This document shows positions 1 through 64,000 of a stretch of DNA of 64,000 nucleotides, one piece after another. The notes below the pieces were generated by a model that was not told where the DNA came from, did not search any database, and saw nothing but the letters and a program-made list of their open reading frames with translations. Within the stretch, counting starts at the first letter, position 1; every line of letters starts with the position of its first letter. The position numbers were made by a program, and so were the translations under genes. This DNA is from Roseovarius mucosus DSM 17069 (GTDB lineage Bacteria > Pseudomonadota > Alphaproteobacteria > Rhodobacterales > Rhodobacteraceae): the NCBI RefSeq assembly GCF_000768555.3, contig NZ_KN293975.1, forward strand, positions 248,001-312,000, given 5' to 3'.

Positions 1-1263
1 CCCGATGCGCGGTTCGACTTTCGCGACGTCTGGCGCAATGAGCACGCCAGCAATTTCGTTGTCGCCAAGGCCATGCGCAATGACGTGCTGGAAACCATCC
101 GGACCGCCTTGGACCGTGCGCTGGCCAATGGCGGCACGATGGCCAGCTTCATGGATGATCTCGAGCCTGAGTTGAAACGGCTCGGCTGGTGGGGCAGCGG
201 CACGGAGCGCGATCCGCTCACAGGCGAGATGAAGAACGTCCAGCTTGGCTCGCCCCGCCGGTTGCGGGTGATATTCGACGCCAATATGCGCGCGGCCCAT
301 GCTGCGGGCAAATGGGCGCGCATTCAGCGCACCAAGGCGGCCTTCCCCTTCCTGCGCTACGTCCAGATCCAGCGCGACACCAAGCGCGAGGACCACGCGC
401 GCTATCACGACCTGATCCTGCCCGTCGATCACCCGGCATGGCTTCGTATCTTTCCGCCCAATGGCTGGCGCTGCGGCTGCACGGTCCAACAACTCTCGCA
501 AGGCATGCTGGAGCGGCGCGGCCTGAAGGTGACAGAGGATTTCGAGCTGGAGGAGCGCGGGGTGCTGAACCGTCGCACCGGCGAGATCGAACCCACGGCA
601 CTCGGGGTCGATCCCGCATGGGACGGCAACCCGGGCCATGCGTGGCTTGACTTGCGAGCGCGTCATGCAGAGATAGCGCGCGGCATGTCCTCCCCGGCAG
701 CGGCCACCGAGCTTGGCTTTGCCATGCGCGCCCGGCTCATGGGCCTGGGCGACGGGCGCGAGCATCTTGGCGCGTTTGATCTGCGGACCGGCGAGGAAAT
801 CGACTGGAACGTGGGCAAGCCGAAGCGCGTCAGACTGACCTCCACCATAATCGGGCGGCTGGAGAGCGGCACGGGTGTCGGCCTCGTGCACAATCACCCC
901 AGTTCCGCGCCGCTCAGCCCGGATGACATGGCGGTCATGTTCCAGCGCCAAGTTCGATCAATCGTTGCCGTTGGCCACGACGGTTCCCTCTACCGGGCAC
1001 AGATGTTGCGGCCCTCCCGGGGAAATATCTGGGAGTTGTCGGAGGTCGCGGTTGAGATCATTGACGAGATTGCCCCGGCGTTGACCAAAGCAGACCGCGA
1101 CCATGCGGTGCGCCTCGCGGTCCTCGACGTCTTGCAGTCTCAAGGCCTGATCTTATATCAGGAAAGCCTCGGTGCGCAGTCACAGGCGGTCCGGGGGCGC
1201 ATAGAAGAGACCGCTCGGGGTGTCGCCGCCGCCCTTGTCAGGGCCATGAACGGAGATCCGTGA
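1..1263 (+). CDS. Mu F-like head morphogenesis protein with C-terminal JAB-like domain (5' end outside window)
   Basis: The frame is open from the first base, so the gene begins to the left; the ATG at 73 is internal. The first ~200 residues match the Mu F / SPP1 gp7 minor head family (EHASNFVVAKA, then GSPRRLRVIFDANMR, then the NGWRCGC segment near 460-480). This protein sits on the portal and takes part in head assembly. After it, about residues 225-320 of the ATG-73 numbering form a second domain with an H-N-H-P motif at 889-900 and a following S-x2-D, resembling the metal site of JAB/RadC-like domains (spacing one residue shorter than the canonical H-x-H-x7-S-x2-D). Its role is unknown; it could be a virion-delivered hydrolase. 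Head identity is firm, the JAB call moderate. Confidence 0.85.
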   Translation, partial: PDARFDFRDVWRNEHASNFVVAKAMRNDVLETIRTALDRALANGGTMASFMDDLEPELKRLGWWGSGTERDPLTGEMKNVQLGSPRRLRVIFDANMRAAHAAGKWARIQRTKAAFPFLRYVQIQRDTKREDHARYHDLILPVDHPAWLRIFPPNGWRCGCTVQQLSQGMLERRGLKVTEDFELEERGVLNRRTGEIEPTALGVDPAWDGNPGHAWLDLRARHAEIARGMSSPAAATELGFAMRARLMGLGDGREHLGAFDLRTGEEIDWNVGKPKRVRLTSTIIGRLESGTGVGLVHNHPSSAPLSPDDMAVMFQRQVRSIVAVGHDGSLYRAQMLRPSRGNIWELSEVAVEIIDEIAPALTKADRDHAVRLAVLDVLQSQGLILYQESLGAQSQAVRGRIEETARGVAAALVRAMNGDP

Positions 1264-1478
1264 TGAGAACGCTTTTGATTGAGCCGCCTGACGAATGGAG
1301 CCGCGAGGCCTATGAAGCCGCCCTGCGCGAGGCCGAGGCATTGCCCGATGACGATCCGGACAAGGCGGAGCTGGTCGCCGTGCGCCGCGAACAGTTTGCG
1401 ATTTTCGACCGACCGAAGAGAACTCCCGAAGAGCGCCGTGCAATCCTGCGCGCCTTCCTCGAAGATCCGGCCTCCTGA
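1263..1478 (+). CDS. small acidic phage protein overlapping the MuF gene
   Basis: A 71-residue protein whose ATG overlaps the MuF stop by one base (TGATG); a GTG three bases earlier is an alternative start. It is charged and acidic, predicted mostly helical (EAYEAALREAEAL; EERRAILRAFLED), without a signal or membrane segment. The tight overlap implies translational coupling to the MuF-JAB gene. I do not recognise the family. By position it could be a partner or protective protein for the extra MuF domain, but nothing in the sequence proves it. Confidence 0.55.
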   Translation: MRTLLIEPPDEWSREAYEAALREAEALPDDDPDKAELVAVRREQFAIFDRPKRTPEERRAILRAFLEDPAS

Positions 1479-1775
1479 GGCAATTTGGGGCTGTTTCGCC
1501 GCGCGGGCGCACCTGCAACCGACCCCACCAGACGCAATGGCCTCTCAGCGCCTCATTAAATACCCATTTAATACCCCCCTCGGGGATTTTGCGACCCAAC
1601 CCCCGCCAGAGCCAGAAGCGCACTCAGCGGGCCGTTCTGGGGCCGTTTGCATTCCGGGCTTGCCGCGCACGCCCTTGGGGCGCTAGTCTGATCCAAGGCG
1701 GCCCGTGCGCCACAGCCGCTTTCCCCTGAAGTCCTTCATCTGATCTGGCCCGTCGCCCCGGCTTAATGTCGGGTC

Positions 1776-2960
1776 ATGACAAAACCGCTTCACATCTTCC
1801 GCGCTGGCCGCCACACCGCCCAATCCGGGCAGAGCTTCGAGTTTTCCGAAGCCGAGGTTGAGGGCATTGCCACCGCCTATGATCCCGCCCTCCATGAGGC
1901 CCCCATCGTCGTGGGCCATCCTCGCACAGATGCCCCGGCTTACGGCTGGGTCAAACGCTTGCGCGCCGAAGGGGCCGAGCTTTTTGCCGAGCCTGACCAG
2001 GTGGAGCCCGCTTTTGCCGAGATGGTCCGCGCCGGACGCTTCAAGCGGATCAGCGCCTCCTTCTATCCCCCCAAGTCGGCGGCAAACCCGGCACCGGGCA
2101 CCTATTACCTCAAGCATGTGGGCTTTCTGGGTGCGCAGCCCCCCGCCGTAAAAGGCCTCAAGGCCGCCGAGTTCGCAGAGGACGCCGAGGCTGTCACCCT
2201 CGAGATCGAGTTCTCGGAAGCGCAGATCGCCGACATTACCGCTTCCGGGTTTGGCGGCCTGCGCCGCGTCATCTCTGGACTGCGCGACTGGCTCTTGTCG
2301 TCTCAGGGGCAAGAGACTGCGGACCGGATCGTTCCCGCCTATGAGCTGGAGCACATCCGCACAACCGAGGAATTCATGCGCAACGTTATCGAGCGCGGCG
2401 GCGGTAAGACGGCCGTTTCCAGCTTTTCAGAGACACAGACGCCGCAGGTCGATCTGGCAGAAACCAAGAAAGAGGAGACCGATATGTCCGGCACGGACAC
2501 ACAAACCCCCGAAGACCGCCAAGCCGCGCTCGACGCGCGCGCGGCCGAGCTCGACGCGAAGGAAGCCGCCTTCGCCGAGGCCCTGAACAAGACGCGCCGC
2601 GCCGAGGACGCCGCCCTGGTCGAGGCTCTGGTCAAGGACGGGCGCATCGCGCCGGGTCTCAAGGAGGAGATGGTCGCGTTCATGGAAAGCCTCGACGCGC
2701 AAGACGAGGTGGCTTTTGCCGAAGGCAAGAGCGCCAGCCCGCGCGCGTGGTTCCGCGACCTGCTCTCAAAGCAGACCAAGCCGCTGATCGACTTCAGCGA
2801 GCGGGCGGGTGGAGACACCCTGCCGCAGGTCAAAGGGCCAGACGACATCACCGCCGCCGCCAAGCGTCTGATGAAGGACGCAGAGGCCGAGGGCCGCACG
2901 CTGAGCTTTGCCGAGGCCGCGCGCCAGATCGAGGAAACCATGGAGAGCGACAATGGCTAA
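1776..2960 (+). CDS. Mu I-like phage prohead protease and scaffold precursor
   Basis: A 394-residue protein with the Mu gpI N-terminal layout: HIFRAGRHTAQSGQSFEFSE, then a VVGHPRTDAPAYGWVKRL block and RFKRISASFYPP around residues 45-105. These blocks mark the Mu-type head maturation protease. The C-terminal ~155 residues are charged, helical and Ala/Glu-rich, as expected for a scaffold. Length is close to Mu gpI (about 360). It lies between the minor head gene and the capsid genes in Mu order. The upstream gap (1479-1775) holds no gene I can support, only a weak CCCC/GGGG hairpin near 1575-1590. Confidence 0.85.
   Translation: MTKPLHIFRAGRHTAQSGQSFEFSEAEVEGIATAYDPALHEAPIVVGHPRTDAPAYGWVKRLRAEGAELFAEPDQVEPAFAEMVRAGRFKRISASFYPPKSAANPAPGTYYLKHVGFLGAQPPAVKGLKAAEFAEDAEAVTLEIEFSEAQIADITASGFGGLRRVISGLRDWLLSSQGQETADRIVPAYELEHIRTTEEFMRNVIERGGGKTAVSSFSETQTPQVDLAETKKEETDMSGTDTQTPEDRQAALDARAAELDAKEAAFAEALNKTRRAEDAALVEALVKDGRIAPGLKEEMVAFMESLDAQDEVAFAEGKSASPRAWFRDLLSKQTKPLIDFSERAGGDTLPQVKGPDDITAAAKRLMKDAEAEGRTLSFAEAARQIEETMESDNG
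2484..2960 (+). CDS. internal in-frame scaffold protein (Z-like) from alternative start
   Basis: An ATG at 2484 is in frame with the protease gene at residue 237 and is preceded by AGAGGAG (2471-2477) six bases upstream, the best Shine-Dalgarno in this gene. It would give a 158-residue product (MSGTDTQTPEDRQ start) that is only the charged helical scaffold part. Mu makes its scaffold Z from the 3' part of gene I in the same way. The ribosome site is seen; use of the start is inferred from Mu and related phages. Confidence 0.6.
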   Translation: MSGTDTQTPEDRQAALDARAAELDAKEAAFAEALNKTRRAEDAALVEALVKDGRIAPGLKEEMVAFMESLDAQDEVAFAEGKSASPRAWFRDLLSKQTKPLIDFSERAGGDTLPQVKGPDDITAAAKRLMKDAEAEGRTLSFAEAARQIEETMESDNG

Positions 2961-3318
2961 TCCCGGACTGTTCATCAAATCCTACACCGCCGAAGCGGCG
3001 GTGCCCGGTCGCCGGATCGTCAAGTTCGGCACACTCGGTGGCATCCTTGTGGCCGCCTCCGCGACCAATCTCGCGATTGGCATCTCGGACCAGCTCGACG
3101 CGAAACTTGGCGACATGACGGACGTGATCATGTCCGGCTCGGCCGAGCTCGAGCTTGGCGGCACGGTCGCCGCCGGTGCGCCCGTCGCGTCGAACGCCTC
3201 GGGCCTTGGCATAGCCGCCACTGCCGGGGCCGGAAACATCGCCATCGGCTACGCGCTGCAGGCGGGCGTGGCTGGCGACATCATCGACGTGGCCATTGCC
3301 CGCCACTCTGTCACCTGA
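2953..3318 (+). CDS. DUF2190-like capsid cement/decoration protein
   Basis: A 121-residue protein starting at ATG 2953, overlapping the end of the protease gene by 8 bases; a longer frame from 2908 would start inside that gene with an unlikely Arg-rich extension. The sequence is a small beta-rich protein full of Gly, Ala and Val (FGTLGGILVAASATNLAIG; ELGGTVAAGAPV), typical of the DUF2190 family that decorates or stabilises capsids. Its place between protease and major capsid protein is the usual one. The family assignment is by pattern and position. Confidence 0.7.
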   Translation: MANPGLFIKSYTAEAAVPGRRIVKFGTLGGILVAASATNLAIGISDQLDAKLGDMTDVIMSGSAELELGGTVAAGAPVASNASGLGIAATAGAGNIAIGYALQAGVAGDIIDVAIARHSVT

Positions 3319-3337
3319 TCCTTAGGAGCGCTGATCC

Positions 3338-4297
3338 ATGAGCACCCCCACCCCCTTTGTTGTCGATCCGGTCCTGACCGCCATCGCCGTCAACTACCGC
3401 AACCCCGATATCTCCTTCATCGCCGATCAGGTCATGCCCCGCGTGCCGGTCATGGGGATGGATTTCAAATGGACCTATTATCCGCCCGAACAGATGTTCA
3501 CCGTGCCCGACACGGAAGTGGGCCGCAAAGGTCTGGTTCAACAGGTCGAGTTCACCGGCGAAGAACGCACCTCCTCGGTCAAGGACTACGGTCTCGACGA
3601 CGTGGTGCCACAGCGTGACATCGATGCCGCCCGGGCACTCCGCGCTGCTGGCAATTCGGCTTTTGACCCCGAGGCGCGCGCCGTCGAGGGCCTCACCCAT
3701 CTGATCCAGCTCGACCGCGAAAAGCGCGTGGCCGCCATGGTGCAGGACGCGGCCAATTATGACGCCGACAAGAAGGTGGTGCTGTCCGGCGCGGGTCAGT
3801 TCTCCGATCCGGCGTCCGATCCCATCGGCGTGATCTCGGCCGCCCTCGACGCCACCTTCATCATGCGCCCCAACGTGGCCGCCATGGGACGCAAGGCCTG
3901 GACGGCGCTCTCGACCCATCCCGACATCCTGAAGGCCATCAACCGGACCTCGGGCGACAAGGGCCGGGCAAGCCGCGAGGCCGTGGCCGAGCTGTTCGAG
4001 CTTTCCGAAATCCTCGTGGGCGACAGCTACATCAACTCGGCGCGCAAAGGTCAGACGGCGGCCTTCGAGAAGGTCTGGGGCGGCAATATCGCCCTCATCC
4101 ACCGCAACACACAGGCCGGTCCCGATGGCACCGCCCCCGCATGGGGCTGGACCGCGCAATTCGACGGCCGCGTCTCGGGGCGTTTCTTCGACCCCAAGGT
4201 CGGCCTCAAAGGCGCCACCACCCTGCGCGTGGGCGAGCAGCTCCGCGAAGTCATCGCGGCCCCCGCCACCGGCTATCTGATCGAGGACGCAGCATGA
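3338..4297 (+). CDS. phage major capsid protein (Mu-like)
   Basis: A 319-residue capsid subunit. The N-terminus has the segment found in this family of Mu-like head proteins (VDPVLTAIAVNYRNPDISFIAD then MPRVPV), followed by FKWTYYPPEQMF and a central VAAMVQDAANYDADKKVVL stretch; late on is GWTAQFDGRVSGRFFDPKVG. The start follows AGGAG at 3324-3328, nine bases upstream. It lies directly after the protease and cement genes, so it is the shell protein processed and stabilised by them. The stop overlaps the next start (ATGA at 4294). Confidence 0.88.
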   Translation: MSTPTPFVVDPVLTAIAVNYRNPDISFIADQVMPRVPVMGMDFKWTYYPPEQMFTVPDTEVGRKGLVQQVEFTGEERTSSVKDYGLDDVVPQRDIDAARALRAAGNSAFDPEARAVEGLTHLIQLDREKRVAAMVQDAANYDADKKVVLSGAGQFSDPASDPIGVISAALDATFIMRPNVAAMGRKAWTALSTHPDILKAINRTSGDKGRASREAVAELFELSEILVGDSYINSARKGQTAAFEKVWGGNIALIHRNTQAGPDGTAPAWGWTAQFDGRVSGRFFDPKVGLKGATTLRVGEQLREVIAAPATGYLIEDAA

Positions 4298-4650
4298 GCT
4301 ACCGCATCAAACGCACCGTGATCGCGGCCTCGCGGCTTGAGGCGGGCCGCCTCGTGGCCGCAAAGGATATCGGAGGGGAGGCGCAGATTGCGCGCCTCCT
4401 CGCCCTGGGCGCAATCGAAGAGGCCGGGGACGCGGCAGATACGCCGACCCCGGTCGTCCTGCACGATGCGCTCCGCGTGGCCCTGACCAATGCCATCAAT
4501 GATCTGCCAGGCGACGCCTTCGACAAAGGCGGCAAGCCCAAGGTCAAGGCGCTGCAAGACGCACTCCCCGGCTTGGCCGACCAGATCTCCGCCGCCGCGC
4601 GGGACACCGTCTGGGCCGAGATGCAGACCGCCGCAGGCGCGGCCTCCTGA
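4294..4650 (+). CDS. phage head-tail region protein, unknown function
   Basis: A 118-residue protein that begins inside the capsid stop codon (ATGA), so it is coupled to it. The N-terminus (SYRIKRTVIAASRLEAGRLV) and helical C-terminus (LPGLADQISAAARDTVWAEMQ) do not match a family I can name. In Mu the gene right after the major head protein (gp35) is also small and uncharacterised, so position suggests a head or head-tail accessory. No signal peptide or membrane segment. Confidence 0.65.
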   Translation: MSYRIKRTVIAASRLEAGRLVAAKDIGGEAQIARLLALGAIEEAGDAADTPTPVVLHDALRVALTNAINDLPGDAFDKGGKPKVKALQDALPGLADQISAAARDTVWAEMQTAAGAAS

Positions 4651-4829
4651 AATTCCAGAGCGAAAGGATCAATCGCGAACCTCACGGGCTCATAGGGCAA
4701 AAACCAGACCCCTCCGGAGGCGATCCGAGTAGGCGCGGCCCACGCGAGTTGGAGCCTGCAACGTCTGAGACATGGACGTGACAGCCGGGAGAGACCGGCA
4801 CCCAAACACCCAAGCCGGAGGCGCATCCC

Positions 4830-5057
4830 ATGTCAGAGACGTTCAAAAGCACTGACGACGCCCGAGTCGTGAACAGCCCCGTGCGCCATATCCCCCGCAC
4901 CTTGAACGACGCCGAGGCGCGCCGGGTCTCAGCCGTCAAGGATATCGGGGATGCGTTTCTGACCGAGATTTCATGCGAGCAGGGGCGCGAGTTCGCCATC
5001 GCGCGCACCAAGATCGAAGAGGCTGTCATGTGGGCCGTCAAGGGGCTGACCCGCTGA
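4830..5057 (+). CDS. Acb2/Tad1-hairpin family small phage protein (putative anti-CBASS/anti-Thoeris sponge)
   Basis: A 75-residue protein with a good Shine-Dalgarno (GGAGG before the ATG at 4830). The pattern VRHIPRTLNDAEARRVSAVKDIGDAF... then GREFAIARTKIEEAVMWAVK is the one I associate with the Acb2/Tad1 hairpin family: a two-helix protein whose C-terminal part reads (S/G)RE-x-(S/A)(L/I)A-x-TK-x-EEAVMWA-x-K. Characterised members bind and hide cyclic nucleotide or cyclic ADP-ribose signals of CBASS and Thoeris defences. The fit is by remembered motif, not alignment, and ligand choice cannot be read from sequence. It lies between the capsid and connector genes, so it would be expressed late. 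Confidence 0.72.
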   Translation: MSETFKSTDDARVVNSPVRHIPRTLNDAEARRVSAVKDIGDAFLTEISCEQGREFAIARTKIEEAVMWAVKGLTR

Positions 5058-5482
5058 TGCCTTACCTCACAACACAAGACATGATCGACCGCTACGGCGA
5101 GGGCTTTTTGGCCGAGATCACCGCCCGCGATGGCACGCCGGGCGTCGTCGACACGGGCGTTTTGCAGGTGGCTGTCGACGATGCCGTGGCCCTGGTCGAG
5201 AGCTATGTCGCGGGGCTCTACAATTCGGCCAACCCACCACGTGCACTCACTGTGCATGCCGCCGCGATTGCCTGGTATCGGCTCCTGGGCGCGCGGGCCG
5301 CTGCCTTTGACGGAGCGAAAGACGGCCATGACGCCGCCTTCGCCTTTTTGCGCCAAGTGCGCGAGGGCGAGGCCTCGCTTGGCGACGAGACGCCCGAGGA
5401 CACCGGCCGGGGCAATCCCCAGCTTCCGCAGATCAGCGCGCCTGCCGGCACCTTCAGCCGCGACAGCCTCAAGGGGTTCTGA
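5057..5482 (+). CDS. DUF1320 / Mu gp36-like head-tail connector protein
   Basis: A 141-residue protein whose ATG overlaps the previous stop by one base (TGATG). It starts MPYLTTQDMIDRYGEGFLAEI, the usual opening of the Mu gp36 (DUF1320) family, and has the helical core VDDAVALVESYVAGLY ... AIAWYRLLGARA. Family members are connector-like proteins at the head-tail joint. A frame opening at 4973 inside the previous gene is rejected as a start. Order capsid, gp36-like, gpG-like agrees with Mu. Confidence 0.82.
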   Translation: MPYLTTQDMIDRYGEGFLAEITARDGTPGVVDTGVLQVAVDDAVALVESYVAGLYNSANPPRALTVHAAAIAWYRLLGARAAAFDGAKDGHDAAFAFLRQVREGEASLGDETPEDTGRGNPQLPQISAPAGTFSRDSLKGF

Positions 5483-5483
5483 G

Positions 5484-5987
5484 ATGGTCACCCTAACCGT
5501 CAGCCTCGACAGTCTCGACTTTGACAACGCCATCGCCGACGGCCTGCGCCAGTTGTCCGACCTCACCCCTTTGATGCAGAACATCGGGACGGTTCTGGAA
5601 ACCTCTGTCTCGGAGCGGTTCGAGAAGGGTGAAGGTCCGGGCGGCATCGCGTGGCCCATCTCGCACCGCGCGCGCGAGTTCGGCGGCAAGACGCTGGTCG
5701 ACAGCACACGCCTGCGCGACAGCATCGTGACAGAGGCCGACAGCTTTTCCGCGCGCATCGGCACCAACGTGCCCTATGCCACGACCCATCAGTTCGGCGC
5801 GTTTATCGAACCCAAGGCCGCAGGCGATGAAGCCACGGCCAAGCTCGCCTTCACCCTGCCCAATGGCCAATTCATCATGGTCGACCAGGTCGAGATCCCG
5901 GCCCGGCCATTCCTCGGCTTTGACGACAAGGACGAGACCGACATCGCGGACACCGTCGAGACCTTTCTGCGCGAGGTCTTCGCATGA
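5484..5987 (+). CDS. Mu gpG-like phage virion morphogenesis protein
   Basis: A 167-residue protein beginning two bases after the previous stop. It has the gpG / phage virion morphogenesis pattern: a helical N-terminus (LMQNIGTVLETSVSERFEKG), a PISHRAREFGGKTLVDSTRLRDSI block, VPYATTHQFGAFI, and a C-terminal PARPFLGFDDKDETDI. Members act in tail completion or head-tail joining. The longer frame from 5130 runs antiparallel in phase to the DUF1320 gene and is not the start. It overlaps the next gene by four bases. Confidence 0.85.
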   Translation: MVTLTVSLDSLDFDNAIADGLRQLSDLTPLMQNIGTVLETSVSERFEKGEGPGGIAWPISHRAREFGGKTLVDSTRLRDSIVTEADSFSARIGTNVPYATTHQFGAFIEPKAAGDEATAKLAFTLPNGQFIMVDQVEIPARPFLGFDDKDETDIADTVETFLREVFA

Positions 5988-6418
5988 CCATCAACGATAT
6001 CATGACCCGGATCGAGGCGCAGGTGCCCGAGCTTGCAGGCCGGATCGACGGCGGCCGCGCCTTTGTCGATCTGATCCGCTCCAAGAAGCTGCCCGCGCAA
6101 TCGGTCGCGGCCTATGTCTTTCCCTCCGGCATTCAGGGCAGCCGCCCCGACGCCGCCTCGGGCGTCTTCAGCCAGATGCTGACCCACCGCACGAGCGTGG
6201 TGATCTTCGCGCAGAGCTTTGACCGCACCGGGGCCGCCTCCCTCGACAAGATCGACCAGTTCCTGATGCGCGTGGTGCGCGCCTTGGCGGGCTGGGCACC
6301 GGGCGACGAGGTCGGCGTCTTCCGGTTCGAACGCGGGCATCTCGTGTCCAGCGGGGCCGGTGTGCTCGCCTATCAGCTCGATTTCTCCATCGACGATCAA
6401 CTGAGGATCTTCACATGA
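5984..6418 (+). CDS. phage tail terminator-like protein (Mu gp37-like)
   Basis: A 144-residue protein that overlaps both neighbours by ATGA. The compact alpha/beta sequence (IRSKKLPAQSVAAYVFPSG; TSVVIFAQSFDRTGAASLDKIDQFL; ending in LAYQLDFSIDDQLRI) is like the Mu gp37 / minor tail U-type terminator proteins that cap the finished tail tube. It sits after the gpG-like gene and before the tail tube, as expected for this role. Family call is moderate. Confidence 0.7.
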   Translation: MTINDIMTRIEAQVPELAGRIDGGRAFVDLIRSKKLPAQSVAAYVFPSGIQGSRPDAASGVFSQMLTHRTSVVIFAQSFDRTGAASLDKIDQFLMRVVRALAGWAPGDEVGVFRFERGHLVSSGAGVLAYQLDFSIDDQLRIFT

Positions 6419-6540
6419 CCAATCTCCCCACCTCCGGCGGGTCCTACACCCGCGACGACAAGGGCGCGCTGAAACACGCCGAGGCCGCGCCCAAACCCGC
6501 GCCTGCCCCGAAACCCGAGAAAAAGGACGCTGACAAATGA
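6415..6540 (+). CDS. very small phage protein between terminator and tail tube genes
   Basis: A 41-residue reading frame chained by ATGA overlaps to both the preceding gene (6415-6418) and the tail tube gene (6537-6540). The product starts MTNLPTSGGSYTRDDKG and ends in a Lys/Pro/Ala-rich tail (APKPAPAPKPEKKDADK). Mu-type phages often have a tiny gene here (gp38/DUF2635 position), but the sequence alone does not show membership. The double overlap and codon usage are the reasons to keep it. Confidence 0.6.
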   Translation: MTNLPTSGGSYTRDDKGALKHAEAAPKPAPAPKPEKKDADK

Positions 6541-7472
6541 GCCTGCTCTGGAGACGCAAGGTCCTGCTCGCGAAGCTCGAGACCACCTATGGCACCGATG
6601 CTGCCCCCACCGGCGGCGACGCAATCCTCGCCAAAGACGTGCGCCTGTCACCGATGCAGGGTCAGGACCTCGACCGCAATCTCGACACGCCGCACGGCGG
6701 CCCCACCGGCACGATCCCGGTCGATCTGCACCGCACGATCTCCTTCAAGGTCGAGCTGGCAGGCTCCGGCACCGCCGGGGCAGCGCCCCGCTGGGGCCGT
6801 CTCCTGCGCGCCTGCGGCTGTGCTGAGACCGTGACCGTGGCCACCTCCGTTGTCTACAACCGGGTCTATTCGAACCTCGAGAGCGTCACGCTGCATCTCA
6901 ATATCGGCGGCACGCTCTATGCCATGATCGGCGTGCGCGGCACCGCCGCCTTTGACGTCTCGGCCTCGGGCATTCCCTATATCGAGTTCGAGTTCACGGC
7001 CCTCTACGTGGCCCCGGCCGACGTGGCCATTCCCACGCCGGATTTCTCGGGCATTCCCGATCCGCTCGCGGCCTCGGATGCGAACACGCCCGTCTTCACG
7101 ATTGATGGCACCGCGCTCGTGATGCGCAGCTTCAAGCTCACCCTCGCCAACCGCATCGAGCCGCAGTTCCTGATCGGCGAGGAGGAGGTGATCCTCGACG
7201 GGCACGAAAACACGATCGAGGCGCGGGTGCGCGCGGTGGCGCTCTCCACCTTCGACCCGTTCACCATGGCCGCCGCCCAGGAGAAGGTCGCCGTCGAGAT
7301 CGAGCACGGCAAGACCGCCGGGAACATCGTCAACATCGCGGCCCCGCGCGCGCAGATGCAGCGCCCCGAAGGGCTTGAGGACGGGCAAGGCCGCAAGGAA
7401 TGGCCGCTGCGCCTCGTGCCACTGCCAACCACTTCCACCGCCGCCGACCAGTGGGTGATGACGCTCACCTGA
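6537..7472 (+). CDS. phage tail tube protein
   Basis: A 311-residue protein like the tail tube subunits of siphovirus-like phages in alphaproteobacteria. It has the N-terminal LLWRRKVLLAKLETTYGTDA segment, repeated beta-strand stretches (HRTISFKVELAGSG; YSNLESVTLHLNIGG; IPYIEFEFTALY) and a second Ig-like half starting near residue 170. It forms the non-contractile tube; no sheath gene is present. Position before the chaperone pair and the tape measure gene supports the call. Confidence 0.78.
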   Translation: MSLLWRRKVLLAKLETTYGTDAAPTGGDAILAKDVRLSPMQGQDLDRNLDTPHGGPTGTIPVDLHRTISFKVELAGSGTAGAAPRWGRLLRACGCAETVTVATSVVYNRVYSNLESVTLHLNIGGTLYAMIGVRGTAAFDVSASGIPYIEFEFTALYVAPADVAIPTPDFSGIPDPLAASDANTPVFTIDGTALVMRSFKLTLANRIEPQFLIGEEEVILDGHENTIEARVRAVALSTFDPFTMAAAQEKVAVEIEHGKTAGNIVNIAAPRAQMQRPEGLEDGQGRKEWPLRLVPLPTTSTAADQWVMTLT

Positions 7473-7477
7473 GCCGG

Positions 7478-7494
7478 TTCAATGCCCCCTTCAA
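7478..7494. repeat. copy 1 of a 17-nt prophage repeat
   Basis: TTCAATGCCCCCTTCAA in the 49-bp gap between the tail tube and chaperone genes. It matches 16 of 17 bases of a sequence at 20334-20350 near the prophage right end. A looser partial copy (TTTAATACCCCCCT) lies near 1567-1580. Could be a repressor, host-factor or transposase site; function is not shown. Confidence 0.5.
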
Positions 7495-7521
7495 CACCCC
7501 TTTGAAAGAGAGATCACGCGC

Positions 7522-7851
7522 ATGTTCAAGATCGACCAGACCCCCACCTTCACCCACCGCGTCGAGATCAAGGTGCCCTCCGACGGCGGCCACGAGGTGC
7601 AGGATATGCAGGTCACATTCCGCGTGCTGCCCGACGCGGAGGTCGAAGGCTTCGACATGCGCACCTCGCGCGGGGAGCGGGAGTTTCTCGCGGCGGCTGT
7701 GGTGGGCTTTGACGATGTCGAGGACGAGAAAGGCGCGAAGCTGCCTTATAGCCACGCCCTGCGCGACCGGCTGATTGGTCTGGCTTATGTCCGCGTGGCG
7801 ATGATCAACGCCTATTACGCGGCGCTCATGGGGAAACGGGTAAAAAACTGA
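7522..7851 (+). CDS. phage tail assembly chaperone (short product)
   Basis: A 109-residue protein with SD-like AGAGAG before the ATG. Sequence (FKIDQTPTFTHRVEIKVP, VTFRVLPDAEVEGFD, AAAVVGFDDVEDEKG) and position between tail tube and tape measure fit the G-type tail assembly chaperone, which coats the tape measure protein during tail growth. The last codons are GTA AAA AAC TGA, giving a classic A AAA AAC slippery heptamer just before the stop, so a fraction of ribosomes should continue in the -1 frame. Confidence 0.8.
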   Translation: MFKIDQTPTFTHRVEIKVPSDGGHEVQDMQVTFRVLPDAEVEGFDMRTSRGEREFLAAAVVGFDDVEDEKGAKLPYSHALRDRLIGLAYVRVAMINAYYAALMGKRVKN

Positions 7852-7880
7852 AATGGGCCGGGCGGGCATGGGCGCGCGGC
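7842..7880 (+). promoter_or_regulatory. -1 ribosomal frameshift site: A AAA AAC slippery heptamer plus stem-loop
   Basis: The heptamer A AAA AAC occupies 7842-7848 with the zero frame reading AAA AAC and a stop at 7849-7851. Eight bases downstream, 7857-7864 can pair with 7873-7880 (eight pairs, one mismatch), a placement typical of a stimulatory hairpin. The -1 frame then stays open to 8204. Confidence 0.8.
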
Positions 7881-8204
7881 GACCTGATCGGCGATGACGA
7901 GGGGCGCGACCATGACGACGAGGCGGCCTTCTGGGGGATCGACCCGGGCCAGCTCAGTCGTGATCCGTCCGGCCTGGGCAACGGTGTCTGGCCGCAGAAT
8001 GTCCCTGCCGTCCGCGCCTTCCTCGCGGTCTGCAACCAGTGGCGCACCGTCTCGGCCGGGCTCGCAGGGTTCCGCGTGGTGGGCCTCGATTACACGGCCG
8101 CGCGGGCGGGCCTGCGCATGAGCGGCATTCGGATCACGCCCGAGCTTTGGGCCGAGGTGCAGGTGATCGAAGGCGCGGCCGTGGCCGCGATGCGGGAGAG
8201 CTGA
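7848..8204 (+). CDS. tail assembly chaperone -1 frameshift extension (DUF1799-like, GT-type)
   Basis: Read in the -1 frame after the slippery site, 118 further codons run without a stop to TGA at 8202-8204, one base before the tape measure ATG. The product of the shift would be 227 residues. The extension has Trp-rich motifs (KWAGRAWARGD; AAFWGIDPGQL; FLAVCNQWRTV; VVGLDYTAARAGL) that resemble the DUF1799 family, which normally follows the first chaperone gene. No ATG, GTG or TTG with a ribosome site stands near the beginning of this frame, so frameshifting is the likely way it is made, as for lambda G/GT. Confidence 0.75.
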   Translation: MKWAGRAWARGDLIGDDEGRDHDDEAAFWGIDPGQLSRDPSGLGNGVWPQNVPAVRAFLAVCNQWRTVSAGLAGFRVVGLDYTAARAGLRMSGIRITPELWAEVQVIEGAAVAAMRES

Positions 8205-8205
8205 C

Positions 8206-10875
8206 ATGACATTGGTCGCACGGGCCGAGATCCTCATGGACGCCGACCAGGCGAAGGCAGAGCTGCAGGCCACGGGCACCGCCGCCAAAGGGGCGGCCCA
8301 GGACATTCGCGGCGTGGGCACCCAAGGTGCGGCTGCCGCGCGCGGTGTGGGCCAGCTTGGGACTGCCGCCCGGACCTCGGCAACCGGCCTGACCGCCGCC
8401 AGCAGCGCCGCCGAGGTGAACGCGGCGGCGACCCAGAAAGTGGCCTCGGCCAACCGCCTCGCCGCAGGCTCGATGGGCAACCTGGTGGCGCAGGGCAATG
8501 ACGTCGTGCAAATGCTCATCGCCGGGCAGAACCCGCTGACGCTTGCCGTTCAGCAGGGCACCCAGATCACCCAGGTCATCGGCCCCCTCGGGGCCGCAGG
8601 CGCGTTCCGGGCTTTGGGCGGCGCGGTCCTGTCGATGCTGAGCCCGATCAATCTGATCACCATCGGCGCACTGGCGGCAACGGCGGCCGTGGTCAATTGG
8701 TTCACCTCCGCGTCTGAAGAGGGCGAGAGCTTTGCCGATACGGTCGAGGCACTGGAGACCCGGATCGACAGCCTCAAGGACAAGATCGCCGAGGCCTCCG
8801 CCACCCGGCTCGAACTGGCCGAGCGGTTTGGTGAAGGTTTCGTCGAGCGCGCGCAGGACATCCTCGACCGGATCGTCGAGGCCGAAAAGCGGATGGCGCA
8901 GCGCGAGGCCACAGCGAGTATCAACAGTTTTATCGCGGAGAGCGGCGTTGATGTCGGTGCCGCACTTGCGGCGCGCAACCAGAACCCGGCTGCGGCCACG
9001 GGATTTGAACTGGCAACCGACGGGCTGCAATTCGACGTCGCCCGCCAGTTCGAATTGACGGAGGGCCTTTTGGGGCGACTTCGTGCCGGAAATCGCCAGC
9101 TTGTGCAGGAGTTCATCAATGACCTTGCGACGCTCAGCGAGGCCGCGTCCGGCACCTTGGAGGAACAGCTGGCGGCGCTGACGGCTGTCATTGAAAGCTA
9201 CGACGCGCTGGCAGTGGCCTCTGGCAACCGAAACGCGCAAGAAGACGCGCAGCTTCTGCTCCTCCGCCAGCAGCAAATTGAGCTCGCCCGCGTCATCGAG
9301 CTTCAGAAACAAGACCCCGCGCAAAACCGCCAGAATGAGGAAATGCTTGCCTTCCTCGAACTGGTGACCAAGGCCACCGGCGAGCAGCTCAAGGCCGAGG
9401 CGGCGGCGCAAGCCATGCTCTCGACGATGCTTGAGCAGAATGCGATTGCAGAGGCCATCGCACAGCATGGCGAGGACAGCGCCGCCGTGACACGCCTGCG
9501 CGCCCAGTTCGCCCTCAATGCGGCACTTGCGGAGGCCGATGCCTCGGACGCAAGCGTGGAGACCAAAGACGCCCTGCGCGAGGCGGCACAAGCCGCATTC
9601 GAGATCGCCACGAGCGACATTTCCGGCGGCATCCGCGCGGCCGCCGACGAGGCCTCGCGCCTTGCGGCCGAAGTGCGCGGCGCAGTCGACGCGGTAGCTG
9701 ACCTGCAGTCCCAAGGCGAAGTGGGGCTGGAGAACGCCCGCATCCGGGCAGAGTTCCGCGACGATCCTATTGGCCGCGCCGGGGCCTTGGCAGGGGCGCG
9801 GTTCGACCGGGAAACCGCCGTCATAAGGGGTGAGGCCAGCGGTGATCTGGCAACGGTCGACGCCCTCAACGCGCGCCGGGAGGCCGTGGTTGACCTCGCT
9901 CGCGAGACCGCCCGCCTCAACGAGTTGGCCCGCCCCGCGCGCAACGGGTCGCGGGGAGGGTCGCGGGCGTCTTCGGCAAATGAGATTGAGAAAGAGCGCG
10001 AGAATATCGACCGCTTGATTGCCTCCAAGCAGCGCGAGATCGACGCGCTGCGCGAGACCGACCCTGTGCAGCGGGAAATGATCCGCTTGCGTGACCGGCT
10101 CAAGTTCGCGACCGAGGGCCAGCGCGAGGCGATAGAGGCAAAAATAGAGGCGGAAATCGAAGAAACTGCCGCCATGGAGCGCAAGGAGGAGTTTCGCGAC
10201 GCGGTGGGCGACGTCCTGCTCGAGGCCGAAAGCCTGCGCGACGTCTGGAGCGGGATCGGCGACATGATCATCCGCGCGGCCAAGGAGGCGCTGATCCTTG
10301 GCTCCGGGCCTCTGGGCGGTCTCTTTGGCGGCAGCGGCATCCTGGGCGGCCTGGTCAGCGGCATTGGCGGCGGGCTTGGCGACCTCTTTGGTCTGTTCTC
10401 GGGCGGCTCACTCCTGTCCTTCGCGGACGGAGGCCTGCCCGGCTTTGCCAGCGGCGGCGATCCGCGCGTGACCCGCCCCGGCCTCCTTTTGGGCACGGGC
10501 ACCGGCCGAGGCGACAAGATCCCGGCTTTCGTGAGTGCCGGGGAATTCATCATGACGGCCGAGGCCACAGCCCGCAACCGCGCGGTGCTCGAGGCCATGA
10601 ACGCAGGCGCCATCATCCCGGGCTTTGCCGGGGGCGGCCTGCCTTTGCCCGCGCAGGCTGGGAGTACCGCCGGGGCGGCGGGCGGCGCAGGCGCGCAGGG
10701 CAATGGCGTCACGCGCCTGCGGATCGAGCCATCCGAGCTTTTCCACGCTGTGATCGAAGAGCGCGCGCGCGACATGGCAATTGAAGTCACGACGATGGGC
10801 ATAAAGCAATTCATGCGCGACGGCCTGCCGCAGGCCGTCGACCGGATCAACAAAGACCCCAAGAGGCGCGGCTAA
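8206..10875 (+). CDS. phage tail tape measure protein
   Basis: An 889-residue protein, the second longest in the prophage, which sets tail length and helps DNA entry. The N-terminus (ARAEILMDADQAKAELQATG, then GSMGNLVAQGNDVVQMLIAGQNPL and QQGTQITQVIGPLGAAGAF) is characteristic of tape measure proteins of lambda/HK97-like tails. A hydrophobic segment lies near residues 140-165 and a Gly-rich hydrophobic segment near 690-735; between them are long charged helices, for example EKERENIDRLIASKQREID. It follows the chaperone pair and overlaps the next gene by one base (TAATG). Confidence 0.9.
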   Translation: MTLVARAEILMDADQAKAELQATGTAAKGAAQDIRGVGTQGAAAARGVGQLGTAARTSATGLTAASSAAEVNAAATQKVASANRLAAGSMGNLVAQGNDVVQMLIAGQNPLTLAVQQGTQITQVIGPLGAAGAFRALGGAVLSMLSPINLITIGALAATAAVVNWFTSASEEGESFADTVEALETRIDSLKDKIAEASATRLELAERFGEGFVERAQDILDRIVEAEKRMAQREATASINSFIAESGVDVGAALAARNQNPAAATGFELATDGLQFDVARQFELTEGLLGRLRAGNRQLVQEFINDLATLSEAASGTLEEQLAALTAVIESYDALAVASGNRNAQEDAQLLLLRQQQIELARVIELQKQDPAQNRQNEEMLAFLELVTKATGEQLKAEAAAQAMLSTMLEQNAIAEAIAQHGEDSAAVTRLRAQFALNAALAEADASDASVETKDALREAAQAAFEIATSDISGGIRAAADEASRLAAEVRGAVDAVADLQSQGEVGLENARIRAEFRDDPIGRAGALAGARFDRETAVIRGEASGDLATVDALNARREAVVDLARETARLNELARPARNGSRGGSRASSANEIEKERENIDRLIASKQREIDALRETDPVQREMIRLRDRLKFATEGQREAIEAKIEAEIEETAAMERKEEFRDAVGDVLLEAESLRDVWSGIGDMIIRAAKEALILGSGPLGGLFGGSGILGGLVSGIGGGLGDLFGLFSGGSLLSFADGGLPGFASGGDPRVTRPGLLLGTGTGRGDKIPAFVSAGEFIMTAEATARNRAVLEAMNAGAIIPGFAGGGLPLPAQAGSTAGAAGGAGAQGNGVTRLRIEPSELFHAVIEERARDMAIEVTTMGIKQFMRDGLPQAVDRINKDPKRRG

Positions 10876-11543
10876 TGGCAGACCCGCTCGCATTCCCGCT
10901 TTCATTCGCGGAGTTTCAGGCCAGGTTGAAAATCTCGGTCTCGGAATTTTATATCAACACGCCCATGCAGATCGACCGCACGGCGGGCGGTGTGCCACTC
11001 CCTGCCCAGACAGGCGAAAGCAACTGGCGCGGATCGTTTTCTCTTCCCCCCACCAACAACCGCTCGGACGCGGCCCGGATCGACGCGCTCTTGTCCGTGC
11101 TCAACACCCCGGGCGCATCGTTTCTCGTCTATGATCCGGTCAAGACGCACCCGGCGGATGATCCGGCCGGGACGATCCTGGGCGCGGCCACGCCGACGAT
11201 TGCGCAGCTCGACGCAAGCGATGCCCGGATGGTCAAGCTGCAAGGCCTGCCGGGCCAATACTGGCTGCGCGGTGGCGATTTCATTGGCTGGCAATATGGC
11301 AGCAGCCCCACCCGCTACGCCCTGCACCGGGTTGTAAGCGATATTCAGTCGGGCCCGCTCGGCACGACCGACTGGCTTCAGGTGACGCCGCCCATCCAGC
11401 CCGGCATTATCGTCGGGGACCCCGTGACGCTGATCAAGCCCGTGATCAAGGCGCGGCTTGAACCAAATCCGGCCTACGGCGCGCATCGCTCTGGCAGGGC
11501 CGAAGGCGCGCAGTTTTCTTTCGTGCAGATCGTGGGGGTCTGA
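10875..11543 (+). CDS. phage minor tail protein (distal tail region)
   Basis: A 222-residue protein whose ATG overlaps the tape measure stop. It contains FYINTPMQIDRTAGGVPLP, GESNWRGSFSLPP and a PGASFLVYDP segment, and ends in a beta-rich part with VGDPVTLIKPVIKARLEP. In siphophages with this gene order the first gene after the tape measure codes for a distal tail or hub protein. The name is from position and general resemblance only. Confidence 0.65.
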   Translation: MADPLAFPLSFAEFQARLKISVSEFYINTPMQIDRTAGGVPLPAQTGESNWRGSFSLPPTNNRSDAARIDALLSVLNTPGASFLVYDPVKTHPADDPAGTILGAATPTIAQLDASDARMVKLQGLPGQYWLRGGDFIGWQYGSSPTRYALHRVVSDIQSGPLGTTDWLQVTPPIQPGIIVGDPVTLIKPVIKARLEPNPAYGAHRSGRAEGAQFSFVQIVGV

Positions 11544-11544
11544 G

Positions 11545-12246
11545 ATGCGCGACTACGGCACCGCCACTGAGACCATGCTCGCCAGCCTCACCGGCGTCAT
11601 TACCCGGCATCTGGTCTGGGTCCGGCCTCGGCGACGCGACACCGGACTGATCGAGGCGGCAGGGTTTTGGAATGGCCTCGATGTGCGCCAGTTCACGGTG
11701 GGCGCAGAGGTGCGCAGCTATGCCGCTGCCGGGGCGCTGCTGGGGCTTGACCCGATCCGGGGCGAGGTGGGTTTGAACGTGCGCATGCACACGATCCGTT
11801 TTTCGGGCATCCCGGCCACGGTTCTGAACCTGTTGAACACCTATCATCTGCTTGGTGCACCCGTTGAGGTGCATCGCGTGTTCTTCGATCCGGTCAAGGC
11901 TGTGCAGGTGGGCCAGCCCGTGCGCGTGATCAAGGGGTCAGTCGAGGAGATGCCCTTGCCGCGCGCGGCGGAGGGCCAGAGCGCCGAAATCGAAATGACC
12001 GTGGCCAGCGCCGCTCGCGCCCTGACCCGCACCGTGGCCCTCAAGAAATCGGACTCCGCACAACGGCGCATCAACCCGGCGGATCGGGGCCGGGAATATG
12101 CGGCCGTCTCCGGTGCAGTGCCGGTGTTCTGGGGAGCTGGCAAGTCGCAGAACGGCACACCGCCGCCGACGGCAACCGTGCCTGCCACGCCAACAGCAGA
12201 TGACCGCACAGGCGGCTTTTCGGGCAGCGGAGACAATCGCGGATGA
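11545..12246 (+). CDS. phage minor tail / tail hub protein
   Basis: A 233-residue protein starting at ATG 11545, one base after the previous stop; a longer frame from 11458 lies inside the previous gene. It has a beta-rich core (FWNGLDVRQFTVGAEVRSYAA; GLNVRMHTIRFSGIPATV; APVEVHRVFFDP) and a low-complexity Pro/Thr-rich tail. Position between the distal tail protein and the NlpC/P60-like protein fits the hub of a lambda-like tail tip. Family not named with certainty. Confidence 0.65.
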   Translation: MRDYGTATETMLASLTGVITRHLVWVRPRRRDTGLIEAAGFWNGLDVRQFTVGAEVRSYAAAGALLGLDPIRGEVGLNVRMHTIRFSGIPATVLNLLNTYHLLGAPVEVHRVFFDPVKAVQVGQPVRVIKGSVEEMPLPRAAEGQSAEIEMTVASAARALTRTVALKKSDSAQRRINPADRGREYAAVSGAVPVFWGAGKSQNGTPPPTATVPATPTADDRTGGFSGSGDNRG

Positions 12247-12626
12247 GCCGGGCAATGCAACTGATCGATTATCTCGACGCCGTGCGGGCCAAGCGGTTTC
12301 GGCCCGGCTCGCACGACTGCGGCATGTATGTGGCCGGATGGGTGAAGGTGGCGACGGGCGTCGATCACGGTGAGCGGTGGCGCGGGCGCTATCGCAGCAT
12401 GGCAGGCCTCACCCGCGTGATGGCCCAAGACGGCTTTGCCAGCCATGTCGATTACATCGCGAGCCTCTTCCCGGAGATCCCGCCCGCCGTGGCACAGGTG
12501 GGCGATCTGGCGGTGTGCGAGGGCAGCGCCATGGGCATCTTTGCCAGTGACCGCGTGTTCGTGCTGCGGCCTGACGGGCTGGGGCATCTGTCCCGCCTCA
12601 AAGCGGAGAGGGCCTTCCAGATATGA
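12243..12626 (+). CDS. NlpC/P60-like tail protein (DUF6950-like)
   Basis: A 127-residue protein, overlapping both neighbours by ATGA. The motif SHDCGMYVAGWVKVATG places a Cys after an Asp at the start of a helix, as in the catalytic helix of NlpC/P60-like cysteine peptidases carried by phage tails. A short GDLAVCEGSAMGIF strand with a following VGDL-type turn fits the fold; a catalytic His is not obvious. It likely acts on peptidoglycan, or is a structural relic, at the tail tip. Gene order with the J-like protein supports this. Confidence 0.7.
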   Translation: MSRAMQLIDYLDAVRAKRFRPGSHDCGMYVAGWVKVATGVDHGERWRGRYRSMAGLTRVMAQDGFASHVDYIASLFPEIPPAVAQVGDLAVCEGSAMGIFASDRVFVLRPDGLGHLSRLKAERAFQI

Positions 12627-15600
12627 TCCTCTTCTTTGCGATCCTCGCGGCCTTCATCGGAGCACCCAGCGGAGCTTTGGCCGAGCCGATTTCGTCTGCC
12701 ATTGCCATCGCTCTTGCCGCATCAAGCGCGGGAGCTGGCACCTTTGCTGCAATTGCGGCCGGGTTCGGCGCGCTCGGGGCTTTTGCGACGCGGATCATCG
12801 TCGGCGCGGGCCTGTCGCTGCTGAGCCAAGCCTTCGCCAAGAAGCCGAAGGTGAACGGCCAGGGCATCCAGACAGAGCAGACCACAACCGGCGATGTGAC
12901 GGCCGCCAAGTTCGTGGTGGGCACCTACGCCGTCGAGGGTCACGCGGTCGCACCCGCCTATTCCCGGTTCAAGAACAACGGCATCCTGACCTACATTCTT
13001 GAGGTCTCGAATGTCCCCGTCACCGGCCTGACCGGGCGGATCGTTATCAACGGGAAATACTCCGACATCGAAGCGCCCGCCGATAGTTCGGGTCCGTTCA
13101 ATGAAGTGTTTACCGGGTCTGGCCGCCGCATCCTGACAGCGTTCCGGCAGGACGACACCGATCCAACCGCGTGGCTCTGGTTCTATGACGGCACCCAGAC
13201 CAACGCCGCCGAGCCTCTGGTGCGCTATTACGAACACCACGTTGATCGCCCCTGGACAACCGACCACGTCTTGCACGGCACGGCCTATGCTGTGCTGGAG
13301 TTCGCGCTTGATCCCGAGATCTATCAGGGCCTGCCCTCAGTGCGTTTCGAGGTGAAGGGCATCAAGCTCTACGACCCGCGCAAGGATACGACCGTGGGCG
13401 GCTCCGGGCCGCATCGCTGGGATGATCCGACCACGTGGGAATGGACCGACAACCCGCAAGTGATCAATTACAACATCCTGCGCGGTATCACCGTGCCCAC
13501 CGGCGACATCTGGGGCGGGCGGGTCGATGCAGAGGATTTGCCGCTTGATAACTGGTTCGCCGCGATGAACGAGTGCGACGTGCTCGTGGGGGATCGCAAG
13601 CAATACGTGGCCGGGTTCGAGATCAACGTCGAGGAAATGGAACCCGTCGATGTGATCGAGGAAATGAACCGCGCCAGCTTTGCCCAGATGAGCGAGTTTG
13701 GCGGCGTGTTCCGGGTGCGCGTGGGTGCGCCCGCCGCCCCGGTCCTGCATGTTACCGACGCGGATTTCGTAATCACGGAAGGCTCAGTGCTGACACCGTT
13801 CCCGGCGTTCGACACCGTGACCAACGGCATCACCGGCACCTATGTCGAGCCGAACGACATTTGGGAAGGCCGGGATGCCGATCTGATCCTCAATGAGGAT
13901 TGGGTGGCCGAGGATGGCCGTCAGCGCGTCTCGAGCCTTGGCTTGCCAGCCGTGAGCGTCAAGGCGCAGGCGCAGCAACTCTTGAACGCCTATCTGCAGG
14001 ACGGGCGGCGGTTTCGGACCCACCAGATGACATTGCCGCCGTCCTTTGCCCTGGTCGAGCCGCTGGATTCCATCAGCTTCACCTCCGAGGCCTTTGGTTA
14101 CACCAGCAAAGTGTTTGAGGTGATCGAGGTCGAGGACCGCACCGACACGCTCTTGCAGGTCGTGACCGTGCGCGAGCGCGAAGCGGGCGACGTTGCGATC
14201 AAGCCGGAGCTTGAAGTCGCAGCCCCTCTGCCGACCAACGGGCAAACGCCGCCCGCGCCTCTGGTGGTGCCCTTGTCCGTCGCGGCGTTCGATCTGTCGG
14301 ATGGGGCAGGCAATGCGCGCCGCCCGGCAATCCTGCTGACCTGGATGATTGAAAGCCTGCCCGCGATCCGCAACCTGAAATACCAAGTACGCGTGAAGGC
14401 CACGCAAGAGATCGTCGCAGAGGGGACCGCCTCGGTCTCTGATGCGCGTAAACTTGTACCTTTGGACACCCATCTGGCAAACACGGAAATGGAGGCGCAG
14501 GCGCGCTACGTGGCGGATGCGCCGACCGCATGGACGCCGTGGCTCAGCGTGACCACGCCGGATCTGCGGTTGACGCAATCCGACCTCAGCGACGCCCTGC
14601 GCGACCAGTTCGACGCGGCCTTTGCGGTGACACAGGCGCGCCTTGGGGAGGACGGCATTCCGCCGAGCGTGGCTGACCTGTTGAACCGCATCGAGCAGGT
14701 GATCGCCCCGATTGGCCCCGATGATATTCCCGGCACGCCGCATGTCGAACGGTTGGACGGATCGCTGCTGGCCGAGGCGCAGGCGCGAGCGGCGGACGCG
14801 CTGGCCGTCGCGGGCGGTATCCGGGCTGCGCGGGAGCGGATCAAATCTGCGGCGCAGCTGGCGCTCGAGGCCACGGCGCGGGATTTTCTGGCGCGCGATG
14901 AGGTGCGCACCACGCTGGTGGCCGAGGTCGAAGGTGCGCGCGCCGAGGCGGCTGCGGCGCTGACCGTTGTGGCCGACGGGCAGTTGCAGATCGCGCAATC
15001 GGTGCAAACGCTCGAAACCACGACCGCCGATATCGCGGCGCTGGCGCAGACGATTGATCAGGCGCGGATTGATGGCGACGGGGCGCTGGCCAATCAGATC
15101 GCGCTCCTCTCCGTGGGCACGGTCACACAGTTCGACCATGCCGTGATCTGGCATTGGGACACAACCGTCGAGGGCTGGACTGGCGTCTCCAACGCGCCCA
15201 CAGTCACCGCCGACGGCTGGCTCGCCCCCGCTACGGGCAGCGGTGCCGTGTCGCCCGCCGGCCTCGCGATCCCCACGCAGACCTATCGGCAGTTGCGCGC
15301 CCGGTTGCGCCGCAGCGGCGCGCCTGCATGGGCCGCGCAATTCTGGTGGGCAGCCGGGGGCCAAAGCTTTGACGCCACGCGCCGTGTGACCGTTGGAGAG
15401 CCGGAATGGGCCGACGATGTGGCGCTGCTCACGGTCGACCTGGCGTGGTCTGGCATAGTGGACCGGGTGCGGCTCGACCTGCCCGCAGGCGTCGAGATCG
15501 ACTGGCTGGCCGTCGGCCGTCCGGCCCCCGGCGCATCGAGCGCGGATTTGGCCGCAGAGCGCAGCGCGCGGATCTCGCAGGGGCTGGCACAGGCTGATGC

Positions 15601-16975
15601 TATCGAGGCGCTTGGGGCTGAATTGGCCGACCTGGACGGGCGGGCCACCGGCACCGCCGAGGCGCTGGACGCGACCACGGCCCGTGTGACAGACACCGAA
15701 ACGGGCCTCTCGACGCTGACCGACGCGACCACGGCGCTGAGCGGCAGGGTAGACGATGCCGAGACCGGCATCGGCCTAATAGGCGACGCCGTGGATACCC
15801 TGACCCTGCGCACCGAGCAGCTGGAGGGCGGCGAGCGGGTGCAGTCCAATTCTACGCGGGCGGTGCGCTCGCGGATCAAGCTGGCCGGGGATCGGGCGGC
15901 TCAATTGGCGGCTCGGTCGATCCTTGGCAATATTGCGGCGCAAGACCTCTTGTCGCGTGCCAGCCAAGACCTCAACAGCAAGATCGAGCTGACCGACGAT
16001 CAGATCAAGATCGTGGCCGAGGCCGTGACGCTGGTGCAGTCGGCCATTCCGGGGCTGGCCACCGCGGACGCATTGCAGGTTCTGGCGACGGAAGTAACAA
16101 ACGTCGGCGGCGCGGTGACGGCCCTCGCCACGCGCACCTCGACGGTTGAGAGCGCACTCAACACGCCCGAGACCGGTGTTCTGGCGCGCGTCTCGACGGT
16201 CGAGGCCACCCGCGTTACGGAGGCGGAAGCGGTCGGGGCTATCAATCAGATCGTCTCGGTCAAATACGGCGATCTGGCAGCAATGGCCGAAGCTACGGCT
16301 TTCGCCGAGGCGACCGCGAACGGGATTTCAGCAGGCCACGTCGTGCGTCTCAACGGTGCCAACGTGTTTGAAGTGGTCAGCGTGGCTGACGGCATAGAGG
16401 AAGGGGCTACCGTCACCGGGCGCTGGTTAGGGAACTATTTGCGCCTCGACGGCAATGTCGAGGTCACGGGGGATTTCCTCGCGACCAAGATTTTCGCGCA
16501 GGATGTAATCGTCGAGCGGCTGACCGTGACCGAGGAGGTGATCGGCCTCGACGCGGTGGGCAAGATCAGCAACACGCGGCGCTCGATCAATACCGGGGGT
16601 TTGGGCACGGCGTATAGCACCGTCCTGACCCACGTTGCCAGCCACAAATCGCGCGCGTCCGAGCGGCACATGATCCTGTTTTGCCGGATGCAGATCGAAG
16701 GCTCCAGCGCGGCGGCGGGGAACGTCCTGGAATACCGCATCCTGCGCGACGGCGTGCTCATGTCCGGCGTGCCGCCACTCAAGCGCGACGTGCGCCCGGG
16801 TGAGGTGGCCTCGGAATTCTTCGGGATCAAGCAGCGCACGACGGTGGGGTCAACCAGCACCACCTACACGCTCGAGGCCCGCGTTGCGGCCAATGGCGCA
16901 GGCATCTCGGCCGTTACGATCAACACCGGCACCGAAATCTGGACCGAAGAGAAGTCAATCGCGGAGATGACATGA
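12623..16975 (+). CDS. phage tail tip / host specificity protein (J-like)
   Basis: The largest protein of the window, 1450 residues. The first ~75 residues are hydrophobic and Gly/Ala-rich (signal-like, probably a tail-tip or membrane-interacting segment). Then comes the conserved J-like part with SNVPVTGLTGRIVINGKYSD, a FVVGTYAVEGH segment and a fibronectin-like area near residues 560-640. Residues about 700-1200 are Ala/Thr/Asp-rich heptad-like stretches, likely fibrous. The last part (NYLRLDGNVEVTGDFLATKIF onward) resembles the C-terminal domain of J proteins that carry host range. It overlaps both neighbours by four bases. Confidence 0.88.
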   Translation: MILFFAILAAFIGAPSGALAEPISSAIAIALAASSAGAGTFAAIAAGFGALGAFATRIIVGAGLSLLSQAFAKKPKVNGQGIQTEQTTTGDVTAAKFVVGTYAVEGHAVAPAYSRFKNNGILTYILEVSNVPVTGLTGRIVINGKYSDIEAPADSSGPFNEVFTGSGRRILTAFRQDDTDPTAWLWFYDGTQTNAAEPLVRYYEHHVDRPWTTDHVLHGTAYAVLEFALDPEIYQGLPSVRFEVKGIKLYDPRKDTTVGGSGPHRWDDPTTWEWTDNPQVINYNILRGITVPTGDIWGGRVDAEDLPLDNWFAAMNECDVLVGDRKQYVAGFEINVEEMEPVDVIEEMNRASFAQMSEFGGVFRVRVGAPAAPVLHVTDADFVITEGSVLTPFPAFDTVTNGITGTYVEPNDIWEGRDADLILNEDWVAEDGRQRVSSLGLPAVSVKAQAQQLLNAYLQDGRRFRTHQMTLPPSFALVEPLDSISFTSEAFGYTSKVFEVIEVEDRTDTLLQVVTVREREAGDVAIKPELEVAAPLPTNGQTPPAPLVVPLSVAAFDLSDGAGNARRPAILLTWMIESLPAIRNLKYQVRVKATQEIVAEGTASVSDARKLVPLDTHLANTEMEAQARYVADAPTAWTPWLSVTTPDLRLTQSDLSDALRDQFDAAFAVTQARLGEDGIPPSVADLLNRIEQVIAPIGPDDIPGTPHVERLDGSLLAEAQARAADALAVAGGIRAARERIKSAAQLALEATARDFLARDEVRTTLVAEVEGARAEAAAALTVVADGQLQIAQSVQTLETTTADIAALAQTIDQARIDGDGALANQIALLSVGTVTQFDHAVIWHWDTTVEGWTGVSNAPTVTADGWLAPATGSGAVSPAGLAIPTQTYRQLRARLRRSGAPAWAAQFWWAAGGQSFDATRRVTVGEPEWADDVALLTVDLAWSGIVDRVRLDLPAGVEIDWLAVGRPAPGASSADLAAERSARISQGLAQADAIEALGAELADLDGRATGTAEALDATTARVTDTETGLSTLTDATTALSGRVDDAETGIGLIGDAVDTLTLRTEQLEGGERVQSNSTRAVRSRIKLAGDRAAQLAARSILGNIAAQDLLSRASQDLNSKIELTDDQIKIVAEAVTLVQSAIPGLATADALQVLATEVTNVGGAVTALATRTSTVESALNTPETGVLARVSTVEATRVTEAEAVGAINQIVSVKYGDLAAMAEATAFAEATANGISAGHVVRLNGANVFEVVSVADGIEEGATVTGRWLGNYLRLDGNVEVTGDFLATKIFAQDVIVERLTVTEEVIGLDAVGKISNTRRSINTGGLGTAYSTVLTHVASHKSRASERHMILFCRMQIEGSSAAAGNVLEYRILRDGVLMSGVPPLKRDVRPGEVASEFFGIKQRTTVGSTSTTYTLEARVAANGAGISAVTINTGTEIWTEEKSIAEMT

Positions 16976-17166
16976 TGCAGGGCATTCGCAACATCCGAAA
17001 CCAACTGCTCGCCGCATCAGACTGGACGCAGCTTCCCGACGCGCCGCTTGGCTCGGAGGCGCGGGCGGCATGGGCATCCTATCGGCAGGCGCTGCGCGAC
17101 GTGACAAACGGGGTGACGGGCCCCGATCAAATCGAGTGGCCCGCGCGGCCAGATCAGCAGGAGTAA
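16972..17166 (+). CDS. small phage tail chaperone-like protein
   Basis: A 64-residue protein (MMQGIRNIRNQLLAASDWTQ...). The RNQLLAASDWTQLPDAPL then RAAWASYRQALRDV pattern is common in short proteins or domains next to phage tail fibre genes, often called tail assembly chaperone-like. It overlaps the J-like gene by ATGA and is followed three bases later by the fibre gene. Probably helps fold or attach the fibre; inference from pattern and place. Confidence 0.65.
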   Translation: MMQGIRNIRNQLLAASDWTQLPDAPLGSEARAAWASYRQALRDVTNGVTGPDQIEWPARPDQQE

Positions 17167-17169
17167 GAC

Positions 17170-18246
17170 ATGACAACGACCTATAACACAGGGACGATCT
17201 CGGTCAGCAACGGCAGCACGACCGTCATGGGCGTGGGCACCAACTGGATCGCGGGCGGCATCCTGCCCGGCGACGATTTCCGCGCGGCTGGTCTGACGGT
17301 CGAGATTGCCTCGGTCAACAGCGCCACCTCGATCACGCTGGCGCGCGCGTGGCCAGGCGCGGGGCAGGCGGCGGCCAACTACTCGATCCGCCTCATCGAC
17401 GAAGGCGAGCGGTCGCTCGCGGCGCTGAACGAGATCATCTCGGCGCTAGGCTCGGGCAATTTATCATCGTTTGCGGGGCTGGAGGGGGCCTCGAACAAGA
17501 TGGCGTATTTCACCGGCGCGGGCACGTTGGCAGTGGCTGACCTGACTGTCGCCGCGCGGGCGCTCTTGGCACGGGCTGCGATTGAGCAGGCCAACCCGAC
17601 CGACGCCACGGCGGGGCGTCTCTTGGCCGTCGGCGCGTTCGGGCTTGGGGCAACCGTCTTGACCAGCGTTACGGATTTGAATGCCGCCCTATTGAACGGC
17701 TGGTATAGCTACGGCCTGAGCGCGCTGAACCGCCCCTTTGTGAATGGCGGCACCGTGCTTGTGCTGTCCCCGAACGCCTCGCGCGTTGCCCAGATCGCCA
17801 TTGAGCACAACAGCGGGAAGATTGCCACCCGGTATGTTTCGGAAGCCCCGCCCGCGAGCGGCGTGTGGCAACCGTGGGACGAGTTCGTTACGGCGTCAAC
17901 GCTCAACGGGTTCGTTTCGGTGGAGGAAATCACAGTTGCAGACGATGCCGTCGGCGTAGTGGATTTGCCCGGCAGTCGCACCTCTGCCATGGCCATAATT
18001 CAAACCTCGTTGGCCTCGAACGGCGACGTCCAAAATGTGAATTGCGGCGTTGTCATGCTGGATGCCGGTCCAAGCCCCGCAGGGTTCTCTGTTTATTCCG
18101 GCACATCGTTCAGCGTCACCAGTACCACGCTCACTGGCACGTCCGGGACGGACGGGCGCACAACCGTTGCCCCGAAAACATCCGGGCAACTGCAAATCGA
18201 GAACCGCGGAGGCGCATCGCGCAAATACAGGGTGACATTCCTATGA
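17170..18246 (+). CDS. phage tail fibre protein
   Basis: A 358-residue protein with AGGAG just before the start. The N-terminal part (YNTGTISVSNGSTTVMGVGTNW; SITLARAWPGAGQAAANYSI) is a beta-rich repeat typical of virion-attached ends of fibres. Residues about 165-240 (TDLNAALLNGWYSYG ... GVWQPWDEFVT) look like a pyocin-knob-type domain, and the C-terminal part is a beta-rich head ending SRKYRVTFL. It would make contact with the host surface. It overlaps the next gene by four bases. Confidence 0.75.
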   Translation: MTTTYNTGTISVSNGSTTVMGVGTNWIAGGILPGDDFRAAGLTVEIASVNSATSITLARAWPGAGQAAANYSIRLIDEGERSLAALNEIISALGSGNLSSFAGLEGASNKMAYFTGAGTLAVADLTVAARALLARAAIEQANPTDATAGRLLAVGAFGLGATVLTSVTDLNAALLNGWYSYGLSALNRPFVNGGTVLVLSPNASRVAQIAIEHNSGKIATRYVSEAPPASGVWQPWDEFVTASTLNGFVSVEEITVADDAVGVVDLPGSRTSAMAIIQTSLASNGDVQNVNCGVVMLDAGPSPAGFSVYSGTSFSVTSTTLTGTSGTDGRTTVAPKTSGQLQIENRGGASRKYRVTFL

Positions 18247-18704
18247 CCGAAATTCCACAAATCGAACAACTCGCGCCGGGCAGCTGGATGATTGATGGCG
18301 AAAAGGTTTTCACGAAGCCTGACGCCACTGAGGCCGAGGCTTTGGCGGCAGCAAATCCACCGTTGCCCACACCGGCAGAAATTGCCGATGAGCAGCGCGC
18401 GGTACGCGCCACCGCGATCAAGGCCGAGTGCCGCGCGCGCATCCTCGCCGTTGGCTCCGAGACCACCCAGATGAACATCGCCCAAGCCGGGATCGTGTTT
18501 ATGGCGGCCGTGCTGGACGGTACCCCGCGCGCGGACGCTCTGGCCGCGTCCGGTCTGATCGAGGGCGATCTGGAATTGGCCCAACGCTGGAAGGCTTGGG
18601 TCGCGGCGATGCAGGCTGAATGCCGCCGCGCAATCCTGTCCGGCACCGACCCGGTCTGGCCCGAGGTGCCAGAGGGCGTCGCGGGCCTCGCCGCGCGCTT
18701 CTGA
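18243..18704 (+). CDS. tail fibre-associated phage protein
   Basis: A 153-residue protein starting at ATG 18243 inside the fibre stop codon; the longer frame from 17865 overlaps the fibre gene and has no support. The first ~50 residues (EQLAPGSWMIDGEKVFTKPD) are followed by long helices (DEQRAVRATAIKAECRARILAVG; LELAQRWKAWVAAMQAECRRAIL). Helical proteins in this place usually help fibre assembly. I do not recognise a precise family. Confidence 0.6.
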   Translation: MTEIPQIEQLAPGSWMIDGEKVFTKPDATEAEALAAANPPLPTPAEIADEQRAVRATAIKAECRARILAVGSETTQMNIAQAGIVFMAAVLDGTPRADALAASGLIEGDLELAQRWKAWVAAMQAECRRAILSGTDPVWPEVPEGVAGLAARF

Positions 18705-18720
18705 TCCCAAAACCACAGGA

Positions 18721-18762
18721 GGCCCCGAGCGTGCTGGAGGGCACGCCCGGGGACGCGGGGCC
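18721..18762 (+). other. structured RNA element upstream of the com-like gene
   Basis: Bases 18721-18727 (GGCCCCG) pair with 18756-18762 (CGGGGCC), and inside this 18729-18734 (GCGTGC) pair with 18741-18746 (GCACGC). This gives a seven-pair outer stem and a six-pair hairpin in the gap after the virion genes. There is no T run, so it may be a factor-dependent terminator, a processing signal or a binding site. Confidence 0.45.
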
Positions 18763-18774
18763 AGGTCGCCAAAC

Positions 18775-18840
18775 ATGAACCCCGCCGACCAGGTAAGCCT
18801 CATGGCCGCTCCCTGCCCCAAAGGGGCGGCGACTTTATGA
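18775..18840 (+). CDS. possible 21-codon leader peptide coupled to the com-like gene
   Basis: ATG at 18775 opens a 21-codon frame (MNPADQVSLMAAPCPKG...) ending TGA at 18838-18840, which overlaps the com-like ATG at 18837 (ATGA). A small GCCCC-AAA-GGGGC hairpin sits just before the com-like start and could hide its ribosome site unless the leader is being translated. Overlap and hairpin are seen; translation is inferred. Confidence 0.35.
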   Translation: MNPADQVSLMAAPCPKGAATL

Positions 18841-19055
18841 GGCGATTCGATTTGGAAGGTCTAGAACTGCGTTGCTGCGCATGCGGCCGTTTGCTATTTA
18901 AATACGAGAGAGGCGCGCGGATATCCGGCATCTCGATCAAATGCCCAAGATGCCGGGCCATGAACACACCGAGGCCAAGAGCCCTTCCCCCAAAGCGCGA
19001 TGCGCTAAGAGAAGGAGCCAACCTTGGCCAGATCGACCACACTCCCGAAACCTGA
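18837..19055 (+). CDS. com: Com-like zinc-ribbon regulator (Mu Com family)
   Basis: A 72-residue protein with LRCCACGRLLFKYE followed by ISIKCPRCRAMNTP: two CxxC pairs in the same layout as Mu Com, which also has an RC-x2-C...LLFK...IxCPRC pattern. Com binds the mom mRNA and opens its start site, so that the late DNA-modification gene is made only on time. The protein has a longer basic C-terminal tail (RPRALPPKRDALREG). It lies at the right end of the virion genes directly before the ABC-GNAT gene, the same place com takes before mom in Mu. Confidence 0.8.
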   Translation: MRRFDLEGLELRCCACGRLLFKYERGARISGISIKCPRCRAMNTPRPRALPPKRDALREGANLGQIDHTPET

Positions 19056-19206
19056 CCTGCCGCCCGGTGCGCCGGGCCTGCCCAAGGGCATCCGCTACCG
19101 GCGGCAATATGGCGTCATTGTCCTCCTTGAGGACGAGGCCGCCCAAATGGATGCCTTCGGCCGCCTGCGCCGTCAGGGCTTCAAATGCCGCGTGGTAGTG
19201 ACATGA
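19024..19206 (+). CDS. small protein between com-like and ABC-GNAT genes (TTG start)
   Basis: A 60-residue protein starting at TTG 19024 after AAGGAG, overlapping the end of the com-like gene and, by ATGA, the start of the ABC-GNAT gene. The sequence (LPKGIRYRRQYGVIVLLEDEAAQMDAFGRLRRQGFKCRVVVT) looks like a small alpha/beta domain with a conserved feel: two strands flanking a helix. Codon usage fits its neighbours. Function unknown; the overlaps suggest the three genes are translated as a coupled set. Confidence 0.6.
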   Translation: MARSTTLPKPDLPPGAPGLPKGIRYRRQYGVIVLLEDEAAQMDAFGRLRRQGFKCRVVVT

Positions 19207-20312
19207 AGCTCGCCATTCACCACGCCAGCCCCATCCCGGACACGTACCGTGCGGCCCGGGTCTCCAGCCTCTTCAACGTCGAGGGTGACGCGGATTTCCG
19301 CCTCGAGGTCGAGGCCGATCTCTTGGCTAGGCCCTGGCAGATCGGCCTCATCGTCGGCCCCTCGGGCAGCGGGAAATCCTCGCTCGCCCGCGCGGCCTTC
19401 GGCGCTGAACTTGACCCACGCCCATGGCCCGAGGGCGCGCTGATCGACGCAATTGATCCCGAGGGCGAATTCGATGCCGTTGCGGCCGCCCTCTCCGCCG
19501 TGGGCCTTGGCACGGTGCCGAGCTGGCTGCGCCCCTTTCGTCACCTTTCCACCGGCGAGCAGTTCCGCGCTGAGCTCGCGCGCATTCTGGCCGAGCGGCC
19601 GGGCTTTGCAATTCTCGACGAGTTCACCTCGACCATTGACCGGCGCGTGGCCCAGATCGGGGCCGCCGCCTTTGCCAAGGCGTGGCGGCGCGGCACCGGC
19701 CAGTTCGTCGCCGTCACCTGTCACGAGGACGTGGTGTCCTGGCTGCAGCCCGATTGGGTGATCGACACCCGGCGGGCGGAGTTTCGCTGGAGGCGTCTTC
19801 GACGGGCACCGCGCATTGCCATGGACATTCACCAGACGGACGGCTCCTTCTGGCCCGCCTTTGAGCCGCATCACTACCTGAAGCTGCCCCGCATGATCGC
19901 GGCCAATTATTACGTCGGCTTCGTCGACGGCGCGCCGGTGGCGCATCTCGCCGTCTCGACCCGGCCGGGGCTGGTCGAGGGCCGCGCCTGTCGCCTCGTC
20001 GTCATGCCCGAGTGGCAGGGCGCGGGGCTGGGCCTGCGCTTTCTCAACGAGGTCTGCGCCCTCTGGAGGCGCGGCGTGAACCGCTACGAGAAGCCCATGC
20101 CGATGCTCTTTCACACCTCGCACCCCGGCCTCGCGGCAGCGCTCCGCCGCGATCCCCTCTGGGCGCAGGTCTCGGCCATCCTCTATGCCGAGTCCAAGGA
20201 GCGCAGCATGAAGACCCTCGCCGCCGCCCGGGCACGCAGAGGGCTCAAGCCCGCCGGGACCGGCTACGGCGGCCATTTCCGCGCCGTGCAGGGGTTTCGG
20301 TATGTCGAGTGA
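19203..20312 (+). CDS. ABC-type ATPase fused to a GNAT acyltransferase, in the mom position
   Basis: A 369-residue protein starting at ATG 19203, overlapping the previous stop (a start at 19185 is possible). Residues 1-195 are an ABC ATPase: Walker A GPSGSGKSS at 52-60, signature LSTGEQ at 115-120, Walker B FAILDE at 135-140 and switch His in VTCHEDV at 174. No membrane segments, so it is not a transporter. Residues about 205-369 are a GNAT domain with the acyl-CoA loop QGAGLG at 272-277 in VVMPEWQGAGLGLRFLNE. Mu Mom is itself a GNAT-fold enzyme that modifies adenine in DNA. The same domain pair is known as an uncharacterised group (COG2401). A DNA-modifying role is inferred from place after Com. 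Confidence 0.8.
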   Translation: MKLAIHHASPIPDTYRAARVSSLFNVEGDADFRLEVEADLLARPWQIGLIVGPSGSGKSSLARAAFGAELDPRPWPEGALIDAIDPEGEFDAVAAALSAVGLGTVPSWLRPFRHLSTGEQFRAELARILAERPGFAILDEFTSTIDRRVAQIGAAAFAKAWRRGTGQFVAVTCHEDVVSWLQPDWVIDTRRAEFRWRRLRRAPRIAMDIHQTDGSFWPAFEPHHYLKLPRMIAANYYVGFVDGAPVAHLAVSTRPGLVEGRACRLVVMPEWQGAGLGLRFLNEVCALWRRGVNRYEKPMPMLFHTSHPGLAAALRRDPLWAQVSAILYAESKERSMKTLAAARARRGLKPAGTGYGGHFRAVQGFRYVE

Positions 20313-20323
20313 ATGGGGGAGGT

Positions 20324-20348
20324 GAAGGGGGCGTTAAATGCCCCCTTC
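20324..20348 (+). terminator. hairpin after the ABC-GNAT gene
   Basis: GAAGGGGGC (20324-20332) and GCCCCCTTC (20340-20348) form a perfect nine-pair stem with a seven-base loop, twelve bases after the stop codon. No clear T run follows. Likely ends the late transcript. Confidence 0.55.
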
Positions 20349-20350
20349 AA
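20334..20350. repeat. copy 2 of a 17-nt prophage repeat
   Basis: TTAAATGCCCCCTTCAA, differing by one base from 7478-7494. It overlaps the loop and right arm of the hairpin at 20324-20348. Confidence 0.5.
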
Positions 20351-20386
20351 ATGCGCGTGGCGGGGCTGTCCGCTAAAAACGCGTTG

Positions 20387-20420
20387 CTGTAAACTTCACT
20401 GTAATTCACTGCAAACTTCG
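20387..20420. repeat. short direct repeats near prophage right end
   Basis: CTGTAAACTTCA (20387-20398) and CTGCAAACTTCG (20409-20420) are 12-base direct repeats, 22 bases apart, with the related CTGTAATTCA between. Two-turn spacing is what a protein binding the same face of DNA would need, for example a transposase or repressor. Confidence 0.45.
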
Positions 20421-20432
20421 CTGTCACGCTAC

Positions 20433-20453
20433 ACCCCGCCCAAGTGGCGGGGT
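20433..20453 (+). terminator. terminator-like hairpin at prophage right end
   Basis: ACCCCGCC (20433-20440) and GGCGGGGT (20446-20453) make a perfect eight-pair stem with a five-base loop, followed by TCTGTCGTTT. Likely a transcription stop that insulates the phage from the dcw operon. Confidence 0.6.
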
Positions 20454-20459
20454 TCTGTC

Positions 20460-20500
20460 GTTTCAAGGCCGTTTCAATGCGTGCTCATGGGAATGGATGG
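20460..20500. other. candidate prophage right end region
   Basis: Two GTTTCAAKGC units lie 11 bases apart (20460-20469 and 20471-20480). TTTCA-containing repeats close to the terminus are typical transposase sites of Mu-like phages, and Mu-like ends finish in CA; a CA occurs in GTGCTCA just after. Base composition turns AT-rich soon beyond. The exact junction cannot be fixed without the left end or an empty site. Confidence 0.35.
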
Positions 20501-20672
20501 GACAGATCAAGATTTTCCGGTGAAATGAGCTGGATTCCGCGAATCACAACGGGCATAAGGCAAGAAATTGCCGCCGGGATTTGGCCGTTTGTCGTGTCGA
20601 TTATGGGAAAAAGCGGTGGTTTCGATCAGAGATGCCAGAATTTCTGGGAAATCGTGGGATAACGCTGAAGAT

Positions 20673-20701
20673 TTCATATCTCACACATTTTGTGATATAA
20701 G
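20673..20701 (+). promoter_or_regulatory. possible sigma-70-type promoter upstream of mraZ
   Basis: TTCATA (20673-20678) and TATAAG (20696-20701) are separated by 17 bases in an AT-rich stretch. Both hexamers are imperfect. It could drive mraZ, about 400 bp downstream, through a long leader. Confidence 0.3.
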
Positions 20702-21010
20702 TTGGTATAAATACAAAATGAGGTATCAAGCTGACGAGATTTGGCACAGAATGTTGTTTTTTCAGGTGCTTCAAAACAATATCATGTGCTGATCTCGTAA
20801 AAAATCGTTGCCATGGGACAATTTCCCAGTGTATCAAGAGAACACGATGAGGACGGGATAAAAGAGGGGCATCAAGACCCCAAAAATTCCCAAGTCAGGT
20901 TTCATACAGGCCCCCGCTTTCATCGAACAAAGAGATCCGGCGCGCGAGCGAGCAGACATCCCCCCAGGTGGCGCGCGCAGTCGGACACCCCGCTCAAGCG
21001 GGACGAGGGC

Positions 21011-21044
21011 GGCGGGTTGATCAGTGGCAGCAGATCAACCCGCC
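21011..21044 (+). other. 12-bp perfect hairpin upstream of mraZ
   Basis: GGCGGGTTGATC (21011-21022) and GATCAACCCGCC (21033-21044) pair perfectly around a ten-base loop, followed by GTTTCGTG. It may end a transcript from upstream or be a leader structure of the mraZ mRNA. Confidence 0.5.
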
Positions 21045-21102
21045 GTTTCGTGTCTCAGGGGTTCGTTTTCAATCTGGGGCAGACATAGGGACCAACGGGA
21101 CA

Positions 21103-21606
21103 GTGGGCCGGATTTTCAGAGGCGAGAGCCTCCACAAGGTGGATGGAAAGGGCAGGGTATCAATCCCGGCCCTGTTTCGCCGTGTGATCGAGGCTTCGGA
21201 CCCGAACTGGACCGACGGTCTCAATCCGGAACTGATCATCGTTTATGGCGACCACCGGCGTCGCTATCTGGAATGCTACACCATCGAGGCGATGCAGGAG
21301 GTGGATGCCAAGATCGCGGCCCTGCCGCGTGGCTCGAATGCGCGCAAACATCTGCAACGCCTTTTTCACGGTCAGAGCTTTCCCACCTCGGTCGACGAGA
21401 CCGGGCGTCTGGTGCTGCCCGCCAAGCTGCGCAAGAAGATCGAGCTTGAGGATGAGGCGTTCTTTATCGCCGCAGGCGATACCTTCCAGATCTGGAAGCC
21501 CGAAACCTACGAGACCGAGGAGCTGTCCAAGACCGAGGAATGGCTTGACGAGTTCCCCGATGACTTTGACCCGTTGATCCTGCTCGACAATCCGGACGGG
21601 GTCTGA
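21103..21606 (+). CDS. mraZ: transcriptional regulator MraZ
   Basis: A 167-residue protein if started at GTG 21103 (MGRIFRGESLHKVDGKGRVS), the start that matches the family; the open frame extends to 20968 but the added Arg-rich part is not MraZ-like. It has two SpoVT/AbrB-type beta halves: KVDGKGRVSIPALFRRV and the second DETGRLVLPAKLRKKIE near residues 92-108. MraZ binds DNA upstream of its own operon and tunes dcw expression. G-rich runs at 21076-21107 overlap the start but lack the regular ten-base spacing of known MraZ boxes. Four bases separate it from rsmH. Confidence 0.92.
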   Translation: MGRIFRGESLHKVDGKGRVSIPALFRRVIEASDPNWTDGLNPELIIVYGDHRRRYLECYTIEAMQEVDAKIAALPRGSNARKHLQRLFHGQSFPTSVDETGRLVLPAKLRKKIELEDEAFFIAAGDTFQIWKPETYETEELSKTEEWLDEFPDDFDPLILLDNPDGV

Positions 21607-21609
21607 CCC

Positions 21610-22602
21610 ATGGCCGCTGCCGCCGCCCCGACACCGAACGCCCCGCATATTCCTGTTCTCTTGCGCCCGCTGATTGCCGCCGTCGCACCCGTGCAGGGGG
21701 TGTGGCTGGATGGCACTCTGGGGGCGGGGGGCTACGCTCGCGCGCTGCTCGAGGCTGGCGCGGATCAGGTCATCGGCGTGGATCGCGACCCGTTGGCGCA
21801 TGAAATGGCGCGCAATTGGGGGGCGGAGTATGGCGCGCGTCTGCGCCTTGTCTTGGGCAATTTCGCGCAGATGGATGACTATGCCACCGATCTTGATGGC
21901 GTCGTGCTCGATCTGGGCGTGTCCTCGATGCAGCTTGATCAGGCCGAGCGCGGCTTTTCCTTCATGAAGGACGGCCCGCTCGACATGCGCATGAGCCAGG
22001 AGGGCCAAAGTGCGGCCGATCTGGTGAACACCGCCGAGGAATCCGACCTGGCGGACATCCTCTATCTCTTTGGTGAGGAACGCGCGAGCAGGCGGATCGC
22101 CCGTGCTATCGTCAAGGCACGCGAGCAGGCCCCGATCGAGACAACGCTTCATCTGGCGGGGCTGATCGAACGCTGCTTGCCGCGCTCCAAGCCGGGGCAG
22201 GCGCATGCCGCCACCCGCAGTTTTCAGGCGATCCGCATCGCCGTGAATGACGAATATGGCGCGCTGATCGCAGGGCTTGAGGCCGCCGAGCGCGCGCTGA
22301 AATCCGGCGGGCAACTGGCGGTCGTGACCTTTCATTCCATCGAGGATCGGATCGTCAAGCGATTTCTGACGGCGCGGTCGGGCGGGGGCGGCACCGGTAG
22401 CCGCCATGCCCCGGAAATCACCCGCGACGCACCGCAATTCACCCTCAAATCGCGCAAGGCCATCGGTCCCGATGACGAGGAACTGGCCGTAAATCCGCGC
22501 GCCCGGTCGGCCCGGTTGCGCGTTGCCACGCGTACCGATGCCCCCGCAGGGCGCAGCGAGCGCAGTGCTCTGGGTGTGCCGATGTTGAAGGGAGCGAAAT
22601 GA
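21610..22602 (+). CDS. rsmH: 16S rRNA (cytosine1402-N4)-methyltransferase
   Basis: A 330-residue cytoplasmic SAM-dependent enzyme that methylates C1402 in the decoding site of 16S rRNA. It opens with [14 protein letters not shown] and has the SAM loop [14 protein letters not shown] near residues 34-47, then [14 protein letters not shown] and [13 protein letters not shown], and [14 protein letters not shown] near 240-255, all RsmH signatures. Length is normal for alphaproteobacteria. The stop overlaps ftsL by ATGA at 22599. Confidence 0.95.
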
Positions 22603-22946
22603 TGCGCAGCATTCTCTATGTTCTGACCGCGCTTTCCGTGATCGGTCTGGCTTTTTGGGCCTACCGCGAGAATTACCGCACGCAAGAGGCGCAGGCCAAG
22701 GCGCAAGCCCTGCAAACCGCCATCGGCGAGGCGCGTGCGCGCCTGCGGGTGCTCAATGCGGAATGGGCCTATCTCAACCGCCCTGACCGCCTGATGGACC
22801 TCGTTGAACTGAACTATGACAAGCTGGGCCTATTGCCCCTGCAACCCTATCAATTCGGCCGCGTGGATCAGGTCTCGTTCCCCAAGCCGGCTGAATTGCC
22901 GATCACAAACCCCGTTGACGTGTCCAACATGGAGCAGTTCCCATGA
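22599..22946 (+). CDS. ftsL: cell division protein FtsL
   Basis: A 115-residue bitopic membrane protein: a short N-terminus, one membrane segment ([18 protein letters not shown], residues 5-22), then a periplasmic coiled coil ([26 protein letters not shown]). The [19 protein letters not shown] stretch is typical of alphaproteobacterial FtsL. It forms the FtsQLB complex that activates septal wall synthesis. Start may be the first or second of two ATGs. It overlaps rsmH and ftsI by four bases each. Confidence 0.9.
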
Positions 22947-24727
22947 TCCGCACTCCGCTGCGCCCTCTGGCTCGCATTCTTGACGCGCGTAACCGGGGCG
23001 AGAATCCCGACGCCATCGAGCGTGAGAACATCCGCCTGCGGCATGAGGAAATGCGCGACCGCGCCCGTCGGCGCGCCGAGGGGCGGCTTTTGGTGTTGGC
23101 GGGGGTGTTCTTTGTGGCCTTCTCGATTGTTGGCGGTCGTATGGCGGTTCTGGCTGGCACCGAACCGAGCGAGCCCACGACCAGCGTCGCGGGCGCGCAA
23201 ATCTTTGCGCAGCGGGCCGATATCGTGGATCGCGAGGGGCGCATCCTGGCCACCAATTTCGACACGCATAGTCTCTATGCGCAACCCCAACAGATGATCG
23301 ACCCCGAACATGCCGCCGACAAGCTGGTCGAAATTTTCCCAGATCTCGACCGCGCGCGGCTGATCAAGGATTTCACTGGCACGCGCAAATTCCTGTGGAT
23401 CAAGAAAAAACTCAGCCCCGAGCAGAAGCAGGCGGTGCATGATATCGGCGAGCCGGGCTTGCTCTTTGGTCCGCGCGAAATGCGGCTCTATCCCAACGGG
23501 CGGCTGGCCGCGCATGTATTGGGCGGAACCAGTTTTGGCCGCGAGGGGGTGCATGCCGCCGAACTCGTCGGCGTGGCAGGCATTGAGCGGCATCAGGACG
23601 CGCGGCTGCGCGACCCGGCGCAGGCGCATGAACCCTTGCGGCTCTCGCTCGACCTCAGCGTGCAGGCGGCGATGGAACGGGTGCTCTTTGGCGGCATGAA
23701 GATCATGAATGCCAAGGGGGCGGCGGGCATCCTGATGGACGCCCATACCGGCGAGGTGGTGGCCGTGGCCTCTCTCCCCGATTTCGACCCCAACGACCGC
23801 CCCGCGCTGCCCACCTCCGGCAGCCCCAGCGACAGCCCGCTGTTCAATCGCGCGGTGCAGGGTGTCTATGAATTGGGCAGCACCTTCAAAATCTTTCCCG
23901 TGGCGCAGGCGCTTGAGCTGGGGCTGATCAACCCCGAGACCATGATCAACACCAAAAGCCCGATGCAATGGGGCAAATTTCGCATCCGCGATTTCAAGAA
24001 CTACGGCCCGGAACTGAGTGCGACCAAGGTGATCGTCAAATCCTCCAACGTCGGCACAGCGCGCATTGCGCTTGAAATCGGAGCAGCAAGGCAGCGCGAG
24101 TTCCTTGAAAGCTTGGGGTTCATGTCCCCCGTGCATCTGGAAATCGCCGAAGCCTCTGGCAGCACACCGCTCTTGCCAAAGAACTGGTCCGAGTTGTCCA
24201 CCATGACGATTTCCTATGGTCATGGCCTCTCGGTCAGCCCGATGCATCTGGCGGCGGGATATGCAACGATTGCCAATGGTGGACGGCGGGTAACGCCCAC
24301 GTTGTTGCACGACCCGACCCGCACCCCCGGCGAGCGGATCATCACCGAAAAGACCTCTGCCGCGATGCGTGAGATGCTGCGCCATGTCGTGACCGAAGGC
24401 ACGGCAAGCCTCGGCGAAGTGCCGGGCTATGCGGTGGGCGGCAAGACCGGCACTGCCGATAAACCCAAGGAGCGTGGTGGCGGTTATTACAAGGACAAGG
24501 TCATCTCGACCTTTGCCAGCATCTTTCCGGCGCATGACCCGAAATACGTGCTGGTGGTCACGCTCGATGAGCCGGTTGAGACATCGGGCAGCGAGGCCCG
24601 CCGCACCGCAGGCTGGACCGCCGTTCCCGTGGCCGCTGAAATCATCCGTCGCGTCGCCCCGCTTTTGGGTCTCAGACCCGAGATTGAACCCCGCCCGCTT
24701 GCTGCTATAAGCCTGACATCGAATTAG
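22943..24727 (+). CDS. ftsI: septal peptidoglycan transpeptidase FtsI (PBP3)
   Basis: A 594-residue class B penicillin-binding protein. After a basic cytoplasmic end comes a membrane anchor (residues 49-66), the dimerisation domain (AQRADIVDREGRILATN) and the transpeptidase domain with catalytic STFK (Ser313), SSN (367-369) and KTGT (501-504). It cross-links wall at the division site with FtsW. It overlaps ftsL by four bases; murE begins 20 bases downstream. Confidence 0.95.
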   Translation: MIRTPLRPLARILDARNRGENPDAIERENIRLRHEEMRDRARRRAEGRLLVLAGVFFVAFSIVGGRMAVLAGTEPSEPTTSVAGAQIFAQRADIVDREGRILATNFDTHSLYAQPQQMIDPEHAADKLVEIFPDLDRARLIKDFTGTRKFLWIKKKLSPEQKQAVHDIGEPGLLFGPREMRLYPNGRLAAHVLGGTSFGREGVHAAELVGVAGIERHQDARLRDPAQAHEPLRLSLDLSVQAAMERVLFGGMKIMNAKGAAGILMDAHTGEVVAVASLPDFDPNDRPALPTSGSPSDSPLFNRAVQGVYELGSTFKIFPVAQALELGLINPETMINTKSPMQWGKFRIRDFKNYGPELSATKVIVKSSNVGTARIALEIGAARQREFLESLGFMSPVHLEIAEASGSTPLLPKNWSELSTMTISYGHGLSVSPMHLAAGYATIANGGRRVTPTLLHDPTRTPGERIITEKTSAAMREMLRHVVTEGTASLGEVPGYAVGGKTGTADKPKERGGGYYKDKVISTFASIFPAHDPKYVLVVTLDEPVETSGSEARRTAGWTAVPVAAEIIRRVAPLLGLRPEIEPRPLAAISLTSN

Positions 24728-24746
24728 GCCGGAACGGGGCAGTGCG

Positions 24747-26228
24747 GTGGGGCAGATCAAGACATTGGCGGCTTTGGGACTGACCGCCCAAGGTGGGCGT
24801 CAGGCCAATATCACGGGGTTGGCGGTGGACAGCCGCGAGGTGAAGCCGGGTTTTCTCTTTGCCGCGCTGCCGGGCACCAAGGTGCATGGCGCGGAGTTCA
24901 TCCAATACGCGTTGCGCCAAGGGGCGGGGGCGATCCTGACCGACGCCACCGGCGCTCGGCTGGCACAGGATTTCCTCAGCCTCAGCGATGCCGCCCTTGT
25001 GGTTGCCGAAGATCCGCGTCAGACGCTGGCCTTCGCCGCAGCTCTCTGGTTCGGCGCGCAGCCTGAAACCATGGTCGCGGTGACCGGCACCAATGGCAAG
25101 ACATCCGTGACCACCTTTACCCGGCAGATCTGGGAGCGGCTGGGTTTCTCGGCGGTCAATCTGGGCACGACCGGGGTCGAGGGGGCCTATAGCGCGCCGC
25201 TGGGCCACACCACACCAGAGCCGATCACCCTGCACCGGATGCTGGCCAAATGCGAACTGGCGGGCGTCACCCATGGCGCGATGGAGGCCTCCTCTCATGG
25301 TCTGGCACAACGGCGGCTGGATGGTGTGCATCTGATGGCGGCAGGATTCACCAATTTCACGCAGGATCATCTCGATTATCACGCCAGCTTTGACGAATAT
25401 TTCGCGGCCAAGGCGGGGCTTTTCGCGCGCGTCCTGCCCGAGGACGGGGTCGCCGTCATCAATATCGACGACCCGCGCGGGGCCGAGATGGCGTCTATCG
25501 CCACCGAGCGCGGGCAGGATCTGATCACCGTCGGGCGTGCGCCGGGGGCTGATCTGCGCCTCATCGCGCAACGGTTTGACGCCACAGGCCAAGTGCTGCG
25601 CTTTGAATGGGAGGATGATGTCAATCAATTGCGCCTCGATCTCATCGGCGGATTTCAGGCGGAAAACGTGCTGCTTGCGGCGGGGCTGGTGATCGGGGCG
25701 GGTGCCGATGCCGAACGGGTGTTCGAGGTGCTGCCGGAGATGCGGACGGTGCGCGGGCGCATGCAACTGGCCGCAACCCGTGACAATGGCGCGGCTGTCT
25801 TTGTTGACTATGCTCATACCCCGGATGCGGTGGCCACTGCGATCAAGGCGCTGCGCCCGCATGTCATGGGACGGCTTATTGCCATCGTGGGCGCAGGCGG
25901 CGACCGCGACCGCGCCAAGCGGCCCTTGATGGGGCAGGCCGCGGCGGCCCATGCTGACCGGGTGATCGTGACGGACGACAACCCGCGCTCCGAAAACCCG
26001 GCCAGCATCCGTGCCGCCGTGATGCAGGGCTGTCCCAAGGCCACCGAGGTGGGCGACCGCGCCGAGGCGATCCTGCGCGGCGTCGATGCGCTGGGGCCGG
26101 GCGATGCGCTGCTCATTTGCGGCAAGGGGCATGAGACAGGGCAGGTCGTCGGCGATGACGTGCTGCCCTTTGATGATGCGGAACAGGCGAGCATCGCGGT
26201 GACGCTGCTCGATGGGGGGCGGGTATGA
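24747..26228 (+). CDS. murE: UDP-MurNAc-tripeptide synthetase MurE
   Basis: A 493-residue cytoplasmic ligase that adds meso-diaminopimelate to UDP-MurNAc-L-Ala-D-Glu. Start is GTG 24747. The ATP loop VTGTNGKTSVTTF lies at residues 112-124; THGAMEASSHGL and FTNFTQDHLDYH follow. The DNPR motif at 411-414, which selects meso-DAP rather than lysine, is present. Stop overlaps murF by ATGA. Confidence 0.95.
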   Translation: MGQIKTLAALGLTAQGGRQANITGLAVDSREVKPGFLFAALPGTKVHGAEFIQYALRQGAGAILTDATGARLAQDFLSLSDAALVVAEDPRQTLAFAAALWFGAQPETMVAVTGTNGKTSVTTFTRQIWERLGFSAVNLGTTGVEGAYSAPLGHTTPEPITLHRMLAKCELAGVTHGAMEASSHGLAQRRLDGVHLMAAGFTNFTQDHLDYHASFDEYFAAKAGLFARVLPEDGVAVINIDDPRGAEMASIATERGQDLITVGRAPGADLRLIAQRFDATGQVLRFEWEDDVNQLRLDLIGGFQAENVLLAAGLVIGAGADAERVFEVLPEMRTVRGRMQLAATRDNGAAVFVDYAHTPDAVATAIKALRPHVMGRLIAIVGAGGDRDRAKRPLMGQAAAAHADRVIVTDDNPRSENPASIRAAVMQGCPKATEVGDRAEAILRGVDALGPGDALLICGKGHETGQVVGDDVLPFDDAEQASIAVTLLDGGRV

Positions 26229-27661
26229 GCCTTTGGTCGGCACAAGAGGCGGCAGCGGCCACGCAGGGCCGCGTGACAGGCGATTGGCAGGCCACGGGCG
26301 TGTCGATTGATACCCGCACGCTCAAACCCGGAGATCTTTTCGTGGCGCTCAGTGCTGCGCGCGATGGGCATGAGTTTGTGGCGCAGGCCTTGGCCAAAGG
26401 GGCGGCCGCGGCGCTTGTGTCTCGTATCCCCGAGGGGCTGCCCGTCGATGCCCCGCTCTTGATCGTCGCTGACGTCCAAAAGGGCCTTGAGGATCTGGGC
26501 CGTGCGGCGCGCGCGCGGTCACAGGCCCGCGTCGTGGCCGTGACCGGATCGGTCGGCAAGACCTCGACCAAGGAAATGCTGCGCGACGTGCTGGGCCATC
26601 AAGGCCGCACCCATGCCGCCGAGGCCAGTTACAACAATCACTGGGGTGTGCCGCTCACGCTCGCGCGGATGCCGGTGGACACGCAATTCGCGGTGATCGA
26701 AATCGGCATGAACCACCCCGGCGAGATTGCACCTTTGGCACGTATGGCGCGGCCCCATGTGGCGATTGTGACAACGGTCGCGGCGGCGCATCTCGAGGCG
26801 TTCGAAGATATCGAAGGCATTGCCCGAGAAAAGGCCAGCATCTTTGAAGGGCTGGAGCCGGGCGGTGTGGCGCTGATCAACGCGGATATTTCGACAACAT
26901 CCATTTTGCGCGCCAAGGCCATGCAACATGCGGCGCGCGTCCTCAGCTTTGGCACCGCGCGCGGCGCGCATCACCGCCTGCTCGATGTTGAACTGCATGA
27001 TCACGTCACCGTGGCCCGCGCCCGCGCCTGGCGTTCTCCGCTTGTTTATAAGGTCGGCGTTCCGGGGCGGCATTTCGCGATGAACGCGCTGGCGGTTCTG
27101 GCGGTGGCGCAGGTTCTGGGCTGTGACCGGGCCGTGGCCATGGCCGATCTGGCCAGTTGGGCCCCACCTGCCGGGCGCGGCACACGCGAGGAGCTGGTGC
27201 TGGATCTGGCCAGCGACGGGATGAGCATTGACCTCATCGACGATGCGTTCAACGCGAATCCGACATCTATGGCCGCGGCCCTCGAAGTGTTGGCCGCAGC
27301 GCATCCGCGCGACGGTGTGGGCCGTGTTTCGCGCGGGCGCCGGATCGCCATTTTGGGTGATATGCTGGAACTTGGGCCGGATGAGGCCGCAATGCACGCC
27401 GGGCTTGCCGATCTGCCCTACATGGCGCGGATCGACGAAATTCATTGCGTCGGCCCTCGGATGCGCGCCCTGTGGGATATTTTGCCCGAGGCGCGGCGTG
27501 GCCGTTGGGTGGCCAGCGCCGAAGAGCTGGCCGCGCAGGCGCACCGGCTGATCGACGCAGGCGATGTGGTATTGGTAAAGGGTTCCAAGGGCAGCCGGGT
27601 GAGCCTTGTGGTCGACGCGCTCCGGCGCGTGGGCCGGGTGACAGAAGAAGGACAAGTCTGA
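26225..27661 (+). CDS. murF: UDP-MurNAc-tripeptide--D-Ala-D-Ala ligase MurF
   Basis: A 478-residue Mur ligase that adds D-Ala-D-Ala to complete the pentapeptide precursor. Seen motifs: ATP loop [13 protein letters not shown] at residues 107-119, [22 protein letters not shown], and [17 protein letters not shown] in the C-terminal part. It overlaps murE by four bases and mraY by one (TGATG), so the three are translated as a unit. Confidence 0.95.
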
Positions 27662-28743
27662 TGCTCTATTGGTTGACCATCTGGTCGGATGGTGGGGATT
27701 TCTTCAATCTCTTCCGCTACATCACCTTTCGTGCCGGCGGGGCCTTCATGACGGCGCTGATCTTTGGCTTTCTGTTCGGCGCGCCCTTGATCATGGTCCT
27801 GCGCAAGCGGCAGGGCAAAGGGCAGCCCATCCGCAGCGATGGCCCCGAGGGACATTTTTCCAAGGCGGGCACGCCCACCATGGGCGGGCTCTTGATTGTG
27901 GGTGCGCTTGTCACTTCGACCCTGCTCTGGGCGCGCCTCGACAATCCTTATGTCTGGCTCGTGCTTTTCGTGACGCTGTCCTTTGCCCTCATCGGCTTTG
28001 CTGACGATTACGCGAAGGTCAGCAAGCAGAACGTCAAGGGCGTCTCAAGCCGTGTGCGGCTGGGCCTTGGGTTTCTCATCGCGCTCATTGCGGCCTATTG
28101 GGCCGGACTGCATCATCCGGCAGAGTTGCAATATCAACTGGCTCTGCCGGTGTTCAAGGATGTGCTGATCAACCTCGGCTTTTTCTTTATCCCCTTTGCG
28201 ATGTTCGTGATTGTGGGCGCCGCCAATGCGGTCAACCTGACCGATGGTCTCGATGGGCTGGCCATCATGCCGGTGATGATCGCCTCGGCGGCGCTGGGCG
28301 TGATCGCCTATACGGTGGGCCGCGTCGATTTCACCGAGTATCTGGGGCTGCATTATGTGCCGGGCACGGGCGAGATCCTGATCTTTGTCGCGGGGCTTGT
28401 CGGCGGTGGTCTGGGGTTTCTGTGGTATAACGCTCCGCCTGCGGCGGTCTTCATGGGCGATACCGGGTCTTTGGCCTTGGGTGGTGCGCTGGGGGCGATT
28501 GCGGTCGCCACCAAGCACGAGCTGGTGCTGGGCATCGTGGGCGGCCTCTTTGTGGTCGAGGCGCTCTCGGTCATCATTCAGGTGCTCTATTTCAAGCGCA
28601 CCGGCAAGCGGGTGTTCCTGATGGCCCCGATCCACCACCATTACGAGAAAAAGGGCTGGGCCGAGCCGCAGATCGTGATCCGTTTCTGGATCATCGCGCT
28701 CATTCTGGCCATGATCGGATTGGCGACGCTGAAATTGCGCTAA
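27661..28743 (+). CDS. mraY: phospho-MurNAc-pentapeptide transferase MraY
   Basis: A 360-residue polytopic membrane enzyme that moves phospho-MurNAc-pentapeptide to undecaprenyl phosphate, giving lipid I. Start at ATG 27661 overlapping the murF stop; longer frame from 27445 is inside murF. Signatures: [45 protein letters not shown], and the cytoplasmic [21 protein letters not shown] near the end. It is the last dcw gene here: murD, normally next, is missing. Confidence 0.96.
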
Positions 28744-28744
28744 A

Positions 28745-28871
28745 GCGCGTTGCGTCTGATCGGAGTCACCTCACTCCGGCCCCCGAGCCGGGGTCTCCGC
28801 CTACTTCAGCGAGGTCCCGGGTCAAGCCCGGGACGGGTCTGTTCTCGGTTGAGCGCAACACGCCCCAAGGT
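28745..28871. repeat. palindrome-rich intergenic element after mraY
   Basis: Contains CGGAGT-cacctc-ACTCCG, CCCCG-AGC-CGGGG, and a perfect GTCCCGGG-tcaag-CCCGGGAC hairpin at 28814-28834, all within an outer GCGTTGCG / CGCAAC pairing. The last hairpin has the same 8-pair/5-loop design as 51697-51717 after ettA. Looks like a REP-type composite that also serves as a transcription stop between convergent genes. Confidence 0.6.
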
Positions 28872-28879
28872 GGAAGGCC

Positions 28880-29317
28880 TCAGCCCTCCATCCAGATCGT
28901 AACCGGCCCGTCATTGACGAGCGATACTTTCATATCTGCTCCGAACCGGCCCTTTTCAGTGGCAATCCCCAACCCTGCGATCTTCCCTGCGAAATAGTCA
29001 TAGAGCCGCTTGCCGGTCTCGGGGTCTGCCGCCGTTGAAAACCCGGGACGATTGCCGCGCGAGGTATCGGCGGCCAGCGTGAACTGGCTGATGACCAATG
29101 CGCTCCCACCTATGTCGGTCAGACAGCGGTTCATCTTGCCCGCCTCGTCTGGGAAGATGCGCAGCTTGGCAATCTTGGCCGCCAGCCGCTCTGCATCCGC
29201 TTCGGCATCGCCCTGCATGGCGCAGACAAGGATCAAGAGGCCTCGCCCGCATTGACCGATGACCTCGCCATCGACGGCGACAGAAGCCTCAGAGACACGT
29301 TGCAATAGCGCGCGCAT
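28880..29317 (-). CDS. dtd: D-aminoacyl-tRNA deacylase
   Basis: A 145-residue enzyme that removes D-amino acids (and glycine) mischarged on tRNA. Start taken at [13 protein letters not shown]; the frame has four more codons upstream. The family signatures [12 protein letters not shown] with SQFTL, and [11 protein letters not shown] with the cis-Gly-Pro GPVT motif at the C-terminus, are both present. Minus strand, 25 bases downstream of the nitroreductase gene and convergent with mraY. Confidence 0.93.
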
Positions 29318-29341
29318 GAAACCCTCCAAACATCGTTGCGC

Positions 29342-30016
29342 TTAGCCGCGCAGATCAAGAACCTCGTCCAACCCCGCCCGGCTGGTGCGAAAGCTGTTGG
29401 CGGGGTGGTCCGTATCGGGCAGGCCAAAGGAAATGGCGCAGAGGATCAACCGGCTCTCGGGCAGGTCGAAATGCGCGCGGATCATCGGTGCATAGGCCGC
29501 AACAGAGGCTTGCGCGATGGTGCCCACGCCCAAGGCCGTCGCGGCCAGCATGAAGGCGGTGATGAACCCGCCGCAATCCATCGCGCCATAAGGGCCAAGG
29601 GCCGCCTCGGAATGCACGATTGCCACATGCGGCGCGTCGAAGAGGTGATAGTTCCGCATGGATTGCTCGGCCCGTCCGGCGCGGTCGTTGCGCGCGATAC
29701 CCGCCGCCTCATATAGTTGCAGGCCGCATTCGCGGCGGCGGGCACCATGGGCCCCGGGATAGCTCTCGGGCCAGGGCAGATCCGGGCCGGGGCGCTCATT
29801 CTGCACCGCGGCGAGCAGGGCGTCGCGAAACCGCGCGGTTTCATCCCCCCGCGTCACGGTCACGCGCCAGGGCTGGGCATTGCACCAGGATGGCGCTCGG
29901 CCTGCGGCATGGACGATCTGGCGAATTGTTTCCTCTGGCACAGGATCAGGCCGAAAGGCACGGCAGGAATGGCGGGCCTGCAAGAGCCCCTGCAAAGTTA
30001 CAAAATTATCCGTCAT
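29342..30016 (-). CDS. nitroreductase family protein
   Basis: A 224-residue FMN-dependent oxidoreductase of the nitroreductase fold. It begins LLQARHSCRAFRPDPVPEETI and has APSWCNAQPWRVTV, the usual FMN-binding opening (SxRxF...P...APSxxNxQPW), plus GVGTIAQASVAAYAPMI and a C-terminal ISFGLPDTDHPANSFRTSRAGLDEV, also family-typical. Substrate is not predictable; quinones or nitro compounds are common. Confidence 0.9.
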   Translation of the reverse strand: MTDNFVTLQGLLQARHSCRAFRPDPVPEETIRQIVHAAGRAPSWCNAQPWRVTVTRGDETARFRDALLAAVQNERPGPDLPWPESYPGAHGARRRECGLQLYEAAGIARNDRAGRAEQSMRNYHLFDAPHVAIVHSEAALGPYGAMDCGGFITAFMLAATALGVGTIAQASVAAYAPMIRAHFDLPESRLILCAISFGLPDTDHPANSFRTSRAGLDEVLDLRG

Positions 30017-30132
30017 TCCGTGATGTCCTTGCCCGGCCTTGATCCATCAGGCCCATGGCCTTGACCGATGATCATAGGGGGAGTTTTGCGGCTTATCCAT
30101 GCCCCGCCCGGCGGTTTTCCGCCGCCTGTGCC

Positions 30133-31260
30133 TTACACCACACCCTGCTCCAGCGCCACGACATAGCCGATCGCCCCGGCGATCAACGCGCCGATGAGCA
30201 CGGCAAACGCGATTTTCCAGACCGACCACGGACGCTCGCCCTGCACCCGGCCTGTGCGGCCATTGACCACAAAGCGATAGGTCTCGCCCCGGTATTTATA
30301 GGCTGCAAGCCAGACAGGCAGCAGGATGTGCTTGAAGGTGACATCGCGGACTTCGGTGTTGATCTCGTGGATTTGTTGACGGTCGCCGCCGATGTCAAAA
30401 CGTACATCGCGGGCGATGATCGCATCCATCCGGCTGCGTGCCTCGACAAATCCGTGTTCGAGTTCAAGATTGTAACCCTCGGCGCGGAACCCCGCGAGGT
30501 ATTCGGGGCTATAGGGCACCAGTGCGGCCAGATCCCAGGGTTCGAGAGCGTCGGTAAATCGCTTGGGCAGGGAATTCGACGCCAGCACCAGCACATCGTC
30601 GAAAAAGCGCGCCACCCGACCTGCGGCCGGGGTCCAGCGGATCTTGGGCACCTGCACGGTCTGGCGCTTGCCATCGCGGATCACAGTTTGGGTGACGTAA
30701 TAGGTCGTGCCGCGCGCGCCCCGATAGGTGGATTTCGTGTCGGCGTCAAAGGTCCAATAGGGCACGTAGATGCCCTGCATCCGCCGCCCCTTGCGGGCAT
30801 AGTCCTTGAGCCCGTTCGGCGCAAACCACAGCCGCCCCAGCCAGTCGGTCATCGCCTTGCGCGCTGTGGCCTCGTCCAGCGCGAAGGGCAGCAGCGCGCG
30901 CGGCTTGATATGGCGTTGTGCGCCGGTATCGGTCACGACCGGCGAGGCGCAGAACGGGCATTCGGCGGCATGGGTATCGCTGCCCAGGTCCACCTGCGCG
31001 CCGCAGCTTGTGCAGGTGGTGCTGCGGATCTCTTCCAACTCTTGCGCGGGCAGTTGATCGCGCAGGGCGCGCTCAAAGTCCAACTCCTTGATCCCGCCTT
31101 GCCACGGACCACCTGCAACGATGGCGTGAACATCGCCGCAATGATCGCAGATGAGGTGGTTCTTGCCCGGATCATAGCGGTAATCGGCCCCGCAACTGAC
31201 ACAAGGAAAACGATGCTGGGTTTCGGTCATGACAGGGGCGGGGGGCGGGGAATTCTGCAT
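30133..31260 (-). CDS. TFIIB-type zinc-ribbon membrane protein
   Basis: About 375 residues from ATG 31260 (an alternative ATG is at 31230; the open frame is longer but the extra part is non-coding in style). The N-terminus has CVSCGADYRYDPGKNHLICDHCGD, then CTSCGAQVDLGS...CPFC: two four-Cys zinc ribbons. The middle is soluble (YVPYWTFDADTKSTYRGARG), and the C-terminus has one membrane segment (IAFAVLIGALIAGAIGYVVAL). It resembles the zinc-ribbon partner (YdjG-like) of SPFH proteins in Gram-positive stress operons. Five bases after the b561-like gene. Confidence 0.7.
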   Translation of the reverse strand: MQNSPPPAPVMTETQHRFPCVSCGADYRYDPGKNHLICDHCGDVHAIVAGGPWQGGIKELDFERALRDQLPAQELEEIRSTTCTSCGAQVDLGSDTHAAECPFCASPVVTDTGAQRHIKPRALLPFALDEATARKAMTDWLGRLWFAPNGLKDYARKGRRMQGIYVPYWTFDADTKSTYRGARGTTYYVTQTVIRDGKRQTVQVPKIRWTPAAGRVARFFDDVLVLASNSLPKRFTDALEPWDLAALVPYSPEYLAGFRAEGYNLELEHGFVEARSRMDAIIARDVRFDIGGDRQQIHEINTEVRDVTFKHILLPVWLAAYKYRGETYRFVVNGRTGRVQGERPWSVWKIAFAVLIGALIAGAIGYVVALEQGVV

Positions 31261-31265
31261 TTGGC

Positions 31266-31688
31266 TCACAGGATTTGATGCACGGCACGTGGGGTGATGC
31301 GGCGCAGCGCCCCATCCCCCAAGGCTGTGTGCCGCCAAAGGTTGAAAGTGGCGTGCAGCGCAGAGGCCGCCAAGAGCGCCAAGAGCAGTTTTCGCGCCTC
31401 TGGGCCGGGCAGGGCATGACCGAGCGCCTCTGCCGCCAGTGCGAGGGCCCCCCATGCCAAAAGCAGATAGAGCGCGCGGTGCAACCACGGATGCAGCGCG
31501 CGCACGGCCCCTGTCAGTTTAGGCCCCGGTCCGTTCATCAGACCAAAGACCAGTGCCAGCGCGCACATGACCAGCGCCGAGACTGCATAGACCAACGATA
31601 ACCAGACTGTCGCCCCGCCATCGCCCAACACGAACAGCAGCAACATCAGGTTCAGCCAGTGCAGCGTGATCGTCAGGCTCCGGCGCAT
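31266..31688 (-). CDS. cytochrome b561-like membrane protein
   Basis: A 140-residue protein with about four membrane segments (LHWLNLMLLLFVLGDGG; LVYAVSALVMCALALVFGL; ALYLLLAWGALALAAEAL; LLLALLAASALHATFNLW). Histidines at LHWLNL, HPWLHR and SALHATF lie at helix ends like haem ligands of b561-type proteins, but the protein is short. It is separated from the SPFH gene by three bases. Either a diverged b561 or an accessory membrane protein of the operon. Confidence 0.6.
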   Translation of the reverse strand: MRRSLTITLHWLNLMLLLFVLGDGGATVWLSLVYAVSALVMCALALVFGLMNGPGPKLTGAVRALHPWLHRALYLLLAWGALALAAEALGHALPGPEARKLLLALLAASALHATFNLWRHTALGDGALRRITPRAVHQIL

Positions 31689-31691
31689 GGG

Positions 31692-32804
31692 TCACGCACC
31701 CGGCGGTGGCGGCGGCATTACTGTAAAGAGCGTGGCCAGCTCTGTCACATCTTCGGCCCGTTTCCAGCCGTCCTGCCCGGCGGTCCAGACAAAGCTGTCG
31801 CGGGTCAGCTTGCCCTCCGTCACCATGCGACCAAGAGAGGCCTTGGAATAGGGGCCGTGGGTCTGACCGTTTTCGGCAATGTGCCAGACATGCTCGACGG
31901 GCGGCGGCGGCGGGCTCTGCGGGGCAGGGGCAGGGCGCGCGCCCCATGGCCCCTGATCCGCCATCTGCTGCGCCATGGCCATACCCATCCCCATGCCCAA
32001 TCCGGCACCGATGCCCGCGCCGCCGCTCGGGTTCTTGGCAGCAGCGGTCATCGCCTCTGCGGCGGAATACTGGGTAAACCGGCCCAGATCGCCCGCGATC
32101 CCCATCGAGGTGCGCTTGTCGAGCGCCGCCTCGACCTCGGGCGGGAGCGAGATATTCTCGATGTAGAACTCGGGGATGCTAAGGCCATATTCCGCCACCA
32201 CGGCGGAAATCTCACCCGCCACCAGTTTGCCTAGGTCGGCGGTATTGGCGGCCATGTCTAGCACCGGGATACCGCTGCCCGCGATGATGCGCGAAAACGC
32301 TTGCACGATGATGTTGCGGATTTGAAAGCTGATCTCGTCCATGGTGAATTCGCCATCGGTGCCGACGATCTCGCTCAGGAATTTCGCAGCATCTGCCACC
32401 CGTACCGTGTAGGTGCCAAAGGCGCGGATGCGGGTTGGGCCAAATTCCGGATCACGCAGCATGATCGGATTCTTGGTACCCCATTTCAGATCGTTGAACC
32501 GCGTCGTCGCGACAAAGTAGATCTCGGATTTGAAGGGCGATTTAAAGCCGTGATCCCAATGTTGAAGGCTGGTCATCAGGGGCATGTTGTTGGTCTCGAG
32601 CATGTAGAGACCGGGGGTAAAGACATCGGCCAATTGCCCCTCATGGACAAAAACCGCCGCCTGCCCCTCGCGCACCGTCAGCTTGGCGCCGTATTTGATC
32701 TCGTGGCCCTCGCGCTCGAACCGCCAGACCATCGTGTCGCGTGTGTCGTCGGTCCAGTGAATGACGTCGATGAACTGGCCGGAGAGGAAATCGAAGATGG
32801 GCAT
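31692..32804 (-). CDS. SPFH-domain protein with C-terminal GYF-type domain (YdjI/virion-core-like)
   Basis: A 370-residue protein. Residues 1-245 are a COG4260-type SPFH domain: FLSGQFIDVIHWTDDT, LTVREGQAAVFVHEGQLADVFTPG, DPEFGPTRIRAFGTYTVRV. A Gly/Met-rich then Pro-rich linker follows (GMGMGMAMAQQMADQG; SPPPPPVEHVW). Residues about 305-360 are a GYF_2-like domain (WHIAENGQTHGPYSKASLGRMV). SPFH proteins scaffold membrane microdomains. It sits with the zinc-ribbon protein, as in ydjGHI of Bacillus. Confidence 0.82.
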   Translation of the reverse strand: MPIFDFLSGQFIDVIHWTDDTRDTMVWRFEREGHEIKYGAKLTVREGQAAVFVHEGQLADVFTPGLYMLETNNMPLMTSLQHWDHGFKSPFKSEIYFVATTRFNDLKWGTKNPIMLRDPEFGPTRIRAFGTYTVRVADAAKFLSEIVGTDGEFTMDEISFQIRNIIVQAFSRIIAGSGIPVLDMAANTADLGKLVAGEISAVVAEYGLSIPEFYIENISLPPEVEAALDKRTSMGIAGDLGRFTQYSAAEAMTAAAKNPSGGAGIGAGLGMGMGMAMAQQMADQGPWGARPAPAPQSPPPPPVEHVWHIAENGQTHGPYSKASLGRMVTEGKLTRDSFVWTAGQDGWKRAEDVTELATLFTVMPPPPPGA

Positions 32805-32835
32805 CGGGATACTCCTTTAATCGGAAAGTCGAGGA

Positions 32836-33786
32836 TCAGACCGGCCCGCCCTGCCGCGCATCGAGCAGGCGGCGCAGGATGGGGCGGGCCTCGTCGGGGG
32901 TCATGCCGGGCTTGAGATCGGGATGATAGAGCAGCCACAAAAGCTCTTCATCATGGCTGGTCAGCAGGGCGAATTCATCGTCATCGTTGAAGATCGACGG
33001 GCGCGCGCCGGGGAAATCGTCAGCCAGCCCCAGCCCCTGCGCCAGTTCCTCATGCACGCAGGATTGCCGCATGAGGGGCGGGTGTTCGGCCCGGATGAGC
33101 GCAATCGCGCGACGATAGACGTGATCCTCGCCCTGGCCTGAGAAGGCCACCACGAGGCAATGGATGGTGCGTGGCATGTCGCGGAAAATGGCAATGGTGT
33201 TCGGTCCCGCCTCGGGGGCAAGCTGACGGATACGTGCCAGCATGGTATCGCGGTCATCTTCACCCATGAAGAGAACGTGGAAATTGGACGCCCCTCCGCC
33301 AGTGGTGATCGGGTGGCGGGTGACACGCGCCAGCCGCGCGGCATAATCGGCGACCAGACGGCGATCCTCGGCGCGCTGTGCCTCTGGCACAGAGGCGCCG
33401 AATTCGGTGTTGATCCGAACTGGCCCCACCCATTTCCGCAGGCCCCCGGCCCGCCCCGAGGAGGGGCGATAGCCTGCACCCTGCTGGTACTCGTCATAAA
33501 AGGCGATACGCTCGAAATTACGCAGAATGTCGGTGTCGGTATAGGGCGTGTCCGGCCCACCGCCATCGCGGCGCAAGAGGCCGCGACTGAGAAGATCGGA
33601 TTCGACCCGCTCGTAATAGCTGGCCAAGGCCAGACTATTGGCCGAGGGGCCGGAGGGCGCTGGCGCTGACGCTACGGGGCGCTCAGTCGGGCGCGCCGAG
33701 GACGTGGGCGGTGCAGGCATATCGCAAGCGGCCAGCGCCGTCAGCGCCAGCCCCAAAATGCCCCATCTCAGCCCATAGGACCGCAT
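32836..33786 (-). CDS. DUF2927 lipoprotein
   Basis: About 316 residues from ATG 33786 (MRSYGLRWGILGLALTALAACDM); the frame extends 17 codons further but the lipoprotein signal fixes the start. LAAC is a lipobox, followed by a Pro/Ala/Ser linker. The folded part has RINTEFGASVP, DFPGARPSIFNDDDEFALLT and CVHEELAQGLGLADD, which match DUF2927. That HE-x-x-x-Q is part of the family and not a full HExxH zinc site. Probably anchored in the outer membrane; role unknown. Confidence 0.78.
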   Translation of the reverse strand: MRSYGLRWGILGLALTALAACDMPAPPTSSARPTERPVASAPAPSGPSANSLALASYYERVESDLLSRGLLRRDGGGPDTPYTDTDILRNFERIAFYDEYQQGAGYRPSSGRAGGLRKWVGPVRINTEFGASVPEAQRAEDRRLVADYAARLARVTRHPITTGGGASNFHVLFMGEDDRDTMLARIRQLAPEAGPNTIAIFRDMPRTIHCLVVAFSGQGEDHVYRRAIALIRAEHPPLMRQSCVHEELAQGLGLADDFPGARPSIFNDDDEFALLTSHDEELLWLLYHPDLKPGMTPDEARPILRRLLDARQGGPV

Positions 33787-33793
33787 GCCGCGC

Positions 33794-34993
33794 TTAGCCC
33801 TTGGGCACAGCGGTGCCTGCGGTGTCGCCCACCCCATCGCGCCGCGCCTTGGCCGAGGCCAGCGTGTCGCGCAAATCGGCCTCCATCTTTTTCAGGTCTT
33901 CCTCTGCCTTGGCCCGTTTGGCCTTACCCTCGTCTGCGATTTGCAGGCTTTCCTGAATGGTGCCGATGAGATCGGCATTGGCCTGTTTCACGGCCTCGAT
34001 GTCGAACACGCCGCGTTCCATTTCCTGACGGATCATCTTGTTGCTCTCGCGCAGGTTCTTGGCATTGGCGGTCAAAAGCTCGTTGGTGAGGTCATTGGCA
34101 TCGCGCACGGCGGCGGCGGCCTCGGCCGAGCGTTGGATCGTGACCGCCTGCGCCAGTTGGGTTTCCCAGAGCGGCACGGTGTTGACGAGGGTCGAGTTGA
34201 TCTTGGTCACAAGGCTCTTGTCGTTCTCCTGCACCAGCCGGATCGAGGGCAGGGATTGCATCGTCACCTGGCGGGTCAGCTTGAGATCATGCACCCGCCG
34301 CTCCAGATCGTCGCGCGCGGCGCGCAGGTCGCGCAGTTCCTGCGCCTTCATCACCTGATCATTCTCAGGCGCGGCCTGAACGGCGGCTTCGGCGGCGGGA
34401 ATGTCGTTGGTGTCGAGATCCTTCAGCTTGGCCTCGCCCGCCGCGATGTAGAGGGCAAGCTCGTCGTAGAAGGCCAGCGTTTTCTCGTAGAGCATGTCGA
34501 GCGATTTGATGTCTTTCAAGAGCGTGTGCTCATGCGCCAAGAGGTCGTCGGTGATCTTGTCGATCTGGCCCTGCACCTGCTCGAAGCGTGCCGTGAACTT
34601 GGCGAAGGGGGCTGCGCGCCCCAAGAGCTTTTCCCACCACGACCGCTCGCGCCGCACGTCAAGCTCGGACACTGCAAAGCCGCGAATGGTGGTGACGATC
34701 CCGCGCAGGCTATCGCCCGCAGGCCCCACATCCTTGTTGCGCACGCCTTGCAGCATGGCTTGGGAAATTTCCTGCAATTCGGCCTGCGCGGCCGAGCCGA
34801 ACGACACGATGGATTGCGTATCGCCCATGTCGATTTCGGCCATGCGGCGGGTGATCTCGGCACCTTGCGGTGCATCGGCCTGCTCGAGCGGCACGATGGC
34901 ATTGGCAGCGGCGGGTTCGGGCAGGACAGCGCGGCTGACGGCCTCGACATCCTTCAGCACGGCTTCGGCCTTCTGGCGGGTGGTCTCTGACAT
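33794..34993 (-). CDS. telA: TelA family toxic-anion-resistance protein
   Basis: A 399-residue cytoplasmic coiled-coil protein. The TelA pattern is clear: RRERSWWEKLLGRAAPFAKFTARFEQVQGQID, TLLKDIKSLDMLYEKTLAFYDELALYI, and a C-terminal TKINSTLVNTVPLWETQLAQAV, DANDLTNELLTANAKNL. Family members were linked to tellurite and antimicrobial tolerance and to membrane stress, without a known biochemical activity. Followed by the DUF2927 gene after seven bases and preceded by xpaC after 14. Confidence 0.9.
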   Translation of the reverse strand: MSETTRQKAEAVLKDVEAVSRAVLPEPAAANAIVPLEQADAPQGAEITRRMAEIDMGDTQSIVSFGSAAQAELQEISQAMLQGVRNKDVGPAGDSLRGIVTTIRGFAVSELDVRRERSWWEKLLGRAAPFAKFTARFEQVQGQIDKITDDLLAHEHTLLKDIKSLDMLYEKTLAFYDELALYIAAGEAKLKDLDTNDIPAAEAAVQAAPENDQVMKAQELRDLRAARDDLERRVHDLKLTRQVTMQSLPSIRLVQENDKSLVTKINSTLVNTVPLWETQLAQAVTIQRSAEAAAAVRDANDLTNELLTANAKNLRESNKMIRQEMERGVFDIEAVKQANADLIGTIQESLQIADEGKAKRAKAEEDLKKMEADLRDTLASAKARRDGVGDTAGTAVPKG

Positions 34994-35007
34994 GAGTGTG
35001 GTCCTTT

Positions 35008-35910
35008 TTACGCTAAATCTTTGGTTTCAAGGTGAACGCCCTCGCGCTCGAGCCGGTCACGCAACACGTCGATTTCTATATCGAGATCGGTGGTGCTGTC
35101 CTGCATCAGCGCGCGGGTTTTGGCGGTGAAATTCTGTTCCAGATCGCTGAGGAGCGCGAGGTATTTGTCGCGTGCAGCGGGGTTGGGGGCGCGGGCGTGC
35201 AGATCGGCGAACTTGACCGTCGCGTCGCGCGCGCCCATCAGATAGACGCCCAGATATTTGCGCGCCGCTGTCAGGTCGCGGGGGTCATCCTCAACCGTGC
35301 GCAGCATGTCGCGCACCGTGATCTGGAACCGCTCAAGCCGGGTTTCCGCCTGCCGGTCGCCCGCACGGCTGAGCGCGTCGGTCATGGCGCGCAGGTAATC
35401 CTCGGCCTGATCGACCACCCGCGCCACCCGGTCGCTCTGAAAGCTGTCGACGCCCGCCATCCCCTTGTCCTTGAGAGGATCGAGACCAAAGGCGAAACTG
35501 TGAAGAACCGCGCCGAGGGTGGCATAAATAAGCGGCTCCAGAAGCCCGCCGCCGCTGGCAAAACCCGCAAGCCCAAGGCCCGCGCCGGTGAGCGCGGAGG
35601 CAAAAATCTTGCGCGGAATGGCCGGGCGACGCGCGATCTTGCGCGCCTCATAGGCCTCTTGCGCCAGAATCCCCTCGCGGGTGAGCCATGCCGCCAAGAG
35701 CAGCGCGCCGAGTGCGGCAAGGTTGAATGCCAGTTCCACCGGACCCGAGGCAAAGGCCCGCGCAGCCAATGGCAAAGGCGCAAAGAACAAAAGGTTCACG
35801 CGCCCGCCCGCCCGCGTCCGCCGCGCGCCACGAAAGCCGCCCCGGTCCGGCACGGGCGCGTCCTTGTCCGCGCCATCGGGGCTGTATTTGCCGCCAAAGC
35901 GCTGCGCCAT
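35008..35910 (-). CDS. xpaC: XpaC-like membrane protein
   Basis: A 300-residue protein (ATG 35910; GTG at 35913 is an alternative). After a basic cytoplasmic N-terminus (GGFRGARRTRAGGRVN) come membrane segments (LLFFAPLPLAARAFASG; LAFNLAALGALLLAAW; a third, weaker one near 110-130), then a long helical region (RVARVVDQAEDYLRAMTDAL; DLTAARKYLGVYLMGARDATVKF) that matches XpaC (5-bromo-4-chloroindolyl phosphate hydrolysis) proteins, constant partners of TelA. Start overlaps the stop of a tiny upstream gene. Confidence 0.85.
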   Translation of the reverse strand: MAQRFGGKYSPDGADKDAPVPDRGGFRGARRTRAGGRVNLLFFAPLPLAARAFASGPVELAFNLAALGALLLAAWLTREGILAQEAYEARKIARRPAIPRKIFASALTGAGLGLAGFASGGGLLEPLIYATLGAVLHSFAFGLDPLKDKGMAGVDSFQSDRVARVVDQAEDYLRAMTDALSRAGDRQAETRLERFQITVRDMLRTVEDDPRDLTAARKYLGVYLMGARDATVKFADLHARAPNPAARDKYLALLSDLEQNFTAKTRALMQDSTTDLDIEIDVLRDRLEREGVHLETKDLA

Positions 35911-35993
35911 CACACGCCCCCCGTGGCCGCGACAAACAGGATCAGCGCCACCAGCAGAAGGAACGCCAGTTTCTGAAGTCCCGTATCACTCAT
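35910..35993 (-). CDS. 27-residue single-pass membrane peptide upstream of xpaC
   Basis: ATG at 35993 opens 27 codons (MSDTGLQKLAFLLLVALIL...) ending TGA at 35910-35912, which overlaps the xpaC start by one base. The sequence is one ideal membrane segment with polar ends. Too short for most gene finders. Overlap with xpaC and a plausible membrane role make it likely to be real, perhaps a small subunit. Confidence 0.5.
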   Translation of the reverse strand: MSDTGLQKLAFLLLVALILFVAATGGV

Positions 35994-36131
35994 GGTGCCC
36001 CCATTGCCGGTTTCCATACGCCTGCCATGAACTTAGGCGATGGGGGACCCGCTTGCTAGGGGGAAGATTTCAAACCCCGGCGCAAGGGGTGGAGCAGGGA
36101 ATGAGTATTTTTTCCAAGAAGAAGCCGGGGA

Positions 36132-36524
36132 TCACACGCCGATCTTGGGCCCGAGACACATCAGCGGCGCCTCGGAGCGGCGCACCTCGTAGAGTTCCGA
36201 GAGGCTCTGTTCCCCGGCAAAGCGCGCGATCAGCCCCTGGTCGGTGCGCTCAAAGCTCCAGCATTGCGGATCGGGGCGGTTGTCATAGACAAAGCAGATG
36301 AGCCCGCGTTCTTCATACCAATGCCCGTCCTGACACTCGCCATCGAGAAAGGACCAGCGCACGCGGCGGTCGGGCAGATATTCCTCGCCGCCATAAGGCG
36401 CGCCACCGGCGCCATAGTAAAAGGTCTGGCCGCGCGTGTAGGTGTCGAATTCCTCCGCCGACATTTGTGCCGCCGCGGGGGCCGCAAAAGCGAAGATGAA
36501 ACAGGACAGGACCAAGGCACGCAT
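36132..36524 (-). CDS. secreted protein of unknown function
   Basis: A 130-residue protein with a clear signal peptide (RALVLSCFIFAFAAPAAAQ, cleavage after AAAQ-like site near residue 19). The mature part has four Cys (GECQDGHW, GLICFVYD, PQCWSFE, PLMCLGP), likely two disulfides, and aromatic motifs TFYYGAGGAPYGGEEYL and RVRWSFLDG. This pattern occurs in small periplasmic proteins of Rhodobacterales. Four bases after the alkane hydroxylase-like gene, so possibly cotranscribed. Confidence 0.75.
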   Translation of the reverse strand: MRALVLSCFIFAFAAPAAAQMSAEEFDTYTRGQTFYYGAGGAPYGGEEYLPDRRVRWSFLDGECQDGHWYEERGLICFVYDNRPDPQCWSFERTDQGLIARFAGEQSLSELYEVRRSEAPLMCLGPKIGV

Positions 36525-36528
36525 GCGC

Positions 36529-37572
36529 TTAGCCTGCCAGATCGGCTGCCACGCCGCCAGAGGTTTTGCGCCAGCGCGCGGCGCGGCGGTCCATGACGCG
36601 TCGCCATAGTGGCGGCACCAACGCCAGCACCGCCATCACCGGTAGAGACTGTGGCAGGGTCGGCATGGCGGTGCGGTCGAGTTGCAGGGCCGGATAGGGG
36701 CGGTGTGGTGTCACATGGTGATCGGAATGGCGCGGCGCGTTCAGCGTCATCGCCGCCGAGATCACATGCGGCGCGTTCCAGGAATGCTGCGGGCCGACCG
36801 GCTCGAACCGCCCATCCTGTCGCTGTGCCCGGCGCAACCCGTAGTGCTGCACATAGTCCGAAAGCAGGATTTGCATCTGGGCATAGCCCGCGATGAAGAG
36901 CAGCGCCGCCACCCCCGCCGCCCCAAGGCCGATCGCGACCGCAAGCACAAGCGCCCCCGCTCCGCCGAGATAAAGGGTATAGGGATGTTGCCAGAGCGGT
37001 TGATCGGCATAGCGCCGCGAGTCGGCGCGCAGCCCCGCCTGAAACGCACCCGGCCAGGCGCGCAGAACGTAGCGGTAAAACCCTTCACCGGGGCGGGCGC
37101 TGCTGGGATCATCGGGGGTGGCCACATGCACATGATGCACCCGCAGATGCGCGCTCGCGTGATGGCCAAAGAGCAGCGAGGTATAGATGAGCCGCCCTAG
37201 ACGCCGCTTGGCGCGGGCACCGCGATGGATCAGCTCATGCGCCACCGGATGCGAAATCTGGCCCATGCTCAAGCCTGCGCTCAGCGCCACGAGCGCGCGC
37301 TCCACTCCGCTCAGCCTGTTGCCCCCGGCCACCGCCCAGACCGCCAGCGCCAGCACCGCGAAATGCGCCAATCCCAGCCCCACCAAAAGCCAGTCTGCGG
37401 CGGGAAATTCGGCCTCTGGATCTGGATTGCCGCCTGCGACGAGCACGCGATCCAGCGTGAACACCAGAACCGTAATCGTGCCCAAGGCCAGAATGCCCCA
37501 AACACCGCCCCAGAGCGCGGCAATCGCGGTCAGCAGCAGAGGCAGGCTTGCGGCAATGGAAAAGAGCGGCAT
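36529..37572 (-). CDS. alkB: AlkB-type membrane di-iron hydroxylase (alkane 1-monooxygenase-like)
   Basis: About 347 residues from MPLFSIAASLPLLL (ATG 37572); the longer frame adds an Arg-rich stretch. It has six or so membrane segments and the His boxes of the AlkB family: HELIHR, HLRVHHVHV with HHAS before it, and RHSDHH near the C-terminus, plus the NAPHVISAAMTLNAPRH segment. It would hydroxylate medium or long alkyl chains using rubredoxin-type electrons; no rubredoxin gene is next to it. Substrate uncertain. Confidence 0.85.
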   Translation of the reverse strand: MPLFSIAASLPLLLTAIAALWGGVWGILALGTITVLVFTLDRVLVAGGNPDPEAEFPAADWLLVGLGLAHFAVLALAVWAVAGGNRLSGVERALVALSAGLSMGQISHPVAHELIHRGARAKRRLGRLIYTSLLFGHHASAHLRVHHVHVATPDDPSSARPGEGFYRYVLRAWPGAFQAGLRADSRRYADQPLWQHPYTLYLGGAGALVLAVAIGLGAAGVAALLFIAGYAQMQILLSDYVQHYGLRRAQRQDGRFEPVGPQHSWNAPHVISAAMTLNAPRHSDHHVTPHRPYPALQLDRTAMPTLPQSLPVMAVLALVPPLWRRVMDRRAARWRKTSGGVAADLAG

Positions 37573-37757
37573 TAGCAGTTCCCGGTTTTGCCATACTCTA
37601 ATCCGGGGCAGGGGCCGCGCACAGGGTTTCCTTGCCGCACCCCGTCGCATTTCACGCCCTGATCAACGCGAATGGTGGTGCAAATGTCGTTTTTGAGGGC
37701 TCTACCCACATCCCGGCCCGCTAGGTTCGGTCGCAACAGGGAAAGAGGATGATCGCA

Positions 37758-39455
37758 ATGGCATTGGATGATCGCAAAGGCGTCTGGAAATCCGGCACGG
37801 GCAAGGGCCGCCGCACAACCAAGGGGCGTCCGCTTGAAGATGGTGCTTGGGCCGAGGTTCAGGCGCTCTTGGGCGAGGGGCCGCGCCGACGCGACCTTTT
37901 GATCGAATATCTGCACCTTATTCAGGACAAATTCGGCCATCTGTCGTCGGCGCATCTGCGCGCGCTGGCCGAGGAGATGCGCCTGTCGCAGGCCGAAGTG
38001 TATGAAGTGGCCAGCTTTTACGCGCATTTCGATGTGGTGCGCGAAGGCGAGACGCCGCCGCCCGCTCTGACCATCCGCGTCTGCGATTCGCTGAGCTGCG
38101 AACTCGCGGGCGCGCAGGCGCTGAAATCCGCGCTTGAGAAGGGCACCGATCCTGCACAGGTGCGCATCCTGCGCGCGCCCTGCATGGGGCGGTGCGACAC
38201 GGCACCCGTGGTGGAGCTGGGCCATCACCATATCGACCACGCCACGCCCGAGAGCGTTCTGGCGGCGGTCGCGGCGGGGGACACCCACGCGCATGTGCCG
38301 GATTACGAAGGATTTGATGCCTATCGCGCGGCAGGCGGCTATGCCACGCTGAGCGACCTGCGCGCCACCTCCAATGCCGATGCCGAATTCGAGCGCGTCC
38401 AGCAAACCCTGCTCGATGCCGGTCTGCGCGGCCTTGGCGGCGCCGGCTTCCCGTCGGGGCGCAAATGGGGTTTCGTGCGCGCCGAACCGGGCCCGCGCTA
38501 TCTGGCCGTCAATGGCGACGAGGGCGAGCCGGGCACCTTCAAGGACCGCTATTACCTCGAACGCACACCGCATCTGTTTCTCGAGGGGATGCTGATCGCG
38601 GCCTGGGCGGTCGAGGCCGCGCGCTGCTTCATCTACATGCGCGATGAATATCCCGCCGTTCTGCATATCCTCGCCAAAGAGATTGCCGCGCTGGAATCGG
38701 CCGGGCTGATCGAACCCGGCTATGTCGAGCTGCGTCGGGGGGCAGGGGCCTATATCTGCGGTGAAGAAAGCGCCATGATCGAATCGATCGAGGGCAAGCG
38801 CGGCCTGCCGCGTCACCGTCCGCCCTTTGTGGCGCAGGTGGGCATTTTCGACCGTCCCACGCTGGTCAACAACATCGAAACCCTGCTCTGGGTCACGCGA
38901 ATTCTGCGCGAAGGGCCGGAAATCCTGAACACGGTCGAGTTGAATGGCCGCAAGGGGCTTCGCTCTTACTCAGTATCGGGGCGCGTGAAAAAACCCGGCG
39001 TCCACCTCCTGCCCGCAGGCTCCACCATCACGGACATCATCGCGGCGGCGGGCGGCATGCTGGATGGGCATACCTTCAAAGCCTATCAGCCCGGCGGTCC
39101 GTCCTCGGGCCTCCTGCCTGCGTCGATGAACGATGTTCCGCTCGATTTCGACACGCTGCAACCGCATGGCACCTTTATCGGCTCGGCGGCGGTGGTGGTG
39201 CTGTCGGATCACGACCGGGCGCGGGATGCAGCGCTCAACATGCTGCGCTTTTTCGAGGATGAAAGCTGCGGTCAATGCACGCCTTGCCGGGTGGGCTGTG
39301 AAAAGGCGGTCAAGCTGATGCAGGCCGACACCTGGGATCAGCCGCTCCTGACCGAGCTTTGCACCGCGATGGCCGATGCCAGCATCTGCGGTCTGGGACA
39401 GGCCGCACCCAACCCCATCCGCCTGACGATGAAGCATTTCGCTGACGAAATCTGA
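37758..39455 (+). CDS. fdsB: NuoE/NuoF fusion, FdsB-type formate dehydrogenase beta subunit
   Basis: A 565-residue protein (ATG 37758 after AGAGG; ATG 37749 also possible). A basic start (GTGKGRRTTKGRP) is followed by a NuoE-like [2Fe-2S] domain with CDSLSC and CMGRC at residues about 90-140. The NuoF-like part has the FMN/NADH motifs LGGAGFPSGRKWGF and NGDEGEPGTFKDR, and C-terminal CGQCTPCRVGC plus ICGLG for the [4Fe-4S] cluster, all intact. It passes electrons between NAD and a molybdenum formate dehydrogenase. No fdsA, fdsG, fdsD or fdhD lies within the window, which is unusual. Confidence 0.87.
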   Translation: MALDDRKGVWKSGTGKGRRTTKGRPLEDGAWAEVQALLGEGPRRRDLLIEYLHLIQDKFGHLSSAHLRALAEEMRLSQAEVYEVASFYAHFDVVREGETPPPALTIRVCDSLSCELAGAQALKSALEKGTDPAQVRILRAPCMGRCDTAPVVELGHHHIDHATPESVLAAVAAGDTHAHVPDYEGFDAYRAAGGYATLSDLRATSNADAEFERVQQTLLDAGLRGLGGAGFPSGRKWGFVRAEPGPRYLAVNGDEGEPGTFKDRYYLERTPHLFLEGMLIAAWAVEAARCFIYMRDEYPAVLHILAKEIAALESAGLIEPGYVELRRGAGAYICGEESAMIESIEGKRGLPRHRPPFVAQVGIFDRPTLVNNIETLLWVTRILREGPEILNTVELNGRKGLRSYSVSGRVKKPGVHLLPAGSTITDIIAAAGGMLDGHTFKAYQPGGPSSGLLPASMNDVPLDFDTLQPHGTFIGSAAVVVLSDHDRARDAALNMLRFFEDESCGQCTPCRVGCEKAVKLMQADTWDQPLLTELCTAMADASICGLGQAAPNPIRLTMKHFADEI

Positions 39456-39524
39456 GCCAAGCGCAGGCTTCCATCTCCCTTCGATCCGCATTAGGTCAGA
39501 ACTGACACGCGGATCGGAGGGCGC

Positions 39525-40677
39525 ATGGCGTTTTTCTCGAAACTCAAGGAACGGTTGTTCAAATCCTCTTCCAAACTCGAAGAGGGGTTGGAGGCTATTG
39601 TCGAGGACGGGCGCGCAGAAGAGAGCACGCCGAGTGTTGCGCCGCCCCCCGCCAGAGGTGCCGGCCCCCGCGCCCCAAGAGGCCCCCGTCGCCCCATCTC
39701 CGCAAGAGCTGCCGCCGCCCGTCACCGAAAGCCTGGCACCGCCGCAACCGGTCGAAATCCCCGACGATCTGCCAGCGACCGCGCCGCGTGGCGGGCTCTT
39801 TGGTCGCCTCTTGGGGCGCGCCACGCCTGAGGCGGCACCGCGCCGCGTGCTCGACGATGCCATGCTCGAAAGCCTTGAGGAGTTGCTGATCGGTGCGGAC
39901 ATGGGCGTGGATACCGCGCTCCGCGTCACTGCCAACATGGCCGAAGGTCGCATGGGCAAACGCCTCTCGTCGCAGGAAATCAAGGAACTTCTGGCGCAGG
40001 AAATCGCCCGCATCATGGACCCCGTGGCGCGCCCCATGCCGATCTATGCCAAGCGCCCGCAGGTGGTGTTGGTGGTGGGCGTCAACGGCTCGGGCAAGAC
40101 GACGACCATCGGCAAGCTTGCAGCCCAGTTCAAGGCGGCGGGCAAATCCGTGGTGATCGCTGCCGGGGACACATTCCGCGCCGCAGCCGTCGAACAGCTT
40201 CAGGTCTGGGGGCAGCGCGCCGGTGTGCCGGTGATGACCGCACCCGAAGGCTCCGACCCCGCCAGCCTCGCCTTTGACGCCATGACCCGCGCCGAGGCCG
40301 AGGGCGCGGACCTTTTGATGATCGACACCGCCGGACGGTTGCAGAACCGCGCCGATCTGATGGAGGAACTGGCCAAGATCGTGCGCGTCATCCGCAAGAA
40401 GGACCCAAGCGCGCCGCATAACACCCTGCTCGTGCTCGATGCCACCACGGGGCAGAACGCGCTGAGTCAGGTCGCAACCTTCCAGAAGCTCGCCGATGTC
40501 TCCGGCCTGATCATGACCAAGCTCGACGGCACCGCCCGCGGCGGTGTGCTGGTGGCCTTGGCGGATAAATTCGGCCTGCCGATCCACGCCATCGGCGTGG
40601 GCGAACAGATCGACGACCTGGCGCCGTTCGACCCGCAGGAATTTGCCGCGGCCCTGACCGGGCTCGACGGCGAATGA
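39525..40677 (+). CDS. ftsY: signal recognition particle receptor FtsY, reading frame shifted at a C run
   Basis: GTPase that docks ribosome-SRP complexes at the membrane. The N-terminus (MAFFSKLKERLFKSSSKLEEG) starts at ATG 39525 after GGAGG, but the NG domain (VVGVNGSGKTTTIGKL, DTFRAAAVEQL, DTAGRLQN, TKLDGTARGG) is in another frame open from 39598. The frames meet in the Pro-rich linker at CCCCCC (39645-39650): with one C less, the protein reads VAPPPPEVPAPAPQ smoothly. All GTPase motifs are intact. Either a base error in the run, or a real shift with a weak TTG restart at 39598. Confidence 0.85.
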
Positions 40678-40718
40678 CCCTTTGCGCCTGTCATCTGGCC
40701 TTAAGTACCTCGGGGGGG

Positions 40719-40738
40719 TTGGGGGGCTGGCCCCCCAA
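40719..40738 (+). terminator. terminator after ftsY
   Basis: TTGGGGGG (40719-40726) pairs with CCCCCCAA (40731-40738) around CTGG, 41 bases after the ftsY stop. Strong stem, no T run. Confidence 0.55.
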
Positions 40739-40753
40739 TGTCCCAGCCTCTGA

Positions 40754-41656
40754 ATGAGCGCTTGGCTGATTTCACTTGAGGGCACTGAGGCGGGGCATGA
40801 CCTTGCCATGGTGCTTGCGCTCCTCGCGGCGCTCTTGCATGCCATTTTTGGCGCGTTGCAAAAGGGGCGGCATGATCCCTGGCTCAGCCGGGGCGCGATA
40901 GATGCGAGCTATGCCGCCATGGCCGCGCCCTTTGCCCTCTTCGTCGTGCCCTGGCCCGAGGCGCATATGTGGCCCATCTTTGCCGGCGCGGTGGTGATCC
41001 ACATCGGCTACAAGGTGTTGCAGGCGATGGCCTATACGCGCGGCGCTTATACGGTCGTTTACCCCGTGGTGCGGGGCACCGGGCCGCTTTTCACCGTGAT
41101 CGGGGCCTATGCGATTTTCGGCGAGGTATTTACCCCAGTGCAATGGCTGGGCGTGGCGGTGCTTCTGTGCGGTATCTACGGCCTAGCGGTCTATAATCTG
41201 CGCACGCTCACGCTCAATCGCGATACCATGCCGCTGGCGTTGGGTCTTGCGGTGGCGACCGGGCTCTTTGTGGCGCTCTATACCACCTATGACGCTTACG
41301 GCATTCGCGCCGCGGCTGATCCCTTTACCTTCCTTGCGTGGTTCTTTTTCCTCGATGGGCTGACGATTCCGCCCTTTGCCTATCTACGCTGGCGCAATAT
41401 GCCCACGCGGCACGCGGTAGGCCCCCTGTTGCTGCGCGGGGTTTCGGGCGGGGTGGTGGCGTTCTTTTCCTTCGGGTCGGTCATGCTGGCCACCCGCCTT
41501 GACAAGGTGGGCGAGGCGGCGGTGCTGCGCGAGACCTCGACGGTCTTTGCGGCCCTGATTGGCTGGCTCGTGCTCAAGGAAACGGTGGGGCCGCGACGTA
41601 TTGCACTCATGACCTTGATCGCCGCGGGTGCGGTCATAGTTGAGCTTGGCGGCTGA
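40754..41656 (+). CDS. EamA/DMT family transporter
   Basis: A 300-residue inner-membrane protein with about ten membrane segments arranged as two EamA halves (first from LAMVLALLAALLHAIFGALQKG; second from PLALGLAVATGLFVALY). The end of each half has the typical GVAVLLCGIYGLAVY / RETSTVFAALIGWLVLKETVGPRRIALMTLIAAGAVI pattern. Such proteins export metabolites or amino acids; substrate unknown. Lies between ftsY and yciB, an arrangement I associate with Rhodobacterales. Confidence 0.88.
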   Translation: MSAWLISLEGTEAGHDLAMVLALLAALLHAIFGALQKGRHDPWLSRGAIDASYAAMAAPFALFVVPWPEAHMWPIFAGAVVIHIGYKVLQAMAYTRGAYTVVYPVVRGTGPLFTVIGAYAIFGEVFTPVQWLGVAVLLCGIYGLAVYNLRTLTLNRDTMPLALGLAVATGLFVALYTTYDAYGIRAAADPFTFLAWFFFLDGLTIPPFAYLRWRNMPTRHAVGPLLLRGVSGGVVAFFSFGSVMLATRLDKVGEAAVLRETSTVFAALIGWLVLKETVGPRRIALMTLIAAGAVIVELGG

Positions 41657-41697
41657 ATGCGCCACAACCGGCGTGAGCGATAAGGAAACCTGACGAC

Positions 41698-42309
41698 ATG
41701 GATGACACGCAGCCGCCCAAATGGGCCAAGTCGGTTCTGGAATTTGGCCCTGTGCTGGGCTTTTTTGCCGCCTATCTCTGGCTCAAGGACAGGGTCTTTA
41801 CCATTGGCGGCACCGACTATGAGGGCTTTATCGTCGTCACCGCTGGGTTCATCCCGGTATTTCTGATCTCGATGGGTGTTTTGTGGCGACTCACCGGCCA
41901 TCTGAGCCGGATGCAGGTGGTCACGGCGGTGCTGATCGTGGTTTTCGGCGGCCTCAGCGTCTGGTTCAACGATCCGCGCTTCTTCAAGATGAAGCCGACG
42001 ATGATCTACCTGCTCTTCGGCGGGGTGCTGGGCTATGGCCTGCTGCGGGGCCGCTCTTACCTGCAATATGTCATGGATGGGGTGATGCCGCTAACCGACG
42101 CGGGCTGGATGATCCTGACCCGGCGCTTGATGCTCTTCTTCTTCGGTCTCGCCCTGCTGAACGAGGCGATCTGGCGCACGCAGACCGAAGAAATGTGGGT
42201 CTATTTCAAGACCTTCGGTCTGACGGCCGCGATTTTTGTCTTCTTCATGGCGCAAGGCGCGCTCTTTCGCGATCATTCGACCGAGGAAAATGACGACAAG
42301 GGTGCCTGA
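41698..42309 (+). CDS. yciB: inner membrane septation protein YciB (IspZ)
   Basis: A 203-residue membrane protein with five or six segments. The family motif KWAKSVLEFGPVLGFFAAY at the N-terminus, GGLSVWFNDPRFFKMKPTMIYLLFGGVL in the middle and LNEAIWRTQTEEMWVYFKTFG near the C-terminus are diagnostic. Involved in cell envelope synthesis at the septum. Located 41 bases after the EamA gene. Confidence 0.93.
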   Translation: MDDTQPPKWAKSVLEFGPVLGFFAAYLWLKDRVFTIGGTDYEGFIVVTAGFIPVFLISMGVLWRLTGHLSRMQVVTAVLIVVFGGLSVWFNDPRFFKMKPTMIYLLFGGVLGYGLLRGRSYLQYVMDGVMPLTDAGWMILTRRLMLFFFGLALLNEAIWRTQTEEMWVYFKTFGLTAAIFVFFMAQGALFRDHSTEENDDKGA

Positions 42310-42311
42310 CA

Positions 42312-42332
42312 GGGCGGGCAGGGCGCCCGCCC
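42312..42332. terminator. terminator between yciB and the DUF1127 gene
   Basis: GGGCGGGC (42312-42319) and GCCCGCCC (42325-42332) pair perfectly around five bases between two convergent genes; probably works both ways. Confidence 0.55.
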
Positions 42333-42341
42333 CCTCGCGCA

Positions 42342-42563
42342 TCAGGCGTAGAACAGGTCCTTGAAGACATGATAAGCGATGTCTTCGCGGCGCAGACCCA
42401 TGCGGGCCAGCTCTGCATCGGATTTCGCTTCCAGCGCTTCGATCCGGTTGCGCCGTGATGTCACGGCGGCCTGTGCCTCAAGACCGCGCACCAGCGCCGC
42501 GACAAACTTTTTCCAGCTCTCGCGCAGAGGCGATGCGGAAACGTTGGTTGTGATATTCGCCAT
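42342..42563 (-). CDS. DUF1127 small protein
   Basis: A 73-residue protein starting MANITTNVSASPLRESW (ATG 42563, GAGG upstream); the frame has four more codons. The C-terminal RNRIEALEAKSDAELARMGLRREDIAYHVF matches the DUF1127 motif (ALxxLxDxxLxDIGLxRxDI). Such small proteins in alphaproteobacteria affect RNA turnover and phosphate or carbon responses. Long N-terminal part relative to the shortest members. Confidence 0.83.
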   Translation of the reverse strand: MANITTNVSASPLRESWKKFVAALVRGLEAQAAVTSRRNRIEALEAKSDAELARMGLRREDIAYHVFKDLFYA

Positions 42564-42685
42564 TGGAAACCTCACTTTAAGTGGTTTGGTTCCCTCCCTG
42601 CGTCCTAGATAGGTCAGTCAGATTGACGCGACCAGCGCGGAAACGGAATGGCCGGGTTGCAAGGGGCGCATCCCGACCTTTCTTT

Positions 42686-43240
42686 CTACTCGGCCTTGGC
42701 CTTGGCCGCGCGCTCGGGCATCGTGGGGGGCGGCGAGGGCTGGCGCTTGGGCGCGCTCGTGTCGACAGGTATCACCCGCGCAGTGGGCTGCGGGGTGGGC
42801 TGTGCTGCGCTCACCGCAGTTGCCTCAGGCTTTGGCGCGGGCTTGACCTCGGCCGTGGGGGTGGGTTTGGCCGCGACCACGGTGGCGGGCTTTGCCGCGG
42901 GCTTCACCTCGGCCACAGGCGCCGGTTTTGCGGCGACGGCCGGGGCGGCTTTCTCCACGGGTTTGTTCACGGGGGCGACGGGCGCGGCCGGGGTCGCGGG
43001 GGCGCGGGTGGCGCGGCGTGGCTTGGCGGCGACGGCCGCAGCCTTGGGCTTGGCCGGTGCCTTGGGTTTGGCGGGGGATGCGGGAACTGCGGCCTTGGCC
43101 GTCAGGTTCCGCGACCAAACCCCGCTCTTGAGCATCGCCTCGCAATAGACCTGCGCCACGCGCAACTGTTTCTCGACCATATATCCGGTCAACCGGATGC
43201 CGGCGGCGGACAGTTTCAGCGGAAGTTCGGGTGCAAGCAT
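42686..43240 (-). CDS. Ala/Pro/Lys-rich low-complexity protein
   Basis: 184 residues from MLAPELPLKLSAAGIRLTGY (ATG 43240). The first ~55 residues look folded (VEKQLRVAQVYCEAMLKSGVW, phasin-like helix) and the rest is low-complexity: repeats around AEVKPAAKPAT and AEVKPAPKPEA, KPKAPAKPKAAAVAAKPRRATRAP. The tail is basic like that of histone H1-like or polymer-granule proteins. Could be a phasin-type or nucleoid-associated protein; not decided by sequence. Confidence 0.65.
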   Translation of the reverse strand: MLAPELPLKLSAAGIRLTGYMVEKQLRVAQVYCEAMLKSGVWSRNLTAKAAVPASPAKPKAPAKPKAAAVAAKPRRATRAPATPAAPVAPVNKPVEKAAPAVAAKPAPVAEVKPAAKPATVVAAKPTPTAEVKPAPKPEATAVSAAQPTPQPTARVIPVDTSAPKRQPSPPPTMPERAAKAKAE

Positions 43241-43407
43241 GATTTCGTCCTTTTCAGCAGTTGCGCGCCTGCGCTTACCGCAAGCGGATGACAGGAATAT
43301 AACGCGCGCATCGCTGCGTTGCAGCAATTTGACCTAAGGTCAAATCACTTTCGCTGCGCTACGCGGATTCCTGCTGAAAATTTGGCCGATTTGCCGGATT
43401 TCCGGGC

Positions 43408-44508
<1,101 letters not shown>

Positions 44509-44646
44509 CGCAAAACTTCCCTATCCGCTCTGCCAGACCTTTACATACAAGGTTTCCGCAGGAATTGCCATTATCGTAGGGATTTACGTCAAATGCGGCA
44601 AAGCGGATCATTCAAACCCCGGAAATCGCTGAAAAACCTTTCCGCC

Positions 44647-45831
44647 TCAGTTCGCCGCCTCCAGCGCGTTCCGGATGTCGCGGATCAGGTCGCCGCAGTC
44701 CTCGAGCCCCACACTCAGCCGCACCAACCCCGACGTGATGCCAAGGGCCGCCTTCTGCGCGGCGGGCAGGCGTTGATGGGTGGTGGTGGCGGGATGGGTC
44801 ACGATGGATTTCGCATCGCCCAGATTGTTCGAGATCACCACAATCTCCAGCGCGTTCAAAAACCGGAACGCCGCCTCTTGCCCGCCCTTGAGGTCGAGCG
44901 CCAGAACCGTGCCGCCTTCGCCCATTTGCGCGCGCACCAGAGCATTCTGCGGATGATCGGCCAGCCCCGGATAGATCACCCGCGCCAGCCGTGCATCGCC
45001 CTGCAATGCCTCGGCAATCGCCTGTGCGGTGGCCGCCTGTGCCCGCACGCGCAGATCAATGGTCTCAAGCCCCTTGAGCATGACCCAGGCGGTAAAGGGC
45101 GACATCGAGCCGCCAGTGTGTTTCATGTAGGGTTCAACGGTGCCGCGGATGAAATCGCGCGTGCCCAAAATCACCCCGCCCAGTGTGCGGCCTTGGCCGT
45201 CGATATGCTTGGTTGCGGAATAGATGACGACATCCGCGCCCTGTTCTATGGCGCGGGAAAAGACCGGCGTGGCAAAGACATTGTCCATAAGCACAAGCGC
45301 ACCCGCCGCATGCGCCAACTCCGCCACCGCGCGGATGTCCACCACGTCGAGTGTCGGGTTCGAGATGGTTTCGAAGAACACCGCCTTGGTGCCGGGCCGG
45401 ATGGCCGCGCGCCATTCCTCCAGATTGGTGCCGTCCACGAATGTGACCTCGACCCCAAAACGGGTCAGGATTTCTTCGAGGACATAGAGACACGAGCCAA
45501 AGAGCGCCCGCGCCGACACCACATGATCGCCCGCCCGCAGCATCGAGGTCAGCGCGCCCGAGACCGCCGCCATGCCGCTTGCGGTGGCAAAGGCATCCTC
45601 GGCCCCCTCAAGGGCCGCGATCCGGTCCTCGAACATCGCGACCGTGGGATTGCCATAGCGCGCATAGATGAATTCATCCGCGCCTGCCTTGATGAATCGC
45701 GCCTCTGCCGCCTCGGCGGTGTCATAGACAAACCCCTGGGTGAGGAAGATCGCCTCGCTCACCTCGTTATACTGGCTGCGCCGCGTGCCGCCATGCACCA
45801 GTTTGGTGCGCTTTTGCCAAGTCTCGCTCAT
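44647..45831 (-). CDS. metZ: O-succinylhomoserine sulfhydrylase
   Basis: A 394-residue PLP enzyme that makes homocysteine from O-succinylhomoserine and sulfide. Start ATG 45831 with GGAGG six bases upstream; TTG 45837 is less likely. Motifs: LVHGGTRRSQYNEVSEAIFLTQGFVYD, YARYGNPTVAMFEDRIAALEGAE, the PLP lysine in YSATKHIDGQGR, and KSIVTHPATTTHQRL near the C-terminus. Preceded by a SAM-II riboswitch and a terminator, so repressed by high S-adenosylmethionine. Confidence 0.93.
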   Translation of the reverse strand: MSETWQKRTKLVHGGTRRSQYNEVSEAIFLTQGFVYDTAEAAEARFIKAGADEFIYARYGNPTVAMFEDRIAALEGAEDAFATASGMAAVSGALTSMLRAGDHVVSARALFGSCLYVLEEILTRFGVEVTFVDGTNLEEWRAAIRPGTKAVFFETISNPTLDVVDIRAVAELAHAAGALVLMDNVFATPVFSRAIEQGADVVIYSATKHIDGQGRTLGGVILGTRDFIRGTVEPYMKHTGGSMSPFTAWVMLKGLETIDLRVRAQAATAQAIAEALQGDARLARVIYPGLADHPQNALVRAQMGEGGTVLALDLKGGQEAAFRFLNALEIVVISNNLGDAKSIVTHPATTTHQRLPAAQKAALGITSGLVRLSVGLEDCGDLIRDIRNALEAAN

Positions 45832-45856
45832 ATCCAACCTCCGGGCATCCCGCCCA

Positions 45857-45892
45857 AGAAAAAAGCCCCGACGCGGTCAAGCGAAAGGGGCC
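45857..45892 (-). terminator. intrinsic terminator in the metZ leader
   Basis: On the minus strand, GGCCCC (45892-45887) pairs with GGGGC (45869-45865), followed by TTTTTT (45864-45859). It lies between the SAM-II aptamer and the metZ ribosome site, so it is placed to stop leader transcripts. Confidence 0.7.
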
Positions 45893-45904
45893 TTTCATCC
45901 TGAC

Positions 45905-45955
45905 CTTTTAGCGGTTTGTTTAACGTGGCCCGCAATCCGGTAACAAATCGCCACA
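45905..45955 (-). promoter_or_regulatory. SAM-II riboswitch aptamer upstream of metZ
   Basis: On the minus strand: GUGGCGAUUUGUUACCGGAU, then UGCGGGCCACGUUAAACAA, then ACCGCUAAAA. These are the SAM-II conserved blocks (GUGxxGAUUUG, CCGGAUUGCxGCCAC, UUAAACAA, GCUAAA): a hairpin whose loop forms a pseudoknot with the downstream strand. SAM-II riboswitches control met genes in alphaproteobacteria. Confidence 0.93.
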
Positions 45956-46077
45956 ACTGCGGATTACTCCCGCGCCGCGCGCGCGTCAACTCTGTCACGC
46001 AGGTTTCACGCAAGCGTCACCGTAACGACGTATGTACGGCGTAGCTCTCGGCCACAACATCTGGTGGGGTGAGGGAC

Positions 46078-47019
46078 ATGCCGCTGATCCATGTGAATGC
46101 AGGGCCAAGCGGCCCGGTGCTGCATGACGGGGCCGGTGATCCGGCTGAGGGTCTGCCCGATCTGATGCGGGGCGCGGGGCCGGTGATCCTGATGGTCCAT
46201 GGCTACAAATACGCGCCTCACCATGCAACCGAATGCCCGCACGATCACATCTTCTCGCTGACCCCGCAACGCAGCTGTTTCAAGGTCCGAAGCTGGCCTG
46301 CCGGGCTTGGCTTTGGTGCGGGTGCGACCGATGAAGGGCTGGGCATCGGCTTTGGCTGGCCTGCGCGCGGCAATATCTGGCGCGCCTATGCGGCGGCGGC
46401 AGAGGCTGGTGCGCAACTGGCGCAACTGGTCATGATGATTCGCGCCGTGCGCCCGGACCGCCCGATCCACGCGGTTGCACATTCGCTGGGCGCGCGGGTG
46501 GTTCTGTCGGCGCTGGCACATCTGCCCGAGGGCGCGTTGCAGCGCATGATCCTGCTGGCCGGTGCCGAATTCGGTCAGCGCGCAGCTGAGGCGCTCGAGA
46601 CCCCGGCGGGGCGCGGGGCCGAGATCATCAACGTCACCAGCCGCGAGAATGATTTCTACGATTTCCTGCTCGAATGTCTGATCCCCGCGCCACGGCGCGG
46701 CGACCGCAGTCTTGGGCTGACGCTGACGACGGGCCCTAATATTCTCACGCTTCAGATGGACCATCCGGGCACGCTTGCGGCGCTCAATCGCGCGGGCTTT
46801 GCCATCGCTCCGCCCGCCGCGCGCGTCTGCCACTGGTCGCCCTATACGCGACCCGGTGTCTTTTCGCTCTACAACCGCCTGCTGCGGGCTGGCCCTGATC
46901 TGCCGCTTGCTGCGCTCAGGGCCGCGCTGCCTTGTGTCACGGAACCGCGGTGGTCGCGCCTTTTGAGCCTGCCAGAGGTCCGCCTGCCCTTGCCAATGGG
47001 ACGTAAACCGTCATTCTGA
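46078..47019 (+). CDS. alpha/beta hydrolase
   Basis: A 313-residue hydrolase-fold protein from ATG 46078 (GAGGG just upstream; GTG 46069 possible). Seen: oxyanion-strand MVHGYKYAPHH near residue 45 and nucleophile elbow AHSLGARVVLSAL with S in the HSLG (G-x-S-x-G variant) motif. The Cys/His-rich insert ATECPHDHIFS is notable. No signal peptide. Substrate unknown. Divergent from metZ; followed after 28 bases by a GST gene. Confidence 0.75.
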   Translation: MPLIHVNAGPSGPVLHDGAGDPAEGLPDLMRGAGPVILMVHGYKYAPHHATECPHDHIFSLTPQRSCFKVRSWPAGLGFGAGATDEGLGIGFGWPARGNIWRAYAAAAEAGAQLAQLVMMIRAVRPDRPIHAVAHSLGARVVLSALAHLPEGALQRMILLAGAEFGQRAAEALETPAGRGAEIINVTSRENDFYDFLLECLIPAPRRGDRSLGLTLTTGPNILTLQMDHPGTLAALNRAGFAIAPPAARVCHWSPYTRPGVFSLYNRLLRAGPDLPLAALRAALPCVTEPRWSRLLSLPEVRLPLPMGRKPSF

Positions 47020-47047
47020 GCGTGACCCACGCGCAGGAGACTAACCG

Positions 47048-47707
47048 ATGCCCGCCCCGATCGACCTCTACTTCTGGCCCACGCCGAACGGCTGGAAAAT
47101 ATCCATTGCCCTCGAAGAGATGGGCCTGCCCTATCGCTGCCACCTGATCGACATTGGCGCGGGCGATCAACACGCGCCTGAATTTCTCGCCATCTCGCCC
47201 AACAACCGGATTCCCGCCATCACCGACCCCGAGGGGCCGGACGGCGCGCCGATCCACATCTTCGAGTCCGGGGCGATCCTGCAATATCTGGCGCGCAAGA
47301 CCGGGCAATTTTACGGACAGACCGCGCGGGACCGGATTGCGGTCGATCAATGGCTCATGTGGCAGATGGGCGGCGTTGGGCCGATGGCCGGCCAAGCGCA
47401 TCATTTCCTGAAATTCGCCCCCGAGGATATTCCCTATGCCAAGAACCGCTACCGCGCAGAAGTGGCGCGGCTTTACGGTGTGCTCGACCGGCAATTGGCG
47501 CAGTCTGAATATGTCGCGGGCGATTTCTATTCCATCGCCGATATGGCGCTCTGGGGCTGGTGTTCGCTCTGGGAGGGGCAACAACAGACGCTGGAGGACA
47601 AGCCGCATTTCGCCCGCTGGCTTGAGAAGGTGGGCGCGCGCGAGGGGGTGCAACGGGGGCGCGCGCTCCATGCCGACAAGCGCCGCGATCCGACGGCGCG
47701 GAAATAG
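47048..47707 (+). CDS. glutathione S-transferase family protein
   Basis: A 219-residue GST. The thioredoxin-like N-terminal domain has YFWPTPNGWKISIALEEMGLPY and NNRIPAITDPEG...HIFESGAILQYLARKTG (the Pro and Glu-Ser of the glutathione site). The C-terminal helical domain includes WLMWQMGGVGPMAGQAHHF and ADMALWGWC. Sequence pattern fits nu/YfcG-like GSTs with disulfide-bond reductase activity. Convergent with dacB, four bases between stops. Confidence 0.9.
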   Translation: MPAPIDLYFWPTPNGWKISIALEEMGLPYRCHLIDIGAGDQHAPEFLAISPNNRIPAITDPEGPDGAPIHIFESGAILQYLARKTGQFYGQTARDRIAVDQWLMWQMGGVGPMAGQAHHFLKFAPEDIPYAKNRYRAEVARLYGVLDRQLAQSEYVAGDFYSIADMALWGWCSLWEGQQQTLEDKPHFARWLEKVGAREGVQRGRALHADKRRDPTARK

Positions 47708-47711
47708 CCTG

Positions 47712-49212
47712 TCAGCCGCCGTAAACCGCGCCCCAACGCTCGATCAGCGCCTGTTGCAGCCGCTTTGAGCGCGCATTCCAGCCGCGCGCGCCGGGGGGGG
47801 CTGTCATCCTGCGAGGGGTCGATGCGCGCGCGCAAGCTGTCCGAGGCGGTGAAAATGGCAAAGGCCAGATCGGCCCCTTGCGGGGTCGTCACATAGCCGG
47901 CCAGCGCGCTGACGAAATGCAGCGTTCCGGTCTTGGCCGCCACCTTGAGCGGATGATTGCGATTGGGGCGGCCTTGGGCGTCGCGCAAGTCGACCTGTCG
48001 CAAGAGCGGTCGCAAGAGGCCCGCGCCATGCGCCCGCGCCAAGGCCTGCGCCATGGCCGCCGCCGACAGGCGCGACCGATCGCTGAGGCCCGAATGATCC
48101 CGGAGCGCCGCGCCCGACATGCCCAGCGCCTGCGCCGCCCAGCCGTTCATGTCCCGCGCCGATTGATCCAGCGCCACCACCGCGCCCCGCCGCTTGGCCG
48201 AGGCCGCAAGCCCCACCATTTCCGCCGTGAGGTTGGTCGAATATTTCAGCATGTCGCGCAGGATGTCGCGAAGCGGCGCGCTGGCATGGGTCACAAGCGC
48301 GGTGCCGCCGGGCAGGTTCTGGGTGATCTGCGGCGCGCCGGTCTTGATGCCTTGGCTGCGTGCGAAGGTGGCAAAGACTTCGCCCGCATAAAGCTCTGGC
48401 TTGCGCACCGGCAGCCAGCGGGCGCCACCATTGCCCAACGCCCCCAGCGCCACGGTCCAGTCGTCATAGCCGCCCGCGTCCTTGTAGGTATAGACCGGCA
48501 CGCTGCGATCGGCGATCCGCATCCGCGCCATGGTCACATCGGGACGGTAGCGGTTTGACCGCGCGTCCATGGTGACGGCATATTTGCCGCCCGCGCGCTT
48601 CCACTCGAAATGCACGCGGTTGTAATTGAGGTTGAGACCCGAGAGCGCGGGGTTATAGCCCGCATGTTCCGGCTGCGCCTCGTCAATGGCGCGTTTGAAC
48701 GGAACCGCGCCGCCCCAGACCAGGAACCTGCCGCGCAGCTCGCGCAGCCCGGTCTTGGCCAGATTGGCCGCAAGCCCGGCCAGCGCATCGGTGTCCAGCG
48801 TCGGATCCCCGCCGCCCGCAAGGATCAGGTCGCCATTCAGCACACCGCCCGAAATCGGCCCGGTTGCAATCAGCCGCGTGCCAAAGCGATGGTCTGGCCC
48901 AAGGGCGTCGAGCGCATAGAGCGCCGTCACCGCCTTGGTGACGCTCGCAGGAGGCAGGCCGGTGGTGGCATCGCCCGCCTCGAGCAGTTGCCCGGTGCGC
49001 GCGTCGGCCACCGCATAGCCCACGCGCCCCGACAGATTGGCCTCGGAAATCAGCGCCTCGGGGGCGGGGGCGCGTTGCACCGCGCGGCGTGCGCCCCCAT
49101 CGGGCCGCGCCACCGGGCGCAGGGAGACCGCTGGCGCACCCGCCAAGGCCGGACCGCTCAGCGCGGCCAGCGCCGTGCCCAGAAAATACCGCCGTGAAAT
49201 ACGCTTGGTCAT
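47712..49212 (-). CDS. dacB: D-alanyl-D-alanine carboxypeptidase/endopeptidase (PBP4-type), frame shifted near the C-terminus
   Basis: A class C penicillin-binding protein with a Tat-like signal (SRRYFLGTALAALSG), catalytic SVTK (PPASVTKAVTALYAL), STN in KYSTNLTAEM and KTG in VAAKTGTLHFVS. It trims peptidoglycan peptides in the periplasm. The open frame runs past the natural end; after the poly-G run at 47793-47800 the family-like C-terminus GARGWNARSKRLQQALIERWG lies in another frame and stops at 47712. One more C on the coding strand restores it. All catalytic parts precede the shift. Confidence 0.87.
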
Positions 49213-49270
49213 GGTGCAGAGTAAACCTTAGGCCGCAGACTCGCGCAATCGCGATTTGCCGGGCGCGCGG

Positions 49271-49882
49271 TCACTTCTGCCCCCGCGTCCAGGTGCCGCT
49301 CTCGCGCAGACGGGTCGAGGAAATATCCATCATCGGCACATTGACAAAGCACCAGGCGGGGGCGTCGCGCCGTCCCAGCGCCTGGCTCTCATGGCCGGGC
49401 AGGCGGGCACTGGCGTAGATGCGCGCCGCAGGGGACAGCCGCGCCGAGATACGCTGACCGGGCCGCGCCAGAACCCCCACCGGCACCGTGTCGAGAATGT
49501 CGCGCCAATCCTGCCAGAGGTGGAATTGCGCGAGATTGTCCGCCCCCATCAGCCAGACGAACCGCACGCCCGGACAGAGCCTGCGCAGCGCGCGCAGCGT
49601 GGCGGCGGTATGGCGCGTGCCGGTCCGCGCCTCGATATCGGTCACGTCGATGCGCGGATGATCGACCAATGCCCGCGCGGCCGCCATGCGCTGCGCGAGC
49701 GGCGCAGGGCCATGCGCCTTGAGCGGATTGCCCGGGCTCACCAGCCACCACAGCCGGTCCAGCCCGAACCGCCGCAACGCCTCGCGGCTGATATGCAGAT
49801 GCCCCGCATGGGGCGGATCGAACGATCCACCCAAGAGGCCGATCACCTGACCGGGGCGGGTAGGGGGCAGGGCATGTGTCAT
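49271..49882 (-). CDS. nadD: nicotinate-nucleotide adenylyltransferase
   Basis: A 203-residue enzyme of NAD synthesis that adenylates nicotinate mononucleotide. Start at [15 protein letters not shown] (ATG 49882); the frame extends 26 codons but the extension is unlike the family. Motifs: [18 protein letters not shown] with the nucleotide-binding GxFDPxHxGH, [24 protein letters not shown] and ISSTRLRE. In many relatives nadD is followed by rsfS-rlmH; here dacB lies next. Confidence 0.93.
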
Positions 49883-50033
49883 CGCCTCTTCATTGCCAGC
49901 GGCGCGCGCGGTGTAAAGCGAAATCCGGGGCGCCCCCCGATCCATCGCCCCACAGCCCATTGCCCCCGCACGCCCATGCAGGTATCACGCGGGCTGAATT
50001 AGCAGTTACCCAAGCGGAATGGAGCGGCACATC

Positions 50034-51689
<1,656 letters not shown>

Positions 51690-51696
51690 TACGCGC

Positions 51697-51717
51697 GCCC
51701 CGGGCCTGACCCGGGGC
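51697..51717 (+). terminator. hairpin after ettA
   Basis: GCCCCGGG-cctga-CCCGGGGC, an eight-pair perfect stem eight bases after the stop. Same design as the hairpin at 28814-28834, so perhaps a REP-type unit used as terminator. Confidence 0.55.
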
Positions 51718-51725
51718 CGCCATGT

Positions 51726-51802
51726 CGTAGGGTGCGCATTCATTGCGCACCTATCACCGGCACCTATGCGCGCCACGGTGCGCAATGAATGCGCACCCTA
51801 CG
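51726..51802. repeat. 26-bp perfect inverted repeat
   Basis: 51726-51751 and 51777-51802 are exact reverse complements, with 25 bases between. Each arm holds GTGCGCATTCATTGCGCAC, itself nearly palindromic. A 16-base part of the right arm (51785-51800) recurs at 52817-52832 on the other side of the next gene. Confidence 0.85.
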
Positions 51803-51927
51803 GGGGGCCGGTCATTAGACAATGATTGTGTGATGTAAGATGTTAACTATTTTATGTTGTCTAAAATACAGATTTGATTGTTAAGCTTAATTCATGACTT
51901 TGCTTGTTCTAGGTTGCGGAGAATTTT

Positions 51928-52779
51928 ATGTCTGAAACTAAGAAAGTATGTGGCATTGTTATGCCAATATCGGAATGTGATGGGCTGCCAACCTCCCATT
52001 GGAAAGATGTTCTTAACATAGTCGAAGTCGCGGCGAAGGACGCCGGCTTCACAGCACGCTTAGTTAGCGATACTTTTGAATCAAATTTGATCCATAAAGA
52101 AATACTGCAGAATATTTACAACGATGACATCGTTATTTGCGACGTAAGTGGCCGCAATCCTAACGTATTCTTCGAGTTAGGCATCAGAATGGCGACTCAG
52201 AAACCCACCGTCATAATAAAGGACGATATGACCGAGTATCCTTTTGATACGGGTCCAAACCGTTATATTGGGTATCCCCGGGACCTGAGGCATCCAAAAA
52301 TGGAAGCCTTCCGCATAGATTTGGTTGCAGCATTAGAGAAATCATCAGAGCATTCCAAGGAAAATAGTTTCATTGGACAACTTGGGCCATTTCAGATTCC
52401 AGAGGTTGAGAGCAAAGAACTTCCAGTTGGGGATATTATTCTTCAACGCTTAGAGCGGCTCGACAGAAAATTAGTTTCCGTTGCCGCTCGTGCTTCTAAT
52501 AATCGGATAATTAACGACCTTAGAGAAAGGGCAGAAACATTCAGATGGAAAAAAATTGGGGCAAAAACGGTGGAAGTGTGCGTTCGTAGTCATTTCAACA
52601 CATCGGTCGATAATGCAATCAGTGATATTCTGAAGACTGACGCTTATTGCGATTTGGAAATTTCCGTCAAGCACCTGTCAAGCGACCATAGTCACGTGAA
52701 GATTAATGGTGATGCTATAAATGAGCGTCGCTTTAAAGCTGACTTTGAATTCAGCGTGGAGAACGCCATCCCGTTTTAA
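51928..52779 (+). CDS. TIR/nucleoside deoxyribosyltransferase-like protein, AT-rich, probably acquired
   Basis: A 283-residue protein. Residues 1-135 read VCGIVMPISECDGLPTSHW, IHKEILQNIYNDDIVICDVS, GRNPNVFFELGIRMA and PTVIIKDD: the pattern of the TIR-like/nucleoside 2-deoxyribosyltransferase-like fold with conserved Glu in the FFELG motif. Enzymes of this fold cleave nucleosides or NAD, and many are immune effectors. Residues 160-283 form a second part I cannot name (LQRLERLDRKLVSVAARASNN, then beta-rich). Composition is much more AT-rich than neighbours. No partner genes adjoin, so an immune role is only suggested. Confidence 0.7.
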   Translation: MSETKKVCGIVMPISECDGLPTSHWKDVLNIVEVAAKDAGFTARLVSDTFESNLIHKEILQNIYNDDIVICDVSGRNPNVFFELGIRMATQKPTVIIKDDMTEYPFDTGPNRYIGYPRDLRHPKMEAFRIDLVAALEKSSEHSKENSFIGQLGPFQIPEVESKELPVGDIILQRLERLDRKLVSVAARASNNRIINDLRERAETFRWKKIGAKTVEVCVRSHFNTSVDNAISDILKTDAYCDLEISVKHLSSDHSHVKINGDAINERRFKADFEFSVENAIPF

Positions 52780-52816
52780 TAGATACTGTCCTTATGCCGC
52801 TGCCCACAAGTGTGCC

Positions 52817-52832
52817 ATGAATGCGCACCCTA
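52817..52832. repeat. 16-nt copy of the ettA-distal repeat
   Basis: ATGAATGCGCACCCTA, identical to 51785-51800 and in the same orientation. With it, the AT-rich gene is framed by direct repeats about 1.03 kb apart. Confidence 0.7.
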
Positions 52833-52899
52833 TGGCGGCTTGGTCTCCTTACCATCGCCCTCACTCCTCTCCCGCCACCCGCTTCGCCAGCCCGCGTAG

Positions 52900-52958
52900 G
52901 GTGGGTGACAACCCACCATCCATACGCCATCTCGCGCCGTCGGTGGGTTGCACCCACC
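52900..52958. repeat. pair of head-to-head REP-like hairpins
   Basis: GGTGGGT-gaca-ACCCACC (52900-52917) and GGTGGGT-tgc-ACCCACC (52942-52958). The second unit with its flanks is close to the reverse complement of the first, so the two are inverted copies of one element, as in bacterial interspersed mosaic repeats. The 52780-53028 interval has no gene I can support. Confidence 0.7.
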
Positions 52959-53028
52959 CAACTCGTTGTCGCAAAAATCGCTCTTGTCGTTCGACTTTCT
53001 CCCGCGCGCGTCGGCCATCGCGCGGCTC

Positions 53029-53388
53029 TCAACACGCCTCCCCATCCTCTGCCGTCTCACCTTTATCGCCCGCCACCCGCTTCGCCAGATACGCATCCAC
53101 CCGCACCTCACCCGCGATCTTCATCTGCGCCCATGTGCGCAACAGCCGATTGATGCGCGCCTGATAGCCGTGCCCCATGCCGCGATAGAACCGCGCCACC
53201 GAGCGGTCGAGATAGAGCGTCACCTTCTCGCGCGGTTCCTCCACATCCAGATCGACCTCCAGCGTGTGCCAGGCATCGGGCACGACATCGGCCAGTGTGG
53301 CCGAGACCCAATCGTCGCGGCTCAGGTGAATGAGGTCATGCAAGAGCCACTCACGAGCAAGGCGTTGGGTTTTGGTCAGGCGGGCCAT
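53029..53388 (-). CDS. BrnA-like antitoxin/DNA-binding protein without toxin partner
   Basis: A 119-residue protein. The C-terminal half (REKVTLYLDRSVARFYRGMGHGYQARINRLLRTW) is a ribbon-helix-helix-like pattern of the BrnA family (VTLRLD...FRxxGxGYQxRIN). The N-terminus is helical and Trp-rich (LAREWLLHDLIHLSRDDW). BrnA normally pairs with the RNase toxin BrnT, but no BrnT-like frame is present on either side. It may serve as a stand-alone regulator. Confidence 0.75.
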   Translation of the reverse strand: MARLTKTQRLAREWLLHDLIHLSRDDWVSATLADVVPDAWHTLEVDLDVEEPREKVTLYLDRSVARFYRGMGHGYQARINRLLRTWAQMKIAGEVRVDAYLAKRVAGDKGETAEDGEAC

Positions 53389-53549
53389 TCATGCGCTCCG
53401 GTTTACGTGGGATCATCCTGGTCCAAAGGGGGTTAACACGCGCTTGCGCGCCCGCACGCGCCCACCGACGCCATACCGACAGGATACTGTCGCCTAACAC
53501 GGCGCATTGTCCGCCCCGCCTGTCACAAAACCTTCACTTGAGCTCCTCA

Positions 53550-53573
53550 ATATTTCCGATATTCACGAAATAT
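53550..53573 (+). promoter_or_regulatory. candidate ArsR operator overlapping the arsRC start
   Basis: ATATTTC (53550-53556) and GAAATAT (53567-53573) are perfect inverted arms ten bases apart, and the right arm overlaps the ATG at 53572. Dyads of this kind upstream of ars operons bind ArsR dimers. Confidence 0.55.
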
Positions 53574-54411
53574 GGAAACACTGGCCCCCACCCGCCTCGC
53601 AACCCTTGGTCACCCGCAGCGGCTGGCGATCTTCCGGCTGCTCATGCGCCGCTACCCGGATCGTATCCCGGCGGGCGAATTGGCCGAAATTCTGCACCTC
53701 AAGCCCTCGACGCTCTCTGCCTATCTCGCCGCCTTGATGCAGGCAGGGCTGGTGGTGCAGGAGCGGGCGGGCACATCCCTTAGATATTCCATCGACATGA
53801 CAGAGGTGCGACGCACCTTCGATTACCTGTTCAACGACTGTTGTCGCGGGCGCCCGGATATCTGCGCGCCCTTTCCCCCCCTCAGAGGAGGCCCCGATAT
53901 GGCCCACCGGAAATACACCGTGCTTTTCATCTGCGTCGGCAATTCGGCGCGGTCGATCTTTGCCGAAACCATCCTGCGCGACATGGCGGGGGATCGTTTC
54001 ACCGTCCATTCCGCCGGAACGCGCCCCTATTCCGAGCTTAATCCCTTTGCTCTGGAGGTCTTGCGCGCCAAGGGCCATGACCTGACCCCGCTGCGCGCCA
54101 AGAACGTGTCAGAGTTCACCGGGCCCGAAGCCCCCGCGCTCGACTTTGTCTTTACCGTCTGTGACACGGCCGCGAACGAGGACTGTCCGGCCTGGGAAGG
54201 CCAGCCGGTCAGCGCCCATTGGGGCATGCCCGACCCGGTCAAGGCCGAGGGCACGGAGGCGCAGAAAAGCCTTGCGTTTCAACAAGCTTATGGCGCGCTC
54301 CGTAACCGGATCACGGCCTTTGCGGCGCTGCCGATTTCGACCTTGGATCGTGTCAGCCTGCAAGCCGCGGTCGATGACATCGCGCGGCAATCCGAGGGGC
54401 AGGGCGCATGA
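53572..54411 (+). CDS. arsRC: ArsR repressor fused to ArsC-type arsenate reductase
   Basis: A 279-residue fusion. Residues 1-85 are an ArsR-like winged helix ([38 protein letters not shown]). Cys at [10 protein letters not shown] near 90-100 could bind arsenite. From about residue 109 ([20 protein letters not shown]) it is a low-molecular-weight phosphatase-like ArsC with C-x5-R loop, and later [13 protein letters not shown] supplies the redox Cys pair. The ATG at residue 109 could give ArsC alone. First gene of a four-gene ars operon, ending in ATGA overlap with gap. Confidence 0.9.
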
Positions 54412-55406
54412 CGGTCTATGCCATCAACGGTCTGGGTCGGATCGGTAAGCTGATCCTCAAGCCGCTCTTTGAGCGCGGCGCCAAGGTGGCGTGGATCAAC
54501 GATGCGGTGGGCGATGCCGCCATGCACGCCCATTTGCTCGAATTCGACACGGTGCACGGGCGGTGGGATGCTAGTTTCGGGCATGCCGACGACGCGGTGA
54601 TCATCAATGGCGTGCGGCTGCCGTTCATCGGCGCGCGGGATCTGGATGCGTTGCCGCTTGATGGTGTGGACGTGGTGATCGACTGCACGGGCGGTTTCAA
54701 GACCGAGGCCAAGATCGCGCCCTACTTCACGGCAGGCGTCAAGAAAGTCGTCGTCTCTGCTCCGGTCAAGGACGGCGATGCCGCCAATATCGTCTACGGC
54801 GTCAACCACGCGGTTTACGAGCCTGCGCGGCATCGCATCGTGACGGCGGCAAGCTGCACCACCAACTGCCTCGCTCCAGTGGTCAAGGTGCTGCATGAGG
54901 CGATAGGGATCAAGCATGGCTCGATCACCACGATCCATGACGTGACCAACACGCAGACCATCGTGGACCGCCCCGCCAAGGATTTGCGCCGCGCGCGTTC
55001 GGCGCTCAATTCGCTGATCCCGACCACGACGGGCAGCGCCACGGCGATCACGCTGATTTATCCCGAGTTGAAAGGCCGCCTGAATGGCCATGCCGTGCGC
55101 GTGCCGCTGCTGAACGCGTCGATGACCGATTGTGTGTTCGAGATGGAGCGCGAGACCAGCGTCGAGGAGGTGAACAGCCTGTTTCAAGCCGCCGCCGAAG
55201 GGCCGCTTGCGGGAATTCTGGGCTATGAAACCCGGCCCCTCGTCAGCGCCGATTACACCAATGACACGCGGTCGGGCATTGTCGATGCACCCTCGACCAT
55301 GGTGGTGGGTGGCACGCAGGTAAAGGTCTATGTCTGGTATGACAACGAGATGGGCTATGCGCATCGTCTGGTCGATGTGGCCTGCATGGTCGGGGACAGC
55401 CTGTGA
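54408..55406 (+). CDS. gap: glyceraldehyde-3-phosphate dehydrogenase of the arsenic operon
   Basis: A 332-residue GAPDH. NAD fold opening [16 protein letters not shown] and catalytic [11 protein letters not shown] (Cys in SCTTN) are intact, with [20 protein letters not shown] and [16 protein letters not shown]. In ars operons this GAPDH makes 1-arseno-3-phosphoglycerate from arsenate and glyceraldehyde-3-phosphate, which ArsJ then exports. Overlaps arsRC and arsJ by four bases each. Confidence 0.92.
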
Positions 55407-56665
55407 GCAAAAGACCTGAGGGGCTGAGCGCCTATATCGCCGTCACGGCGGCCTATTGGGCCTTCATGCTCAGCGATGGGGCGCTCAGGATGCTGGTGCT
55501 CTTGCACTTTCACACGCTGGGATTCAGCCCGGTGCAACTGGCCTATCTCTTTGTTTTGTATGAGTTTGCGGGGATGGTGACCAACCTCTCGGCTGGCTGG
55601 ATCGCGGCGCGGTTCGGATTGACGGCGACGCTCTATGCCGGGCTTGGCCTGCAAGTGGCGGCGCTGATTGCATTGGCGCAACTTGACCCGGAGTGGAGCC
55701 TCGCGCTCTCGGTGGCCTTTGTGATGGGCGTGCAGGGGGCCTCAGGTGTGGCCAAGGATCTGGCCAAGATGTCGTCGAAATCCGCGGTCAAGTTGCTGGC
55801 CCCGTCGGAGGAGGGCGGGCTTTTCCATTGGGTTGCCGTGCTCACCGGGTCCAAAAATGCGGTCAAGGGAGTCGGGTTTCTCCTCGGCGCGGCGCTCTTG
55901 GCCGGGATCGGCTTTGTCGGGGCGGTCTGGGCCATGGCGGGGGTGCTGGCGGTGATCCTGATGGCCGTGGTCATCGCCATGCCGCCGGGCCTGCCGCGCG
56001 GGCGCAAGGGGGCGAAATTCTCGGAAGTGTTCTCGAAATCCGCCAATGTGAACTGGCTGAGCGCGGCGCGCGTGTTTCTCTTTGGTGCGCGCGATGTGTG
56101 GTTCGTGGTGGGCATCCCGATCTATTTCTACGGTGTCCTGTCGGACGGGTCCGAGGCCGGGAACCGTGCCGCGTTCTTTCTGATCGGCACGTTCATGGCG
56201 GGCTGGATCATCCTCTATGGGGCGGTGCAGGCCTCGGCCCCCAAGATCCTGCGCGCCAAGTCGCGGCCTGAGGCAGAGTTGATCGCGTCCGCGCGGGGCT
56301 GGGCGCTGGCGCTCTGCGGGGTGCCTGCGGTGCTGACCGCGTTGGCGCTGATGGCCGGGGGGGCGCAGCCGTGGCTCACCGTGGCACTGGTGGCGGGGCT
56401 ATTGGTGTTCGGCGCGATCTTTGCCGTCAATTCGGCGCTCCATTCCTATCTGATCCTTGCCTTCACCCGCGCAGAACGGGTGACACTGGATGTCGGGTTC
56501 TATTACATGGCCAATGCCGCAGGGCGGCTCTTGGGCACGTTGCTCTCTGGGCTGACCTATCAAGTGGGGGGGCTTGCGCTGATGTTGGGGGTGGCGACCG
56601 GGATGGTGGCGCTCTCGGCGCTGGCGGCGGGACGGTTGACCCCACAGGAAAGGACAGAGACATGA
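55403..56665 (+). CDS. arsJ: organoarsenical efflux MFS transporter ArsJ
   Basis: A 420-residue, roughly 11-12-segment permease with GTG start at 55403. The opening [29 protein letters not shown] and [17 protein letters not shown] ... [20 protein letters not shown] are ArsJ-specific patterns. It exports 1-arseno-3-phosphoglycerate made by the adjoining GAPDH, a two-step arsenate resistance. Overlaps gap and acr3 by four bases. Confidence 0.92.
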
Positions 56666-57669
56666 GTGGTTTCGAGCGGTATCTGACCGTCTGGGTCGGG
56701 CTGGCGATGGCGGCGGGCGTGATGCTTGGCCTTGTGGCACCGGGCCTGATCGCGGCGATTGCGGCGGCAGAGGTGGCGCGGGTCAATCTGGTGGTGGCGG
56801 TGCTGATCTGGGCGATGGTCTATCCGATGATGGTCGGCGTCGATCCCACGAGCCTCGGCCAAGTGGCGCGCCAGCCCCGGGGGCTGGCGATCACGCTGGT
56901 GGTCAACTGGCTGATCAAGCCGTTCAGCATGGCCGCGCTGGCGGTGCTTTTCTTTGAGGGGGTCTTTGCCGATCTGATCGCCCCGGCTGATGCCCAACAA
57001 TATATCGCGGGCCTTATCCTCTTGGGCGCGGCCCCTTGCACGGCGATGGTGTTTGTGTGGTCGCAACTGACCAAGGGCGACGAGAGTTACACGCTCTTGC
57101 AGGTGTCGGTCAACGATGTGGTGATGGTCTTTGCCTTTGCGCCGCTTGTCGCGTTTCTGCTCGGGGTCACGGATATTGTCGTGCCATGGGAAACGCTGGT
57201 GTTGTCGGTGCTGCTCTTTGTGGCGCTGCCGCTGGCGGCGGGGTTGCTCACGCGGCGCAGGCTGGGGTCCGAGGCGCGGATTGCGGCGTTTCAGGGGCGC
57301 GTCAAGCCGTGGTCGATCCTCGGGTTGATCGCGACGGTGGTGATCCTCTTTGGTCTGCAGGGTCGAGTAATCGTCGAGCGGCCAATGGTGATCGGGTTGA
57401 TCGCGGTGCCCATTATTCTTCAAAGTTATGGGATTTTCGCGGTTGCCTATGCGGCGGCATGGCTGCTCAAGGTGCCACACCGGATCGCGGCCCCCTGTGC
57501 GCTGATCGGCACATCGAATTTCTTTGAACTCGCGGTGGCTGTGGCGATTTCGCTCTTTGGGCTCAATTCCGGGGCGGCATTGGCGACGGTGGTGGGCGTG
57601 CTGGTCGAGGTGCCGGTGATGCTGTCGCTGGTGGCGCTGGCCAACCGGACGCGGGCGCGGTTCACCTGA
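56662..57669 (+). CDS. acr3: arsenite efflux transporter ACR3
   Basis: A 335-residue permease with ten membrane segments, start ATG 56662 inside the arsJ stop. Family motifs: [32 protein letters not shown] (with the conserved Cys), [18 protein letters not shown] and [18 protein letters not shown]. It expels the arsenite formed by the ArsC half of the first gene, so the operon handles both arsenate routes. Last gene of the operon. Confidence 0.92.
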
Positions 57670-57680
57670 GACCTTCCATG

Positions 57681-57707
57681 AAAAAGCCCCGCGCGGTGGC
57701 GCGGAGC
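57681..57707 (-). terminator. intrinsic terminator of the cytochrome c gene
   Basis: On the minus strand GCTCCGCGC-cacc-GCGCGGGGC is followed by TTTTT (57685-57681), a standard intrinsic terminator, 27 bases after the stop of the cytochrome gene. Confidence 0.75.
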
Positions 57708-57733
57708 TATGTGCCTTGCGATTGAGCTTTGGC

Positions 57734-58123
57734 TTATTGCGAGAAGGTCGCGAGATAGGCGGCCACATCCTCGCCGCCCTTGGCCAGTTTGAAGGTCATC
57801 TTCGACCGGCTGCCGAGATAATCGTTGGGATTCTTGACGAAGGTCGCAAGCTCAGCTTCGTCCCAAACCAGGCCTTCGGCGCCTTTTGCCGCCAAACCGT
57901 CGGAATACTTGAAACCTTCATAGCTGCCTGCCGTGCGCCCGATCACACCGTAGAGGTTGGGGCCGGTCTTGCCGCCTTTGACGATCGTTTCGCTGTCCGA
58001 AGCGATCATGTGGCAGGCTTTGCACTTGTTGAATTCTTTTTCGCCTTTGGCGGCGTCACCTTCGGCAAAAGCGGGCAAAGAAAGAGCCACAAGCGTGGCA
58101 GATGCGGCAAGAAGGGTCTTCAT
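57734..58123 (-). CDS. periplasmic class I cytochrome c (c2/c550-like)
   Basis: A 129-residue protein with signal peptide (KTLLAASATLVALSLPAFA) and haem site CKACH near residue 35. GPNLYGVIGRTAGSYEGFKYSD and FVKNPNDYLGSRSKMTFKLAKG carry the usual class I helices and Met ligand region (SKMTF). It shuttles electrons in the periplasm, probably between the bc1 complex and oxidases. Monocistronic with its own terminator. Confidence 0.92.
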   Translation of the reverse strand: MKTLLAASATLVALSLPAFAEGDAAKGEKEFNKCKACHMIASDSETIVKGGKTGPNLYGVIGRTAGSYEGFKYSDGLAAKGAEGLVWDEAELATFVKNPNDYLGSRSKMTFKLAKGGEDVAAYLATFSQ

Positions 58124-58221
58124 GAGCTACCTCATTTGGAGTTTGGTTGCATTCTACGTATAACCATAGTCCGACTGCCCCGGCTTGCAACCTCCAACTT
58201 TGGTGCAGGCGGCGGATTGCC

Positions 58222-58905
58222 TCAGTCAAATACCTGTGAAAAGCACCGACGCAGGGCGACATCGAGGTCGTCCATGGTGACGGGCAGGCCAAGATCGACC
58301 AATGAGGTCACGCCGTGTTCGGTGATGCCGCAAGGCACGATGCCGGTGAAATGCTCCAGATCCGGCTCGACATTGATCGAGATGCCGTGAAAGCTGATCC
58401 ATTTGCGCAGGCGGATGCCGATGGCGGCGATCTTGTCCTCGGCCTGATGGCCCGTCGCGGTCAGCGGCCTGTCGGGTCGCGTGACCCAGACGCCGACGCG
58501 GCCCGCGCGGATTTCGCCGGTAACGTTGAATTCTGCCAGCGTGGCGATGACCCACCGTTCCAACTGTCGCACGAAACAGCGCACATCGCGGCCGCGCTTG
58601 CCCACGTCGAGCATGATGTAGACCACGCGCTGACCGGGGCCATGATAGGTATATTGCCCGCCGCGTTTCGCTTCATAGACGGGAAAGCGGTCAGGGTCGG
58701 TTAGATCCGCCAGTTTCGCCGACGTGCCGGCGGTGTAGAGTGGCGGATGCTCCAAGAGCCAGATCGCCTCGGCGGCGGTGCCTTCGGCGATTCGCGCAAC
58801 ACGCTCTTCCATTGCGGCCACGGCCTCCGGAAAGGGCACAAGATCGGCGGAGAGATGCCATTCTACGCCGGATGGGTCGATGGCAAAGGGGGTTTTCAGC
58901 GGCAA
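58222..58905 (-). CDS. lipB: octanoyltransferase LipB
   Basis: A 227-residue enzyme that moves octanoyl groups from acyl carrier protein to lipoate-dependent enzymes. Signature blocks: [35 protein letters not shown], catalytic Lys in [10 protein letters not shown] and catalytic Cys in GIVPCGI. Length normal. Minus strand, divergent from the peptidoglycan-binding-like gene. Confidence 0.95.
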
Positions 58906-58986
58906 GGTTTGACTCTGTTCACGTGTGAGGGAAAACTTGTGGTAGATTGTCCTATCAAGTTTGCACCTGCTTAGGGGAGATGAGCG

Positions 58987-60324
58987 ATGTTTTCAAAACG
59001 AATTCTAATGATGGCCTTGGCGACTACGGTAGCGTTGCCTGCGGGCGTGGCCCAGGCAGATTTCAAGGATGGGCTGGTAGGCGGCCTTGTTGGTGGCGCG
59101 GTGAGTGGCATCATCGTGAACGAAAGTGCCAAGGCGCGGGAACGCAAACAACAGACGACAACCACAACGCGTCGGGTCTATCAGGCCCCGGTGAACAGCG
59201 TCGAGCGTCAGCAAGTGCGCGAAGAGCAGACCGCGCTCAACTATTTCGGCTTTCCGGCAGGGACGCCCGATGGCGTGCGCGGTCGCAACACGCGCGATGC
59301 CGCCGCGCAGTTCCAGGCGCATATGGGCTATCCGGCGACCGGCTATCTGGCGGATTACGAGCGGCAGTTTCTCATCAGCTCGTATTACCGCGCGCAGAGC
59401 AGCGGCGCGGCGACGGGGCAGTTGATCGCGCAGCGCGGGCAGGGCACACGAGGCCTGTTGCACGCCTATCGCGACGAGGCGGCGGGGGTGCCGACCTATG
59501 CGGCCGCCCCCGCGCCTGCGCCAGCAGCGCCGTCCCCAGTGATGGCGGCCATCCCCCAAGCCGCGCAAGTGCCCGCGCCAAGCGCGTCGCCTGCGCCCGC
59601 AGCCACTGGATTTGCTGCGTTACCAAACCTGATGGCCTCGGGCGGCGAAGGCCCGTCGCTGGCGTCGCATTGCAATCAGGTGAGCCTAATTACCAACTCC
59701 AACGGCGGTTTTGTGACCGAGGCCTCGATGGGGGATGGTCGTGTGGCGCTGAACGAGCAGTTCTGCCTTGCGCGCACCTACGCGATTGCCGAGGGCGAAA
59801 CGATGGCAGCCTCTCTCAAGGGGGTGACACAGACGCAACTTGAAGACCAATGCCGGGCATTCGAACCTGCGATGCGGGATCACGTGGCCGCGCTCTCGCT
59901 CAGTCCGCGCGAGGAGGTCGTGCAAAACGTACGTGGCTTTGTGCTTCAGTCCGGGCAATCTCCGGCGCAATTGGCGGGAACGGCCAAGATTTGTCTCTCG
60001 GTCGGCTACCGAATCGACAACATGAACGTGGCGCTTGGATCTGCCCTGTTGCTCACGGCGCTGGGCGAAGAGCCCTATGGCGAGTTGATGGGACATCACC
60101 TGAACGAAGGGTTTGGCACGACAAGACGGCCTGATCTGGCCCTGGCGTGGTATCAAGGCGCTGTCGAGGCGGTCGAGCGCGGTGCAGAGCCTGTTTTTGC
60201 CCCCGGAAACACCGGTCGCACTGGGCTTTTGCGCAAGGCGGCGTTCCATACGCAGGGCGCTCAGGCTGGCAGTGGCGGCAGCGTGCAGCCGGTTGCGACA
60301 TTGCCCACGTTCAAGCTCGATTAG
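58987..60324 (+). CDS. secreted protein with peptidoglycan-binding-like domain
   Basis: A 445-residue exported protein (signal [23 protein letters not shown]). A glycine-zipper-like [16 protein letters not shown] follows at residues 30-46. Residues about 80-125 ([40 protein letters not shown]) resemble a PG_binding_1 fold. A Pro/Ala linker leads to a 200-residue helical domain ([28 protein letters not shown]) with conserved Cys and a Sel1-like feel. Probably periplasmic, touching the wall; exact job unknown. Confidence 0.75.
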
Positions 60325-60424
60325 GCGACGGAACGGTCCTGTGAAAAACCGAAGGGGCAATGTGTTTTGCCCCTTCACAAGGCGGATGAGTTTGCATATA
60401 CGGCCCAAACCTACCTGATCACGT

Positions 60425-60511
60425 GCGGTCGTGGCGGAATTGGTAGACGCGCAGCGTTGAGGTCGCTGTGGGGTAACTCCCGTGGAGGTTCGAGTCCTCT
60501 CGACCGCACCA
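60425..60511 (+). tRNA. tRNA-Leu (anticodon GAG)
   Basis: An 87-base tRNA with acceptor arms GCGGTCG and CGACCGC, D-loop AATTGGTAGAC, anticodon stem CAGCG/CGCTG with loop TTGAGGT (GAG at 60459-60461), a long variable arm with GTGGGGTAACTCCCGT as in leucine tRNAs, T-loop GGTTCGAGTCC, and encoded CCA. Reads CTC and CTT codons. Confidence 0.97.
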
Positions 60512-60533
60512 TTTCATCCCTTCGGGGTGAAAT
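60511..60533 (+). terminator. terminator-like hairpin after tRNA-Leu
   Basis: ATTTCATCCC-ttc-GGGGTGAAAT, ten pairs with one G-T pair, starting at the last base of the CCA end. Confidence 0.6.
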
Positions 60534-60601
60534 AGGATCAGAAAACACTTTCCCAATGGTCGTGGTTTTGTGGCTCGCTGGAACGGCAGGGCGCCGGGCG
60601 C

Positions 60602-61006
60602 TCATTCCCACCAGCGATCGATGCGAGCAATCTCCGCATCCGACCAGCCGAAGTGATGCGCCAGTTCATGCACCACCACATGCGTGACCAGATCGGCCAG
60701 ATCAATATCGCCCCGGTCGCGCCACTCGTCGAGGATCGGCTCGCGGAAAATCCAGATCGTATCGGGGCCAAGCGGCTGATCAAAATGGGATTTCTCAGTC
60801 AGCGGGATGCCTTCGTAGAGGCCTGTCAGATCGAGCGGATCGTCGATTTCCATCTCGTCGAGCAGATGTTGGGGCGGCCAGTCGGCCACCAGCAACGCCA
60901 CCCCTTGTGCGGCCGGGCGAAACGCAGAGGGCAGGGCTAGAACGGCCGCGCGGGCCATATCCTCAAAACTGGCAAGATCGGGGGTGGGCCTGTCCATGCC
61001 CGGCAT
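60602..61006 (-). CDS. zincin-type metallopeptidase family protein
   Basis: A 134-residue protein with zinc motif HVVVHELAHHFGWSD (HELAHH) near the C-terminus, preceded by IWIFREPILDEW. This short form is the PF06262-like single-domain zincin family, with acidic middle part (LLDEMEIDDPLDLTGLYEG). Start ATG 61006; ATG 60997 also fits. Substrate unknown. Cytoplasmic, no signal. Confidence 0.88.
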   Translation of the reverse strand: MPGMDRPTPDLASFEDMARAAVLALPSAFRPAAQGVALLVADWPPQHLLDEMEIDDPLDLTGLYEGIPLTEKSHFDQPLGPDTIWIFREPILDEWRDRGDIDLADLVTHVVVHELAHHFGWSDAEIARIDRWWE

Positions 61007-61052
61007 ATGGGGCGCGGGGGCGGAAATGTAAATCCGCCCCCGCCTCGTCCTG

Positions 61053-61976
61053 TCAGAGCATCAGCTGATAGCTCGCGGGCACATACTGGAACCCGTCGCC
61101 GCGTGTCTCGATGTAGCCCACGGCGGGGAAGGGCATGTGATAGCCGATGAAGGGGATCTTGTCGGCGGCCAGCATGCCCAGAACCTTGCGGCGGGTGGCC
61201 GCGGCCTGTGCCTTGTCCATGTCGAACTTGACCTCCCAGTCGGGATAGCCGAGCGACCAGACATAGTGATTGGCGAAATCGGCGGCGATGACCAGCGATT
61301 TGCCGCCGCTCTCGATCATATAGGCGGTGTGGCCAGGGGTGTGCCCCGCTGCGGACATGGCGGTGATGCCCGAGGCCACGCTGGCCCCGTCGCCGATCAT
61401 CTCGGTCTTTTCGGCCAGCGGGCGCATCTTGGCGTCGAATCCCTCGTTTCCGGCTGCGGCCCAATGGTCGTACTCGGCGCTTGCGGTCACGTAGCGGGCA
61501 TTCGGGAAGGTGGCAGCGGCGCCCTCGCCCATCAGCCCGCCGATGTGGTCGCCGTGCATATGGGTGATGACCACCACATCGACCTGATCGGGGGTATAGC
61601 CCGCCGAGGCAAGAGCACCGGTGATCGCCTCGGGATTGAGGCCGGTGTCAAAGAGCACAAGCTCGGCGCCGGTGTTGATCACCGTAGGCGTGAAGAAGAA
61701 CTGCGCCTGATCGGTGGGGATATTATTGGCGGCAGAGACCTGCGCAAATTCCTCTGCGCTGACGTTGAGGCCAAAGATGCTCTGAGGCTCGGGGCGCGGC
61801 ATGGTGGCGGCGAGCAGGGTCGTCACCTCGAAATCTCCGAGTGTCACCCGGTTGAACCGTGTGGTGGCAGCCCCCAGCATCGGCGCTGCGGCACGGGCGG
61901 GACCGGTCACAGCCGCAAGGGGCAAGGCCGCGGCGGAGCCAAGGATGGCGCGACGGGTGAGTGTGGGTCTGGACAT
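61053..61976 (-). CDS. Tat-exported MBL-fold hydrolase
   Basis: A 307-residue protein with a Tat signal (RPTLTRRAILGSAAALPLAAVTG) and metallo-beta-lactamase motif THMHGDHIGG (HxHxDH). GHTPGHTAYMIES and ADFANHYVWSLGY give further metal ligands. Exported folded to the periplasm. Activity may be lactonase, quorum-signal or other hydrolysis; not decided by sequence. Confidence 0.9.
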   Translation of the reverse strand: MSRPTLTRRAILGSAAALPLAAVTGPARAAAPMLGAATTRFNRVTLGDFEVTTLLAATMPRPEPQSIFGLNVSAEEFAQVSAANNIPTDQAQFFFTPTVINTGAELVLFDTGLNPEAITGALASAGYTPDQVDVVVITHMHGDHIGGLMGEGAAATFPNARYVTASAEYDHWAAAGNEGFDAKMRPLAEKTEMIGDGASVASGITAMSAAGHTPGHTAYMIESGGKSLVIAADFANHYVWSLGYPDWEVKFDMDKAQAAATRRKVLGMLAADKIPFIGYHMPFPAVGYIETRGDGFQYVPASYQLML

Positions 61977-62118
61977 GGAATCCTCCTGTTGATGGTACTC
62001 GCGTCAGGGTAGCGCGGTTCCATGTAGGGCGCATGGCGCTCACGGAAAATTGAGATTGGTTCGGCGCGGGAGGAAACGCGCCATTCCCGGCGCGGATAAC
62101 GGGGTGTAGCATCGGACC

Positions 62119-63451
62119 ATGTTGACCCTCTTTGCACATCGCGATTACGTCCGTCTCTTTGCCGCGCAGGTCGTCGCCCTGATAGGCACGGGTCTCTTGA
62201 CCGTGGCCCTTGGCCTCTTGGCCTATGATCTGGCGGGGGCGCAGGCGGGGCTGGTTCTGAGCACGGCCTACACGATCAAGATGGTGGCCTATGTGGGCCT
62301 GTCGCCGGTGGCGCAGGCGCTGGTGCAGCGTCTGCCGCGCAAGACGGTGCTGATCGGGGCGGATGTGCTGCGTGCGGGCGTGGCGCTGTGCCTGCCGTTC
62401 GTCACGGACCTCTGGCAGATTTATGGGCTGATTTTCGTGCTCCAGGCAGCGTCGGCCACCTTTACCCCGGCCTATCAGGCGGTCTTGCCCGATGTGTTGC
62501 CCGATGAGGGGGATTATACCCGCGCGCTGTCGTTGTCGCGCCTTGCCTATGATCTGGAAAACCTCGTGAGCCCTGCCTTGGCGGGGCTTCTCTTGGCGGT
62601 GATGAGCTATCATTGGCTCTTTCTGGGCACGGTGGCGGGGTTCGTGGCCTCGGCCCTTCTGGTGGCAAGGGCGGTGATTCCCGGCCTGCGCGGGGCTGCG
62701 GCGGAGCGTCCGTTTCGCGAGCGTCTGTCGCGGGGGGTGCGGATATATCTGGCCACACCGCGCCTGCGCGGTCTTTTGGCGCTGAACATGGCTGCGGCCT
62801 CGGTCGGGGCCTTTGTTCTGGTCAATACGGTGGTACTGGTGCGCGGCGGCTATGGTGGCGACGCGGGGGCGCTGGCCCTTGCCATGGCGGCCTTTGGGGC
62901 GGGGTCGATGACGGCGGCGCTGTTGTTGCCCCGCATACTGGATCACGTCGCGGACCGGCCTGTGATGATGACGGCGGCGCGGGGGCTGATCGCTGTCGCT
63001 GTGATCACGGGGGCGTTGCTCTGGCGCGGCGGGCTTCCGGGCTGGCCGCTCTTTCTGGCGATCTGGGCGTGTATCGGCGCGCTCTATGCCGGTATCCTGA
63101 CACCGTCGGGACGGCTCTTGAGGCGCTCGGCCCATGCCGAGGACCGCCCGGCGGTCTTTGCCGCGCAATTCGCACTCAGCCATGCGTGCTGGCTGGTGAG
63201 CTATCCCTTGGCGGGATGGGCGGGGCAGGCCCTTGGCATGGGGCCAGCCTTGGGGGTGATGGCGGGGCTTGCGGCCCTGGGGTTGGGGGTGGCGGCGCGG
63301 CTCTGGCCGGCTGGCCTGCCCGATGCGCCCGTGCACGCACATCCCGACCTGCCCGAAGGGGCATCCGCATCTGCGCGCCCATGGCGGGCGGCGGCATGCG
63401 CATCCGCTCGTGATCGACGACGCGCATCGTGTCTGGCCCACCCAGGGCTAG
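62119..63451 (+). CDS. MFS transporter, frame shifted near the C-terminus
   Basis: A major facilitator of about 443 residues with 12 membrane segments (YVRLFAAQVVALIGTGLLTV at the start; GLSPVAQALVQRLPRKTVLIGADVLRAGVAL between segments). In the sequence as given, the frame continues to 63519 with a meaningless Arg-rich end. At the GGGG run 63358-63361, dropping one G puts in frame a His-rich tail, GHPHLRAHGGRRHAHPLVID, ending at a TAG at 63451; this is the tail typical of such transporters in Rhodobacterales. Substrate unknown. Confidence 0.82.
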
Positions 63452-63515
63452 GGGTCGCAATCTGGACAAACGCGCGCGCCTGTGACAAAGCCCGCGGCAG
63501 AGTCAGGAGACGCCC

Positions 63516-64000
63516 ATGATCACCACCCGCTTTGCCCCGTCGCCCACCGGCTATATCCATGTCGGCAATCTGCGCACTGCGCTGATGAACTATCTCATTG
63601 CCCGGCGCGCTGGGGGCACGTTCATTCTGCGGATCGACGATACCGACGCCGAACGCTCGAAAGAGGCCTATGTCGACGCGCTCAAGCAGGATCTGGAGTG
63701 GTTGGGCCTGCATTGGGACCGGATTGAGCGGCAGTCTTTGCGGTTGGATCGTTATGCCGATGCCGCGGACAAGTTGCGCAGCATGGGGCGGTTCTACGAG
63801 GCGTTCGAGACGCCGACCGAACTGGACCTCAAGCGCAAGAAACAGCTCAACATGGGTCGCCCGCCGGTCTATGACCGCGCGGCGCTTGGGCTGAGTGACG
63901 CGGACAAGGACAAGCTGCGCGCCGAGCGGGGCAATGGCGTGTGGCGGTTCAAACTGATCCAGGAGCGGATCGAGTGGCGCGATGGTATCCTTGGCGATAT
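63516..64000 (+). CDS. gltX: glutamyl-tRNA synthetase, 3' end outside window
   Basis: The start ATG 63516 follows AGGAG; the frame is open to the last base (161 codons visible). It opens TTRFAPSPTGYIHVGNLRTA with the class I HIGH-type motif (HVGN), then TFILRIDDTDAERS and KRKKQLNMGRPPVYDRAALG, all GltX/GlnRS signatures. Charges tRNA-Glu. Confidence 0.95.
   Translation, partial: MITTRFAPSPTGYIHVGNLRTALMNYLIARRAGGTFILRIDDTDAERSKEAYVDALKQDLEWLGLHWDRIERQSLRLDRYADAADKLRSMGRFYEAFETPTELDLKRKKQLNMGRPPVYDRAALGLSDADKDKLRAERGNGVWRFKLIQERIEWRDGILGD

Follow-up and report, generated by a model that had tools for sequence, protein, structure and literature searches.

A Com-linked cassette with an ABC-ATPase/GNAT fusion in the mom-like slot of a Mu-type prophage of Roseovarius mucosus, with a predicted role in DNA modification

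The final genes of a Mu-like prophage of Roseovarius mucosus DSM 17069 are com, a small adaptor open reading frame (ORF) and a gene that encodes an ABC ATPase fused to a GNAT domain. The best reading of this arrangement, and in our judgment a probable one, is that of a Com-licensed DNA-modification cassette of a Mu-like phage, the enzyme of which is a predicted base acyltransferase. The predicted role in DNA modification is strongly supported by the position of the cassette. The core idea is already in print, as the consulted part of PMC7824862 reports, citing Iyer 2013, an earlier prediction that a GNAT coupled with an ABC ATPase carries out acyl modification of DNA bases. In this respect, a previous sequence-only reading of the locus, which took the hypermodification or anti-restriction role that it proposed to be undescribed, needs correction. 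In the portions of the literature that were searched, related papers included, neither the Com association nor the adaptor nor the cassette swaps were found to be described. As far as these searches reach, the new elements are the Com socket, its operator and the origin of the adaptor.

The window, i.e., the whole stretch of 64,000 nucleotides that was analysed (contig NZ_KN293975.1, positions 248,001 to 312,000), contains the following features.

1 to 20433, plus strand: right part of the Mu-like prophage, with the right end ...CGCTACA at 20433.
18837 to 19055, plus strand: com, a small Zn-ribbon translational regulator of 72 aa (PF10122, phrog_6417).
18970 to 19035, plus strand: predicted translation-inhibition structure, with the UUG start of the small ORF paired to the hairpin sequence and the SD of this ORF paired to the CCCUUC that follows the hairpin.
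18973 to 18983, plus strand: candidate Com operator, an RNA hairpin GGC-CAAGA-GCC with a GCC N2-3 GAGC core, inside the 3' part of com.
19000 to 19008, plus strand: ATG CGC TAA, the start codon of related com cassettes, here followed by a stop.
19024 to 19206, plus strand: small adaptor of 60 aa with a TTG start (alignment A3, HMM tally, pN/pS).
19203 to 20312, plus strand: ABC ATPase (residues 1-200) fused to a predicted GNAT acyltransferase (205-369) (phrog_11143, AF2 model, invariant motifs).
20434 to 20438, no strand: right copy of the 5-bp target duplication CCCCG, which flanks both prophage ends.

The Mu-type prophage is 39,135 bp long and has TG...CA termini. Its left end, TGTAGGG, lies at G000:C1:229299, 18,702 bases ahead of the first base of the window, and its right end at window position 20433. 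A MuA transposase (DDE_2, 139 bits) is encoded upstream, an AAA ATPase occupies the place of MuB, and a Mu gpF-like head gene spans the window start. The three genes in 18837-20312 overlap on the plus strand. A distance of 121 bp separates the end of the fusion from the right end of the prophage, where mom is located in Mu. Between 20313 and the phage end at 20433, neither strand contains a complete ORF of 40 aa. These results confirmed the claim of the sequence-only reading that Com, a short TTG-start ORF and an intact ABC-ATPase/GNAT fusion occupy the mom-like place. Near-identical loci are present in Roseovarius records.

Com is as recognisable as had been proposed, with a PF10122 score of 28.9 bits compared to the curated cut-off of 22.9 and a match to phrog_6417 (PHROG "translational regulator", E 1.8e-9). 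The 3' end of com shares positions 19024-19055 with the start of the adaptor ORF. In Pseudomonas phage Komp_PAO1_1 (L001), a com gene that is absent from the deposited annotation was found at 4683-4931, ahead of the adaptor, the fusion and a formyltransferase. In addition, a weakly com-like gene (E about 1e-3) is found at an annotated DNA methyltransferase in Burkholderia AP3 and Mana.

The genes that com precedes were surveyed by searching PF10122 in 390 genomes of the order of the window and in 398 phylum-level genomes, with matches in 13 and 26 genomes, respectively. The two samples overlap in at least 21 genomes (G000-G020), and the com of G000, the sole one present in both, was counted once. 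Among 46 com loci, com precedes a DNA methyltransferase in 32, Mom in 2 (L115; L103 with L251), an ABC-GNAT in 4, and other or unresolved genes in 8. Pfam searches of 36 payload proteins assigned the methyltransferases to D12 (21, including L120, the com match of which is under the cut-off, and L116, with E 1.9e-4 and 0.3 bits under the cut-off), C5 (9) and N6_N4 (2). Thus, a DNA-modification enzyme is present in 34 of the 42 com loci that lack ABC-GNAT. The eight loci without such a call comprise L100 with a HEAT repeat, L098 and L119 with no family, four (L063, L105, L106 and L121) that are degraded, truncated or frame-shifted by eye or under the cut-off, and G687:C24, for which there is no locus. 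The survey bears out the proposal that a Com-linked cassette sits here in the mom slot, a slot otherwise held mostly by DNA-modification genes.

In the order, all four intact full-length ABC-GNATs found in the 390 genomes lie directly behind com. In this search, the five best candidates per genome were scored against phrog_11143; matches were obtained in all 390 genomes because of ordinary ABC ATPases, and therefore full-length matches only were used. A broken second ABC-GNAT copy in the genome of the window is not behind com, and two matches in G073 are GNAT halves without com.

Related phages exchange the cassette as a unit. For example, two prophages of one genome (L064 and L055) share 98.4% identity along 1,672 bp up to and including com, after which they carry either the adaptor and ABC-GNAT or an N6_N4 methyltransferase; beyond the swap, they are again 94.8% identical over 191 bp. 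In two further pairs, each within one genome (L062/L066, 94.3% identical; L056/L065, 94.6%), ABC-GNAT and a C5 methyltransferase are exchanged at the same point. In transposable phages of Porphyromonas, Mom (L259) is replaced by the adaptor, ABC-GNAT and a formyltransferase (L002) between flanks that are 86% and 84% identical, and no Com was seen at these two loci.

The consulted part of PMC6483171 describes the hairpin bound by Com as one closed by a C-G pair and carrying a CC-N2/3-GAG motif in its loop, and the Mu Com site, AUGCCUGCGAGCAU, falls within the 19-mer used there. Leaders of com genes were examined for such sites. Of 68 attempted, 63 passed the com pattern (L063, L114, L121, L122 and L175 failed), and 48 of these are non-redundant, Mu and the window among them. 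The leaders and the published Mu site had been viewed before the core GCC N2-3 GAGC was chosen. There are 50 instances of this core, distributed over 37 of the 48 leaders, compared to a background of 0.025 per 90 nt, and the remaining 11 leaders lack it. Twelve leaders contain two or more cores, mostly 20-24 nt apart. The cores fall in differing reading frames of com, and protein coding is therefore no explanation for them. The first pair outward from the core is standard in 47 of 50 cores (types GC 22, CG 19, TA 3 and AT 2 among them) compared to 21 expected if the positions were independent, the second in 35 (24 expected) and the third in 11 (16 expected); these expected counts ignore relatedness. 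The pairing counts thus point to a stem of about four pairs, with which the Mu site agrees. This covariation of flanking pairs is the independent part of the evidence. A looser hairpin scan was positive in 59 of 63 leaders; shuffles gave 10.8, and the expectation drawn from other parts of these loci was 14.7. The candidate Com-type hairpin RNA reads GGCCAAGAGCC.

Folding predictions were consistent with a block on the start of the small ORF. The 96-nt leader of the window folds with a z of -3.72, and none of 200 shuffles was as stable. At the SD of the small ORF, the mean probability of a base being open is 0.17, compared to 0.56 with the upstream sequence shuffled, and none of 60 shuffles was as low. 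Among 23 leaders of the ABC-GNAT cassette type, the SD is less open than the shuffle mean in 22; in 8 it is so closed that at most 3 of 60 shuffles equalled it, 6 of these 8 coming from one close lineage. In the leaders of L062, L056 and L001, no fold was clearly better than shuffles (z +1.53, -0.59 and -1.08). The predicted structure has the form expected of a translation block that Com would release, placed on the adaptor.

The short ORF locked between com and the fusion is present as had been described, with AGAAGGAG preceding its TTG start, and its identity can be refined. It matches phrog_28816 (E 1.2e-9), and pooled pN/pS over 12 relatives is 0.44 in frame compared to 1.41 and 1.22 in the other frames, which argues that the ORF is selected as a protein. 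In phages of Gordonia, Rhodococcus, Arthrobacter, Pasteurella, Leptospira, Streptococcus and Lactococcus, a ParB-like gene lies directly 5' of ABC-GNAT, and the small ORF is homologous to the C-terminal ~37 residues of the ParB-like protein (alignment A3; for example, Gordonia ParB-like NYTQQYAVTVVCADEAEQEAVFERLSAEGLTCKVVTV and small ORF RYRRQYGVIVLLEDEAAQMDAFGRLRRQGFKCRVVVT). Judged by these alignments, the small ORF is the detached C-terminal domain of a ParB-like partner of ABC-GNAT, and its role may be that of an adaptor for docking or guiding the enzyme.

The association of this domain with the fusion was followed across 112 ABC-GNAT loci, of which 4 were dropped (less than 250 aa); 91 were non-redundant at 90%, and 80 of these had 700 bp upstream. 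An HMM detected the adaptor domain upstream of 74 of the 80 fusions (49 with a ParB part, 16 behind Com and 9 alone), whereas it had no match in 67 control loci. Of the six other loci, one has the ParB part only and five have neither. The HMM seeds came from 6 of the 80 loci, and exclusion of the seeds leaves 68 of 74 with the adaptor; the adaptor domains of L015 and L038 are identical to two other seeds. The best 80 matches of the viral scan were kept, and the proportions are accordingly those of the sample. The sequence-only reading had regarded homologues found mostly away from com, in an unrelated context, as evidence against its proposal. In this sample, most fusions are indeed away from com (49 of 80 with ParB-like, 16 with com), but their context is not unrelated, as the same adaptor domain is found in both ParB-like and com loci. 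In phage Antuna, a ParB-like protein ahead of a Mom ends differently by eye, with the adaptor domain absent.

The fusion itself is a protein of 369 aa with the best start at 19203, in an ATGA overlap with the stop of the short ORF. It is a full-length member of phrog_11143 (residues 2-368, E 1.6e-130), a family encoded by phages of many hosts (52 phage records), and its dN/dS is 0.03-0.06 compared to four close relatives. The ABC part matches ABC_tran (38.9 bits), and Pfam GNAT matches are below their cut-offs. The GNAT fold at residues 205-369 was recognised in an AF2 model with a mean pLDDT of 88.5 (88.8 for GNAT alone). The claim of a complete ABC ATPase followed by a GNAT held in an alignment of 79 sequences, in which Walker A (G52-K58), LS-G (L115-G118), Walker B DE (D139-E140), D-loop DR (D146) and the switch His (H174) are invariant, as are R264, V266, P269, Q272 and G273 of the GNAT. 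The GNAT part has an acyl-CoA loop around Q272-G-A-G-L-G; the motif in GNATs is Q/R-x-x-G-x-G/A. Among the 50 fold matches listed, residues 1-200 resemble small transporter-type NBDs (Z about 14) and residues 205-369 resemble GNATs, with RimI among the best (Z about 14-15). RecF/SMC-like sliding had also been suggested; RecF and SMC ATPases did not appear among these 50 matches, and PF02463 (SMC family) was under its cut-off (E 0.003). PADLOC reported a mad3 match within the ABC part (E 7e-15), which was taken as generic ABC similarity.

Where 700 bp of downstream sequence was available, a formyltransferase-like gene lies 3' of the fusion at 10 of 13 com-type loci, 5 of 9 adaptor-only loci and 8 of 55 ParB-type loci; the HMM was seeded from L001, L002 and L003, all three of which are within these counts. 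The three such proteins tested contain PF00551. The formyltransferase-like proteins that were inspected mostly have G-Y/F-H-P-S-L-L-P at the place of the PurN motif N-x-H, with the His kept, and this replacement suggests an altered chemistry of the encoded enzymes. No formyltransferase-like gene was found in the prophage of the window.

Several other explanations of the locus were considered. The sequence-only reading had noted a GNAT domain in the place of Mom, and it is very unlikely, in our view, that the fusion is a divergent Mom performing the same adenine methylcarbamoylation. The slot is the same as that of Mom, a comparison with hhalign places HHYL of the fusion on HYS of Mom in register, and a viral fold search lists a Mom at rank 43 (E 1.2e-3). 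However, the Mom profile PF25680 has no match in the fusion at E up to 1 (a search of the window's own genome likewise listed none), and the hhalign comparison was not significant for either the whole fusion or the GNAT alone (E 0.04-0.11, probability about 1%); therefore, the HHYL/HYS pairing was set aside and no Mom relationship is claimed. Furthermore, inspection of the Mom alignment A5 by eye showed no acyl-CoA loop, and Mom lacks both the ABC domain and the adaptor. The solved Mom structure 8bv8 is not among the fold matches listed. Given the conserved loop, the RimI-like fold and the profile and hhalign results, the GNAT looks, as modelled, like a canonical acyl-CoA enzyme and not a recognisable Mom. 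Its nearest folds among the matches listed are protein and small-molecule N-acetyltransferases, RimI included (Z about 14.5), and a protein substrate is therefore possible. The fusion could then be a moron whose acetylation targets are proteins of the host or the phage (RNA polymerase, ribosomal or defence proteins), with the ATPase as a conformational clock and com as a timer; the consulted part of PMC7824862 describes phage GNATs that have RNA polymerase as their target. We regard this explanation as unlikely, though the least so of the alternatives, given the predominance of DNA-modification enzymes behind com, the allelic exchange with Mom and methyltransferases, and the partner domain held in common with ParB-like proteins.

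The ABC domain might instead be the active part of an anti-restriction or DNA-remodelling factor (a DNA clamp or end protection) in which the GNAT is structural or regulatory. ABC ATPases are common in DNA maintenance and the mad3 match lies in this domain, but the five invariant GNAT residues and the transporter-type NBDs among the listed fold matches argue against such a factor, which we consider quite improbable. There is also little chance, in our estimate, that com and the fusion are independent morons that happen to be neighbours at the phage end. Most homologues of the fusion in the sample are away from com; on the other hand, 16 of 80 non-redundant loci, one of them from a Pseudomonas phage at 58% identity, have the same order of Com, adaptor and fusion, the reading frames overlap, and the SD of the adaptor is predicted to pair with sequence in com.

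If the cassette is a Com-licensed DNA-modification system, it may act as follows. Transcription would read through com, and in the absence of Com the hairpin sequence of the mRNA and the CCCUUC behind it would base-pair with two elements of the small ORF, its UUG start and its SD. Binding of Com to its hairpin, which we infer to lie at 18973-18983, would free both elements, and the small ORF and the fusion would be translated jointly via the ATGA overlap. The adaptor of 60 aa, which in other phages forms the tail of a ParB-like protein, could dock the ABC-GNAT or aim it at DNA. The ABC domain would act as an ATP-driven dimer switch that clamps or opens DNA, while the RimI-type GNAT would acylate an amino group of a base with acyl-CoA as the donor. 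The modified DNA may withstand host restriction. A more general proposal is that Com is the translational gate of an exchangeable phage "modification socket" marked by a GC-C(N2-3)GA-GC hairpin, and that ABC-GNAT works as a base acyltransferase driven by ATP and guided by the adaptor, comparable on DNA to TmcA/NAT10. Such an enzyme would produce a base not described so far, which the PurN-like enzyme would alter further in some phages. This extension is put forward tentatively, and we would sooner expect it to fail than to hold in full.

Compared to known systems, the cassette shows both shared and distinct features. As in the com-mom operon of Mu, in which com (35768-35956) overlaps mom (from 35877), com overlaps the start of its payload, carries a hairpin with a CC-N-GAG loop and is located at the right end of a transposable phage. 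Unlike in Mu, the payload is the 60-aa adaptor and ABC-GNAT, and the start codon by com is that of the adaptor, with the enzyme following via the ATGA overlap. The domain pairing is that of the predicted base-acylating ABC and GNAT proteins (Iyer 2013, as cited in the consulted part of PMC7824862), whereas the Com link, the exchange with methyltransferases or Mom and the detached adaptor are absent from that part of the article. The ParB-like and ABC-GNAT pairs of actinophages and of Leptospira, Pasteurella, Streptococcus and Lactococcus phages have a homologous fusion (present as two neighbouring genes in the records of Streptococcus and Lactococcus phages) and a homologous adaptor domain, but here the C-terminal domain alone is kept, with no adjacent ParB-N. 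The RNA cytidine acetyltransferases TmcA/NAT10 also combine an ATPase and a GNAT in one chain and acylate a nucleobase amino group. Their ATPase is of the helicase type, their substrate is RNA, and the GNAT profile match to the fusion is not significant (E 0.07); the likeness is an analogy only.

If this reading is correct, Com would be a marker of DNA-modification genes, and a gene behind a Com operator could be read as such, whatever its family. A construct of three genes would make it possible to test the ABC-GNAT family. If base acylation proved to require ATP, which Mom is not known to need, a new question of enzymology would arise. Finally, by swapping whole cassettes behind one RNA switch, phages may alter the disguise of their DNA while its timing is kept.

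In the window, positions 19000-19008 read ATG CGC TAA, which is a frame of only two codons. The ATG at 19000 appears to be the payload start codon of related com cassettes turned into this two-codon frame. Judging from the sequence, the payload would start instead at a TTG, which has a strong SD.

The same genome carries a broken second copy of the ABC ATPase/GNAT fusion gene (L050; G000:C1:149700-151524). This copy shares 89-94% DNA identity with the window fusion, and an insert about 0.7 kb long splits it. A PF10122 profile search found no com at this copy, and the phage right-end sequence is repeated about 3.2 kb beyond it.

In L019, a close relative, the gene behind the fusion is followed by a second copy of the fusion 3′ end:

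L019:7215-7751, gene for a BLUF-type sensor of blue light (PF04940, E 1.4e-28)

At another locus, about 3.3 kb of additional DNA (L024:7142-10484) lies between the fusion and the phage right end; it includes a RES-domain gene (PF08808, E 7e-21) and is possibly a toxin or defence island. Formyltransferase-like genes were located at three loci:

L001:6113-6730, Pseudomonas phage Komp_PAO1_1
L002:6131-6604, Porphyromonas phage locus
L003:1805-2452

Of the reference motif NxH, all three proteins retain the His but not the Asn.

A further gene overlaps the MuA gene start in the L049 prophage:

L049:4983-5837, ParB_N-like gene

It scored 22.5 bits with Pfam, below the cut-off, and E 6.5e-6 with the ParB HMM built in this analysis; the adaptor HMM found no adaptor-type C-terminal domain in its protein.

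Two com genes each have one of the following genes behind them:

L100:1099-1485, HEAT-repeat protein gene
L098:1106-1552, gene for a protein without a family match

Each of these proteins is a candidate payload with an unknown role in modification or in anti-defence.
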